Source of the DNA: a virus
IMG/VR virus record: IMGVR_UViG_3300038425_000073
Location: 1 to 37,542 of that record
Strand: one strand, 5' to 3'
DNA: 37,542 nt
Positions 1 through 37,542 of this stretch are shown piece by piece. Position 1 is the stretch's first letter. Every line of letters begins with the position of its first letter. Under the pieces are notes generated by a model, which was given only the letters and a program-made list of their open reading frames with translations, was not told the origin of the DNA and searched no databases. Made by a program: the position numbers and the translations under genes.

Positions 1-1226
1 TCCACCCAATCAAGAAGACCATCACAGTCACCCCTGTCCTTGACCAATACTTCTTGAAATATGCACACAAACTAGGATATGTATTGCCCTGCAAGAGTGG
101 ATACAACCAGAGACCCAAATATACAGGAGCATGGGTCGAAGTCTACGAGAGAGGGTTCTTCGACAACGTGCTTCAGTTCGATGTTGATTCCCTGTATCCC
201 AACGTGATACTTGCATACAAACTGGCCCCGCAAGGCCACTTCGACCTCATAGAACCTATAGTCCGTGACCTCTTGGCTGGCAAACGCAATGCTAAAGACA
301 AGGTAGAAAGGTGGGCCTACAAGATTTCGGTCAACGCCCTCTACGGCATCTTCGCCAGCACCTTCTACAGATTCAAAGCGGTAGAGGTCTCAGACCAGAC
401 CTGCTTTCATGGAAGAGACATCCTCACCCACACGGCAGAGTTCCTGAGAAGTCTGGGCTATGTGGTCTACTACATGGACACAGACTCCATCTTCGTTCAT
501 GGAACGTGGGAAGAGAGGGAGACCATTCACAACCTAATCAACGACTTCGTGAAGCGCACCTACAACATGGACAACATCAAGTTCGGACTTGAGAACCACT
601 GGAAGGTGATAGGGTTCCCCAGAAGCACAAAGGGTGAGAAGGCCAAGAAGAAGTATTACGGCATAGTCCACAGAGACAAGACCGGAGAAGTGGTGAATAG
701 GTTTGAAGAGGCCGGGATGGAGACCCTTAGAGGAGATTGGACTGAACTGGCCCAGATGCTTCAAGAGGCTCTGAAGAAGATGCAAGTCAACGGGGTTCCA
801 AAGGAGAGGATGCTGAACTTCTATGAGGTAACGAAGGTCAACCTCTACAAAGGGCGGTATGACCCCTTGCTAGTGCTTGAGAAGCACATGAGCAAGGATG
901 TCTTAGAGTATGGAAAGGAGAAGATGGGCAAGTCTGGAAAGATGCACAAAGCAGGGATTCCACAGCACGTTAAGGCTTTCAAGAATGCCACTGAGACAGG
1001 GTGGGTTCCCAACGACATGGTGCAATATGGGGTCGTCCAATACTACATGACAGGAAACAACATACCGAAACTCATCAACCTAGTCAAGCCCGGAGAGATA
1101 GACTACCAGTGGTATGTCACGAAGCAGATTGACCCCATCGTGTGGAGACTTGGCATCATCGAAGCCATCACCAAGTATAAGAAAGAGAAGCCAACCAAGG
1201 AAAAGACGAAGCAGACGACCCTCTAG
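1..1226 (+). CDS. polB: Family B DNA polymerase, C-terminal part (5' end outside window)
   Basis: The frame is open from base 3, so the true start lies upstream. It keeps the whole palm: motif A DVDSLYPN (bases 180-203), motif B KISVNALYG shortly after, and motif C YMDTDSIF near base 471. These are the catalytic motifs of family B replicative polymerases. The stretch between motifs A and B is short, without the TPR1-type insertion of protein-primed enzymes, so a conventionally primed polymerase is more likely. The 3'-5' exonuclease domain would be upstream and is not visible; a separate exonuclease gene occurs at 31362-32024. The stop lies two bases from the convergent gene's stop. Expected role: replication of the viral genome. 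Confidence 0.93.
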   Translation, partial: HPIKKTITVTPVLDQYFLKYAHKLGYVLPCKSGYNQRPKYTGAWVEVYERGFFDNVLQFDVDSLYPNVILAYKLAPQGHFDLIEPIVRDLLAGKRNAKDKVERWAYKISVNALYGIFASTFYRFKAVEVSDQTCFHGRDILTHTAEFLRSLGYVVYYMDTDSIFVHGTWEERETIHNLINDFVKRTYNMDNIKFGLENHWKVIGFPRSTKGEKAKKKYYGIVHRDKTGEVVNRFEEAGMETLRGDWTELAQMLQEALKKMQVNGVPKERMLNFYEVTKVNLYKGRYDPLLVLEKHMSKDVLEYGKEKMGKSGKMHKAGIPQHVKAFKNATETGWVPNDMVQYGVVQYYMTGNNIPKLINLVKPGEIDYQWYVTKQIDPIVWRLGIIEAITKYKKEKPTKEKTKQTTL

Positions 1227-1227
1227 T

Positions 1228-1476
1228 TTAGGTAATGTAATAGGTCTCCACTGGCTGTTGGTCGGCCTTCTTTATGGCCTCTTGATTCGTCTTGAAGAAC
1301 TCGTCCATATCATGGACGTTGAGCATAACCATCTCCAAGTCGGCCTTGTAGTTGGCCAGCAGAAGCCTCTGGTGCTTCACAACGTCCTTTAGCAAGCCCA
1401 TGAGACCTATGACTAGAAGAGTCAGAACCACGACTCCCACTCCGAATGCTATTGTGCCGACAAGGTAGTAGTCCAT
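1228..1476 (-). CDS. Small single-pass membrane protein
   Basis: The protein is 82 aa when begun at ATG 1476. A longer frame reaches 1545, but a TATA box at 1501-1510 lies 25-34 bases before 1476, the spacing seen throughout this genome, and this start also avoids overlapping the neighbour that stops at 1518. One hydrophobic helix follows the N-terminus (VGTIAFGVGVVVLTLLVIGL). A charged, probably helical tail follows. Function is unknown. Its place at the distal end of the tail module would allow a role at the envelope during entry or lysis, but nothing in the sequence shows this. Confidence 0.75.
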   Translation of the reverse strand: MDYYLVGTIAFGVGVVVLTLLVIGLMGLLKDVVKHQRLLLANYKADLEMVMLNVHDMDEFFKTNQEAIKKADQQPVETYYIT

Positions 1477-1500
1477 ATATGGGGATATATCCCCTTCTGG

Positions 1501-1510
1501 TTTATAAGGA
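1501..1510 (-). promoter_or_regulatory. TATA box for the gene starting at 1476
   Basis: The minus strand reads TCCTTATAAA, 25-34 bases before ATG 1476. This predicts a leaderless transcript and decides the start. Confidence 0.75.
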
Positions 1511-1517
1511 TTATAGT

Positions 1518-3032
1518 CTATGTGGTTGACAAGAATCCACTCCATACCCTATACGTTGGGCCACTCAATAGAGCAAGGAACAAGACTTGAATGTAGCCAC
1601 CAGTGTCGTCCCAAGTGGCTTCAATACGGTTGTCGGTAGGGAACGCGCCGACCACAGGTTGGAACGATTGAACAGAAGACCAGACCCCTGTAGTAAACCT
1701 CATAAGATACTTGATGGTGCTAGTTGCTGAAACTGGATAGAACACATAGATTCTACCAGTTGAGTCTTTGCTGATGGTCGGCCTTGCGTTAGCATCGTTA
1801 GTGGCAAGAAGGACTTGCTCAGAGACAAGGGTGTTTGAGGCCGCATCGTATTGTGCATAGACGATGTTGTAAGGCGTTCCTGTTAAGAAGGCCACATGAA
1901 TTATGTCACCAATAGACACGGCTGTAAACGAAGGGGCATCAGTTATGACATTGGCAGTGGGCGAAATTGGGCTGTTCCATGAAGCCCCATTCCAGACTTG
2001 GACATTCATACAGATGACAGAACCATTGAGATAAGTATACACAACACCCACCTTTCCAGAGAGCAGAGGGACGATTACTAATCTACAAACATTGGAAAGG
2101 CCAGTCGGTTCATAGTTTGCAGGAGTTCCGTTTAGCCACGTTCCGTCTGAATGGGCGTTCTTTGAGACTATACTACCACCACCGTTACTAGAACAGTCGA
2201 GCCAACTCGCTCCTGCTGAGTCTGTTATTGTCATCGGAACACTCGTATTGTTTGTGAACGCAATGGTTTGAGTAGCAGTCCAAGTGATTGTTCCGCCAAC
2301 AGTCGGTGTCCCTCTTTTCCAACGGATGCCATTCGACCCACTGCCCACAGAGATGTAATACACATAGGTTCCATCGAACCAGACCGCTAATCCAAATCCG
2401 CTTATTGGAAACGTCTCTACTGTGGTTGTTGCCGCCCAAGTCGTCCTATTAGATGACGTTGAAAAGACCACCGTTGTTCCGGTATACCAGAAGGCCCACC
2501 ACAAGCCTTGAGCATAGAACGCCTTTCTCTGATAGCCATCATGGATAGCGAAGGTGTTGGTTGTCGTTCCAATAATGCTCAAATTGGTGATTATGGGTAT
2601 GACAGGATGCTCATAGTTGTTCACCGCAATCATAGATATGTCCATCGTGTAGTAGTAGGGCTGGCCACCTGTATGCACATCACTAATGTTCGTCACTCTC
2701 ACTTGTCTTCCAATTCCATTTGCATCTATCAGCCATTGGTCTTGATACCGAAGAGCGTCCAACAGACTCTCGATGTCCTCTCCGCCATACTGAGGAATAC
2801 CGCCACCATCAAGAGTGAACTGTTGTGGAAGCGCGATAGTCATTGTGAACTCCTTGTTATAAGCCCCAATTATCAAAGAAGTATCAGAATAGGCTTGAGC
2901 ACGCGAATAAGTCCTAAGTTTGGCCTTTCTTGTTTCATCAAAGGAGATGACCTCTAGATTGAGAGCCGCAGTTCCTATCAGAACGCCAGCAGGGGTGCAT
3001 GGTTGAATCGAGACCTGCCAATTTAGGGACAT
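1518..3032 (-). CDS. Tail protein with C-terminal beta-propeller-like repeats (receptor-binding candidate)
   Basis: This 504-aa protein is Ser/Thr/Gly-rich and beta-structured, with no signal peptide. Residues ~1-150 look like a structural tail domain (aromatic strands, a Gly-rich turn, then an EDIESLLDAL helix), possibly of distal-tail type. From ~160 onward there are repeated strands of the form 'xxVVFSTSSNRTTW', 'RIYVFYP' and 'GYIQVLFL', reminiscent of BNR/sialidase-like propeller blades. It is the last gene of the tail cluster and has its own TATA box, a position often held by fibres or receptor-binding proteins. The receptor role is inference. A second propeller-like protein is at 21621-23684. 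Confidence 0.7.
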   Translation of the reverse strand: MSLNWQVSIQPCTPAGVLIGTAALNLEVISFDETRKAKLRTYSRAQAYSDTSLIIGAYNKEFTMTIALPQQFTLDGGGIPQYGGEDIESLLDALRYQDQWLIDANGIGRQVRVTNISDVHTGGQPYYYTMDISMIAVNNYEHPVIPIITNLSIIGTTTNTFAIHDGYQRKAFYAQGLWWAFWYTGTTVVFSTSSNRTTWAATTTVETFPISGFGLAVWFDGTYVYYISVGSGSNGIRWKRGTPTVGGTITWTATQTIAFTNNTSVPMTITDSAGASWLDCSSNGGGSIVSKNAHSDGTWLNGTPANYEPTGLSNVCRLVIVPLLSGKVGVVYTYLNGSVICMNVQVWNGASWNSPISPTANVITDAPSFTAVSIGDIIHVAFLTGTPYNIVYAQYDAASNTLVSEQVLLATNDANARPTISKDSTGRIYVFYPVSATSTIKYLMRFTTGVWSSVQSFQPVVGAFPTDNRIEATWDDTGGYIQVLFLALLSGPTYRVWSGFLSTT

Positions 3033-3055
3033 TGAGTAAAAGAGGACTTCGGTGG

Positions 3056-3065
3056 CTTATATATC
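3056..3065 (-). promoter_or_regulatory. TATA box for the tail propeller gene
   Basis: The minus strand reads GATATATAAG, 24-33 bases before ATG 3032. Confidence 0.75.
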
Positions 3066-3076
3066 TATCTGTTCTA

Positions 3077-4051
3077 CTAAGGAATCACAGGACAGGTGAG
3101 GTCTATATTCACTTCACTATCCGACTTTATCAGAGAAAAGGAAACATCATACAACTGCTGTCCTTGAGCAGTGAGAGCAAGAGAGTCTGTGGTCGGAATG
3201 GGGTTCCCGACCCATCCAGCCTCAGAGTGCCTCTTTACATCACTGAGGTATCCAGTGGCTTGCTGAGTAGGAGTGAGAAGTTCCATAGGAATGCTTCTAT
3301 ACATTTTATCCTCTAACCATCCATAGGCCGTTGTCGGAATCTTCGGTATCATCACAGCCTTGCTCCTACTTGAGATGCCCAACTGCTGGATGATGTCTAT
3401 ATCGTTAGAAACGGTCTGAGAGTCGGTTTTCTTGGGTATGGTGATGTTCAGACTTTGGCCACCCTGATTGATGTAATCGCTCGACCCCAGAGCCACATAG
3501 TCTATGACAGCCCCATTGTCGCATGACATCTTGATTCCATAGATATTGGATGCTGGAACGATTGGATAGGTGTAGTGGGTATACAAAGACGAAGCCAAAG
3601 TGATTGTGTATGGAGCCATAGTGACCCACACCCCACCTATGAATGTGAGAGGCGTTATAGTGAGAGTAGTCGAACTGCCTATGTTCCTTGCTCTGAGTCG
3701 AAGAGATGCAATGATATTGGCTGGAATGGCAACAGGAAAGTCCTTCTCCACTTCGACACTACCCGCAGGAAGATAGAGTTCATCCCCATTCGTAACAGCA
3801 GAACTGTGGACAAGACCCATAGCCCCATATGTGACCACCCCACCATAGAGAGGGCTTCCAGTCGTGCTAATTATACTACCAGTATTGGAGAAAGTGATGG
3901 CATTTCCAACGGTATTATCCCACCATCCAAGTGTTCCAACAGGAGACCCACTATAGATTGATTGAGACTCATGGTCGGCTTGTCTAAAGGAATCGTCTTT
4001 CCAACAGAGCCGCCTTATTTCAAGGCCAAGTGGGATTGTAGTAGAGGCCAT
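3077..4051 (-). CDS. Structural tail/baseplate protein, unknown fold
   Basis: The 324-aa product begins at ATG 4051. A longer frame begins at 4075 but overlaps the upstream gene and has no ribosome signal, whereas 4051 is preceded by GGTGAG six bases away, complementary to the archaeal 16S rRNA 3' end. The stop TAG of the upstream gene sits inside this Shine-Dalgarno stretch, so the two genes are translationally coupled. The sequence is rich in beta strands with a W-W segment near the N-terminus and a long central region that could be a carbohydrate-binding-like sandwich. The C-terminus (LALTAQGQQLYDVSFSL) is more tail-like. No family was recognised. Confidence 0.7.
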   Translation of the reverse strand: MASTTIPLGLEIRRLCWKDDSFRQADHESQSIYSGSPVGTLGWWDNTVGNAITFSNTGSIISTTGSPLYGGVVTYGAMGLVHSSAVTNGDELYLPAGSVEVEKDFPVAIPANIIASLRLRARNIGSSTTLTITPLTFIGGVWVTMAPYTITLASSLYTHYTYPIVPASNIYGIKMSCDNGAVIDYVALGSSDYINQGGQSLNITIPKKTDSQTVSNDIDIIQQLGISSRSKAVMIPKIPTTAYGWLEDKMYRSIPMELLTPTQQATGYLSDVKRHSEAGWVGNPIPTTDSLALTAQGQQLYDVSFSLIKSDSEVNIDLTCPVIP

Positions 4052-4059
4052 TCTCTCAC

Positions 4060-5220
4060 CTAAGTCCCGTCCCACGTTACTACAGTGTAGGCTGAGACAG
4101 TGGCTCCGTTTGCATCAGTTCCGGTCAACTTGAACAAAACAGGATTTGGATTAGAAGTGGAAAGAGCATTACGCAGATAAAGCGTGACTTTGACAGGATT
4201 GCCAGATGGAGTAACCGCGATGTCTCTCGTAAGCCCACTGGCCAATGAGATTGAAGGCGGGTCTTGAGAATACTCAGGGGCATGAGAAGAACCAGAATGA
4301 GGATTCAGATAGAAAGACCCAGAGGGAACAGTCGAGATGGTGCTGTAATACCAGTCTATCATGTCAGACGTTGAAGGAAGAGGATACGGACTCGCATTGG
4401 TTAGAGGAATGGAAGTCTCGAAGGTGATACCAATAGGTGAGAAAGTCACATTAGGTATCATATCGGTAGCGGTGCTCTCAAGCGGATAGAAGTCGAAATA
4501 GAGAGTGGCATAGTTATTAATCGAATGGCCATTCTGCTTCAGCACCACAGAATTGCCGAAGAGTTTTGTAGTGTTATCTGTTTGAAGAATCGTCTCTGTC
4601 ACGCCCAATCCATAATCTGCAACGCTAGGCAAGACTACAAGCGTGAAACTGCAAGCGGCATAAGTATTGGGTGTGGTCGAAATATCAGTCGCAAAGATGT
4701 TGACCTGATAAGAAGGCGGATGATTGGGATTGATGAGACCACCAGTCTTTCTGGGGTTTATCCAAAGCGTTCTGAAGTTTCGGGCCACATAGGTATTCAG
4801 AGCATTGCCAGAATTGGCTTGGAGTGTCCAAGTGAATAGCCCTGTCCATCCATTGTCTAGAGGCTCAAGAAGATTTGTCCAAGGTGTGCCAGTGCTCAAA
4901 TCTGTGGGCGATGACCCTATCACTCCTTCCCATTCAGCAGTAGTCGCATCTTCAGAAGGCAGATTGGGGTCTACATAGGTATCAATCCTAGTTATGTAGT
5001 AGGACATCTGTAGAGGAAGGTCGAATCCTTTGATGGCCGATAGATAGATTGTAACGCTGTCCTTCGTGGTCGTGTTCTGAGTGTCGGTTGGTTGGCTTGA
5101 GTCGGTAGGTGGACTAGGCGTGCAAGGCGGGTTTGCTGGAACCATGTAGTTTTGAGGCACTGTAATCATAGCATTGTCTACGCCTATCTGAAACACATTC
5201 GAGATTACGGGAGCGACCAT
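4060..5220 (-). CDS. Structural tail/baseplate protein with Pro/Thr-rich linker
   Basis: The 386-aa protein has a short N-terminal domain, a low-complexity Pro/Thr/Ser linker at residues ~28-52, then beta-rich domains. The C-terminal ~100 residues (VKVTLYLRNAL, PVLFKLTGTDANG) resemble an immunoglobulin-like or fibronectin-like sandwich. It starts 26 bases after a TATA box and heads a two-gene unit with the gene at 3077-4051. Its place just downstream of the hub gene suggests a baseplate or tail-tip component. No specific family was recognised. Confidence 0.7.
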   Translation of the reverse strand: MVAPVISNVFQIGVDNAMITVPQNYMVPANPPCTPSPPTDSSQPTDTQNTTTKDSVTIYLSAIKGFDLPLQMSYYITRIDTYVDPNLPSEDATTAEWEGVIGSSPTDLSTGTPWTNLLEPLDNGWTGLFTWTLQANSGNALNTYVARNFRTLWINPRKTGGLINPNHPPSYQVNIFATDISTTPNTYAACSFTLVVLPSVADYGLGVTETILQTDNTTKLFGNSVVLKQNGHSINNYATLYFDFYPLESTATDMIPNVTFSPIGITFETSIPLTNASPYPLPSTSDMIDWYYSTISTVPSGSFYLNPHSGSSHAPEYSQDPPSISLASGLTRDIAVTPSGNPVKVTLYLRNALSTSNPNPVLFKLTGTDANGATVSAYTVVTWDGT

Positions 5221-5244
5221 ACTAAGATTTTAGGGGTTTCTAGA

Positions 5245-5254
5245 CTTATAAAGG
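5245..5254 (-). promoter_or_regulatory. TATA box for the tail protein gene at 4060-5220
   Basis: The minus strand reads CCTTTATAAG, 25-34 bases before ATG 5220. Confidence 0.8.
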
Positions 5255-5260
5255 TTGTCT

Positions 5261-8200
5261 CTACGGCGGCACATATCCGTGAGTCTGGTAGACTCTCCGT
5301 TGAGTAGGGTCATACACGATAGAAGAAGCGGGGCTATTAGACCCACCACTGGTGAGAATCTGAGTGTGCTTGGGGTCTTGCAAAAAGGCGTAATTGGTGT
5401 AGACGGTGTAAGTATGGATACTCGGCGTTAGCGCGTAATAATAGGGCGGGTTCTGAGAGCCACTTGGAGCGTAAGTTCCATCATCTACGAAGATAGTGTC
5501 AGTCGTATTGGTCAAGTAGAATTGGGTAGGGATGGCTGTGCCTGAAGGAGAGTCGTCTCTGTAGACGTTGTAACTCACTGCATTCGGAACGGGTGGCCAC
5601 TCTATCTGGATAGATGTTATCATCGAAGCAACAGTGTCGGCATCTACGGCAAGATGCGTGTAAGTCAGATTGTTTTGAAGAGTCAGATATGTGGGTTGAA
5701 TGTCAGTGATTACATTATACTCTTGTCTTGGCCCACCTGAATCTATCACTATTCCAGTATTCACATAAAATGAGCCAGTCGAAACCACATAAATCCTACT
5801 GAGAGGCGGATACCCCGGCCCACTATTACCATTTACAGTGGTGTTTGCCACAGGTGGCTGGAAAGTATTCTGGCCCAAAGCGTTCCAAGTTCCGCCACTT
5901 GAACAGACGCTCTCGTTCCCACCTATATCAACTGCCGTTACTGCATACTCATAGTTGGTAGTGGTAGCAAAATTAGGGCCAGTAGCAGGTGTTGGAAGTG
6001 TGGTGAGAAGCGGTGGAAAAGGATTGTGAGCGTTATCGCCACCACCCAAACCAGTCGTATCAACATAAGAAAGACTGGTAGAACTACCCACAAACCAATA
6101 GGCACTCATATAGTCGGGTGGGTCAGGCGGTGGATAGAACGGTGGAAGGTCGTTGCGATAGACATTGTAACCACCCGCACCCGCTACAGCGTCCCAAGTA
6201 ACAGTAACAGCGTCAGTGTCAGGCGCAGTATTAGTGACTATCGTTACCCATTTCGTTAGACCAATCGGGACATTGCCCGGAGTAGAGGAGTTCACAGGGA
6301 CATCGCTAGTAGGGACAACAATATATGCCAAAGCCAGATTAGTGCCAGAAACAGCAGGTGTAGCAATAGGTGATTTGGGGATGGTCATGAAAATGGGGTC
6401 TGGACACCAACCTGCCGCACTCGCATTACGAATCAGAACTTCGTATCTTCCACTCAAGTTGGCGTTTCCTTCCATGTCTGTAAGGAAGGGAGCCGAAGCA
6501 CTGTTGACTTGGTAAGTGTCACCACTAGCATCTGGCACAGGACTGAATGCGGCAGTCGTTATTGTGGTTGAAGTATTTGAGACAATTGTTTGACTCTGGC
6601 CTTTGGCGGGGCCATCAGTATAGACCAGAGAAAGGCCAATCAAGGAGTCAGGAACAAGACTCAAAAAAGTATCATGCAACATTGTTGGTGAAGTTGATGC
6701 TGTTGTCGTTCCAAAAACCGGACATTTATGGGACTTTGAGATTAGCGAAAGGATGTTAGTCATCTGATTGAGACTAACTATCGTGTCAATTATGGCCATT
6801 CCATCTGGTTGCAGAACCGTCAGATAGACCGCGCTTGGGGCAGAAGTCGTATTGCTAGGTGCGGTGTTCGGTGTATCAACTTCAATACCAAACTGATAGA
6901 TTAGAATGTCGTCTCCTTTTACTTTCTCTATCGTAGAAGGCAAAGAAGGCGAGTCATTGACTATGACATTCGCATTGTTCTGAACGAATTGAGAATACAT
7001 TGGAACATCAAAGTGAGCCACACTTGGATGTATGTTGGGTGCGGTTCCTGAATCCGAGACTGTCTCATTGAAAGGATTGTTCCTACTAGAAATGAAGTCT
7101 TCGCCACTCTGATAGGTAGCCGCCCCTTCTGCTTGTCGGCCTCTTCCCAACATGGTTTTTGCGGCTGGCTGAACTGTGGTATACATGAACTGCATTGCCC
7201 CACCCGGAGACCCCAACAATTGGTTATTGCCAGACGGATTCCAATAGAACGAATCTATTGGGACGTTCTGAACAGGGAAGGACAGAGTAAGAGTGATGTC
7301 TTCACCATCTGTTGGATTCCACGTTGTATCTATGGTCTTGATTCGGGCAGTGAAGGCGGCTGTCACAATGATGGGCTTGTGGGTCACTGGGTCGAAGGCT
7401 GGCCCATAAGACCCCTCTAGAAGTTGTCCATTGCTATCTTCCATCACTCCTGCAAGGCTTGGAGCGTTAACTAGGATGTAGTCTCCTGCATACATAGTGT
7501 GCTGGCTAAAATAGACGTAATCGGGCTTTATCACAATGTTAGGAATGGGATGCTGGAAGAAGTTGATGCTCGTCCCAACGAAGCGTTTGATTTCCCCTTG
7601 GTCTACCACATTCTGAAGTGACTGCTGAGTTTGCTTCAGACCAAATTCAGCGATGCTCCTCTGGTTGTCTATCGGAAGGGCAACCACATCTGAGCCTTGG
7701 AAACTCCCACCTGTAAGGACGTAACTGTTGTTCATTACGAGATAGTCATAGGTGAGTTTGATTGAAACGAAATTGTCGCCTTCAGAAAAGATTATAGTGT
7801 CTACAGGGCAATAGCCATTGTATACTCCAAATTCGATGTAACTCATCGGAAAGGTGAGTTCATCAGGAGTCAGACCTGAAGGAGTGACCCCACATTCGCC
7901 AGTAACCCATTCAGGGTCAAGAGAGTTATCTCCTAGATTTATCCCTGTCCTGTTCTGGCCATTGCCTAGTTTGCTATGAACAGGGTCGAAAAGCATCACT
8001 GTTGCAGTGGGTATCTTGGGTGTGAAGGTATCAACTAAAGACCCGGCTGGACGGGGCGGAATGGCGTAGGGAAAGTCTCCTATGTCCATCCGATATTCTG
8101 TAAGGAAGGGTGAACTCTCATTGGCGTTGAAAAGGGCAGACGTTACCAATCTGTCTACCGTAGCAGAAACCGACTGATACTGAAGATTCATGTTATCATT

Positions 8201-8797
8201 GACTACAACGTAATCAAAGTCGGTAAGATATGGGATAGTCTGATTGACCATTCCATCGTCTTGCAAATTGGCCAAGTGAAGCACAGGAAGATGCCCTGTA
8301 GAGTAGGACTCTTGGAAAGCAAAGGTGAGGATGTCTGCCCAAAGTTGTCCAAAGTTCAATCCCAATGTCGGATTGAGATACACCAAATAGGGGTTGGTGT
8401 TGGGTTGGAGAGGCGGTGGACTCTTGCCAGCAATCTGGAAAAGCCTTGTTGCAAGCATATACCATAGGCTGTTGACCTGAACGGTGGTTACAAGTTCTGC
8501 ATCTGAAACATCATATTCTGGATTTGTAGTCATCCCTCTAAACTTGAGAGTGTAGGTTCCATCAGAGTTGATGCGATAGATGTAGACCTCTCTGGCCGAC
8601 TGAATCCTCTGTATCCCTGCAAGCGTGATAGTCGCGTTGTCTTCTGAAGGAGCAATGTTCCTTTGGAATTGGATATTGGTTATCGGAATCGCAACGGGAA
8701 CGCTATTAACCATCATTAGAAGGGATGTCGTTGTAGGGATAGTGTAAGAACTAATGTCAGAGTCGTATGTTACTACATAGTTGATTGTATTGGACAT
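5261..8797 (-). CDS. Tail tip/baseplate hub protein with fibronectin type III domains
   Basis: This is the largest protein in the window (1178 aa). The first ~450 residues carry features of siphovirus hub proteins (gp27/gpD or Gp37-like): an early beta domain (ITLAGIQRIQSAREVYIYRI), a 'FRGMTTNPEYDVSDAE' strand pair and a 'VQVNSLWYMLATRLF' helix. The C-terminal third contains fibronectin type III-like units marked by GGYNVYRND (~877), NYEYAVTAVD (~955) and VSYNVYRDD (~1077). Such domains are common on tail tips and may bind cell-surface sugars. It directly follows the tape measure gene with a one-base TAATG overlap, the canonical hub position. The hub call is from context plus general resemblance, not a decisive motif. 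Confidence 0.75.
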   Translation of the reverse strand: MSNTINYVVTYDSDISSYTIPTTTSLLMMVNSVPVAIPITNIQFQRNIAPSEDNATITLAGIQRIQSAREVYIYRINSDGTYTLKFRGMTTNPEYDVSDAELVTTVQVNSLWYMLATRLFQIAGKSPPPLQPNTNPYLVYLNPTLGLNFGQLWADILTFAFQESYSTGHLPVLHLANLQDDGMVNQTIPYLTDFDYVVVNDNMNLQYQSVSATVDRLVTSALFNANESSPFLTEYRMDIGDFPYAIPPRPAGSLVDTFTPKIPTATVMLFDPVHSKLGNGQNRTGINLGDNSLDPEWVTGECGVTPSGLTPDELTFPMSYIEFGVYNGYCPVDTIIFSEGDNFVSIKLTYDYLVMNNSYVLTGGSFQGSDVVALPIDNQRSIAEFGLKQTQQSLQNVVDQGEIKRFVGTSINFFQHPIPNIVIKPDYVYFSQHTMYAGDYILVNAPSLAGVMEDSNGQLLEGSYGPAFDPVTHKPIIVTAAFTARIKTIDTTWNPTDGEDITLTLSFPVQNVPIDSFYWNPSGNNQLLGSPGGAMQFMYTTVQPAAKTMLGRGRQAEGAATYQSGEDFISSRNNPFNETVSDSGTAPNIHPSVAHFDVPMYSQFVQNNANVIVNDSPSLPSTIEKVKGDDILIYQFGIEVDTPNTAPSNTTSAPSAVYLTVLQPDGMAIIDTIVSLNQMTNILSLISKSHKCPVFGTTTASTSPTMLHDTFLSLVPDSLIGLSLVYTDGPAKGQSQTIVSNTSTTITTAAFSPVPDASGDTYQVNSASAPFLTDMEGNANLSGRYEVLIRNASAAGWCPDPIFMTIPKSPIATPAVSGTNLALAYIVVPTSDVPVNSSTPGNVPIGLTKWVTIVTNTAPDTDAVTVTWDAVAGAGGYNVYRNDLPPFYPPPDPPDYMSAYWFVGSSTSLSYVDTTGLGGGDNAHNPFPPLLTTLPTPATGPNFATTTNYEYAVTAVDIGGNESVCSSGGTWNALGQNTFQPPVANTTVNGNSGPGYPPLSRIYVVSTGSFYVNTGIVIDSGGPRQEYNVITDIQPTYLTLQNNLTYTHLAVDADTVASMITSIQIEWPPVPNAVSYNVYRDDSPSGTAIPTQFYLTNTTDTIFVDDGTYAPSGSQNPPYYYALTPSIHTYTVYTNYAFLQDPKHTQILTSGGSNSPASSIVYDPTQRRVYQTHGYVPP

Positions 8798-9858
8798 TAG
8801 TAGACACCCCTTTGTTTCTGGGCTTGCAGTAGGGTCTTAGCCAAAGCCGCTTCCACTTCCATCCTCACTCTAGCCAAGTCCACGTTGCTTGTAGCATGGA
8901 TGTGAATCTCAACATTTGGTATAGATGAGCCACCACCTGCAAACATTGATGTGGCTGGAACACCATTAACCTTACCCTCTGGGGAAACCACAGTCTCGCC
9001 AGCATGAAGGACGTAGGGGCCAGTCTTAGGAACAAAGCCACCATGTTGCATAGCAAGAAAACCGAAGTCCAACAGTGTTGGAGCGGCGTATTCTAAATCG
9101 GTAAGGATACCCATAGCCCCACCTGCACCTGCTGTTGCCGCACCTGCGGCTTCTGTGACTGCAAGTTCGGCTTGAGCCGCAGTATCGGCTTCTGCTGTAG
9201 TAGTGGCCGCAATTTGAGCCGCAGTTTGCGCTTCTTTTGTCGTAGTATCCGCAATCACAGCCGTAGTCTCCTCTTCTAGTTGCGCTTGGGCCATACTATG
9301 GGCGGCTCTCCACATAGCAAAAGTAACCAAGAACTGGCTTACACTACTTGCCGCATCTACAATAGACGATGCAATCTTCGCTAGATTAGTGCCTGTCGCT
9401 GTCACATATGCGTTTGCGGCAACCACTTCATTCTTCTTGCTCTGTTCATAGAGAGCACCAACGTAATTTGCGGCTATAGTCGCCCTTGTTGCTTGCTCAG
9501 ACTGTTTGCCATAGATACCAACGGCGGCAGACTGTAAGGCGATTGCTTGCGTGTAGATATTCTGAGTGCGAATCATGGTGATTTGCGCGTTATACAGGTT
9601 CACCAACTCATCAATGTTATGTGCCGCTAAATCAGCCGCCGCATTGAAAGCATTATTCCAATTCGTCATGACAGAAGTAAGCATCTTTGTTGCCACTACA
9701 CCTGCTTGCTCACCTGCCGTCAGCCCATACTGCGCTTCTGCTACTTCCTTTATCGCGCCTGTGTATTCTCTTGCAGAAATAGCACCCTCTTCATAGGCCA
9801 CATTCAATTCTTTCAGGTCTGAGGCCATTGCTTTAATGGCTTCTGCTCTCTCACTCAT
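8797..9858 (-). CDS. Tape measure protein (short)
   Basis: The product is 353 aa. It is Ala-rich and largely alpha-helical, with coiled-coil-like stretches (residues 1-230) and a low-complexity Ala/Thr/Glu segment (~190-240). The C-terminus has the typical tape-measure ending: a hydrophobic patch, GGFVPKTGPYVLHAGE, a Gly-Gly-Gly turn, then IHIHAT strands and a final helix. It lies immediately after the frameshifted chaperone pair. Tail length is set by this protein; at the usual ~0.15 nm per residue it would imply a tail of roughly 50 nm, short for a siphovirus. A TATA box 26-35 bases upstream gives it its own transcript. Confidence 0.88.
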   Translation of the reverse strand: MSERAEAIKAMASDLKELNVAYEEGAISAREYTGAIKEVAEAQYGLTAGEQAGVVATKMLTSVMTNWNNAFNAAADLAAHNIDELVNLYNAQITMIRTQNIYTQAIALQSAAVGIYGKQSEQATRATIAANYVGALYEQSKKNEVVAANAYVTATGTNLAKIASSIVDAASSVSQFLVTFAMWRAAHSMAQAQLEEETTAVIADTTTKEAQTAAQIAATTTAEADTAAQAELAVTEAAGAATAGAGGAMGILTDLEYAAPTLLDFGFLAMQHGGFVPKTGPYVLHAGETVVSPEGKVNGVPATSMFAGGGSSIPNVEIHIHATSNVDLARVRMEVEAALAKTLLQAQKQRGVY

Positions 9859-9883
9859 ACTACCTTATAAGGCTACTTTCTAG

Positions 9884-9893
9884 GTTATAAGGG
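9884..9893 (-). promoter_or_regulatory. TATA box for the tape measure gene
   Basis: The minus strand reads CCCTTATAAC, 26-35 bases before ATG 9858. It contains the stop codon of the frameshifted chaperone reading frame (9885-9887). A second TATA-like sequence at 9863-9872 is too close to the start. Confidence 0.65.
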
Positions 9894-10429
9894 TGTCGGC
9901 GATTGGGCTAGGGCTTGCTCCCTTTGACGTTTCTTCTCACGCCTCTTGTTCTCGGCTTCAACAGCGAACCTGTGGGCTAGAAGCAGTTCCCTCACTTCAA
10001 GAGCCGACATTTTGAGGGCTTCCTCTCTAGGGATGCCCATCAAGTCTTGAAGCGTCTTTAGAACGGTGTATTTGTCATACTTACCAAGTATGACCTTGGC
10101 TTCGTCTAACGTCTCCGCGTCTTTAGTGTTGGTGACTCCGGTAACGGTAAGTTCTTTAAGAGTGATAAAAAACTGGTTTCATAGGTATTGAACCTCTGTA
10201 TCTCAACCCAAAGGTGGAGAACCGTCTCCCTGTCTGATGCTTTCACTGCCTCTATAGACTCAAACTTGGGTTCGGCTGTTCCATAGAAGACCATAATGGC
10301 TTGCTGTTCTACCAGTTTGTCCTTGTTAGAAGCAAGGAGCCTATCTACAAGACTGCCCTCTTCAAGATTGAAGCGTTTGATAGTGTAGTTCGTGCCTCTT
10401 ACAGTCACTTGCTTGGTTTCGGTAGACAC
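9885..10429 (-). CDS. Tail assembly chaperone, -1 frameshift product (lambda gpGT analogue)
   Basis: The upstream frame (10106-10429) can slip back one base at T TTT TTA (10166-10172). The ribosome then continues in a frame that stays open for 93 codons to TAA at 9885-9887, giving a ~181-aa fusion. The extension reads ITLKELTVTGVTN..., has a coherent helix (DEAKVILGKYDKYTVLKTL) and ends with a strongly basic/acidic helix. This reproduces the G/GT arrangement conserved upstream of tape measure genes in long-tailed phages, where the T part recruits the tape measure. The slip itself is inferred. Confidence 0.82.
10106..10429 (-). CDS. Tail assembly chaperone (lambda gpG analogue)
   Basis: The zero-frame product is 107 aa if begun at GTG 10429. 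A longer TTG start at 10435 lies only 17 bases from the TATA box, whereas GTG is 23 bases away and matches the genome-wide spacing. The protein is a mixed alpha/beta polypeptide starting STETKQVTVRGTNYTI. The last ~18 residues after the slip site are basic and replaceable, as expected of a frameshifted G protein. The gene sits between the tail tube and tape measure genes. The sequence family itself was not recognised; the call rests on position and slip site. Confidence 0.82.
   Translation of the reverse strand: MSTETKQVTVRGTNYTIKRFNLEEGSLVDRLLASNKDKLVEQQAIMVFYGTAEPKFESIEAVKASDRETVLHLWVEIQRFNTYETSFLSLLKNLPLPESPTLKTRRR
10166..10172 (-). promoter_or_regulatory. Programmed -1 frameshift slippery heptamer T TTT TTA
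   Basis: On the minus strand the zero-frame codons are AGT TTT TTA TCA, so the heptamer is in exactly the X XXY YYZ register. It is the same heptamer as the HIV-1 gag-pol site. A -1 slip joins the two chaperone frames. No clear downstream pseudoknot was worked out. Confidence 0.85.
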
Positions 10430-10451
10430 AAGCAATAGAAGAACGGGAGAC

Positions 10452-10460
10452 TATATAAAG
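10452..10460 (-). promoter_or_regulatory. TATA box for the tail chaperone gene
   Basis: The minus strand reads CTTTATATA, 23-31 bases before GTG 10429. It supports GTG over the upstream TTG. Confidence 0.75.
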
Positions 10461-10464
10461 ATTA

Positions 10465-10776
10465 CTAGCCGCGTAACCTTTCTTCGAGTTCCTTATTCAT
10501 CGTGGCAACATCCTTAGTCACGAATCCCAATCTGATTTGCTGAATCTCACTGGCGGCAGTCCCAAACTTGGCACTTTCATAGGGCTGGCTTCTGGGAATG
10601 AAAGACGGAGTTTTACGGTCAACTGTCGAAAAGGCGACTCCGATTCCTGCGAAGAACGCTACTACAAAGCCACCGCCAATTGCAGATGCGATGTCTGCTC
10701 CTAGCATAGAAAGTCCTACAATTGACCCTAAGAACGCTAATATCGCAATCCCGAAGATTTCTCTTTGTCCTATCAT
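10465..10776 (-). CDS. Small membrane protein within the tail cluster
   Basis: The product is 103 aa. Two hydrophobic segments (about residues 8-28 and 32-50, Gly/Ala-rich) are followed by a soluble polar tail ending in a charged helix (MNKELEERLRG). It lies between the tail tube gene and the chaperones and has its own TATA box. A two-helix membrane protein is unusual at this position; holin-like activity or a tail-associated membrane function are both possible, neither shown. No family recognised. Confidence 0.75.
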   Translation of the reverse strand: MIGQREIFGIAILAFLGSIVGLSMLGADIASAIGGGFVVAFFAGIGVAFSTVDRKTPSFIPRSQPYESAKFGTAASEIQQIRLGFVTKDVATMNKELEERLRG

Positions 10777-10798
10777 ACCCTGTGGGTAGTCATGAGAC

Positions 10799-10808
10799 TT
10801 TATAAACC
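10799..10808 (-). promoter_or_regulatory. TATA box for the membrane protein gene at 10465-10776
   Basis: The minus strand reads GGTTTATAAA, 23-32 bases before ATG 10776. Confidence 0.78.
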
Positions 10809-10822
10809 TTTCTGCCTAACTA

Positions 10823-11881
10823 TCAAGGAGTCAAGACATGGACTGAGGCTCCGGTAGCATACCAAGGCAGGTCTAGGGCAACCCTGTCTGCAATCGGCAC
10901 AGTGAGGTCTATCTTGGGTAGCACCGCACCTGTGAAGTCTATGACAGAGATGTAGGTCGGAGAAGTGGCACTCGGCAGACCGAACTTTCCAAGAATCACA
11001 CGGATGGTCTGCATGGCTAGACCAGACAGAGTGGTGTCAAGGTCTGTGTATGTGGTAGGCGGTGTATAGGTTTCTGCTGTTGCTGGAACATTGGTCTCAA
11101 GAGCAACATCAGCCATAGTCGCAAAAGTGGCCGTCATATCACCTTCAGCCTTGCGCGTCAGCGTGGGTAGACTTCTGATGACATCTGTGCCAAACTGAGG
11201 CACACGCGACAGGTTATTAGTGATAGTGGCAGTGAAGGTCAGGGCTTGTGGCGCGACACTTCCAGACGGAATCTGAACAGCCTCTTGAGAGAAGTAGAAC
11301 GGGACATCGCCAAGGTCAGTTGGGAACGTCACATAAGCAGGAAGCGTCTGCATAATGTTTTGACACCAATAGTCAACCTTGACTTCAAGCGCGGCTCCTG
11401 TCTTACCACTGATTGTCACTGTATTGGCTATCGCTCCTGTGACAGTCCAAACAGCACCAGTGTCGAAGTCCTTGATGATGAAAGAATGAGAGATGCCAGT
11501 TACAGGTGGCGATAGGGACGAGCCAGCAGGAGTTCCAATGGCGTTAATCATGTCCCATAGAATGCCCTGCGTTCCGTCTGCAAGAGGATTAACACCATGA
11601 GAGCCACCACCGATATTCTGTGGCCAGTAGGTTATCGAGAAGTCCACGTTTCTTTGTCCCTTCAAAATGTAGGCAGGGAAGGAAGTGCTACCGTCCATCC
11701 TATAGACGAAGATGGGTTGCTTGTCTACCGTTCCTCTCATACTCTGCACTGCGCCAACCCAATTGTAGGCTTGTGGCGCACTTATAATTCCAGCCGGAGC
11801 CATGCCATATTCTACTTCTGCAAGCCACCCTACGGCGGCTCTCCACCCTGCCGCTACAAGTGGGAACGTAGTAACACTCAT
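10823..11881 (-). CDS. Probable major tail tube protein
   Basis: The 352-aa protein is beta-rich with alternating Thr/Val strands (LTFTATITNNL, VDFSITYWPQ) and few charged residues. It begins MSVTTFPLVAAGWRAAVGWLAEVEYG, resembling the early 'gyGiE' segment of phage tail tube subunits. A central part contains an Ig-like 'FIIKDFDTGAVWTVTGAIANT' region. It precedes the chaperone and tape measure genes, the standard position of the tail tube gene. It would polymerise into the tail tube around the tape measure. Assignment comes from order plus general composition. Confidence 0.75.
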   Translation of the reverse strand: MSVTTFPLVAAGWRAAVGWLAEVEYGMAPAGIISAPQAYNWVGAVQSMRGTVDKQPIFVYRMDGSTSFPAYILKGQRNVDFSITYWPQNIGGGSHGVNPLADGTQGILWDMINAIGTPAGSSLSPPVTGISHSFIIKDFDTGAVWTVTGAIANTVTISGKTGAALEVKVDYWCQNIMQTLPAYVTFPTDLGDVPFYFSQEAVQIPSGSVAPQALTFTATITNNLSRVPQFGTDVIRSLPTLTRKAEGDMTATFATMADVALETNVPATAETYTPPTTYTDLDTTLSGLAMQTIRVILGKFGLPSATSPTYISVIDFTGAVLPKIDLTVPIADRVALDLPWYATGASVHVLTP

Positions 11882-11906
11882 GACAAGGAGATTAGTGCGC
11901 TAGGAG

Positions 11907-11916
11907 TATTTAAAGA
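11907..11916 (-). promoter_or_regulatory. TATA box for the tail tube gene
   Basis: The minus strand reads TCTTTAAATA, 26-35 bases before ATG 11881. Confidence 0.72.
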
Positions 11917-11923
11917 TAATGTC

Positions 11924-12376
11924 TCATAGAACGCAGGTCATGAGCCAGCCGTCTTCAACCGGATTTCGATAGTATTGAGGTATCTTCATGTTGACGGAAT
12001 AGCCTAGTTTCTCATACATCTTGATGGCCGCTTCGTTGCTCTTCCGCACCTGAAGTGCGGCCATAGGGATGTTCCTCTCTCTCATGGCCCTGTGCGCCTC
12101 ATACATCAGTTTCGGCCCTATCTCTTGACCCCTATATTCCTTGTCTACCGCTACAGAGATAATGAGACCCATACGGACACGGTTCACCTGTTCCTCTCGG
12201 CACATGACATAGCCTATCACCTTCCCATCGAACTTGGCCACATAGAAGAGGTCTCCAAACTGATTGAGATGAGTCGTCCAGAAGGACGGCACATAGGTCT
12301 CTGGCATACTGGCCGCATTGAGAGCCATGATAGCGGGAAGGTCTTCTCTGTGTGGATGTTCGATTGAAAGACTCAT
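11924..12376 (-). CDS. GNAT-family N-acetyltransferase (RimI-like)
   Basis: The 150-aa protein spans a complete GNAT fold. The acetyl-CoA-binding motif A is seen as SVAVDKEYRGQEIGPKLM (about residues 74-91), and motif B as ALQVRKSNEAAIKMYEKLGY, the signature of RimI/Ard1-type protein N-terminal acetyltransferases. The second Gly of the usual R-x-x-G-x-G/A loop is kept (EIG). The start overlaps the nuclease gene's stop by four bases (ATGA), so it is co-translated with it. Targets could be viral or host proteins; the sequence does not say which. Confidence 0.88.
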   Translation of the reverse strand: MSLSIEHPHREDLPAIMALNAASMPETYVPSFWTTHLNQFGDLFYVAKFDGKVIGYVMCREEQVNRVRMGLIISVAVDKEYRGQEIGPKLMYEAHRAMRERNIPMAALQVRKSNEAAIKMYEKLGYSVNMKIPQYYRNPVEDGWLMTCVL

Positions 12377-13119
12377 GAGAATAGCACCTGAAATATCTCA
12401 GTGGCCTTGGCCGTTCCAATACGTCTCCCAGAAGAGAGTTTGATGTTCGCAATGTCAGCCACTACTTCGCCTCTCCTCAAGACTTCGCTCCATTCGTAGT
12501 CTCCCTTCGGTGCGTGTAGAGAGATAAGCATGGTTATCATGCCAGCAGGACTTCTATACTCTCGGAGCAAGGCTTTACCTGTAGTCGGCCCAAAGGCTTC
12601 AAAGAGATACTGTTTCTTTTTCTCGTTGTCCCAATCCCTACGAAAGCCCTTTCGCTCTGGGAACTCCCTCTTCTCCTTCGGCTTGCCCAACTTGAGATTC
12701 TGATGGGTTAGAAAGAGAGCCGTATCTGCCTTATCCATAGTGATGACCAAACCAACATTGAAGGCTTTGAAAGCGGTAAGAGCCTCATAGAAAGACATCT
12801 TCCTCTCTGGATGAGACACAAAGTAGTCGTCAAGGCGCATCCACTTCTTGATAGTCCAGTCGTAGAATCCTAGTCCTTCAAGAATGACGAAAGGCTCGTA
12901 GGCGTTCCTGTTGTTCGAGAGGTCTTTCAGTTGCTCGAAAATGCGCTTGTCTTGAACAGAAGCGAGAAAGTCTTTCAAGTCCTTTCTCTCATACATCCGA
13001 TTCTTCTCCAAACCCTGCACAACAGCATCCGTCCCTAGTTCCTCTGGCTTGACCACTACGGTATCGGGCGGCAGAAGACCTTTCAAGATTTCGGCTTCCT
13101 GTGAGTTGACGTAGAGCAC
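12373..13119 (-). CDS. ERCC4/XPF-type nuclease
   Basis: The 248-aa protein starts with GTG. The ERCC4 nuclease signature is present: an acidic residue at D31 (LGTDAVVQGL), then E44-R-K46 with D50 (ERKDLKDFLAS) and a conserved 'RIFEQLKDL' helix. The C-terminal part (LFEAFGPTTGKALLREY, later GRRIGTAKATEIF) resembles paired helix-hairpin-helix elements that bind branched DNA in XPF/Hef/Mus81 enzymes. It would cut forks, flaps or recombination intermediates during viral replication. It lies five bases after a small zinc protein and four bases overlapped with an acetyltransferase, forming a three-gene operon. Confidence 0.85.
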   Translation of the reverse strand: MLYVNSQEAEILKGLLPPDTVVVKPEELGTDAVVQGLEKNRMYERKDLKDFLASVQDKRIFEQLKDLSNNRNAYEPFVILEGLGFYDWTIKKWMRLDDYFVSHPERKMSFYEALTAFKAFNVGLVITMDKADTALFLTHQNLKLGKPKEKREFPERKGFRRDWDNEKKKQYLFEAFGPTTGKALLREYRSPAGMITMLISLHAPKGDYEWSEVLRRGEVVADIANIKLSSGRRIGTAKATEIFQVLFS

Positions 13120-13122
13120 AGC

Positions 13123-13347
13123 CTATCCCCTACGCCTCTGTCTTAATAAGGATTGCAGTTGCTTGAGAGTAGTGTTATCGTCCCAACTCACGTTCCTATC
13201 AATGGACTTCTTGTGGCAGTTGTCGCCCATCGGAAAGGACATCCCTGTGACACCAAGGGTGGCCAACTCCTTGCCATTACAGAAGACACAGAGTTTGCTG
13301 TCGAACTCTGGCACATCGCTCAACGGATTCCTTGTTCCCTTCACCAT
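13123..13347 (-). CDS. Small putative zinc-binding protein
   Basis: The 74-aa protein has CVFC near residue 21 and, further on, NCHKK, a possible Cys3-His metal site. The ends are basic (RQRRRG at the C-terminus), compatible with nucleic-acid binding. It heads the operon with the ERCC4 nuclease and the acetyltransferase. Function unknown. Confidence 0.72.
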   Translation of the reverse strand: MVKGTRNPLSDVPEFDSKLCVFCNGKELATLGVTGMSFPMGDNCHKKSIDRNVSWDDNTTLKQLQSLLRQRRRG

Positions 13348-13369
13348 ACCCTACCCCTTCTCATCAACC

Positions 13370-13379
13370 TTTATAAACC
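13370..13379 (-). promoter_or_regulatory. TATA box for the zinc protein/nuclease/acetyltransferase operon
   Basis: The minus strand reads GGTTTATAAA, 23-32 bases before ATG 13347. The sequence is identical to the TATA box at 10799-10808. Confidence 0.78.
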
Positions 13380-13380
13380 T

Positions 13381-13575
13381 TTAGACTGTCTCCTCAACAG
13401 TATCGAGTATGCAAACCCAATCTAGGAACGTGATGCTTCCGTCTGCTTCAGTCCGATAGTAGGGCGGTTCACCAAGCGAGAACGGTAAGAAGGTCAGTTC
13501 ACCTTTAGACTCTATCCCTTCCTCTGGGATGTCGCAAATGAGGCCATAATAGACCACCTTAACTGTCTTGCCCAT
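13381..13575 (-). CDS. Small hypothetical protein
   Basis: The 64-aa acidic protein has beta-strand character (GKTVKVVYYGLICDI). It has no cysteine motif or membrane helix and no recognised family. It is divergent from the terminase gene, with its TATA box inside the 38-base gap. The stop lies just upstream of the next operon's TATA box. Confidence 0.68.
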   Translation of the reverse strand: MGKTVKVVYYGLICDIPEEGIESKGELTFLPFSLGEPPYYRTEADGSITFLDWVCILDTVEETV

Positions 13576-13580
13576 GAAGA

Positions 13581-13590
13581 CTTATTAACC
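13581..13590 (+). promoter_or_regulatory. TATA-like element for the terminase gene
   Basis: CTTATTAACC lies 24-33 bases before ATG 13614. The better-looking TATATAAA at 13599-13606 is only 8 bases from this start and belongs to the divergent gene. Confidence 0.6.
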
Positions 13591-13596
13591 ACTAGA

Positions 13597-13606
13597 CTAT
13601 ATAAAC
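13597..13606 (-). promoter_or_regulatory. TATA box for the gene at 13381-13575
   Basis: The minus strand reads GTTTATATAG, 22-31 bases before ATG 13575. Confidence 0.72.
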
Positions 13607-13613
13607 ATTCAGA

Positions 13614-15167
13614 ATGAGTTCATCGAATGAGCGTCTTCTGAAGGGTCTACAAGAGGAGTTCAACAAGATTAAGGCAAAGGAACCCAAGGACGTTACTCTA
13701 GACCTCAGTGACCCTATGACATTCGTTGAGAACTATGTCAAACTTCCAGAGAAGGCTCCGCCAACTCAGAAGACTTGGTTCGAGCAACGGCCTTGGCTTT
13801 CAGAAATCTACAGAGATGAGCACAAAAGGATAGTCATAGTAAAAGGCCGACAGATGGAAGTCTCCGAGTATGCTGTGAATATGCTCTTCTATTGGGCCGC
13901 AAAGTGGCCGGGAAAGTATATCTACGCCTCTTCGTCAGGTGACAAAGCAGATGTCTTCAGCCATGACCGCTATCAGAAGCAACTCTCTCGAAGCCCTACG
14001 CTCCAAGCCCTTGTGCGAGACGAAGCCGTTAGAAGGGTGCAGTATGCGAAGTCCGAAGTCTACTTCATGACGGCCTACGAAGACACCAAGACCCTCAGAA
14101 GCATTGACGCTGATGGCATCATTCTTGACGAGTTCCAAGACTACAGGGCCAACGCTATCCCCATCGCTGAAGAGGGTCTGGCTCACAGTTCGCTCAAGAG
14201 GCTTTGGGTAATAGGAACTCCCTACCTCACAGGAACCAACTTCTCTAGCAAGTGGGACGAAAGCACAAAGAAGGAGTGGAATAAGGAGAAACAGATATGG
14301 GAAGTGACCAATCCCAAATCGGATGGGATGTGGCAAGGCTATCACATCAGTCAGGAGATGGCAGTAGGACTGTGGCTTACCCCAGAAGAGTTCGAGTATA
14401 GGAGAGCACACAAGCCAACGCAAGAGTTCTGGAACGAGTGTCTGGGATTGTTCTACGCGGGTCTCGGAAGACCAACCGATTACGGATACATGAGTTCCCT
14501 CTTCAGTCCAGCCCTGATGAAAGGGCAGTTCGGGAAGGGCGACCTTCTGATTTCAGGCGTAGATTGGGGCATCTCCAAATCTAACACGGTCTTCTACCTA
14601 ATTCGACCCCGACTTCTAGAGTTGCCAGACATCTACACGATAGACACTCTCTACATTGAGAAGGTGCAGAATCCAGACATAACCAAGCAGATTGCCAGAG
14701 TCGCACAACTTCTCACCACTTTCCCTACCGTTATCAATGTGTTTGACTACGGCACTGGATTCGTCCAAAATCAGGAACTCTACAAACAGTTTGGAAGCCG
14801 CGTAATGCAAGTAGAGTTGGGCAGTGGGAAGTTAGGCAAGCCTCTCGTAGTGGAACAGACAGCCTTCGGTCAGATAGCCAAGGTCAACAGAACGTGGGCT
14901 ATAGACACGGCTATGGATTACGTCACCAAACCGGATAGGTTCAGACTCTACAATGAGACAGACAAGATGACAAAGGACTGGATTATCAAGGACTTTCTGG
15001 CTGAATACCCTGAAACGAGCCAGTCTACTGGAAAGAAGATTTGGATTCACAGTTCCGATGCCACAGACGACTGCCTCATAGCCTTCGTGAATGCGATGAT
15101 TGGCTTCCAAATCCAGAAGTCTGCCGCCATGCCAGAGCGTGTAGAGGACATGATTTCCTTTGTCTAG
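13614..15167 (+). CDS. terL: Terminase large subunit (DNA packaging ATPase/nuclease)
   Basis: The 517-aa protein has both terminase domains. In the ATPase domain, VKGRQMEVSEYA (77-88) is the variant Walker A motif, IILDEFQDY (169-177) the Walker B with catalytic E173, and VIGTPY (199-204) the coupling motif. In the RNase H-like nuclease domain, D317 (GVDWG), D378 (FDYGTG) and the D485/D486 pair (TDDCLIAF) fit the metal-binding acidic triad. It drives headful or site-specific packaging at the portal. The position equivalent to the usual Walker A glycine is Glu (QMEVSE), a noticeable variation. No small subunit was firmly identified. Confidence 0.93.
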   Translation: MSSSNERLLKGLQEEFNKIKAKEPKDVTLDLSDPMTFVENYVKLPEKAPPTQKTWFEQRPWLSEIYRDEHKRIVIVKGRQMEVSEYAVNMLFYWAAKWPGKYIYASSSGDKADVFSHDRYQKQLSRSPTLQALVRDEAVRRVQYAKSEVYFMTAYEDTKTLRSIDADGIILDEFQDYRANAIPIAEEGLAHSSLKRLWVIGTPYLTGTNFSSKWDESTKKEWNKEKQIWEVTNPKSDGMWQGYHISQEMAVGLWLTPEEFEYRRAHKPTQEFWNECLGLFYAGLGRPTDYGYMSSLFSPALMKGQFGKGDLLISGVDWGISKSNTVFYLIRPRLLELPDIYTIDTLYIEKVQNPDITKQIARVAQLLTTFPTVINVFDYGTGFVQNQELYKQFGSRVMQVELGSGKLGKPLVVEQTAFGQIAKVNRTWAIDTAMDYVTKPDRFRLYNETDKMTKDWIIKDFLAEYPETSQSTGKKIWIHSSDATDDCLIAFVNAMIGFQIQKSAAMPERVEDMISFV

Positions 15168-15170
15168 ATG

Positions 15171-15180
15171 GGCTTAAATA
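15171..15180 (+). promoter_or_regulatory. TATA box for the gene at 15206
   Basis: GGCTTAAATA lies 26-35 bases before ATG 15206, a few bases after the terminase stop. Confidence 0.72.
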
Positions 15181-15205
15181 GGAGCGATACGCTTATTAAC
15201 TTGAT

Positions 15206-16795
15206 ATGGCAGAAGACCAATGGCTACCAGACCTCTTCAAGCCTAAAGCCCCAGAGTCGGAACCAGAAGACCCTATGTCTGCCGCAGGTAGGGACATCGA
15301 AAAGCCAACTGAGGGGCTTATAGTGCCAGATGAGGAACCAACTGAGGAACCTGCCACACAGCCGACCTCACCTGCTCCTTATGATACCATAGACGTTGCC
15401 TTGGACGGATGGGAATACCGCCTCTTCACGGAATGGTTAGGCAAAGACGAGATGGAACAGAAGAAGAATGTAGACATCTTCCTTGACATACTTCACAAAT
15501 ACGACCCCTCTGCTACAGCCAATGTAGAGAAGTCCAAGAAGCACCCCGGCTCCTCTTGGGTGTTCCGCTTCGGTCTGTATGGAGACCCCGGAAATGTGAC
15601 AGAAGCAATCGAGAACACTGATTCCCAACTTCTCAGCATGGCTTCAAATTGGGAAGTTCAGCCCGGAACAGCGAAAGCACTTGTGAAAAGGATGGATGGA
15701 ATAGAAGAGGCCGTTGAACTTCCAAAAGACATGGTATCCAGAGACATCGCTACCACCATGTATAGGCTTCTAGACTTGGTGCAGACTGGCGATGGCAAAC
15801 TGTCTCCCGACACCGAGTCGAGAACGTCAGAACTCCGACAGATGACATCCCCTGCCTCTGGTGAGTATTGCACAGAGCATGGCAAGACGGGTGAGGAACA
15901 CACTGATGAAGAGAGAGAAGCAGACATATTGGGAGCGAAAGGTGAGTCAGCACCATCAGAAGTCTATAAAGGTAGATGCTCTAATTGCAAAAGAGGAGAC
16001 CATTGCTTTGGTGATTGTGGATGCGGTTGCAAATCCCTTATCTTCGACTACGATACGCGCAAGAGCATGGAAGGACTCTATCCAAAGAAAGAGGCACACG
16101 GTCATCCCTGTTCCGAATGCGGAACAGAGAAGGTTCCTGTAGATGAGGCCCACACACAATATAGATGCCCTAATTGGAAGGGTGGGTGCTCTCAAGCCGA
16201 TACAGGAGTCCCTGCCCAAGACTGTGAACAATGCTGGAAGAATTACAGTAAAAGAGGCGAAGAATCAGGAGATGAAAGAGAGATTGAAAGCGAGATTGAG
16301 TATCTCCAATGGCAGATAGGCAATCTCGACACGGCCTTAGAGGAGTTGGACAATTCTGCGTCCTCTCGTCTGATAGACCTTGAAGGCCAGCATCCAGACA
16401 AATGGTCTCCCGACTATCAGCACACCCCAAAAGCACTCATGGATGAGGAAGAGGGAAGATGGGACGAATGGGCAGAGCAGTTCAAGATGAACATGGGCCA
16501 TTGGGAAGATGCTATGGCAACCGTAAGCAAGTTCAGCCAATGGCAAAACGCCACCCCTGAAGAGGCCATCAAAGCCCTTGAGAACGCTAAAGTGATGGTT
16601 GGAAACACAAGACGGTGGATTACAGAGACCGCACAACTGGTGGATGTGGAACCTGTAGGCGAGAATGACAAGGATATTGCTGATGACCTGAAGGACTTGT
16701 TCAAAGACCAGTCCACTCTAGATGCCCTTGACCATCTCTTCTCAACGATTGATAAGGTCATCGCTGAGAAGCAGACGATGGCCATATCGCGCTAG
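15206..16795 (+). CDS. Large acidic protein with cysteine clusters, unknown function
   Basis: The product is 529 aa. The N-terminus (1-60) is an acidic, Pro-rich disordered tail. A folded region follows (YDTIDVALDGWEYRLFTEWL...). Residues ~255-350 hold two cysteine-rich blocks: GRCSNCKRGDHC plus GDCGCGCK, and CSECG...CPNWKGGC...CEQCW, which look like zinc-binding modules. The C-terminal ~150 residues are helical and charged. It follows the terminase, where a portal gene often sits, but no portal-like features were seen. A zinc block similar at the DNA level occurs in 25900-27627. Possibly a virion or packaging-associated protein. Confidence 0.75.
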   Translation: MAEDQWLPDLFKPKAPESEPEDPMSAAGRDIEKPTEGLIVPDEEPTEEPATQPTSPAPYDTIDVALDGWEYRLFTEWLGKDEMEQKKNVDIFLDILHKYDPSATANVEKSKKHPGSSWVFRFGLYGDPGNVTEAIENTDSQLLSMASNWEVQPGTAKALVKRMDGIEEAVELPKDMVSRDIATTMYRLLDLVQTGDGKLSPDTESRTSELRQMTSPASGEYCTEHGKTGEEHTDEEREADILGAKGESAPSEVYKGRCSNCKRGDHCFGDCGCGCKSLIFDYDTRKSMEGLYPKKEAHGHPCSECGTEKVPVDEAHTQYRCPNWKGGCSQADTGVPAQDCEQCWKNYSKRGEESGDEREIESEIEYLQWQIGNLDTALEELDNSASSRLIDLEGQHPDKWSPDYQHTPKALMDEEEGRWDEWAEQFKMNMGHWEDAMATVSKFSQWQNATPEEAIKALENAKVMVGNTRRWITETAQLVDVEPVGENDKDIADDLKDLFKDQSTLDALDHLFSTIDKVIAEKQTMAISR

Positions 16796-16798
16796 AAT

Positions 16799-16808
16799 GC
16801 TTAAATAC
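16799..16808 (+). promoter_or_regulatory. TATA box for the gene at 16830
   Basis: GCTTAAATAC lies 22-31 bases before ATG 16830, immediately after the previous stop. Confidence 0.72.
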
Positions 16809-16829
16809 CAAGCCGCGTCTACTTCACGC

Positions 16830-17162
16830 ATGAGCCAAGAAGAGGGTATCCCTCATGAAACACAAGTCATGGAAGTCATGCGAAACCTGTTCTCAACAGA
16901 GTATGGACTTGACGAGAAAGACAGAGACCTTGCCAATAGACTGGTTCAATATGGCGCAGACAAGACAGGGCTAACTGAGAAAGAGAAGGCCAGATTCAAG
17001 GAGACGGGTATAATGGATGCTGATGACGACCTTTCCGTTCCAACACAGTTCATTTACAGGGGTCTGGTGCTTCCCGCTTTCTGGATGAAGTGTCTGCTTG
17101 CCTATCATGGGATGATGAACTTTTCCAATCCAAGTGAAAACAATGAAACTCAGACCAAATGA
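16830..17162 (+). CDS. Hypothetical protein
   Basis: The 110-aa protein is predicted from ATG 16830, chosen because the TATA box is 22-31 bases upstream; an in-frame extension back to 16722 overlaps the previous gene. It is mainly helical and charged (LANRLVQYGADKTGLTEKEKA), with one mildly hydrophobic stretch near the C-terminus (GLVLPAFWMKCLLAYHG). It begins a plus-strand operon with the two following genes. No family recognised. Confidence 0.7.
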   Translation: MSQEEGIPHETQVMEVMRNLFSTEYGLDEKDRDLANRLVQYGADKTGLTEKEKARFKETGIMDADDDLSVPTQFIYRGLVLPAFWMKCLLAYHGMMNFSNPSENNETQTK

Positions 17163-17505
17163 TGTTGTAACAATCGGCTGGATTGCATGGGAAATAGGCA
17201 GTGCGCTCCCTCTCTTCTATCTAGGTCAATGGGTGCTTGGTGGAATGATGCTGATATTCGGTATTATAGTCGCGTGGGGCTTAGACCGCTACGAGAACAG
17301 AATCTATAGAAAGGGAGCCAAGATTAGTTGGCTCGACTACATGAGAATCAGAGACCTGATGGCGCATGGCCACAACTATGAAGCGATTCTATTCACTCTC
17401 AACAGAGCCTATGGAATGGACGAGAGCCAAATTCAAGCCTTGAAACCAGAAGACCTGAATACTCTTATGGAGAAACTAAAGATAGGTGAAAATCAGAACG
17501 TCTAA
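17143..17505 (+). CDS. Membrane protein with cytoplasmic helical tail
   Basis: The product is 120 aa from ATG 17143, which has a GTGA ribosome signal upstream; an alternative GTG start is at 17134. Two hydrophobic segments lie near residues 8-28 and 31-47 (GGMMLIFGIIVAWGL). A basic and helical soluble tail follows (RDLMAHGHNYEAILFTLNRAYGM). It overlaps the previous gene by 20 bases and the next by 20, so it belongs to the same operon. Function unknown. Confidence 0.7.
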   Translation: MKLRPNDVVTIGWIAWEIGSALPLFYLGQWVLGGMMLIFGIIVAWGLDRYENRIYRKGAKISWLDYMRIRDLMAHGHNYEAILFTLNRAYGMDESQIQALKPEDLNTLMEKLKIGENQNV

Positions 17506-17779
17506 CTTCTATGAGGAACTGAATAGGGTAGAATGGGAGAAGTATGTCTACGTCAAGTGCCTAGTTTGTCACGGAGTCTACAGATACGGTGTCTATGGAT
17601 TCCAAGAAGGAGCGATAAACTGTGTCTACTGTGGGGCCGTCACTTGGAACCCCATTATCGTAGGCAAGGAAGAATACAGGAAGTTCCTAGAAAGCCAGAA
17701 AAATCCTTACGGTCTACAGACCTATCAGCAAAGAGTCTGGGGAACTGCACCCAATGATGAGCCTTGGCAGAGAAGGTAA
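17486..17779 (+). CDS. Small zinc-ribbon protein
   Basis: The 97-aa protein begins at GTG 17486. Paired CxxC motifs, CLVC (~25-28) and CVYC (~46-49), separated by about 20 residues, form a typical zinc ribbon. Tyr-rich strands surround it and the C-terminus is basic. It is the last gene of the 16830 operon and stops one base from the convergent gene. Such ribbons often bind nucleic acid or proteins; the partner is unknown. Confidence 0.72.
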   Translation: MKIRTSNFYEELNRVEWEKYVYVKCLVCHGVYRYGVYGFQEGAINCVYCGAVTWNPIIVGKEEYRKFLESQKNPYGLQTYQQRVWGTAPNDEPWQRR

Positions 17780-17780
17780 T

Positions 17781-17987
17781 CTAAGGTGACGGAGCGACTT
17801 GTTCTTGCGTAGTAAGATACACGACTACTGCTCCTAAGACAGCCGCCACAAAGACGGCAATCGCGCCTTCTGTGATTGGGTCACTGATGAACTCAGGGAG
17901 CACAGCCGCAATAAGGGCAGACCCCGCACTTACCACCGCAATGATTAGAGCAAGAGCCGATTTGCTCACACTAAGGATTGTGGTCAT
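17781..17987 (-). CDS. Small two-helix membrane protein (holin candidate)
   Basis: The 68-aa protein has two Ala/Val-rich transmembrane segments (about residues 9-29 and 41-59), joined by a short acidic loop (PEFISDPITEG), with a short polar tail. Length, two-helix topology and independent promoter fit a class II holin, but no catalytic lysis partner is seen nearby, so this is only a candidate. The promoter sits at the end of the upstream membrane gene. Confidence 0.7.
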   Translation of the reverse strand: MTTILSVSKSALALIIAVVSAGSALIAAVLPEFISDPITEGAIAVFVAAVLGAVVVYLTTQEQVAPSP

Positions 17988-18009
17988 ACCTAAAGGATAG
18001 GCTTGGCCG

Positions 18010-18019
18010 TTTATAAGGA
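18010..18019 (-). promoter_or_regulatory. TATA box for the gene at 17781-17987
   Basis: The minus strand reads TCCTTATAAA, 23-32 bases before ATG 17987. It overlaps the stop of the upstream gene. Confidence 0.75.
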
Positions 18020-18238
18020 TTGCGGCTTCTCTTTCAGGAGCCTAGTTCTGGTCTTGAGAATGAGATGCACATAAGGCCACCCTATGACAAGCCATATGGG
18101 GATTCCAGTCCAAGTCCAAGCCCACCAGACTTCAATGGTGAAATGCCAAACATAAAAAGAGAAAGGTGTAAGTATGAGCCATGACCAAAACCACGCCACT
18201 AAAGTATCCACCAAGTAGGTCTTGAGAGTCTTGTTCAC
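18011..18238 (-). CDS. Tryptophan-rich small membrane protein
   Basis: The 75-aa protein starts with GTG directly after the previous stop (TAA then GTG), behind a GGTGCG ribosome signal. It contains about nine Trp residues and two hydrophobic spans (VAWFWSWLILTPFSFYVW and WTGIPIWLVIGWPYVHLIL), followed by a basic tail (KTRTRLLKEK). It is the last gene of the nucleotide-metabolism operon. No function recognised. Confidence 0.7.
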   Translation of the reverse strand: MNKTLKTYLVDTLVAWFWSWLILTPFSFYVWHFTIEVWWAWTWTGIPIWLVIGWPYVHLILKTRTRLLKEKPQSL

Positions 18239-19078
18239 TTAGAGCGCACCTTCTTCTTTGGAAGATAGATAGGGATGTGCTTCTCTTCCAGTCTTATTGA
18301 GAGAAGACATTTCATTCCAAAATTCCTTTTTCAACTCGCTCTTTCTAGGAAGCCCTAAGAATTGAAGGGCAAGTTCGGCTTGTTTTCGTTTAATCTTAAG
18401 ATAGGGTAAAATCATTCCCAAAAAATTGGTCATCTCATCTTTAGACATGAGATACCATCTTTTACTATCGTTCCAAGTTGGATGTTTCTTTATAGACCGT
18501 CTATGTTCATAGACTGTGCCACCAAATTTAGACTGTAACCAATTAACAACCTCTGATTTTACCATGTCTACTTGGATTTGTAATTGGTATCTGTCTCGCA
18601 CATGACCCTTTCCTAATGTTTCTTTCTTTGCATGATATATCTTGATACATCCTTCTCCATCTATAATGCCAGCCGCATAAGCCAAATCAGATTCGGAAAT
18701 TGTAGAAGTAGACGCTGTGAAGTTAGGTATATCCATCAATTCCTTTGGCAAAAGACCATGTTCTATCATTTCTTCAGTATGAATTGCACTTGCAAGATTC
18801 CATGCTCCCGCAGATAAATGGTCTTCATCCTTCAATCCTTCTCGATATTCATTAATGTGTCTCAATGCACTATCCAAAAAACGACCTATTGGAATGCCTT
18901 TCGACCAATTCCAATCTCCATACTTGACAGCCCCGTTCTCATAGTGTCTGGCCAGCCTACGAAGGAAGATAGGGCTTATGAGGTCGAACCGTCCCTTTCC
19001 TTGTTGGATGTCCCGCACCGCACCTGTCTTGAACTTCTGTCGCGTTCCACTGTCCTTGACCTTCTTGTAGTCTATCAT
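18239..19078 (-). CDS. MazG-like (d)NTP diphosphohydrolase domain fused to a LAGLIDADG endonuclease domain
   Basis: The product is 279 aa. Residues ~15-110 match the phage dATP/dGTP diphosphohydrolase N-terminal family: GKGRFDLISP, the ENGAVKYGDWNWSKG block, RHINEY and DEDHLSAGAWNLAS. The C-terminal part carries LAYAAGIIDGEG (132-143), a LAGLIDADG motif with D140 and E142, and a single-domain homing-endonuclease-like body. There is one continuous frame with no splice-junction cysteine, so it is a fusion rather than an intein. DNA from about 18290 to 18900 is visibly richer in A/T than the flanks, including part of the hydrolase domain. It overlaps the upstream gene by four bases (ATGA). Confidence 0.85.
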   Translation of the reverse strand: MIDYKKVKDSGTRQKFKTGAVRDIQQGKGRFDLISPIFLRRLARHYENGAVKYGDWNWSKGIPIGRFLDSALRHINEYREGLKDEDHLSAGAWNLASAIHTEEMIEHGLLPKELMDIPNFTASTSTISESDLAYAAGIIDGEGCIKIYHAKKETLGKGHVRDRYQLQIQVDMVKSEVVNWLQSKFGGTVYEHRRSIKKHPTWNDSKRWYLMSKDEMTNFLGMILPYLKIKRKQAELALQFLGLPRKSELKKEFWNEMSSLNKTGREAHPYLSSKEEGAL

Positions 19079-19608
19079 TTCCTCTTTATCACCTTCGATT
19101 GGTTGAAGGAATTGATGAACTCGTCAACATTGGTAAAGATTGAGGTTGCGTGATATACCAACCAAGGATGCCCCATCTTTGTCTTGTCTTCGATAATGAG
19201 ATAGACAGGGTGATGAAGAATGTGACTAGCATAAAACACTTCCATCGGTGTTCCTACCGAAATCTTGTCAGTAAAGAAAGCCAGCACACCGTCTGTCTGA
19301 CGTATAACTCTGAGGTCGCGTTCCACTACTTCCTTTGGAGTGGTTGACTTCATTAAGACACCCCATGATGAGACCCATTTCTGTCGCTCTTCGCTATCCT
19401 TGAGTTTCTCTACTTTAGAGAACTTGTCAAAGGCTTTCATCTTCTTGGCCAACTTGTCGAACTCCTTGACATCTGTTCGGCCCTCTACGTCATAAAAGGG
19501 GTTGACCAGAACCAGTCCTGTCTTTCTCTCTATCCGTTTCTCCTCTAAACGGAGCCGGAGTCTGTCTCCAAACGGATGAGCCATGTAGTATCTAAGCACG
19601 AATCTCAT
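19075..19608 (-). CDS. Nucleoside 2-deoxyribosyltransferase-like protein
   Basis: The 177-aa protein has the family layout: an N-terminal strand leading to YMAHPFGD, a 'LVNPFYD' strand end, then ERDLRVIRQTDGVLAFF with D106, and VGTPMEVFYAS with probable catalytic E123. The family cleaves N-glycosidic bonds of (deoxy)nucleosides or deoxynucleotides, either exchanging bases or hydrolysing them. Paired with the MazG-like gene it suggests dedicated handling of the deoxynucleotide pool. The substrate cannot be read from sequence. A ~40-residue charged helical insertion (KLAKKMKAFDKFSKVEKL) separates the two halves. It overlaps the upstream 50-aa gene by 17 bases. Confidence 0.78.
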   Translation of the reverse strand: MRFVLRYYMAHPFGDRLRLRLEEKRIERKTGLVLVNPFYDVEGRTDVKEFDKLAKKMKAFDKFSKVEKLKDSEERQKWVSSWGVLMKSTTPKEVVERDLRVIRQTDGVLAFFTDKISVGTPMEVFYASHILHHPVYLIIEDKTKMGHPWLVYHATSIFTNVDEFINSFNQSKVIKRK

Positions 19609-19744
19609 CCTCTATTATCTTGACGACCTCATCCTGTGAGACCATTGTAACTGGCCCATTATACCCTTGAACCATATAGCCAAACAGTTTGTGGATACGG
19701 TTAATAAGGATTTGGGCCTCTTCCTTATTCAAAGACCTCACCAT
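19592..19744 (-). CDS. 50-aa hypothetical protein within operon
   Basis: The gene runs from ATG 19744 to TAG 19592-19594. The protein starts MVRSLNKEEAQILINRIHKL and ends DEVVKIIEDEIRA, two amphipathic helices around a short Tyr/Gly segment. It overlaps the upstream stop by 20 bases and the downstream start by 17, filling what would otherwise be a ~115-base gap in a compact operon. Function unknown. Confidence 0.6.
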   Translation of the reverse strand: MVRSLNKEEAQILINRIHKLFGYMVQGYNGPVTMVSQDEVVKIIEDEIRA

Positions 19745-20027
19745 TCTGGTCTCTCTTCTTGTCTTCATAGGGAGCCATACGTCTCCGATAGAACTCCAAT
19801 TTCACCGCTTCAAGGGTCTTGAGACCGTCACTCATTGCATCATAAGAAGCATATCTCCCGCCATACATCCTATCAATGAGACGAGTAATCACATAGTTCA
19901 CATCACCACTTTCAATGTATAGACGGTCATTATCTGGGGAAAGGTCTTCTAACTTGAAGAAGGCTTCGAGCAGTTGGTTGTAACCAACGTCCAATATCTT
20001 CCTTCGCTCTAGTTTGATGTATGGCAT
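19725..20027 (-). CDS. Conserved small phage-type protein, unknown function
   Basis: The product is 100 aa. Its pattern (an opening MPYIKLERRK, a central GDVNYVITRLID, then LEAVKLEFYRRRMAPYEDKK and an ending NGEVFE) matches a short conserved family I associate with phage and prokaryotic genomes near nucleotide and replication genes, but no biochemical role is known to me. It heads the operon that continues to the 50-aa gene, the deoxyribosyltransferase-like gene, the MazG fusion and the Trp-rich membrane gene. Confidence 0.75.
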   Translation of the reverse strand: MPYIKLERRKILDVGYNQLLEAFFKLEDLSPDNDRLYIESGDVNYVITRLIDRMYGGRYASYDAMSDGLKTLEAVKLEFYRRRMAPYEDKKRDQNGEVFE

Positions 20028-20049
20028 ACCAACCCCTTGCTCCCAACTC

Positions 20050-20059
20050 TATTTAAGGA
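20050..20059 (-). promoter_or_regulatory. TATA box for the nucleotide-metabolism operon
   Basis: The minus strand reads TCCTTAAATA, 23-32 bases before ATG 20027. Confidence 0.75.
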
Positions 20060-20081
20060 TTCTACGGTTTAAACCCTGAAA

Positions 20082-20091
20082 ACTTTATATA
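20082..20091 (+). promoter_or_regulatory. TATA box for the gene at 20115
   Basis: ACTTTATATA lies 24-33 bases before ATG 20115. Confidence 0.75.
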
Positions 20092-20114
20092 GCCCAGACG
20101 CTAGAGTAGTCTTA

Positions 20115-20315
20115 ATGACTACAGAATGGAAGAAACTTCAATCGGTTGGTCACGCGACCACTCGCATTGCTCACATCAGAGCCGACCTCATCAGAGACCT
20201 CTTGCCTAACGCTTCTGCTAAAACCATCATCGGTGGTAAGTGGATGTATGACAGTGACAAAAAGGCTCTGGTTCTCGTAATCAAAGAGTTCTCAGAATGG
20301 CCGCCAAAAGAGTGA
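20115..20315 (+). CDS. Small hypothetical protein
   Basis: The 66-aa basic protein has a helical middle (IRADLIRDLLPNA) and a C-terminal strand pair (KALVLVIKEFSEW). It is leaderless behind a TATA box and followed six bases later by the next gene. No family recognised. Confidence 0.65.
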   Translation: MTTEWKKLQSVGHATTRIAHIRADLIRDLLPNASAKTIIGGKWMYDSDKKALVLVIKEFSEWPPKE

Positions 20316-20321
20316 GAATGA

Positions 20322-20621
20322 ATGGCTGAAGAAGAGGATGAAGGCGGAAAAGGCCGCCACTATAAGCCTCAAGAACGGACTGTCTTCGTTGACTTGACGG
20401 GGATTGACCTGAATACTCCGACTGGACAAGACGAGATGCTGAAAAGGATGCAGATTCTCATAGCCACCAAGAATCACAATGCTCTAGACCTGAAAGCCTT
20501 CGGAACCCTCAAGGATACTGTCAGGATTAAGACCGACCTGAATGTGCTGAAACTCTTCACTGAGATGAAGGCTGAGATGGAAGCATGGAGAGCCGCACAA
20601 ATAGAAAAGAGTCAGACTTAG
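20322..20621 (+). CDS. Small hypothetical protein
   Basis: The 99-aa protein has an acidic/Gly-rich N-terminal tail, a strand (RTVFVDLTGIDL), then long helices (DEMLKRMQILIATKN; LNVLKLFTEMKAEMEAWRAA). Helical proteins of this size upstream of structural genes include small terminase subunits, but no DNA-binding motif is visible, so that is only a possibility. Its stop overlaps the convergent gene's stop by four bases. Confidence 0.65.
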   Translation: MAEEEDEGGKGRHYKPQERTVFVDLTGIDLNTPTGQDEMLKRMQILIATKNHNALDLKAFGTLKDTVRIKTDLNVLKLFTEMKAEMEAWRAAQIEKSQT

Positions 20622-21073
20622 GATTCGACAGACGGAATGTCATACTCTTCTGAAGTCTCGGCTGAAGGGTCTTTGTTGTGCTTCTCGGACTCATAGGTAT
20701 TTCCTATCGCCCCTTGCGTCTCTGGTTCACGCACAACCTTCTCCCCTTCTGGGGTAGCGACATACCCGCCATACTCGGTCTCGGCTATCAGTCCTTGGTC
20801 TAACAGACTCTTGATGGCTGGCTTGACCTTGGGCGTTCCTTCCTCTACCGCGTCCATTATGGCATCGTGTAGTTCAGAATCCTGCTCCTGAATCTCAAAG
20901 GCGATGTCAGCCACGCTTGCTGGCGCACCGTATTCCTCTTTGTAGTGGGTTATCTGGAAAAGGACTTCGGCCTCTATGTCCAAGTCTCCACTGTCTAAGG
21001 CTGTTTCAGGAGCCGTTTCTGGTTCCTTCGGCTCTTCGACTGGCTCGGCATCAGGGTCGGTTGCTATAGCCAT
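20618..21073 (-). CDS. Winged-helix-like acidic protein, possible regulator
   Basis: The 151-aa protein begins with a disordered acidic Pro/Glu tail (residues 1-30). Residues ~33-115 resemble a winged helix: helix VLFQITHYKEEY, helix SVADIAFEIQE, recognition-type helix PKVKPAIKSLLDQGLI and wing TEYGGYVATPEGEKV. The C-terminus is again acidic. It is transcribed from the same palindromic TATA element as the divergent connector gene, so it could sense or control late-gene expression; this is inference. Confidence 0.68.
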   Translation of the reverse strand: MAIATDPDAEPVEEPKEPETAPETALDSGDLDIEAEVLFQITHYKEEYGAPASVADIAFEIQEQDSELHDAIMDAVEEGTPKVKPAIKSLLDQGLIAETEYGGYVATPEGEKVVREPETQGAIGNTYESEKHNKDPSAETSEEYDIPSVES

Positions 21074-21095
21074 AGGATGGGTAAGGGGCTAGGAG

Positions 21096-21106
21096 TATTT
21101 AAATAT
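21096..21106. promoter_or_regulatory. Shared bidirectional TATA box
   Basis: TATTTAAATAT has the palindromic core ATTTAAAT. It lies 25-35 bases before ATG 21131 on the plus strand and 23-33 bases before ATG 21073 on the minus strand, so one element is correctly spaced for both divergent genes. No second TATA-like sequence is present in the 57-base gap. Confidence 0.75.
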
Positions 21107-21130
21107 AGCCCTGCACTATCTATCCTTAGT

Positions 21131-21610
21131 ATGAGCAGTGTTCCACCCACGCTAGTCCAATACTGTAACACGCAAGACTTAGTGAGACTACTCAACCTAC
21201 AACAGTCCATCACAGACCCCAACAAGTATCTCGTATGGCAGATTCCGACCTCAGTTGACATCCTGAACACCTTTGTCCGATATGCCAACGAGCAGACTAC
21301 TGCTACATGGGGAGACCTTACAATCAGTCCACAACTGCCTCTCGCAAGGCAGTATGCCGTCTTCACAGCCGCCCTGAACATGATAGAAACGATGACAATC
21401 AATTGGGTAATCTCCGGTCTTCCAGTGGCCATTGGTGACATCAGCATCAACAGACTTCAGGCTATGCAAGCGGCTACAGTTGAAGTCAAGGAGAGGTTCA
21501 AAGAGGAGATAGGCATACTCTACGTCAAGTTGTCAGAAATCTCATTCCCTAACAACTATCAGAGTCCAAGTCCATACGTTGACTTCGGTGGGAGTCCGTA
21601 TTGGAGTTAG
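21131..21610 (+). CDS. Probable head-tail adaptor (connector) protein
   Basis: The 159-aa product begins at ATG 21131, selected over an in-frame start at 21077 because of the TATA box. The mostly helical protein opens with LVQYCNTQDLVRLLNL, the start pattern of phage head-tail adaptor proteins (gp6/gp15 type), then has several helices (LARQYAVFTAALNMIETM; VKERFKEEIGILYVKL) and a disordered tail. The next genes encode a head-closure-like domain and a tail-terminator-like protein, the normal order. It would sit under the portal ring. Confidence 0.65.
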   Translation: MSSVPPTLVQYCNTQDLVRLLNLQQSITDPNKYLVWQIPTSVDILNTFVRYANEQTTATWGDLTISPQLPLARQYAVFTAALNMIETMTINWVISGLPVAIGDISINRLQAMQAATVEVKERFKEEIGILYVKLSEISFPNNYQSPSPYVDFGGSPYWS

Positions 21611-21620
21611 GTGAAGCATA

Positions 21621-23684
21621 ATGTCAACCCCTGTAAATGTGGCGGATTCCACAACTGATACAGACTGGCTCGGCACTCCAATAAAAGCACTACCGAGTTC
21701 TTGGTCAACGCCAGCCTCACTTGACTATGGAGAAACCTGCGGCACTTGCAATCAGCCAAAGACAATCGTTGGTAGCGACGGCTATTGCTATGTCTTCTAT
21801 CAAGACACTAGCGACAACATAAGTTACTCCTACTCGCTAGATGGAATCGTTTGGACACCGATGAACCACTTGATAGGTGATGGAGACATATTCGATGGAA
21901 GCCAGTTCTCAGTTTGGTATGACAGAACAACCAATACTATCGCGCTTGTAAGAACTTCTGCCAAAGACTTGACTTCCTTCTATTGGAGCGTTGGTGCGCT
22001 ATCGGCTGGAACCATAACTTGGGACAAGTTTGAACAAGCACAACCAGTCACCTACCAAGAGGGTGTATACTTACCTAGCGTCTTCTTTGGTCTCAATCAT
22101 CTCGAAACTGGCTATCTACTTTGGGTGTCCGTTACAACGACACCAGACAACTCCAACTTCTACAATGAGGTTTGGAAGTATACCTACACCGACCTTTCAC
22201 CTACTTGGAGTGAGGTCAAAGAAGACCTTACCGACAACTATGACAACGCGCTCACGATAATCTTCGGAGCACTCGGCAATGGCTCAGTGATTCTAGCAAG
22301 AGGCGGATACAACTCTCATGCCGACTACATAACCTTCTTCACAACAGAAAGCGATGGAGTGGGTGCTTGGGCTGGCCCCTATGTAACGTCCAATACCTAC
22401 GACCTCAGTAGAAGTGGGTATACACTAGGCTACGGCTACTATAATGACACAATATGTATTTCAGCAATTGGAGCACAGGGCGAAGGAGAGGGTCTATTCT
22501 TGGTGACGTTCAACTCAGATGACGAGACACACGCCGAAACCATGATACCTACCTACCCCTTGAGCATAGGATTCGATGGCGGAGCAACCATTTCATCAGA
22601 CCCATACGGTCTCAGCATTGTCACAGCAGACATGAACGATGGTATAATTAACTTCTTCCAGAGTCGGCCTTGGTTTGAGTTCGACCCATCTCTATTGAGT
22701 TGGATGCCACCACAGGTAATATGGACTTCGCCAGAATCCTCTCCTTCCACACCTCAAATGTTCTTCAGAGAAGTGTCGGGTAGCGCATTAAAAACAGTGG
22801 TCGCGTGGGAAGCGAGTGGGCCTTCCATATGGGCCACCGTCTTGAATCCATCAGTGCCAACAACCGTTTCCACTGGTATAACGGATTACGCAACAGCCGT
22901 TGATTCTGTTCTCAATCTTTTCAGAACAGGTGTGTCCGATTCAGCAACCGCAATTGACTTCCTTGGTGCGCTCGTATTGGGTGTATTCGATTATACCTAT
23001 GACTACGACTTTCTCAGTGCAATTGCGAGAATGGCAGGTGTATCCGATTCAGCAACCGCAGTAGAGTCCATCGGTATAAGCGGCAAGTCTATATCCGTCA
23101 TCATACAAGATTATGCTTTCGCAATTGAAAGCGTAATCGGTGGAAACCTTGTATCGGGTCTCATAGACCAAGCCTATGCTGAAGACAAGATTTCGATTCA
23201 GAGATTCTGCACATTCAATCCTCTCTCTGGGGCCATCCCTCTAACGCCTATGGACACCGACTACATAGCCCTTACCTACCGCCAGATGATAGACATGACT
23301 GGAATCCCCATAACCTACAGGACTCAGAACATAGTCGGCCACGATGCCTACGAGCACCCCATAATCAAATACACCGATTCCATACTCACCGCATTCATCA
23401 CCATCTTCACCAACGTAGAATATGAGTATGTCGAAGAGGGCTTCCTGCCCAATCACTACGCCAATATGTGGATATACTGCGTGGCCCCACAGGTAGGAGA
23501 CCATGTGGTATGGCAAGGCATAGAATGGGAAGTAAGGAACTCCATACCAAAGGTCATCGGAAACAAGACCGTTTACTATCAGACCGTCCTCAGAAGGGTG
23601 CTTGCGAATGTGCCGCCAGCCACGCCTGAACAGAATACACTTAATAGTGGCGGAGTAGCATCGCTCCCCACAGGCGACCCATAA
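21621..23684 (+). CDS. Propeller-like protein fused to a head-closure-like C-terminal domain
   Basis: The product is 687 aa. Residues ~30-400 form repeated beta units of sialidase/BNR type (NISYSYSLDGIVWTPM, TNTIALVRTS, LETGYLLWVSVTT). Residues ~415-530 hold repeats of the type GVSDSATA[IV][DE]; two copies (22929-22952 and 23037-23060) are nearly identical in DNA. The last ~140 residues resemble head-closure/stopper proteins: Thr-rich strands, then GDHVVWQGIEWEVRN and a YYQTVLRRV strand. Head-closure proteins are normally ~100-130 aa, so this is an unusual giant fusion that would display a propeller at the head-tail joint. The stop abuts the next start. Confidence 0.68.
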   Translation: MSTPVNVADSTTDTDWLGTPIKALPSSWSTPASLDYGETCGTCNQPKTIVGSDGYCYVFYQDTSDNISYSYSLDGIVWTPMNHLIGDGDIFDGSQFSVWYDRTTNTIALVRTSAKDLTSFYWSVGALSAGTITWDKFEQAQPVTYQEGVYLPSVFFGLNHLETGYLLWVSVTTTPDNSNFYNEVWKYTYTDLSPTWSEVKEDLTDNYDNALTIIFGALGNGSVILARGGYNSHADYITFFTTESDGVGAWAGPYVTSNTYDLSRSGYTLGYGYYNDTICISAIGAQGEGEGLFLVTFNSDDETHAETMIPTYPLSIGFDGGATISSDPYGLSIVTADMNDGIINFFQSRPWFEFDPSLLSWMPPQVIWTSPESSPSTPQMFFREVSGSALKTVVAWEASGPSIWATVLNPSVPTTVSTGITDYATAVDSVLNLFRTGVSDSATAIDFLGALVLGVFDYTYDYDFLSAIARMAGVSDSATAVESIGISGKSISVIIQDYAFAIESVIGGNLVSGLIDQAYAEDKISIQRFCTFNPLSGAIPLTPMDTDYIALTYRQMIDMTGIPITYRTQNIVGHDAYEHPIIKYTDSILTAFITIFTNVEYEYVEEGFLPNHYANMWIYCVAPQVGDHVVWQGIEWEVRNSIPKVIGNKTVYYQTVLRRVLANVPPATPEQNTLNSGGVASLPTGDP
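22929..23060 (+). repeat. Direct repeats encoding SDSATA motifs
   Basis: GGTGTGTCCGATTCAGCAAC at 22929 and GGTGTATCCGATTCAGCAAC at 23037 both continue CGCA, so 23 of 24 bases match. The spacing of 108 bases (36 codons) keeps them in frame. Degenerate copies (DYATAVDS upstream, DYAFAIES and DQAYAEDK downstream) show an older repeat array. Confidence 0.8.
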
Positions 23685-24152
23685 ATGGTCATCATAGCAC
23701 AACCGCCTTCAGGGGTAGACCCAATCCTCTTTCTACAGAGTTTGCTAGTGGGTTACATCAGAGACGAGTCAGGAACCATCGTGCGTATAACGGTAGTCTA
23801 TCCCAAAGAGATACAGAACGTAGACCTTCCTATGATAATAATCAACCAGAAACCAGAAGAGATGAAGTTCATCAGCATCCCTGCCCTAAGACGCAGATGG
23901 ACTTGCCCCTTCACCTTAGAGATTTGGGCCAAGAGCGTGACGCAAAGATATGCCATAAAGCAAAGTCTGATGACCAGACTCGATGCTCTCACTGGCCCTG
24001 CAAACCAACTCGCAGACAACTATGTGTATATGTGGTTCAAGGTCAACGACCCCAAAGACCAACAGAGGAAGTTCGGTCAGCCCATATTCACAATCGGCTT
24101 TCAGGTCACTATAGTTTACGACACCCTCACGAACCAAGTGCCACCACTATGA
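23685..24152 (+). CDS. Probable tail terminator/completion protein
   Basis: The 155-aa alpha/beta protein has the sequence order of phage tail terminators (gpU/gp17 type). An early strand pair follows a short helix (VRITVVYPKEIQNVDLPMIII), then comes an aromatic strand (WTCPFTLEIWAKS), a long helix (RYAIKQSLMTRLDAL) and a final strand (FTIGFQVTIVYD). It abuts the head-closure fusion gene with no gap. It would cap the tail tube before head attachment. Position and architecture support the call; no diagnostic motif exists. Confidence 0.65.
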   Translation: MVIIAQPPSGVDPILFLQSLLVGYIRDESGTIVRITVVYPKEIQNVDLPMIIINQKPEEMKFISIPALRRRWTCPFTLEIWAKSVTQRYAIKQSLMTRLDALTGPANQLADNYVYMWFKVNDPKDQQRKFGQPIFTIGFQVTIVYDTLTNQVPPL

Positions 24153-24211
24153 TAACAAGAGAACAGATACCCATCGTCAATACAGGTGCTATCTTCTACC
24201 CCGACATCTAG
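24149..24211 (+). CDS. 20-codon ORF coupled to the tail terminator gene
   Basis: ATG 24149 overlaps the previous TGA stop (ATGA). The frame encodes 20 residues starting MITREQIPIV, and its TAG overlaps the convergent gene's stop by four bases. The tight fit on both sides suggests a real microprotein, but its size makes chance possible. Confidence 0.35.
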   Translation: MITREQIPIVNTGAIFYPDI

Positions 24212-24525
24212 CCTCTCAGTAGGTTGACATCCTCAACCGAGAGTAGTGCCTTCGCCAGTTCGTCAAAGAAGGGACTCTTGACCAACTCTCCCATCAGACT
24301 ATACTTGTCAGCCAGTTCTGCAACGAGAGTCAAAACGTCTTGGTCTTCCACAATCTCCGCCCCACAGTAGATTGCGATTGGAGCCTTAGTCTCTTTGCAG
24401 AAGATGAAGGTGTAGTCTAAGACACGCGCAACGTGCTTGGTGTGCGTGCAGTTGGCAGTGGTGTGGTCGCCCTCAAAGAGTAGAATGTATTTCCCATCAC
24501 TGGCCTTGGCCCCTGAGATAAGCAT
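24208..24525 (-). CDS. Hypothetical protein
   Basis: The 105-aa alpha/beta protein (GKYILLFEGDHTT, VLDYTFIFCKETKAPIAIYCGAE, then helices) has a sequence flow reminiscent of a small Rossmann-like or nuclease-like fold, but no catalytic motif is clear. It stands alone on the minus strand between two plus-strand blocks, with its own TATA box. Confidence 0.68.
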   Translation of the reverse strand: MLISGAKASDGKYILLFEGDHTTANCTHTKHVARVLDYTFIFCKETKAPIAIYCGAEIVEDQDVLTLVAELADKYSLMGELVKSPFFDELAKALLSVEDVNLLRG

Positions 24526-24547
24526 ATGCTTTTATATGGGAACCGGG

Positions 24548-24559
24548 GTTTAATAAAGG
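24548..24559 (-). promoter_or_regulatory. TATA box for the gene at 24208-24525
   Basis: The minus strand reads CCTTTATTAAAC, 23-34 bases before ATG 24525. TTTTATATGG at 24530 is too close to be used. Confidence 0.68.
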
Positions 24560-24567
24560 TTTAAGTA
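24558..24567 (+). promoter_or_regulatory. TATA-like element for the gene at 24590
   Basis: GGTTTAAGTA lies 23-32 bases before ATG 24590. It touches the divergent TATA box, so the two promoters share a 20-base segment. Confidence 0.62.
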
Positions 24568-24589
24568 GGGCGGGTTCTGGGGTAGTGCT

Positions 24590-24943
24590 ATGGTATATTC
24601 CAAAGAAATGGAAGCAATCTACGGGGAACTGATGTATCCAAAGACAACTTCAGAAACAGCCTTCTCTTTCACACCCACCATCAAAGAGGTCATTACAAGC
24701 AGAGGACTCGAACCTGACCAGAAGAATGCTCTGATAATGAAAGAACTTCGGCTGGCAGTTGAGAAGATGTCAGGTATCAAGGTCAAAGGCACTCACTTCA
24801 AACTGGACACCCCAATAGGGAAGAAAGGCATACGGGAGATTTCCATCGTCCACGCAAGAGACGATGGTGACTTCACCAATCTCTACACCCACAGGTATTC
24901 TGTTCTAGCCATCCCGAATCCAAAGGAACCCCGACAGAAGTGA
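24590..24943 (+). CDS. Hypothetical protein
   Basis: The 117-aa protein begins with a helix (KEMEAIYGELMY) and continues with alternating helices and strands (QKNALIMKELRLAVEKMSG; REISIVHARDDGDF). The C-terminus is proline- and lysine-rich. It is leaderless, divergent from the gene at 24208-24525. No family recognised. Confidence 0.7.
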   Translation: MVYSKEMEAIYGELMYPKTTSETAFSFTPTIKEVITSRGLEPDQKNALIMKELRLAVEKMSGIKVKGTHFKLDTPIGKKGIREISIVHARDDGDFTNLYTHRYSVLAIPNPKEPRQK

Positions 24944-24952
24944 TGGGAGACA

Positions 24953-24962
24953 ACCTTAAATA
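24953..24962 (+). promoter_or_regulatory. TATA box for the gene at 24989
   Basis: ACCTTAAATA lies 27-36 bases before ATG 24989. Confidence 0.7.
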
Positions 24963-24988
24963 CTCCCATCTCCTTTATCTAACTCAGT

Positions 24989-25591
24989 ATGCCATTCGGA
25001 GAGTTCAAGGACTTCGCTGATTGCGTCTCAAAGAACAAGAGTAAGGACGACCCGTCAGCCTACTGTGGCTATATAAAGAATCAGATAGAGGGTGGCAAGA
25101 AGAAGGAAGAGGTCATGGACTTTCCAGAGCACGAACTCTTTCATCTCGAAGAGGCAGACCGCCAGACCAGACTGCCAAAAGGAGTTCAGCACACTATAAA
25201 GAGGATGGGTGGGCCAGAAGCGTGGACTCCTGAAAGCGAAATAGAAAGCGAGAACATCAAAGAAGCCAGTGCCTTCCTCAAGACACTGAAAGCAACGGTT
25301 GATGAAGTTACGCTCTTAGCGAAGGATACGGGTTACATGGGTGTCTCCGAAAAGGTAAGCCCCACACCACCCGTCTACAGTTTCCCCGTCTCAGGAGACC
25401 TTGTAGATACCGTAGTCCATGAGGTAAAGGGCTTTAACGTTCAGACCAACTTCTACAACCAGACCATGAGCGAACTCAAGGACATCGTAAAGGATGCCGA
25501 CAAGTTCTTCGTAGACGCTGGCTGGAACTCCAAGGAGACCATCAAGGAGTATGAGAAGCACATGAAGAAGAACGGGAAGGACTTCGACTAA
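24989..25591 (+). CDS. Protein with phage-type FKDFxxCV...YCGYI N-terminal motif
   Basis: The product is 200 aa. The first 36 residues (GEFKDFADCV, then SAYCGYIK) form a short Cys-Cys module that I recognise from the N-termini of phage head or protease-related proteins; the module's own function is not known to me. The rest is helical with lysine-rich ends (EYEKHMKKNGKDFD). It may be a virion or assembly protein. It is leaderless, and its stop overlaps the convergent gene's stop by four bases. Confidence 0.68.
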   Translation: MPFGEFKDFADCVSKNKSKDDPSAYCGYIKNQIEGGKKKEEVMDFPEHELFHLEEADRQTRLPKGVQHTIKRMGGPEAWTPESEIESENIKEASAFLKTLKATVDEVTLLAKDTGYMGVSEKVSPTPPVYSFPVSGDLVDTVVHEVKGFNVQTNFYNQTMSELKDIVKDADKFFVDAGWNSKETIKEYEKHMKKNGKDFD

Positions 25592-25863
25592 CCCCACTCT
25601 TTGAAATCGAACTTCGCAGGTTTCTTGGCTCTCACTAATTTGTAACACTCTACTATACATCTCTCTGCTCCTATTCCCATGAAGAACCAAAAGGCATCCA
25701 TCGGAATGTTCAGAAGGTTAGGGAAGGGAAAGAAGAGTGAGAGAACTAGCCCTATCACCGGACTTCTCAAAAAGACCATAGGTTTGAATCCTTCGTAACG
25801 TGAGTCTTTGATAGCCCCGCCCATCGCAGAGGCCAGCCCACTGAGGATGAGAATAGGATTCAA
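25588..25863 (-). CDS. Membrane-associated hypothetical protein
   Basis: The product is 91 aa if begun at TTG 25863. The frame continues upstream to 25959, but that would overlap the divergent gene; TTG 25863 lies 25-33 bases after a CTCAAATAG element, and ATG 25824 is the other option. The N-terminal stretch (NPILILSGLASAMGG) and the middle (SPVIGLVLSLFFPFP; DAFWFFMGIG) are hydrophobic, with a basic C-terminus (YKLVRAKKPAKF). Probably two membrane segments. The function is unknown and the start uncertain. Confidence 0.6.
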   Translation of the reverse strand: MNPILILSGLASAMGGAIKDSRYEGFKPMVFLRSPVIGLVLSLFFPFPNLLNIPMDAFWFFMGIGAERCIVECYKLVRAKKPAKFDFKEWG

Positions 25864-25868
25864 GGAGA

Positions 25869-25878
25869 CCTTATATAC
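25869..25878 (+). promoter_or_regulatory. TATA box for the gene at 25900
   Basis: CCTTATATAC lies 22-31 bases before ATG 25900 and excludes the in-frame TTG at 25891. Confidence 0.75.
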
Positions 25879-25887
25879 TTCGCCACC

Positions 25888-25896
25888 TATTTGAGT
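25888..25896 (-). promoter_or_regulatory. Weak TATA-like element for the gene at 25588-25863
   Basis: The minus strand reads CTCAAATAG, 25-33 bases before TTG 25863. It has one mismatch to the CTTAAATAG type used elsewhere in the window. Confidence 0.4.
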
Positions 25897-25899
25897 ATT

Positions 25900-27627
25900 A
25901 TGGCCAAAGAAGAGGCTTTCGGCAAGACTATGCCTTATGCCAGTTGTCCAATTTGCCACGACATTATGCTAACTGAGGAGTATGACAACCATATTCGGCA
26001 CTCCCACAATCAGGAGCAACGAGACCGATTTGGCATTAAGACTGAGGAAAAGCCCGGGCCAAAGGGCCACTTCTATGGGGATGTCTGGTCTAAGTATGAG
26101 CAACAGCCCTATACGTTCACTCCTGCTGAGTTCGATGCCATCTCCAATGAGGCATGGGAAGGAGAGGGTTGTGAGATTTGCACTGGCATAGTCCAAAGCA
26201 CAGAGACTAGCGGTGAAGACTACATCATCTATCCGACACCAGACCAGAAGAGGCACATGACCGACATCTTCGGATATGCGGCTGAACCTGCCGTCAAACC
26301 CACTGGCTACCTAGACCCTGAAGACCCACAGTGGCAACAGTCTGTCGAACACATTCAAGAACGCTATAAGGGTGGGCCACTTGGCTCATTTGGCCCTCAG
26401 TCTGGCATGATGAGAGGAGAGCCGACTAGGGACGAATGGCAAATCACCAGTTACCTAGACGGAGTTGGAGTGACCTACATCCACAAAATGAAACTCAGAG
26501 AACTAGACCCTTCCATCGAGAGAGAGCGACTTGAATACGACATCTACATTCCAGAGTATCACATGGCCATCGAGACCAGTCCGGGCTGGCATGAAGGTGG
26601 GCCTAGCGAAAAGAGTTTCCCAGATGTGGTCGAGAATGACCGCTTCAAGAGAGAGTTCGCTGAAGAGCGTGGTATAGACCTTATGAGTTTCGACCCCGCC
26701 AAAGGGACAGAGAATTTCATCAATGGAACCCTAGTGCCTAAATTGAGGGCTGTCGGAGTGGATGCCTTTGAAGTGACCGAAGGGAAGAAAGAACAAGAAG
26801 ACCTCTCTACAGAAGGGCGAACCTACGGCGACCCACGCTTCAACGAGTGGGACACCCCGTTCATCTACAGAGAAGAAGAGGAAGATAAGAGACCAGAAAG
26901 TTGGGGAAGAGTCAAGCACAGCACTTGTGTTTGTCATGACCCACCGAATAACAAGACTTCTTTTTGTGATGAATGTGATATGCACCATCATGATAACGAT
27001 TGGATGGAAGACCATCTAGAGATACAAAGTATGCGAGAGGTTGAAGCGGATTTTGGTAAAAGAGATGAACAGAAGGGAGTAGGTTACGATTGGGACTACA
27101 ACACGAAGTATCGAGATAAGCCCATCCTTGAAGAGTCTGAACAGAGTAAACCCATTGGAGACAGTTGGAAAGTAAAGGGACAGACCATCAGATGTTCTAA
27201 TTGCGGAAAAGAAAAGGAACTGTGCGACATCTGCAACTATCATCACCATGCAGACAACTTCATGGGAGAGCATGAGAAATTCCAAATGATTGTCAACTCT
27301 GGCGGTCTGGACTGGAATAAACTGCCGTCCCAACTTCAAGCCTTTGAAGAGAAGTATGGAACCGCCTTTCCCTGCCCTATGGACATAGACCCTGAAGACA
27401 TGGGAACCTTCCAAAAGGAAGAGCAGTCTGGAATACCCCAAAACATCCCCACTGGCGCATACACCCGACTGGAACCCTTGACTCAAGACCAGTCTCAGAA
27501 CTTCCCCAGATACCCAGAGCGTGGGAAGGTCAACACAATAGAACAGCAGAGTGGCGGAGAGGAACTAGAGGCTCAGAACATCCTCAAACTAGAGGAAGAG
27601 ATTAAGGAACTCGAATCTCAAGTCTAG
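25900..27627 (+). CDS. Zinc-finger / PD-(D/E)XK-like nuclease protein with duplicated Cys-His repeats
   Basis: The product is 575 aa. Residues 16-36 form a C2H2-like finger (CPICH, then HIRHSH). Around 205-260 lies a Vsr/DUF559-like PD-(D/E)XK segment: EYDIYIPEYHMAIETS with D214 and E225, then H231 and NDRFKREFAEERGIDL. From ~340 and ~432 two related Cys-His blocks follow (CDECDMHHHDNDWMEDH and CDICNYHHHADNFMGEH), each ~35 residues, evidently a duplication. The C-terminus is an acidic coiled coil. It may recognise and cut DNA, or be a virion protein with a captured nuclease domain. The typical lysine of the motif is not clear, so activity is uncertain. Confidence 0.72.
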   Translation: MAKEEAFGKTMPYASCPICHDIMLTEEYDNHIRHSHNQEQRDRFGIKTEEKPGPKGHFYGDVWSKYEQQPYTFTPAEFDAISNEAWEGEGCEICTGIVQSTETSGEDYIIYPTPDQKRHMTDIFGYAAEPAVKPTGYLDPEDPQWQQSVEHIQERYKGGPLGSFGPQSGMMRGEPTRDEWQITSYLDGVGVTYIHKMKLRELDPSIERERLEYDIYIPEYHMAIETSPGWHEGGPSEKSFPDVVENDRFKREFAEERGIDLMSFDPAKGTENFINGTLVPKLRAVGVDAFEVTEGKKEQEDLSTEGRTYGDPRFNEWDTPFIYREEEEDKRPESWGRVKHSTCVCHDPPNNKTSFCDECDMHHHDNDWMEDHLEIQSMREVEADFGKRDEQKGVGYDWDYNTKYRDKPILEESEQSKPIGDSWKVKGQTIRCSNCGKEKELCDICNYHHHADNFMGEHEKFQMIVNSGGLDWNKLPSQLQAFEEKYGTAFPCPMDIDPEDMGTFQKEEQSGIPQNIPTGAYTRLEPLTQDQSQNFPRYPERGKVNTIEQQSGGEELEAQNILKLEEEIKELESQV

Positions 27628-27629
27628 CC

Positions 27630-27779
27630 TTAAGGCTTGTGGATATAGTCCATCATACACGGAAGGTCATCAAAATAGGCGGTTGTCTTTACACCAAGTT
27701 TGACGACTGTGTATTCCACATAGTCTACTGGACTCACAACAGCCTTACATTCGGCGCAAACAGTTGGAACCCATACCAT
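27630..27779 (-). CDS. 49-aa small cysteine protein
   Basis: The gene runs from ATG 27779 to TAA 27630-27632. It encodes MVWVPTVCAECKAVVSP... with a CAEC pair near the N-terminus and a further Cys at residue 41, a possible partial zinc site. A TATA box ends 22 bases upstream, which strongly supports a real leaderless gene. Its stop lies two bases from the convergent nuclease-like gene's stop. Function unknown. Confidence 0.7.
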   Translation of the reverse strand: MVWVPTVCAECKAVVSPVDYVEYTVVKLGVKTTAYFDDLPCMMDYIHKP

Positions 27780-27800
27780 ACCCTACCCATCGAAGGCAGA

Positions 27801-27810
27801 CTATATAAAG
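27801..27810 (-). promoter_or_regulatory. TATA box for the 49-aa cysteine gene
   Basis: The minus strand reads CTTTATATAG, 22-31 bases before ATG 27779. It overlaps the stop codon of the SWIM-finger gene. Confidence 0.75.
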
Positions 27811-28031
27811 ATTCTAAGTTTAGCCTTGAGAGCCGTCATATGCCAGCACTTCTGATTGTTGAACCAACCTAGACAGTCGCACGACCCCACATTCGCTTCT
27901 CTACTATAGAAGAGATTGTGTGGCAGGTCTTCTGGATGAGACTTGGATTTAACCTTGGCAAAGACCAAACCGCCAGAATCCTGTAGAATCTCTACTAGGT
28001 CACTTTGACTTTGGTTGTTCTGGGTATCCAA
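27801..28031 (-). CDS. Small SWIM-type zinc finger protein
   Basis: The product is 76 aa from TTG 28031, behind a purine-rich GAGGCGG ribosome signal. The C-terminal half has C51-D-C53 ... C62-W-H64, the SWIM pattern CxCx(n)CxH, within GSCDCLGWFNNQKCWHMTAL. SWIM fingers bind DNA or proteins and occur in archaeal and mobile-element proteins, usually fused to larger domains; here the finger is nearly alone. It overlaps the upstream gene by 32 bases in the same operon. Confidence 0.7.
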   Translation of the reverse strand: MDTQNNQSQSDLVEILQDSGGLVFAKVKSKSHPEDLPHNLFYSREANVGSCDCLGWFNNQKCWHMTALKAKLRIFI

Positions 28032-28260
28032 GTTGCTTCCGCCTCTTCTCCTTCTCTTCCTTCGTGTCGTAAGGAAGGATAGTCCCAGACTCGAAACCTA
28101 TCTCTTCTTGCATTATGGCAGGAGCGTTGGTGATTGGCTCAATGCTTCCCAAGCCGCTTCCTGTTGAGTAGATGACGCACTCTGGTCTCATATGAGCCAA
28201 GTCGTCCTCTTCGGTCAGGATAGTGACATGATGAGTTGTGCAAACTCTTTCTATTCCCAT
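28000..28260 (-). CDS. Small hypothetical protein
   Basis: The 86-aa protein begins MGIERVCTTHHVTILTEEDD and has one Cys/His-containing stretch, a Gly-rich turn (YSTGSGLGSIEP) and a lysine-rich C-terminal tail. Leaderless behind a TATA box, it is co-transcribed with the SWIM-finger gene. No family recognised. Confidence 0.7.
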   Translation of the reverse strand: MGIERVCTTHHVTILTEEDDLAHMRPECVIYSTGSGLGSIEPITNAPAIMQEEIGFESGTILPYDTKEEKEKRRKQLGYPEQPKSK

Positions 28261-28284
28261 GCTACCACCTATTGTCTCTTGCCA

Positions 28285-28294
28285 CTATATAAAG
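28285..28294 (-). promoter_or_regulatory. TATA box for the gene at 28000-28260
   Basis: The minus strand reads CTTTATATAG, 25-34 bases before ATG 28260. The ten bases are identical to the TATA box at 27801-27810. Confidence 0.78.
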
Positions 28295-28301
28295 ATTCAG
28301 A

Positions 28302-28457
28302 CTATTCGCCATAAGTGATAGGCTGAAGCACGAACCCTTGCCCTTGTGCCATATTACTTGTGAAGGTGAGATGGCAACTACAAGTGCAACCGAAGTTGAA
28401 TCTTGCTTGGCCACAGGAGCCACAGACTCCGCAACCGCACTTAGAACAGAAACCCAT
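28302..28457 (-). CDS. 51-aa cysteine-rich protein (8 Cys)
   Basis: The gene runs from ATG 28457 to TAG 28302-28304. Eight cysteines lie within residues 4-28 (C4, C7, C9, C12, C15, C24, C26, C28) followed by H29, a density typical of a compact multi-metal site. The C-terminal half is Gln/Gly-rich. The start lies three bases after the previous stop, with a GGGGGA ribosome signal upstream, so it is the last gene of the uS2 operon. A different frame on this strand (28262-28492) is only its shadow. Confidence 0.7.
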   Translation of the reverse strand: MGFCSKCGCGVCGSCGQARFNFGCTCSCHLTFTSNMAQGQGFVLQPITYGE

Positions 28458-28460
28458 GAC

Positions 28461-28643
28461 TTATTTCCCCCACTTCTCAGGAGACACACCACTACCCTCT
28501 GTGATTACTTGAACGCGCCCACAAGTATAGCAGACGTAGTATGAGACAGACCAATAGACCAAACCTTCATATCTGCCCGGATGATAGCCCCGCATCAAGT
28601 CCATGAATCTATCATGACACCATACACCTATAGGGCCATTCAT
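28461..28643 (-). CDS. 60-aa hypothetical protein
   Basis: The Tyr/Trp/Gly-rich protein contains a CYTCG pair near its middle and no other obvious metal ligands except C9 and H10. It is coupled to the upstream gene by an ATGA overlap and followed by the cysteine-rich gene. No family recognised. Confidence 0.65.
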   Translation of the reverse strand: MNGPIGVWCHDRFMDLMRGYHPGRYEGLVYWSVSYYVCYTCGRVQVITEGSGVSPEKWGK

Positions 28644-28903
28644 TCTTTCTCATCCCAATGAAGGATTACATCGGCTCTGTAAGCCTCTGCACATTCAGCC
28701 GCCCCATCTTGTTTGTAGAGCAAAGTATACTGGTCTCGCTTGATGTCATACTCTATAGCAACAAACTTGGCATCTTCTGGAATTTGGCTTTCTACTCTAA
28801 ACTTCTTGTTGCTTCCTTGAAGGAGTTTACCTAGAGCCTCTCTAGAGGCCAGAATGTAGAACTTTGCAGGAAATGGAACGTCTAGTGGTTCTAGTTCTTT
28901 CAT
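28640..28903 (-). CDS. 87-aa hypothetical protein
   Basis: The protein is a small alpha/beta fold: strand KFYILAS, helix EALGKLLQG, strands FVAIEYDI and YTLLYKQ, helix CAEAYRADVIL. It has ATGA overlaps on both sides, with uS2 upstream and the 60-aa gene downstream. No family recognised. Confidence 0.7.
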   Translation of the reverse strand: MKELEPLDVPFPAKFYILASREALGKLLQGSNKKFRVESQIPEDAKFVAIEYDIKRDQYTLLYKQDGAAECAEAYRADVILHWDEKE

Positions 28904-29622
28904 TCTTCCTTTCCACCCTCTTCCCCTTTCTCCTCTTTCTCTGGCATCTTTGTCTCAAAGTCCTCTACTCCAAGAGGTTCTGTCGTTTCATACTTGAAGA
29001 TGTCGTCTGCTCCCATCGCTTCTAACCATCCGCTATGAATAAGGATAGACCGAGCCAGAAGATAGTAGACGGTGGCGATGGCCTTGGCTCCTACGTTGTT
29101 AGCAGGGATAGCGATGTCAACATCCTCAAAGGTGGCGTTGGTGTTGCAAACGGCTATGACAGGGATGCCTATGCTAGAGGCTTCAAACATGGCCCGTCTG
29201 TCTCCCATCATGGCTTGGCCTATCTTTTTTGGGACTCCATTGGTGGGGTCTGAGACCACCAGACAGTCAACGTCCATATAACTCGCTATCTTCGTATTGG
29301 TGAGACTCCCTGCTATGAGACGGTGGGTGACTATTGGAATGCGAGTCGCATCGTGAAACGACTTGAGAGCATTGGCGAATCTGGGGTCGGTAGCATAGAA
29401 AAGAGGCTTCGTGGCAGAGTCTTTCCCTGTCCAACTTATGTGCTTGCCCACCACATCCAATCTTTCCAGAATCTTGTTGACATCCATAATGGGGTTGCCA
29501 GTTGGTGCAATCTCAGTGATGTATGGGGTCATGTCCTTACTCACATGGCCTTTGATTCCGATGTGGATGCCAGTGGCCTTGAGAGCGTCCTCTGTAAGTG
29601 TCTTAGGAAGAATAAGACTCAT
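28900..29622 (-). CDS. rps2: Virus-encoded ribosomal protein uS2 (archaeal type)
   Basis: The 240-aa product begins at ATG 29622; an upstream in-frame start at 29679 is excluded by the 33-codon gene. The sequence follows archaeal uS2 from end to end: TGIHIGIKGHVSKDMTPYI, a lDv..iLERL helix, YATDPRFANALKSF, HRLIAGSLTNTKIASYMD, CLVVSDPTNG, GIPVIAVCNTNATFEDVDIAIPANN, AIATVYYLLARSIL and VEDFETKM, with an acidic tail. In the archaeal 30S subunit uS2 binds near the mRNA exit and the Shine-Dalgarno helix. Some usually conserved residues differ (SDPTNG for TDPRAD), so it could compete with or modify host ribosomes. It is in an ATGA-coupled operon. Confidence 0.9.
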   Translation of the reverse strand: MSLILPKTLTEDALKATGIHIGIKGHVSKDMTPYITEIAPTGNPIMDVNKILERLDVVGKHISWTGKDSATKPLFYATDPRFANALKSFHDATRIPIVTHRLIAGSLTNTKIASYMDVDCLVVSDPTNGVPKKIGQAMMGDRRAMFEASSIGIPVIAVCNTNATFEDVDIAIPANNVGAKAIATVYYLLARSILIHSGWLEAMGADDIFKYETTEPLGVEDFETKMPEKEEKGEEGGKEE

Positions 29623-29720
29623 GGTAGTAGACCAAACACCTTTAGTGCGATTAAGGCAGAAATGCACACACCTGTCCATGTTCCCAATGTGCGAAGTTGC
29701 TCCAATGTCAATAGTCTCAT
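29619..29720 (-). CDS. 33-aa membrane microprotein bridging DHH and uS2 genes
   Basis: The gene runs from ATG 29720 to TGA 29619-29621. The start overlaps the DHH gene's stop (ATGA) and its own stop overlaps the uS2 start (ATGA), so it fits the gap exactly. The protein has a polar N-terminus (MRLLTLEQLRTL) and one hydrophobic helix (GVCISALIALKVFGLLP). A single-span peptide might anchor or regulate; otherwise it may serve to relay ribosomes to uS2. Too short for similarity evidence. Confidence 0.65.
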   Translation of the reverse strand: MRLLTLEQLRTLGTWTGVCISALIALKVFGLLP

Positions 29721-30931
29721 TGGAGACTCGCCTCTACCGCCCTTATGAGTTCGTCCAACACCGCCTCTGGGTTGTTGGTGTGCGTCTTGGCAGACCCCGC
29801 TTGCTTCAGACCGCCACCTTCCATGATGGTTGGATTGGCCATTCTGAAGACCTTGCCTATATGAAGTTGGCTGTCTGAGACCCCGTTTCGTCCAGAGACA
29901 TGGACTCCATATTTGGGGATGGTGTTGATGACGAACCAAGGCTTCTTGTTCTGGCCACCCAACTTGTTGGCCATCGCAGAGCCAATGTTCCATTCGTGAC
30001 TGATGATGGAGACCCCGTAAGTTTTCCAAGACTCGATGCCTCTATCATAGTAGGGGAACTCCAACTTCACGTTGTTCTTCCAGTCCTCAGTGACCTTCTT
30101 GAACTCTGGCTTATACTTGATGTGGTTCAAGGCCATCATCTGAGTATTAGGGTTCTTGCCACCCTCAAACAAAGAAGACGTTAAGGCTCCTTTAGTTATC
30201 ATAGTGTAGAGGTCTAGCCAGTTGGGTATCTGCTCCATCTCCTTCATACCCTCATAACAGAAGGGTGGTGCGGCATTGAAGACCATCCTGCGCTGGACAT
30301 GGAGCAACTGAGCATAGAAGTCTATGAGACCCCAATTATAGCCCAGATTCGCCTCTGTCGCTAGAAGTCCTTTGAGGCCACCATGTCTCATCAGAATCTC
30401 GTTGTAAATGGGGCCACCCTCTTGGCTGTCGCTTGCTACATCGCCTCTGAGTCCTAGCAAGGCCCACTTCTCCATGTTGGCGATTGGCCACTGGCTCTGT
30501 TGAGCCATCTTGTAGACGATGCCAGTCGTGCAGTTCTCGTTTGAGGACTCGTAGTAGAACGAAGGAAAGTCCCTTAATCCCTGAAGAAGAGAGGAGTATT
30601 TCGCCATGTCCTCTTTAGTTTCGACTTCCTTATCGGGTGGATGATTGTCCAAAACCACGACTCTCATACCCGTCTTCAGAAGGTCGGATGCCTTTTGAAG
30701 TATGTCCAAACCGCTTCCCAAGTCTAGGATGAATGCGGTCTCTGGATGGAATGACTTGATGACATCAACATCCCCTTGTGAGATGCCAAACGTATCCCAA
30801 TCTTGCCATCTGATGATGTGCTTCGAGTTAGGCTGCGTAAGGGTTAATGCGTTGTGGACTATCCTAGTAGCGCACATCCCATCCGTGTCTTCATCGGTCA
30901 TAATGACCGTATCTTTGTTGTCGGTTGTCAC
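29717..30931 (-). CDS. DHH-family phosphoesterase (RecJ/GAN-like)
   Basis: The 404-aa protein starts with GTG. DHH-family metal motifs are seen in order: I MTDEDTDG (D13, D15, D17), II FILDLGSG (D70), III VVLDNHPP (D95, N96, H97, replacing the DHH triad) and IV GLRGDVASD (D164). The C-terminal part ends with GGGLKQAGSAKTHTN, resembling the substrate-binding DHHA1 motif. Family members are 5'-3' exonucleases or oligonucleotidases; archaeal relatives work with the replisome. It is coupled to the 72-aa gene by GTGA and to the microprotein by ATGA. Confidence 0.85.
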   Translation of the reverse strand: MTTDNKDTVIMTDEDTDGMCATRIVHNALTLTQPNSKHIIRWQDWDTFGISQGDVDVIKSFHPETAFILDLGSGLDILQKASDLLKTGMRVVVLDNHPPDKEVETKEDMAKYSSLLQGLRDFPSFYYESSNENCTTGIVYKMAQQSQWPIANMEKWALLGLRGDVASDSQEGGPIYNEILMRHGGLKGLLATEANLGYNWGLIDFYAQLLHVQRRMVFNAAPPFCYEGMKEMEQIPNWLDLYTMITKGALTSSLFEGGKNPNTQMMALNHIKYKPEFKKVTEDWKNNVKLEFPYYDRGIESWKTYGVSIISHEWNIGSAMANKLGGQNKKPWFVINTIPKYGVHVSGRNGVSDSQLHIGKVFRMANPTIMEGGGLKQAGSAKTHTNNPEAVLDELIRAVEASLQ

Positions 30932-31146
30932 GCTTTCTCACCCGCTACCGCACCAACACCTTTCTTCAGACCAAAGCCGTCTTCGAGTCTAAACATGACA
31001 GCATGATTCACGTTTATCTCTTCTGGCATCGGAATGGTCTTCTCGAACCTCTCTCCGTTTTCGCCCGTTACAATTACTGTAAGGGTTCCGTCCTTACTTA
31101 TCTTGAAGGGGCCGAAGTCTCCTTCCCACAATGTTTCTGTTTTCAT
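30928..31146 (-). CDS. 72-aa hypothetical protein
   Basis: The protein is beta-rich: strand pairs (DFGPFKISKDGTLTVIVTG) and an aliphatic C-terminal segment (HAVMFRLEDGFGLKKG). It heads the transcription unit that runs through the DHH, uS2 and small-protein genes, with a TATA box 23-32 bases upstream. No family recognised. Confidence 0.7.
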   Translation of the reverse strand: MKTETLWEGDFGPFKISKDGTLTVIVTGENGERFEKTIPMPEEINVNHAVMFRLEDGFGLKKGVGAVAGEKA

Positions 31147-31168
31147 GGCTTACCCATTCGTTTGACGG

Positions 31169-31178
31169 TATTTAAGGA
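31169..31178 (-). promoter_or_regulatory. TATA box for the DHH-uS2 operon
   Basis: The minus strand reads TCCTTAAATA, 23-32 bases before ATG 31146. It is the only recognised strong promoter before the whole 2.8-kb operon; a weaker CCTTAATCG element (29649-29657) lies before uS2. Confidence 0.75.
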
Positions 31179-31180
31179 TT

Positions 31181-31351
31181 CTAGCAAGGTTTGTATCTCT
31201 TATCAGAGACAGAAAAGAACTCTCCATCACTTGCACATCTGATTATCGCATATTGTCCCAATCCAGTGTTGAGAACGAACCACTCCTGAGTAGGTGCAAT
31301 CAAATGACCAATATGCTTTCTTGGGTCAGAAAGACCTGTATTTTCGCTCAT
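31181..31351 (-). CDS. 56-aa hypothetical protein
   Basis: The gene runs from ATG 31351 to TAG 31181-31183. The start is preceded by GGTGG, a good ribosome signal that overlaps the stop of the exonuclease gene. The protein begins MSENTGLSDPRKHIGHLI and has a beta-like middle (EWFVLNTGLGQYAIIRC). It ends three bases before the DHH-operon TATA box. No family recognised, but the start signal supports it. Confidence 0.65.
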   Translation of the reverse strand: MSENTGLSDPRKHIGHLIAPTQEWFVLNTGLGQYAIIRCASDGEFFSVSDKRYKPC

Positions 31352-31361
31352 TTCTTTCCAC

Positions 31362-32024
31362 CTAAAGAGACTTCCTGTTTCCTTTCATGAAGGTCTCTAG
31401 TTTCTTGTGGACTTCCTCAAGAACGACAACATCCTGTTTGTTGTGCTGAACGATGTAACTCATCGAATGAGGGTTGACCATTGCGGTCTTCCAGATGGTC
31501 GGTTCTAGGGGTGACTTCTCTTCCACATGGAGTAAAGACGCTACAGAGGCTAGTCTGTTGGAGTGCAACTGTAGTTTGCTCTTGACCAGATAGTAGAGGT
31601 CAACGTGCTGAATCTCTCCATAGGCAGGGAACTCAAGACCCCAATCCAAGGCTCTCGTCCTAATCATAGGCATATCGAAGCCAGTTCCGTAGTAAGTATA
31701 GAGAACATCAAACTTTCTCATGGTGTCTATACAAGCCTGAGTCGTTCTCTTGTCGAAAGTCTCAGCAAGTGGTTCGTCTGGAACCTGCATACAGTCCCAG
31801 AGAATTTCTTTAGGAGAACTATCTCGCGGCTTGATTGCCCATGAATACATGATGTTGAAGTCTCCCTGTAGACCGTTGGCTTCAATATCTAGATAGCCTA
31901 GTCTCAGGTCTTTGCTCATGTATTCCTCTTGGAACCTTCGCCAGCAGTTCGGATGTCCTTCGCCAGTGTGCGCGTGTTCGCACTTCCACAGCGCGGGACT
32001 AATCAGTGGTTTCTTACCTTTCAT
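31362..32024 (-). CDS. RNase H-like 3'-5' exonuclease (DEDD type)
   Basis: The product is 220 aa. DEDD motifs appear as LGYLDIEANG (D46, E48), YGTGFDMPMI (D117), HVDLYYL (D142) and HNKQDVVVL (D198), the pattern of YprB/DnaQ-like nucleases. The N-terminus has C15, H17, H19, H24 and C27 (KCEHAHTGEGHPNCW), a possible extra metal site that is uncommon in such exonucleases. It could proofread for the viral polymerase or degrade DNA. Leaderless behind a TATA box, it is co-transcribed with the 56-aa gene. Confidence 0.83.
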   Translation of the reverse strand: MKGKKPLISPALWKCEHAHTGEGHPNCWRRFQEEYMSKDLRLGYLDIEANGLQGDFNIMYSWAIKPRDSSPKEILWDCMQVPDEPLAETFDKRTTQACIDTMRKFDVLYTYYGTGFDMPMIRTRALDWGLEFPAYGEIQHVDLYYLVKSKLQLHSNRLASVASLLHVEEKSPLEPTIWKTAMVNPHSMSYIVQHNKQDVVVLEEVHKKLETFMKGNRKSL

Positions 32025-32046
32025 AGCATACCCACCCTCATGATGG

Positions 32047-32056
32047 TATTTAAGGA
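32047..32056 (-). promoter_or_regulatory. TATA box for the exonuclease gene
   Basis: The minus strand reads TCCTTAAATA, 23-32 bases before ATG 32024. The ten bases are the same as at 31169-31178. Confidence 0.75.
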
Positions 32057-32127
32057 TTCGTTAAATTTCGCGTCCATTGGTTGTAGATACGCGAACAGTC
32101 TACTTAAGCCTTGTCGTTGATAAAGGA

Positions 32128-32769
32128 TTATAAAGGCTCGACAGTCGCAAATCCCTTTGCCGCTTCCAGACCGCCAGAAGTTCCGCAATCGAAGAACTTG
32201 CCCTTCGTCTTGATGACATCGAACTTTGTTCCTTTCTGAATCATCTGAAAGAGAACTTGGCTCATGCTCCCATATCGCAACTGTCCGTTCTTCAGGAGTT
32301 CCTTGGTGGTGGTCTTCATCAAGTCGGTGTAGATGTCCTTCCCTATGTAGGTGTCTGCTGAAACATAGGCGTGTTCCTTGGAGATGAACTCGTCCATGAA
32401 GTTGTAGTTGTCGAAATAGGAGTCAATCGCGCCGAAGACGACCTCTTTGAACTTGGTGTTGACGGTCATAGCAGGGATGCCGCTAGTCATCCAGAGAGAG
32501 GGATTGTTTGACTGTCCCTTGCTTCCCTTGGTATCCAGAAAGAGTGTGATGGTCTTATCGCTAAACGTGCTGTGAGCATTGTCATTATACCACTTGTTCC
32601 ACCAACCCTGATTGATTCGGTTGTGGATTATCCAGACCGTATCGGCTGGAACAGCATGGATTGTCCTCTCAAAGAGGTGATTTCCGTTGCTGTCAACCAA
32701 AAGATGCTTCTGGATTTGGTCAGCCGCGTAACCGCCAGCCATGAGAACTAGAATGCGCTCACTACTCAT
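32128..32769 (-). CDS. Nucleotidyltransferase-like protein
   Basis: The 213-aa protein has the N-terminal pattern of sugar-phosphate nucleotidyltransferases (ILVLMAGGYAADQIQKHLL, with G12-G13 and K21 in the NTP-binding loop), then NHLFERTIHAVPADTVWIIHN. Near the C-terminus, KFFDCGTSGGLEAAKG resembles the 'W.DvGTp..l..A' metal/sugar-site segment. The usual GxGTR signature is altered (GGYAAD), so activity is uncertain. A role in nucleotide-sugar or nucleic-acid modification is possible. Leaderless behind a TATA box. Confidence 0.65.
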   Translation of the reverse strand: MSSERILVLMAGGYAADQIQKHLLVDSNGNHLFERTIHAVPADTVWIIHNRINQGWWNKWYNDNAHSTFSDKTITLFLDTKGSKGQSNNPSLWMTSGIPAMTVNTKFKEVVFGAIDSYFDNYNFMDEFISKEHAYVSADTYIGKDIYTDLMKTTTKELLKNGQLRYGSMSQVLFQMIQKGTKFDVIKTKGKFFDCGTSGGLEAAKGFATVEPL

Positions 32770-32791
32770 GAGTTAGGTATCCCGACCCTGC

Positions 32792-32801
32792 TTTATAAGG
32801 A
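32792..32801 (-). promoter_or_regulatory. TATA box for the nucleotidyltransferase-like gene
   Basis: The minus strand reads TCCTTATAAA, 23-32 bases before ATG 32769, right after the 3' end of the predicted structured RNA. Confidence 0.78.
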
Positions 32802-32805
32802 TTCT

Positions 32806-32938
32806 GGGATTGTCAGGGTTCGCACACTCCCTGTTACGCCCTTTTGGGAAGCGTCAACCCATTATCAACTGAGTCTCCTACGGCCCTTTAAGACCGTAAT
32901 GCGGTGCGGGGTCTCGCTAACTAAGCCCCTGCAATCCC
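32806..32938 (-). ncRNA. Structured non-coding RNA of unknown class (~133 nt)
   Basis: No reading frame fits this intergenic stretch. On the minus strand it begins GGGATTG and ends CAATCCC, a perfect 7-bp closing helix. Inside are further stems: GGGG/CCCC near the 5' end, ACGG/CCGT around CTTAAAGG, ACG-CCC/GGG-CGT closed by AAAA, and CAGGG/CCCTG next to the 3' end. A TATA box lies 23-32 bases before the first G, so the predicted transcript start coincides with the helix start. It is not a standard tRNA: the T-loop and anticodon arm do not fit. It was not recognised as 5S, RNase P or SRP RNA. A guide or regulatory RNA is possible. Confidence 0.65.
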
Positions 32939-32960
32939 GACATCCCTTAGTATAATAGCC

Positions 32961-32970
32961 TATTTAAAGG
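32961..32970 (-). promoter_or_regulatory. TATA box for the structured RNA
   Basis: The minus strand reads CCTTTAAATA, 23-32 bases before base 32938, the first base of the RNA's closing helix. No start codon with an open frame follows at that distance. Confidence 0.72.
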
Positions 32971-32985
32971 TTCTAGATTACTATA

Positions 32986-34056
32986 TTACACGAAGGTTAT
33001 GTCGAGAGCCGTGAGAACGTCTGAGATGTGGTTCCCAATGGTTGTGTTGCCACCGCCAGCGAACAGTAGGGCAACGGCCATCTGGTCACTTTGTCTCATG
33101 ATTAGGGAGCCAGAGTCTCCGCCAGCACTGAATGGAGTAGTCGTGTCCTGAGTGATGACCTGTTCCACGAAGGTTGCCTCATTGGAACCGCTATAGCTGA
33201 CAGTGATGGTTCCAGCGATGTCTATCACCTGCCCAGAAGTGACTCCTGTAGTGCGCCCTGTCTTGGTCACAATGTCTCCATCTATGGCCGCACTTATCCC
33301 TGCCGGAGAGAACAGCCCGTTCTCTTCTGGTTTGAAGTTGGTCTGGTCATTGAGAGTGGCCCAAGCACAGTCTACCAGATTGCTTGCGAGTTGGTGAACT
33401 ATGGGATGTAGTCGTGTCTTTCTCTTGAGTTCCTTGGCCAGCCCGTTGTAAACACCAGAGATGAATGTCGCATTGGGGCAATTGCTTGGCTGTGCGTTGT
33501 CATACTGGATGGGAATGAAGTTGGTGAGTTTGGCCACTTGACTGGTCAGTAGAGTGCCGCCGTCATATGCTCCCGGCTGAAGGATGGGGTCTCCTATACT
33601 CGCGTTGTTCTCATTGGCCAAAACGTGGTTGTTACTCAGGATGCCGATGTGACCTGATGCGTCCTTCACGAAGTAGTCTATCGTGCCAGCCGTAATCTCG
33701 TAGTGACCTACGCTGATTCCACCTATGAGTGGCCGGAACGCCTTCGTTGGGTCTTGAAAGGGTGGAGCCGACCTTATCTTCTGGTGGCCAATCTCCACGA
33801 TGTCAACGGGCGTGGTCATCTTAAACTTTCCGTCGCCCATGTCTATCATCCATTCTATCTCGTCTGGGATGGTCTGAAATATGGCCAGTTGAGAAGTGGG
33901 AATCTTCTTTTCGACATAGACCCTTATCGCCTTGCGACCCGTCTTTTTGCCGCCAGCGATTTCGTCCTTCAGGTCTTCGCTATACCCATTGACATTCGGG
34001 TAGGTAGCGCGAATCTCTTTCAGTTTCTCTATCAGTTTCGGATGAAGATTACCCAT
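32986..34056 (-). CDS. Trypsin-like serine protease
   Basis: The product is 356 aa. The chymotrypsin-fold catalytic triad can be read: H144 (LSNNHVLANEN), D229 (NLVDCAWATL) and S315 (SAGGDSGSLIM). Before it, residues ~40-90 (RKAIRVYVEKKIP ... PVDIVEIG) form a prodomain-like region, and GGISVGHYEITAGTI leads into the protease. This matches a prokaryotic S1-type family with a GDSG serine motif and no signal peptide. In a virus it could mature capsid proteins, act on the host or be carried in the virion; prohead proteases are usually of other folds. Leaderless behind a TATA box. Confidence 0.85.
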   Translation of the reverse strand: MGNLHPKLIEKLKEIRATYPNVNGYSEDLKDEIAGGKKTGRKAIRVYVEKKIPTSQLAIFQTIPDEIEWMIDMGDGKFKMTTPVDIVEIGHQKIRSAPPFQDPTKAFRPLIGGISVGHYEITAGTIDYFVKDASGHIGILSNNHVLANENNASIGDPILQPGAYDGGTLLTSQVAKLTNFIPIQYDNAQPSNCPNATFISGVYNGLAKELKRKTRLHPIVHQLASNLVDCAWATLNDQTNFKPEENGLFSPAGISAAIDGDIVTKTGRTTGVTSGQVIDIAGTITVSYSGSNEATFVEQVITQDTTTPFSAGGDSGSLIMRQSDQMAVALLFAGGGNTTIGNHISDVLTALDITFV

Positions 34057-34077
34057 ACCCTATCAGTGGTTGGCAAG

Positions 34078-34087
34078 ACATATAAAG
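34078..34087 (-). promoter_or_regulatory. TATA box for the protease gene
   Basis: The minus strand reads CTTTATATGT, 22-31 bases before ATG 34056, just after the stop of the upstream gene. Confidence 0.7.
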
Positions 34088-34088
34088 A

Positions 34089-34394
34089 TTACGCTAACTT
34101 AATCTCTTTTGGCGTGTAGGTTAGGACGGTCTGGCCCTCATTCTCATGCTCGATAGTGAAGACCATAGCAAGCAGAACTAGGGTCTGATACTCGCTCTTG
34201 ACGGTCTTGAAGAGTTGGGTAGCGTAGGACTCTGGACTGGTCTTGGCTTCCTCTGAGATGTGAGACATAATAACCTGAAGGTCTCTTCGGGCTTGCCAGA
34301 TGATTTTGGGTGGGAGAACCTCTCCTTTGAGTTTGGGAATGTCCACTATGAGAGAGACTTGGGGCTGTCCCGCGTAGGCGAAAGTCACTTGCAT
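34089..34394 (-). CDS. Hypothetical protein
   Basis: The 101-aa alpha/beta protein starts MQVTFAYAGQPQVSLIVDIPK, has a long central helix region (WQARRDLQVIMSHISEEAKT) and ends in strands (LLAMVFTIEHENEGQTVLTY). Leaderless behind a TATA box. No family recognised. Confidence 0.7.
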   Translation of the reverse strand: MQVTFAYAGQPQVSLIVDIPKLKGEVLPPKIIWQARRDLQVIMSHISEEAKTSPESYATQLFKTVKSEYQTLVLLAMVFTIEHENEGQTVLTYTPKEIKLA

Positions 34395-34417
34395 AGGTTA
34401 CATTGTAGGATTGATGC

Positions 34418-34427
34418 TATTTAAAGG
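34418..34427 (-). promoter_or_regulatory. TATA box for the gene at 34089-34394
   Basis: The minus strand reads CCTTTAAATA, 24-33 bases before ATG 34394. Confidence 0.75.
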
Positions 34428-34440
34428 TTTTCAAAGAAAG

Positions 34441-34450
34441 TCTTTAAATA
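34441..34450 (+). promoter_or_regulatory. TATA box for the endonuclease VII-like gene
   Basis: TCTTTAAATA lies 23-32 bases before ATG 34473. Confidence 0.75.
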
Positions 34451-34472
34451 ATGGGACAACCAGAGAGAACCT

Positions 34473-34796
34473 ATGCCTTGGTCGAAAGCGCATAGGAATG
34501 AGTATACGAAAAGATGGCAGAGAGCAAATCTCGAACTTGTCAAGGTATACAACTTCAAAACCCAACTCAAAAAGAAGTATGGCCTATCTCTTGAAGACTT
34601 TGAGAAGTTATGGCAGAGCCAAAAGGGGCTATGCAAGGTCTGTGGAAAAGTTCTAGTGAGACGAAAGGGTGGCTATGCGATAGACCACGACCATAATACA
34701 ATGAAGATAAGAGGGATAATCTGTCAGCATTGTAACGCCTCTATAGGATGGTATGAAAGATACAAGTTGAAACTGCAAGACTATTTAAGGCTTTAA
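34473..34796 (+). CDS. Endonuclease VII-type HNH endonuclease
   Basis: The product is 107 aa. A basic N-terminus is followed by the family signature LKKKYGLSLEDFEKLW, then the zinc/His-Me finger: C54/C57 (LCKVCG), the catalytic AIDHDHNT (D71-H74), IRGIICQHCN (C84/C87, N88) and a closing helix ending in YL. T4 endonuclease VII resolves branched DNA, while many small free-standing relatives in phage genomes behave as homing endonucleases. It stands alone, which favours homing. Its TAA stop lies inside the next gene's TATA box. Confidence 0.9.
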   Translation: MPWSKAHRNEYTKRWQRANLELVKVYNFKTQLKKKYGLSLEDFEKLWQSQKGLCKVCGKVLVRRKGGYAIDHDHNTMKIRGIICQHCNASIGWYERYKLKLQDYLRL

Positions 34797-34800
34797 ATAG
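34791..34800 (+). promoter_or_regulatory. TATA box overlapping the HNH gene stop codon
   Basis: CTTTAAATAG lies 22-31 bases before ATG 34822. The TAA at 34794-34796 is both the HNH stop codon and part of the TATA core. Confidence 0.78.
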
Positions 34801-34821
34801 AACTTCATCCTAAGATAGATT

Positions 34822-35280
34822 ATGCTCCGTAACTCTCAAGGGAAGCCAGCATTCTGGCGTATCAGCACCACTAATGACCCTACCAACAAGACCATCGAGA
34901 TACGGTCAGACTATCCCTTCGTCTACGTCTATCAGACGCTTCAAGGACAGCCATTGGGCGTGTCTCAGGCTCCGACTGGCACATGGAGTCCCTTGATTGC
35001 AACATGGACATTCCCACCGATACCCTACCCTAACAGCATAAATGTAGAGGTTCTAGACGGTGCAAGCCATCAGTCCTATGGCTCTTTCGTGCTTGCGGTC
35101 TATGGTGGCGATGTCTACGCTATGAAGATGACCTACCCAAGCACCGAAAGCAACAACCCTGCTGGACATGGTTACATTGACGCTATGGTGAACGGGTGTA
35201 GAATGACGGTCTACGCAGAGAACTATATGGGCCTAGACTTCGAGAATGATGATGTCTGGACGAGAGGTTCTGGCAACTAG
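34822..35280 (+). CDS. Beta-rich hypothetical protein (possible virion protein)
   Basis: The 152-aa protein is full of short aromatic strands (DYPFVYVYQTLQG, SLIATWTF-like runs, YGSFVLAVYGGDVYAMKM) and ends GLDFENDDVWTRGSGN. It is acidic and lacks Cys clusters or membrane spans. A small jelly-roll or Ig-like decoration or accessory virion protein is plausible, unproven. It ends exactly at the inverted repeat that separates it from the convergent operon. Confidence 0.68.
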   Translation: MLRNSQGKPAFWRISTTNDPTNKTIEIRSDYPFVYVYQTLQGQPLGVSQAPTGTWSPLIATWTFPPIPYPNSINVEVLDGASHQSYGSFVLAVYGGDVYAMKMTYPSTESNNPAGHGYIDAMVNGCRMTVYAENYMGLDFENDDVWTRGSGN

Positions 35281-35334
35281 GTTATCAAGACATTCTGTTA
35301 TTCCTGTTATGATTGTTACATTTGTCTTGATAAC
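35281..35334. terminator. Perfect 12-bp inverted repeat between convergent genes (candidate bidirectional terminator)
   Basis: GTTATCAAGACA at 35281-35292 is perfectly repeated in reverse complement at 35323-35334, with a T-rich 30-base spacer containing two CTGTTAT copies. The repeat starts at the base after the plus-strand stop, and its last base is the first base of the minus-strand stop codon complement. Other convergent junctions here have no gap at all. It could form an RNA hairpin ending both transcripts, or be a protein-binding or recombination site. Confidence 0.6.
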
Positions 35335-35495
35335 TAATCGTTCCGATTCATGAAGCCACCACGCGCCCTCTCGAAGCATCCCATAGTGCAGAAGACCTCT
35401 TCTGTCAGCCCTTCCTCTTTGTCTTTGAAAGCAATGTAGGTCTGACCCACTAGCAGTTTCTTTGGGTCTACCTCAGTCCCACACGGACACCGCAT
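35334..35495 (-). CDS. 53-aa zinc-ribbon-like protein
   Basis: The gene runs from ATG 35495 to TAG 35334-35336. CPCG at residues 3-6 and a C-x3-C pair near residues 37-41 (FCTMGCF) suggest a four-cysteine zinc site. The ends are basic (RARGGFMNRND). It starts five bases after the stop of the upstream gene and shares its promoter. Confidence 0.68.
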   Translation of the reverse strand: MRCPCGTEVDPKKLLVGQTYIAFKDKEEGLTEEVFCTMGCFERARGGFMNRND

Positions 35496-35500
35496 AACGA

Positions 35501-35725
35501 CTACCCAAACATTGGAACTGCCGCCTTCGGTTGCTCTTCCTTCTCGAAAGCATCGTCCAGAACCTTGTGGAAGATGGTCTTCGTAAGCATCAGTTTGGAT
35601 TCGACCAAAAGGTGGTCTCTCTGAAGCGAGTCGAACAGTGCCACAACGTCCTTCTCGCTCATGTCATGCCGTAGACTGTTTGCGAACTCAAGTAGTTCCT
35701 TTTCTACGTCTCTTTCATTTCCCAT
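35501..35725 (-). CDS. Small helical hypothetical protein
   Basis: The 74-aa protein begins at ATG 35725; a TTG two codons upstream is less well spaced from the TATA box. Almost wholly helical and charged (VEKELLEFANSLRHDMSEKDVVALFDSL), it ends with a short flexible tail. It heads the two-gene minus-strand unit. No family recognised. Confidence 0.68.
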   Translation of the reverse strand: MGNERDVEKELLEFANSLRHDMSEKDVVALFDSLQRDHLLVESKLMLTKTIFHKVLDDAFEKEEQPKAAVPMFG

Positions 35726-35748
35726 GTCCAACTCATTCGTGAGAGCCT

Positions 35749-35758
35749 ATTTAAGCGT
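35749..35758 (-). promoter_or_regulatory. TATA box for the two-gene unit 35725-35334
   Basis: The minus strand reads CGCTTAAATA, 24-33 bases before ATG 35725. Confidence 0.75.
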
Positions 35759-35784
35759 TCTTGGTCGGGCCGCTATTAAGAACC

Positions 35785-35794
35785 CTTATTAAGA
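35785..35794 (+). promoter_or_regulatory. TATA-like element for the Vsr-like endonuclease gene
   Basis: CTTATTAAGA lies 29-38 bases before ATG 35823, a little farther than usual. Confidence 0.5.
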
Positions 35795-35822
35795 TGTGTT
35801 GTTTTCTATTCTCCAACTCAAC

Positions 35823-36254
35823 ATGGACTTCAGATTAGAGGCTATACGGTCAGCAAATCGTAAGCGGAGATGGAAACGTAAAAGACTAGGTGACTTACCA
35901 CAGAAAACTGAAGCCAAACTCGCAAGGGCTGAGACACCCGCCGAAGGGGTCATGAAAGCCATCCTCAACTTCATCAAGGTTCACTTTTCATTTCAGAAGT
36001 CCTTCTTCTTTCCAGAGGGGTTTCCACGTTTTTATGTGGTAGACTTCGACCTGCCCCGCTATTCTCTAATCATAGAGGTAGACGGAAGACAGCATCAGGA
36101 AGACAGACAACGAGACTATGACAATGTGAGAAGTTATAGATTGAAGAAGTATTGCTATAGGGATGTGCTTCGGTTCACTAATGACCAAGTGCTTTTCACT
36201 CCTCAAAAGGTCTTGGATAGGATTGAATGGGAGATGGAGCACCGCAGAACATGA
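35823..36254 (+). CDS. Vsr/DUF559-like endonuclease
   Basis: The product is 143 aa from ATG 35823 (an in-frame GTG at 35796 is less likely). The basic N-terminal tail (RSANRKRRWKRKRLG) is followed by the family pattern TPAEGVMKAIL (38-48), VVDFDLPRYSLIIEVDGRQH with D74/D76, E85, D87 and H91, and D98-Y-D100. This is the PD-(D/E)XK-like fold of very-short-patch repair and homing endonucleases. Free-standing, no mismatch-repair partner nearby, so a selfish homing role is most likely. Confidence 0.82.
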   Translation: MDFRLEAIRSANRKRRWKRKRLGDLPQKTEAKLARAETPAEGVMKAILNFIKVHFSFQKSFFFPEGFPRFYVVDFDLPRYSLIIEVDGRQHQEDRQRDYDNVRSYRLKKYCYRDVLRFTNDQVLFTPQKVLDRIEWEMEHRRT

Positions 36255-36259
36255 GAATG

Positions 36260-36269
36260 CTTATAAAGG
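36260..36269 (+). promoter_or_regulatory. TATA box for the gene at 36291
   Basis: CTTATAAAGG lies 22-31 bases before ATG 36291 and rules out the in-frame upstream start at 36276. Confidence 0.78.
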
Positions 36270-36290
36270 GTAGGGTTGCAAGAGTGGGGT

Positions 36291-36545
36291 ATGAGCACGA
36301 ATGCTGATAAGAAGTTCCATCTGCATATAGCAGAGAGTGGCATTCTCGATGTCTCTTCTACAAAGGCTGTCCCGGCCTTCAGAATCCAAGCGCGAATCTC
36401 CTATTATGAGAAGAGCAGTGACGGGACGATGATTGGGAAGAAGCAGACGCTCGACACGACCAAAGGCGACCTTATTGCTGAGATAGAGATATGGGAAGAG
36501 GAACCGAAATCTTCAAATACCCTCAAGAACAAGGGGTCTGCATGA
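36291..36545 (+). CDS. Small beta-rich hypothetical protein
   Basis: The 84-aa protein shows paired strands (KFHLHIAESGILDV; AFRIQARISYYEKSS) and a terminal acidic strand (GDLIAEIEIWEEE). It is the first gene of an operon whose members overlap by ATGA or TAATG to the end of the window. No family recognised. Confidence 0.68.
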   Translation: MSTNADKKFHLHIAESGILDVSSTKAVPAFRIQARISYYEKSSDGTMIGKKQTLDTTKGDLIAEIEIWEEEPKSSNTLKNKGSA

Positions 36546-36805
36546 GCACAGAACTACCAAGTCCTGAACGAAAGATTACTGTCCCTATCACAGCGCAGAC
36601 GAGAGCCGATTTTGAAGAGAAGGTGAAAGCGGCACTCAAGGCCGAATACAAAGCAGGAGATGTCGTGGACATCCAAAAGTTTTCAGACGAGCATCAGGTT
36701 CGCACTGGCAACGTGAGAAAGATAGTAGAGGCACTCGACAAGGAAGGCTATCCCTTGAAGTTGCCTATAGTCGTGAAGATGCCAATCAAGAGTGAGAAAA
36801 GATGA
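36542..36805 (+). CDS. Small winged-helix-like protein
   Basis: The product is 87 aa from ATG 36542, overlapping the previous stop (ATGA). A TATA-like CTTCAAATAC (36510-36519) lies 23-32 bases upstream and may give a second promoter. Residues ~20-80 (EKVKAALKAEY, VVDIQKFSDEH, TGNVRKIVEALDKEGYPLKL) look like a three-helix winged helix with recognition helix near NVRKIVEAL. Possibly a DNA-binding regulator; target unknown. Confidence 0.65.
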   Translation: MSTELPSPERKITVPITAQTRADFEEKVKAALKAEYKAGDVVDIQKFSDEHQVRTGNVRKIVEALDKEGYPLKLPIVVKMPIKSEKR

Positions 36806-37005
36806 GACCCGCATTACTGATTCTGAACCATTACTTCGTGTTGGAAAACAATGGATTAGTTACTTCTCCTGTGAATAGTGAAGTGTATTGGGTAGGGGAT
36901 GCAGAAAGAACCTATTTAGAGGCCATTGAGTTCTTCACTCTAGCCCTGAAGACCTACAAGGAAGACCAAGCAAAGAGAGAGGCAGAAAAGGCGAGAACAA
37001 GATGA
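36802..37005 (+). CDS. Small hypothetical protein
   Basis: The 67-aa protein starts with hydrophobic residues (PALLILNHYFVLENNG) and ends in a long charged helix (ALKTYKEDQAKREAEKARTR). It has ATGA overlaps at both ends. No family recognised. Confidence 0.65.
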   Translation: MRPALLILNHYFVLENNGLVTSPVNSEVYWVGDAERTYLEAIEFFTLALKTYKEDQAKREAEKARTR

Positions 37006-37232
37006 GCACACCTATTAAGGTCACGAAGGAGCAGATACGGAAGAAGATTCTAGGAGTGGCTGAGAGATACAGAGGAGAACCGCCTGAGTGGAGATACGGC
37101 TATCTTTGCGCCTTGCATGACATCGCTGAAGACGATGGAGACGAGATGAAGTGCGACCACTACAACGCACCGGAGCAACTTGAGGCGTTCTTCAAACTGA
37201 TAGGCAAGGACTACCAAAAAGTGAAGGAGTAA
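37002..37232 (+). CDS. Small hypothetical protein
   Basis: The 76-aa helical acidic protein (KEQIRKKILGVAERY; EQLEAFFKLIGKDYQ) has a short Cys/His stretch (KCDHYN) in the middle. ATGA overlap with the previous gene and TAATG with the next. No family recognised. Confidence 0.65.
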   Translation: MSTPIKVTKEQIRKKILGVAERYRGEPPEWRYGYLCALHDIAEDDGDEMKCDHYNAPEQLEAFFKLIGKDYQKVKE

Positions 37233-37542
37233 TGAGTTCAACAACAACACCCACATCTGAGACAAATGCAGGAACACAACCATTTGTAACAGCAGAACCT
37301 AAGTTCCCTGCCTTTGAGGACTCCGAGATTAAGGTCTTGAAGGGTATCACTCTCTCTAAGAACGGTGGTTGGTGGAGTGCCATCCTGCTTGTCGAGACCT
37401 ACCACAAGATACAGGTGAAGTGGTATCTCTGGCAAGAGAAGGAGAACAAGGACACCCATCAGAAGGAATGGAAGAGGAAGCAACACTTCACAATCAACTC
37501 CTACAATTGGGAAGAATGCAAGAAAATAACAGACCAACTTCT
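37232..37542 (+). CDS. Hypothetical protein, 3' end outside window
   Basis: The frame starts at ATG 37232 in a TAATG overlap and is open to the window edge (103 codons visible). A Thr/Ser-rich N-terminal tail precedes a strand-rich domain with Trp-Trp (GGWWSAILLVE) and a basic loop (KEWKRKQHF). No family recognised from this part. Confidence 0.65.
   Translation, partial: MSSTTTPTSETNAGTQPFVTAEPKFPAFEDSEIKVLKGITLSKNGGWWSAILLVETYHKIQVKWYLWQEKENKDTHQKEWKRKQHFTINSYNWEECKKITDQL

Follow-up and report, generated by a model that had tools for sequence, protein, structure and literature searches.

Most of the ribosomal proteins so far recorded from viruses are small, exchangeable proteins of the bacterial kind. 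Bacteriophages encode bS21, bL12, bL9, bL31, bL33 and others (PMC6375957); uS2 is not mentioned in the main text of that survey, nor in the main text of a 2026 jumbo-cyanophage paper. Among archaeal viruses, L21e is encoded by Hafunaviridae (PMC8651126) and bL19 by Kunpengvirus (PMC10848311), and no small-subunit ribosomal protein of an archaeal virus is reported in either paper. Here we describe a uS2 gene in an archaeal virus, which appears to be new: the open-access main texts credit archaeal viruses with only L21e and bL19, and a listing elsewhere (in supplements, preprints or subscription papers) is possible.

In the archaeal 30S subunit, uS2 is located at the end of the Shine-Dalgarno exit chamber (PMC7005279), and its bacterial counterpart is one of the last to be incorporated (PMC10931766). 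E. coli ribosomes without bS1 and uS2 favour leaderless mRNA (PMC7531240). E. coli ribosomes take up the phage proteins bS21 and bL12, and with phage bS21 in them in-vitro synthesis falls to about 5% (PMC6375957).

The stretch of DNA analysed (the window) spans 37.5 kb and is a record of IMG/VR. Its uS2 homologue is a minus-strand ORF, with an ATG at 29622 and a stop codon ending at 28900; the plus strand has no open frame at the same coordinates (28900-29622). An alternative upstream start at 29679 would give a 259-aa version. The start is taken as 29622, since the relatives begin at the equivalent ATG (MS-ILPK). The features discussed below are as follows.

13614..15167, plus strand: terminase large subunit, a virus hallmark (profile matches)
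28640..28903, minus strand: 87-aa ORF overlapping the uS2 stop codon (ORF calls)
28900..29622, minus strand: uS2 homologue, 240 aa (Pfam and NCBIfam, start kept in relatives, predicted structure)
29206..29241, minus strand: codons of a 12-aa insertion in uS2, residues 128-139 (alignments)
29717..30931, minus strand: DHH-DHHA1 phosphoesterase-like gene directly upstream of uS2 (Pfam DHH, 2.8e-7)
30928..31146, minus strand: 72-aa ORF that opens the operon and overlaps the start of the DHH gene (ORF calls)
31169..31177, minus strand: TATA-like box CCTTAAATA, 23-31 nt ahead of the first ATG of the operon (sequence and genome-wide pattern)
31362..32024, minus strand: DEDD exonuclease-like protein (RNase_H_2), a conserved upstream neighbour (Pfam)

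The protein matches Pfam PF00318 (Ribosomal_S2) with an E value of 1.9e-16 and 60.5 bits, which passes the gathering cut-off of 26.1 bits, and its viral relatives score 38-63 bits. With NCBIfam TIGR01012 (uS2_euk_arch) the match has an E value of 5.8e-35 and 120.6 bits, which is under the equivalog cut-off of 211.5 bits, where passing means the same function as cellular uS2. The five viral proteins score 108-132 bits against this profile and five cellular archaeal controls 229-285, so that the viral score is about half. Passing the first profile while falling far under the second cut-off indicates a member of the uS2 family, but a strongly diverged one. The original prediction had placed a full-length archaeal uS2 at 28900-29622, with HIG, RLIAGSLTN, VSDP, CNTN and PANN blocks. 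All of these blocks are present and the interval stands, the gene being on the minus strand, where the prediction had given no strand; its proposed check against archaeal uS2 profiles upholds the family but not the equivalog level.

The ORF is not a chance reading frame, because it is kept in four other IMG/VR contigs of 91-107 kb, at 50-79% identity. The closest is L003 (105 kb, 79% identity to the window protein), followed by L004/L006 (106 kb, about 65%), L005 (91 kb, 62%) and L087 (107 kb, about 50%). The window matches L003, L004/L006 and L005 gene by gene along its length, and L087 shares the neighbouring genes in the 20.6-kb stretch around uS2 that was compared. A chromosomal chimera at this locus, which the original prediction had named as a possible objection, is ruled out by the collinearity with three longer viral contigs and by the neighbourhood common to the fourth. 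It is concluded that a chimera is excluded for practical purposes, and that the gene is in a bona fide virus genome.

The genome is that of an archaeal virus, as had been predicted, and of a tailed one. Virus genes of the window include the terminase (phrog_675, 1e-49), a tail tube protein, a tail protein and a family B DNA polymerase, while capsid and portal genes are present in a 105-kb relative (G001). The nearest matches of the terminase large subunit in GenBank phages are in Bacillus and related phages, at 23-27%. A Pfam scan of G001 (L118-L123) also found a PriX primase subunit, an RPA/SSB OB fold, a HerA-like ATPase, a SET domain and an RlaP RNA-repair polymerase-like protein. No other ribosomal protein was found by Pfam among 69 proteins of the 105-kb relative, outside the stretch that matches most of the window. 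There are no tRNAs in the window or its relatives, and neither the Rfam search nor the PADLOC defence models gave a match. Two further genes of the window are noted here. The minus-strand gene at 18239-19078 has the N-terminal domain of a dATP/dGTP diphosphohydrolase followed by a LAGLIDADG endonuclease domain in a single frame; a homing element may have been inserted, because the gene is shorter at this position in two relatives (L125 and L133). The gene at 32986-34056 (minus strand) encodes a protease-related protein (Nal1_C, 1.4e-6), with a match in the closest relative only.

PHROGs has no uS2 family, and a search of GenBank phage records with the viral uS2 gave no match. Phage records do contain bacterial-type uS2, found with an E. 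coli probe or a Nitrososphaeria probe, and these matches look like host contamination. Several records labelled phage in the phage collection (H24-H31) are of this kind; a 290-kb Salmonella record in the collection holds a uS2 with 97.5% identity to that of E. coli.

In a tree of 59 rows, the five viral uS2s are monophyletic with full support. They group with 14 uS2s of Nitrososphaeria (support 97/91) and are separate from Bathyarchaeia and the remaining groups of archaea. The stem of the viral clade is long, at 1.5 changes per column. Group profiles agree with the tree, giving the window protein 165 bits for Nitrososphaeria, 134 for euryarchaea, 123 for Asgard and 120 for Bathyarchaeia. In the AU test, neither a grouping with Bathyarchaeia (p 0.065) nor one with another clade of the Nitrososphaeria class (p 0.27) was formally rejected. 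Bathyarchaeia were suggested as the source by the first match list, and became less favoured once the Nitrososphaeria sequences had been added, the AU test not being decisive. An origin nearest to Nitrososphaeria is the most likely on these sequences, though not decisively. The host probably also belongs to this class.

The gene has been under purifying selection, with dN/dS of 0.15 for the window and L003 and 0.14 for L004 and L005, these being the two unsaturated pairs. No viral-type uS2, either proviral or cellular, was present in 657 genomes of Nitrososphaeria and Bathyarchaeia: a profile of the viral proteins matched at most once per genome at the threshold used, and the best genome match had 154 bits, compared to 382 for the most divergent viral copy. 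Homologues of the terminase were found in 10 of 400 Nitrososphaeria genomes and 1 of 257 Bathyarchaeia genomes; all are distant, so they do not decide the host. The simplest reading is a single old capture of uS2 that has been maintained since, and uS2 has been fixed for a long time across a divergent virus lineage.

The viral proteins were compared with cellular uS2 at 30 near-invariant columns, each at least 90% conserved among 55 cellular representatives. At 24 of them the residue is retained in at least four of the five viral proteins. The remaining six are altered, which agrees with the original prediction that several normally invariant sites differ: the K of DVxK, R to D in the SARxY segment, both F and P of RFxPG, Q to R at the start of the DxQA helix, and W to Y. 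The viral copies also carry a 1-aa insertion in the N-terminal glycine loop and the 12-aa insertion listed above, which follows the DP loop (window numbering), is present in all five and absent from cellular proteins in the alignments, and is itself conserved around GxPxKIG. A virus-specific effect is best sought in this insertion. The C-terminal IEDFETK tail is shared with uS2 of Nitrososphaeria, the nearest cellular group. A loss of RNA binding might show as a shift in overall charge, but no such shift was seen, the pI of the viral core being inside the cellular range. Given this pI and the 24 retained columns, the binding surfaces look broadly preserved.

An AlphaFold2 model made with viral and cellular rows has pLDDT 89.8 and pTM 0.87; the 56 cellular uS2s in the alignment helped, since the five viral rows alone gave pLDDT 56. 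The model superimposes on archaeal uS2 chains with Z of 27.5-27.7 at 1.5-1.8 Å, and its Foldseek match to P. furiosus uS2 has an E value of 5e-19 and TM(target) of 0.91 (Z 27.6). The predicted fold is full-length, as in cellular archaeal uS2, and by profile, alignment and model the protein is of archaeal type.

The surroundings of the gene are also conserved. The operon runs from the TATA-like box through the 72-aa ORF, the DHH gene and uS2 to the 87-aa ORF, and the box is the predicted leaderless-type promoter. The DHH gene precedes uS2 in five of five viruses, and in every IMG/VR contig where this DHH gene was found uS2 comes after it, with an endonuclease VII homologue intervening in L005. 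A small ORF follows uS2 in all relatives, in a conserved position but with a poorly conserved sequence. The DHH protein falls outside RecJ/GAN both by score (45.4 bits for the RecJ_archaeal equivalog, cut-off 360) and by motif, which reads DNH in all five viral proteins.

Many leaderless messages had been predicted for this virus, and the promoters point the same way. A TATA-like box starts 40-24 nt before the ATG in 38-52% of lead genes in the five viruses, in a sharp peak, compared to 1-3% in shuffled sequences. Shine-Dalgarno matches in the window are at the shuffled level (30% vs 31%) and in the relatives at most mildly above it. Window lead genes with such boxes, on both strands, include those starting at 13575, 20115, 24525, 32769, 34394 and 34473. 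In archaeal promoters, a TATA box at this spacing places the transcription start at or near the ATG, and the spacing would therefore imply that the viral mRNAs are mostly leaderless. Stretches of Nitrososphaeria genomes have the same peak, though weaker (5-21%), whereas Bathyarchaeia loci have none and are enriched in Shine-Dalgarno sequences (38% vs 12% for matches of 5 or more), so a host of Nitrososphaeria type fits better; these fractions are rough, gene starts being crudely predicted and the Bathyarchaeia sample being 16 lead genes.

The most likely role of the viral protein is to take the place of host uS2 in the 30S subunit, where the mRNA exit chamber ends, because the fold is preserved, the invariant sites are mostly kept and purifying selection has been long; we consider the case for it evenly balanced. 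The analysis shows the homology, the virus context, the conservation and selection of the gene, its insertion, the operon and the leaderless-type promoters, whereas the host class, entry into ribosomes and any effect on translation are inferred. In the scheme that we propose, the gene would have been captured by an ancestor of these archaeal tailed viruses, most likely from a Nitrososphaeria host, and retained as a fixed gene in the DHH-phosphoesterase operon. The protein would be produced during infection and, uS2 being a late and external addition to the small subunit, would take over from the host copy in 30S subunits that are newly assembled or undergo exchange. Once in place at the end of the exit chamber, its insertion and changed surface residues could alter which messages or factors this region accepts, and so favour the mostly leaderless viral transcripts or shield ribosomes from host control. 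Specialised ribosomes are a tentative extension of this: the virus-only exit-chamber loop would switch the 30S subunit to leaderless viral messages, or away from Shine-Dalgarno messages of the host, and the linked DHH phosphoesterase might contribute by an action on RNA. Some leaderless-type spacing is also seen in Nitrososphaeria genomes, which weakens the case for a special need for leaderless translation; with the same TATA peak, the host may already translate leaderless mRNA, so that the gene need not serve to retune ribosomes in that direction.

The differences from cellular uS2 count against replacement, in particular changes such as R to D, Q to R and W to Y among the six altered sites. 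Given the scores of 108-132 bits and the long stem, the protein may no longer do its cellular job. Poor activity would suit a shut-off or decoy function, in which viral uS2 enters the 30S subunit or titrates the partners of uS2 and lowers host translation as a dominant negative. The altered sites and the low equivalog score could be read in this way, and the effect of phage bS21 is a precedent. We think it unlikely, however: most structural and near-invariant residues are conserved, and the late viral genes depend on these same ribosomes, with no second translation system or tRNA encoded by the virus.

A role away from the ribosome is doubtful to a similar degree. Here the uS2 fold would bind RNA or protein in partnership with the co-transcribed DHH phosphoesterase, guiding for instance RNA turnover or virus replication, as might be suggested by the strict order of the two genes in all five viruses, together with the long stem, the shared insertion and the sub-equivalog scores. 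The linkage may however reflect only the timing of expression, and such a role would need fewer of the near-invariant residues than the 24 that are kept. A plain dosage supplement, keeping up the supply of uS2 when host expression is off with ribosome properties unchanged, would be consistent with the preserved fold, the purifying selection and the single host copy per genome, but a retained virus-specific insertion and changed invariant sites are not expected from it, and we regard it as very improbable. As a universal and essential 30S protein by the mRNA exit chamber, long fixed in a virus lineage and with a conserved insertion of its own, viral uS2 is a strong candidate for a virus protein that remodels the site of translation initiation, and a concrete protein with which specialised ribosomes and leaderless initiation in archaea can be tested.

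In comparison with known systems, viral uS2 resembles the phage ribosomal proteins (PMC6375957) in being host-derived, fixed in tailed viruses, under purifying selection and a late-assembling component. It differs from them in being universal, essential and large (240 aa here), and fixed across a whole divergent lineage. The arrangement of PolB and a DEDDy exonuclease on separate genes in Kunpengvirus, a virus of Bathyarchaeia (PMC10848311), is the same as in the window, where the polymerase gene (3-1226, plus strand) is distant from the DEDD exonuclease-like gene. Like L21e of Hafunaviridae (PMC8651126) and bL19 of Kunpengvirus (PMC10848311), viral uS2 is a ribosomal protein in an archaeal tailed virus; unlike these two, which are both from the large subunit, it is a protein of the small subunit.

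Follow-up and report, generated by a model that had tools for sequence, protein, structure and literature searches.

What is encoded by the 133 nt that lie between two genes of an uncultured virus? A preliminary description took this intergenic stretch for a novel viral RNA with its own promoter. The locus may hold a gene of its own, a part of the neighboring gene, a known kind of RNA, or a DNA element. The window analyzed here is a stretch of 37,542 nucleotides (IMG/VR record IMGVR_UViG_3300038425_000073, positions 1 to 37,542). The RNA locus and both of its flanking genes are on the minus strand, and RNA position p corresponds to window position 32939 − p. A homologue is present in a sister lineage (L003 and L004). 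The features of the locus, in the direction of transcription, are the following:

32986..34056, minus strand: upstream gene for a protease-like protein (PHROG 20754 'protease', E 4.9e-52), which ends before the RNA promoter
32961..32968, minus strand: TATA box of the RNA, TTTAAATA, 30 nt ahead of the first RNA base (29 in L003)
32806..32938, minus strand: putative structured RNA of 133 nt, with a predicted 5' end at 32938 and a 3' end that the closing helix would place at 32806; it is recognized by its fold (z −2.92), its homologue in L003/L004, and the lack of an Rfam or tRNA match
32792..32799, minus strand: second TATA box, CTTATAAA, 30 nt ahead of the ATG of the downstream gene and kept in L003
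32128..32769, minus strand: downstream gene for an uncharacterized 213-aa protein, apparently leaderless

Promoter and genomic setting

The TATA consensus has 17 matches in the window, 13 of which are followed by an ATG or GTG 30–33 nt downstream. A wider count over four records places most start codons 29–31 nt from their TATA box. This near-uniform spacing of about 30 nt looks like a sign of leaderless genes throughout this virus group, as judged from the sequences; leaderless genes are found in many archaea. The TTTAAATA box is one of the four matches that lack a start codon. Two of the other three are antisense inside genes, and one lies between opposing genes. The base 30 nt past TTTAAATA is G32938, i.e., the first base of the closing helix, and among the 17 consensus promoters only that of the RNA has a stem longer than 5 bp (the 7-bp stem) at its predicted start site. 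The sister lineage has a spacing of 29 nt despite a diverged promoter sequence. Because the base of the RNA helix thus lies at the distance typical of start codons in the leaderless genes, transcription should start at 32938. The start at the first helix base proposed in the preliminary description, from a box now placed at 32968–32961, therefore agrees with the start-codon habit of the virus, by sequence only.

In L005, the closest of the three related viruses that lack the RNA, a near-identical promoter precedes the same 213-aa gene, with a spacing of 30 nt to its ATG. Since that promoter drives the 213-aa gene directly in L005, the RNA and the second TATA box lie precisely between promoter and gene. 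The 213-aa gene itself is kept in L003, L005, L006, and L036. Searches of its product against Pfam, PHROG, and the PDB gave nothing of note, and its predicted structure (pLDDT 45) is too low in confidence to use.

The virus is assigned to archaeal viruses because of its promoters and an archaeal-type uS2. This ribosomal protein homologue (28900–29679, minus strand) has a Pfam E-value of 1.9e-16, and its best PDB matches are archaeal uS2 proteins; its TIGR01012 match (E 5.8e-35) is nevertheless under the curated cut-off. It is conserved at 61–79% in three further viral contigs of 91–106 kb. For archaeal viruses, bL19 and L21e are the only ribosomal proteins named in a 2024 paper (PMC10848311). 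A DHH/RecJ-like phosphoesterase gene (29717–30931, minus strand) adjoins the uS2 gene; it is 51–76% conserved in the same viruses and has no match in the phage collection. The window also contains a family B polymerase fragment (1–1226) and, as a distinct gene, an RNase H-like exonuclease (31362–32024). These recall the split polymerase/exonuclease arrangement that PMC10848311 reports for the Bathyarchaeia Kunpengvirus, a likeness that does not by itself establish the host. At 18239–19078 (minus strand), a single frame encodes a LAGLIDADG endonuclease domain behind a dATP/dGTP diphosphohydrolase N-terminal domain, and this fusion is possibly a homing element insertion. Finally, at 9390–9568 the sister virus L007 has a consensus promoter without an ORF, in the place of an additional 152-aa gene of the window; the sequence that follows this promoter does not fold above chance (z −0.70).

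Fold and conservation of the RNA

The minus strand from 32938 to 32806 has a minimum free energy of −50.5 kcal/mol, whereas shuffled sequences average −39.8 kcal/mol (z −2.92), and none of 200 shuffles was as stable. The plus strand of the same stretch has an ordinary fold (z −1.13). The 126-nt homologue folds on par with the window copy (z −2.98). The modeled helices are as follows:

32932..32938, minus strand: P1, 5' strand GGGATTG; pair probability 0.92–1.0 in both homologues
32806..32812, minus strand: P1, 3' strand CAATCCC; perfect 7-bp pairing with GGGATTG
32927..32931, minus strand: P2, 5' strand CAGGG; extends P1, with one bulged A (32813); pair probability 0.74–0.99 in both homologues
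32814..32818, minus strand: P2, 3' strand CCCTG; pairs with CAGGG at 32927..32931
32916..32926, minus strand: short hairpin GCT-TAGTT-AGC (RNA 13–23); pair probability 0.66–0.68 in both homologues
32879..32898, minus strand: P4 hairpin; pair probability 0.83–1.0
32824..32854, minus strand: P6 arm ACGCTTCC / GGGAGYGT, tentative; pair probability 0.3–0.4 in the window copy and 0.3–0.99 in L003

P1 and P2 together form an outer helix of 12 bp with one bulge, which joins both ends of the RNA; for P2, a second possible CAGGG partner is located at RNA positions 106–110. The perfect 7-bp closing helix noted at first is indeed present on the minus strand as described. Either single sequence can fairly be given at least four internal stems, but beyond the outer helix only the hairpin at RNA 13–23 and P4 are well supported in both homologues, these three being the only elements with a pair probability above 0.6 in both. 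The hairpin sits within a 37-nt 5' block that is identical between the homologues. P4 is longer in the window virus and shorter in L003, with indels in or beside it. The inner junction differs between the two minimum-energy folds: CGCAC/GTGCG in the window copy, and CCCC/GGGG together with a long P6 in the L003 copy. No single inner fold was best in both homologues when a cloverleaf and a P3-type junction were compared; the modeled inner fold is uncertain and is not claimed here.

The sister-lineage homologue occupies the same genomic place, and 118 of its 126 aligned bases are identical. L002 has an identical copy of the window RNA, and the conservation tests compare two distinct RNA sequences. 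The RNA has 8 substitutions in 126 positions; the two downstream genes have 42 in their 152 four-fold sites (p = 3e-6), with an identity at such sites of 68–77%. This shows that the RNA evolves more slowly than synonymous sites. Similarity to the sister lineage is high from the 5' end of the RNA through the downstream genes; the upstream protease gene has a DNA identity of only about 60%. Of 15 changed columns, 13 are outside the 54 paired columns of the modeled helices (p = 0.02). Two substitutions are within modeled stems, and both preserve the pair: U46-G55 becomes C-G in P4, and G87-U113 becomes G-C in P6. The search for compensatory changes suggested in the preliminary description thus gave two compatible changes, each one-sided, and no double-sided change between the two homologues compared. 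Only one-sided changes are seen because just two distinct sequences were found.

No reading frame is conserved between the homologues, in accordance with the initial view that no protein frame explains the stretch. A protein-coding reading is broken by indels of 2, 4, and 1 nt, and the only open frame of the window copy, on the plus strand, is interrupted by a stop codon in the homologue. Likewise, Rfam 15 returned no match at the gathering score, and the best match of a lax search (16.8 bits, cut-off 35, E 0.91) is noise. Since no family fits, the RNA is placed as a new family within a known kind, the virus-encoded structured RNA.

The distribution of this RNA is narrow. Three related viruses (L005, L006, and L036; contigs of 91–106 kb) have no RNA beside the same downstream gene. 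A covariance model applied to the records of related viruses, which may be incomplete, and to further terminase-bearing contigs found only the known copies. Exact and gapped RNA patterns in the viral contig collection recovered the known contigs; the others that they matched are unrelated and unsupported by the model, and no meaningful similarity was found to DNA in the phage and plasmid collections. In genome_contigs, a 19-base core has exact matches only in two bacterial contigs, about the chance level, neither of which is convincing by the RNA model. Because the RNA is absent at the locus in three relatives and undetected elsewhere in their records, it is not essential to the wider virus group.

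Interpretation of the locus

The locus is probably a gene by which an archaeal tailed virus encodes a stand-alone non-coding RNA; this RNA would be processed at its 3' end and act in trans via a protein partner. The sequence, the fold above chance, the promoter position, and the conservation were computed here; transcription, an independent 3' end, action in trans, and a protein partner are what we infer. The host TATA-dependent RNA polymerase would initiate transcription at G32938, where the closing helix begins, and the RNA would fold compactly, with the once-bulged P1/P2 helix holding its ends together around the short hairpin, the length-variable P4, and probably the P6 arm. Processing is proposed for the 3' end because no terminator follows the RNA. 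The action of the RNA most likely depends on binding by a protein of the host or the virus, and not on antisense pairing; candidate antisense targets in the window's own genome are at chance level only. The reading as a novel viral RNA with its own promoter is accordingly still the best one, backed by the conserved homologue and the strict TATA-to-start spacing, although the pair changes are only one-sided and no terminator supports the 3' end of a separate transcript.

A structured 5' leader of the 213-aa gene, either riboswitch-like or an attenuator, is a possible but less favored explanation, by which one long mRNA would be controlled in cis. Like archaeal riboswitch-like 5' leaders, the element is located upstream of a same-strand gene, whose ATG is 36 nt past the RNA 3' end, and no T-run terminator was found between them, so the transcript may run on into this gene. 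In both lineages, the RNA and the downstream gene have also remained together, in contrast to the diverged upstream side. However, unlike in such leaders, a separate TATA box, conserved in the two lineages, precedes the gene at exactly 30 nt from the ATG, and the orthologues in L005, L006, and L036 do without the element. Moreover, the terminal helix closes the RNA on itself ahead of the second promoter.

An origin by capture from the host, in which a cellular non-coding RNA would have kept its function in the virus, is rather unlikely; this explanation overlaps with the stand-alone viral RNA gene and differs from it on origin. The patchy presence of the RNA among related viruses and its insertion between a promoter and its gene would suit such a capture, but no Rfam family matches it, and the near-chance bacterial hits of the 19-base core provide no convincing cellular relative.

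A DNA element is improbable, whether a miniature inverted-repeat insertion or a site of recombination or protein binding that is bounded by 7-bp terminal inverted repeats. The ends are inverted repeats and the junction is empty in L005, yet the related viral records contain no further copies and the ends show no target-site duplication. The strand asymmetry of the fold (z −2.9 on the minus strand, −1.1 on the plus strand) and the change of G-U to G-C are also more in keeping with RNA pairing.

A tRNA, an intron-bearing pre-tRNA, or a tRNA-like RNA is very improbable, as initially judged: a 7-bp acceptor-like helix, a 2-nt linker, and drawable 4-bp D-like and 5-bp T-like stems recall the 7/4/5 pattern of a cloverleaf, and in the window copy this fold is 3.8 kcal/mol less stable than the minimum, but it is 8–9 kcal/mol worse than the minimum in L003, no T-loop lies beside the acceptor strand, the lax Rfam search gave no tRNA family, and ARAGORN detected no tRNA gene in the stretch and none in 2485 in-silico variants with single-intron deletions.

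Significance and comparison with known systems

A limited literature search turned up no archaeal tailed virus with a gene for a structured non-coding RNA. It is conceivable, albeit unlikely, that the RNA represents a new class of trans-acting RNAs of these viruses, forming an RNA–protein complex that manipulates the host, e.g., its translation. Translation is taken as the example because these viruses also carry the archaeal-type uS2 homologue, and a link of the RNA to it is speculation. With a sharply predicted start, a conserved homologue, and no known family, the RNA is a definite target for expression and pull-down work once the host is found. In addition, the spacing rule (TATA box 30 nt from the start) provides a simple finder of more RNA genes in such viruses, as promoters without a start codon.

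Among known systems, the packaging RNA of phi29 is a small structured RNA encoded by a virus and closed by pairing of its two ends. The terminase of the present virus resembles GpA-type large terminases, for which no requirement for a packaging RNA is known. The phi29 packaging RNA and the RNA described here have no sequence or Rfam relation. Nevertheless, this RNA is similar to small structured RNAs encoded by viruses in general in having its own promoter (predicted here) and paired ends, and in being compact and encoding no protein.
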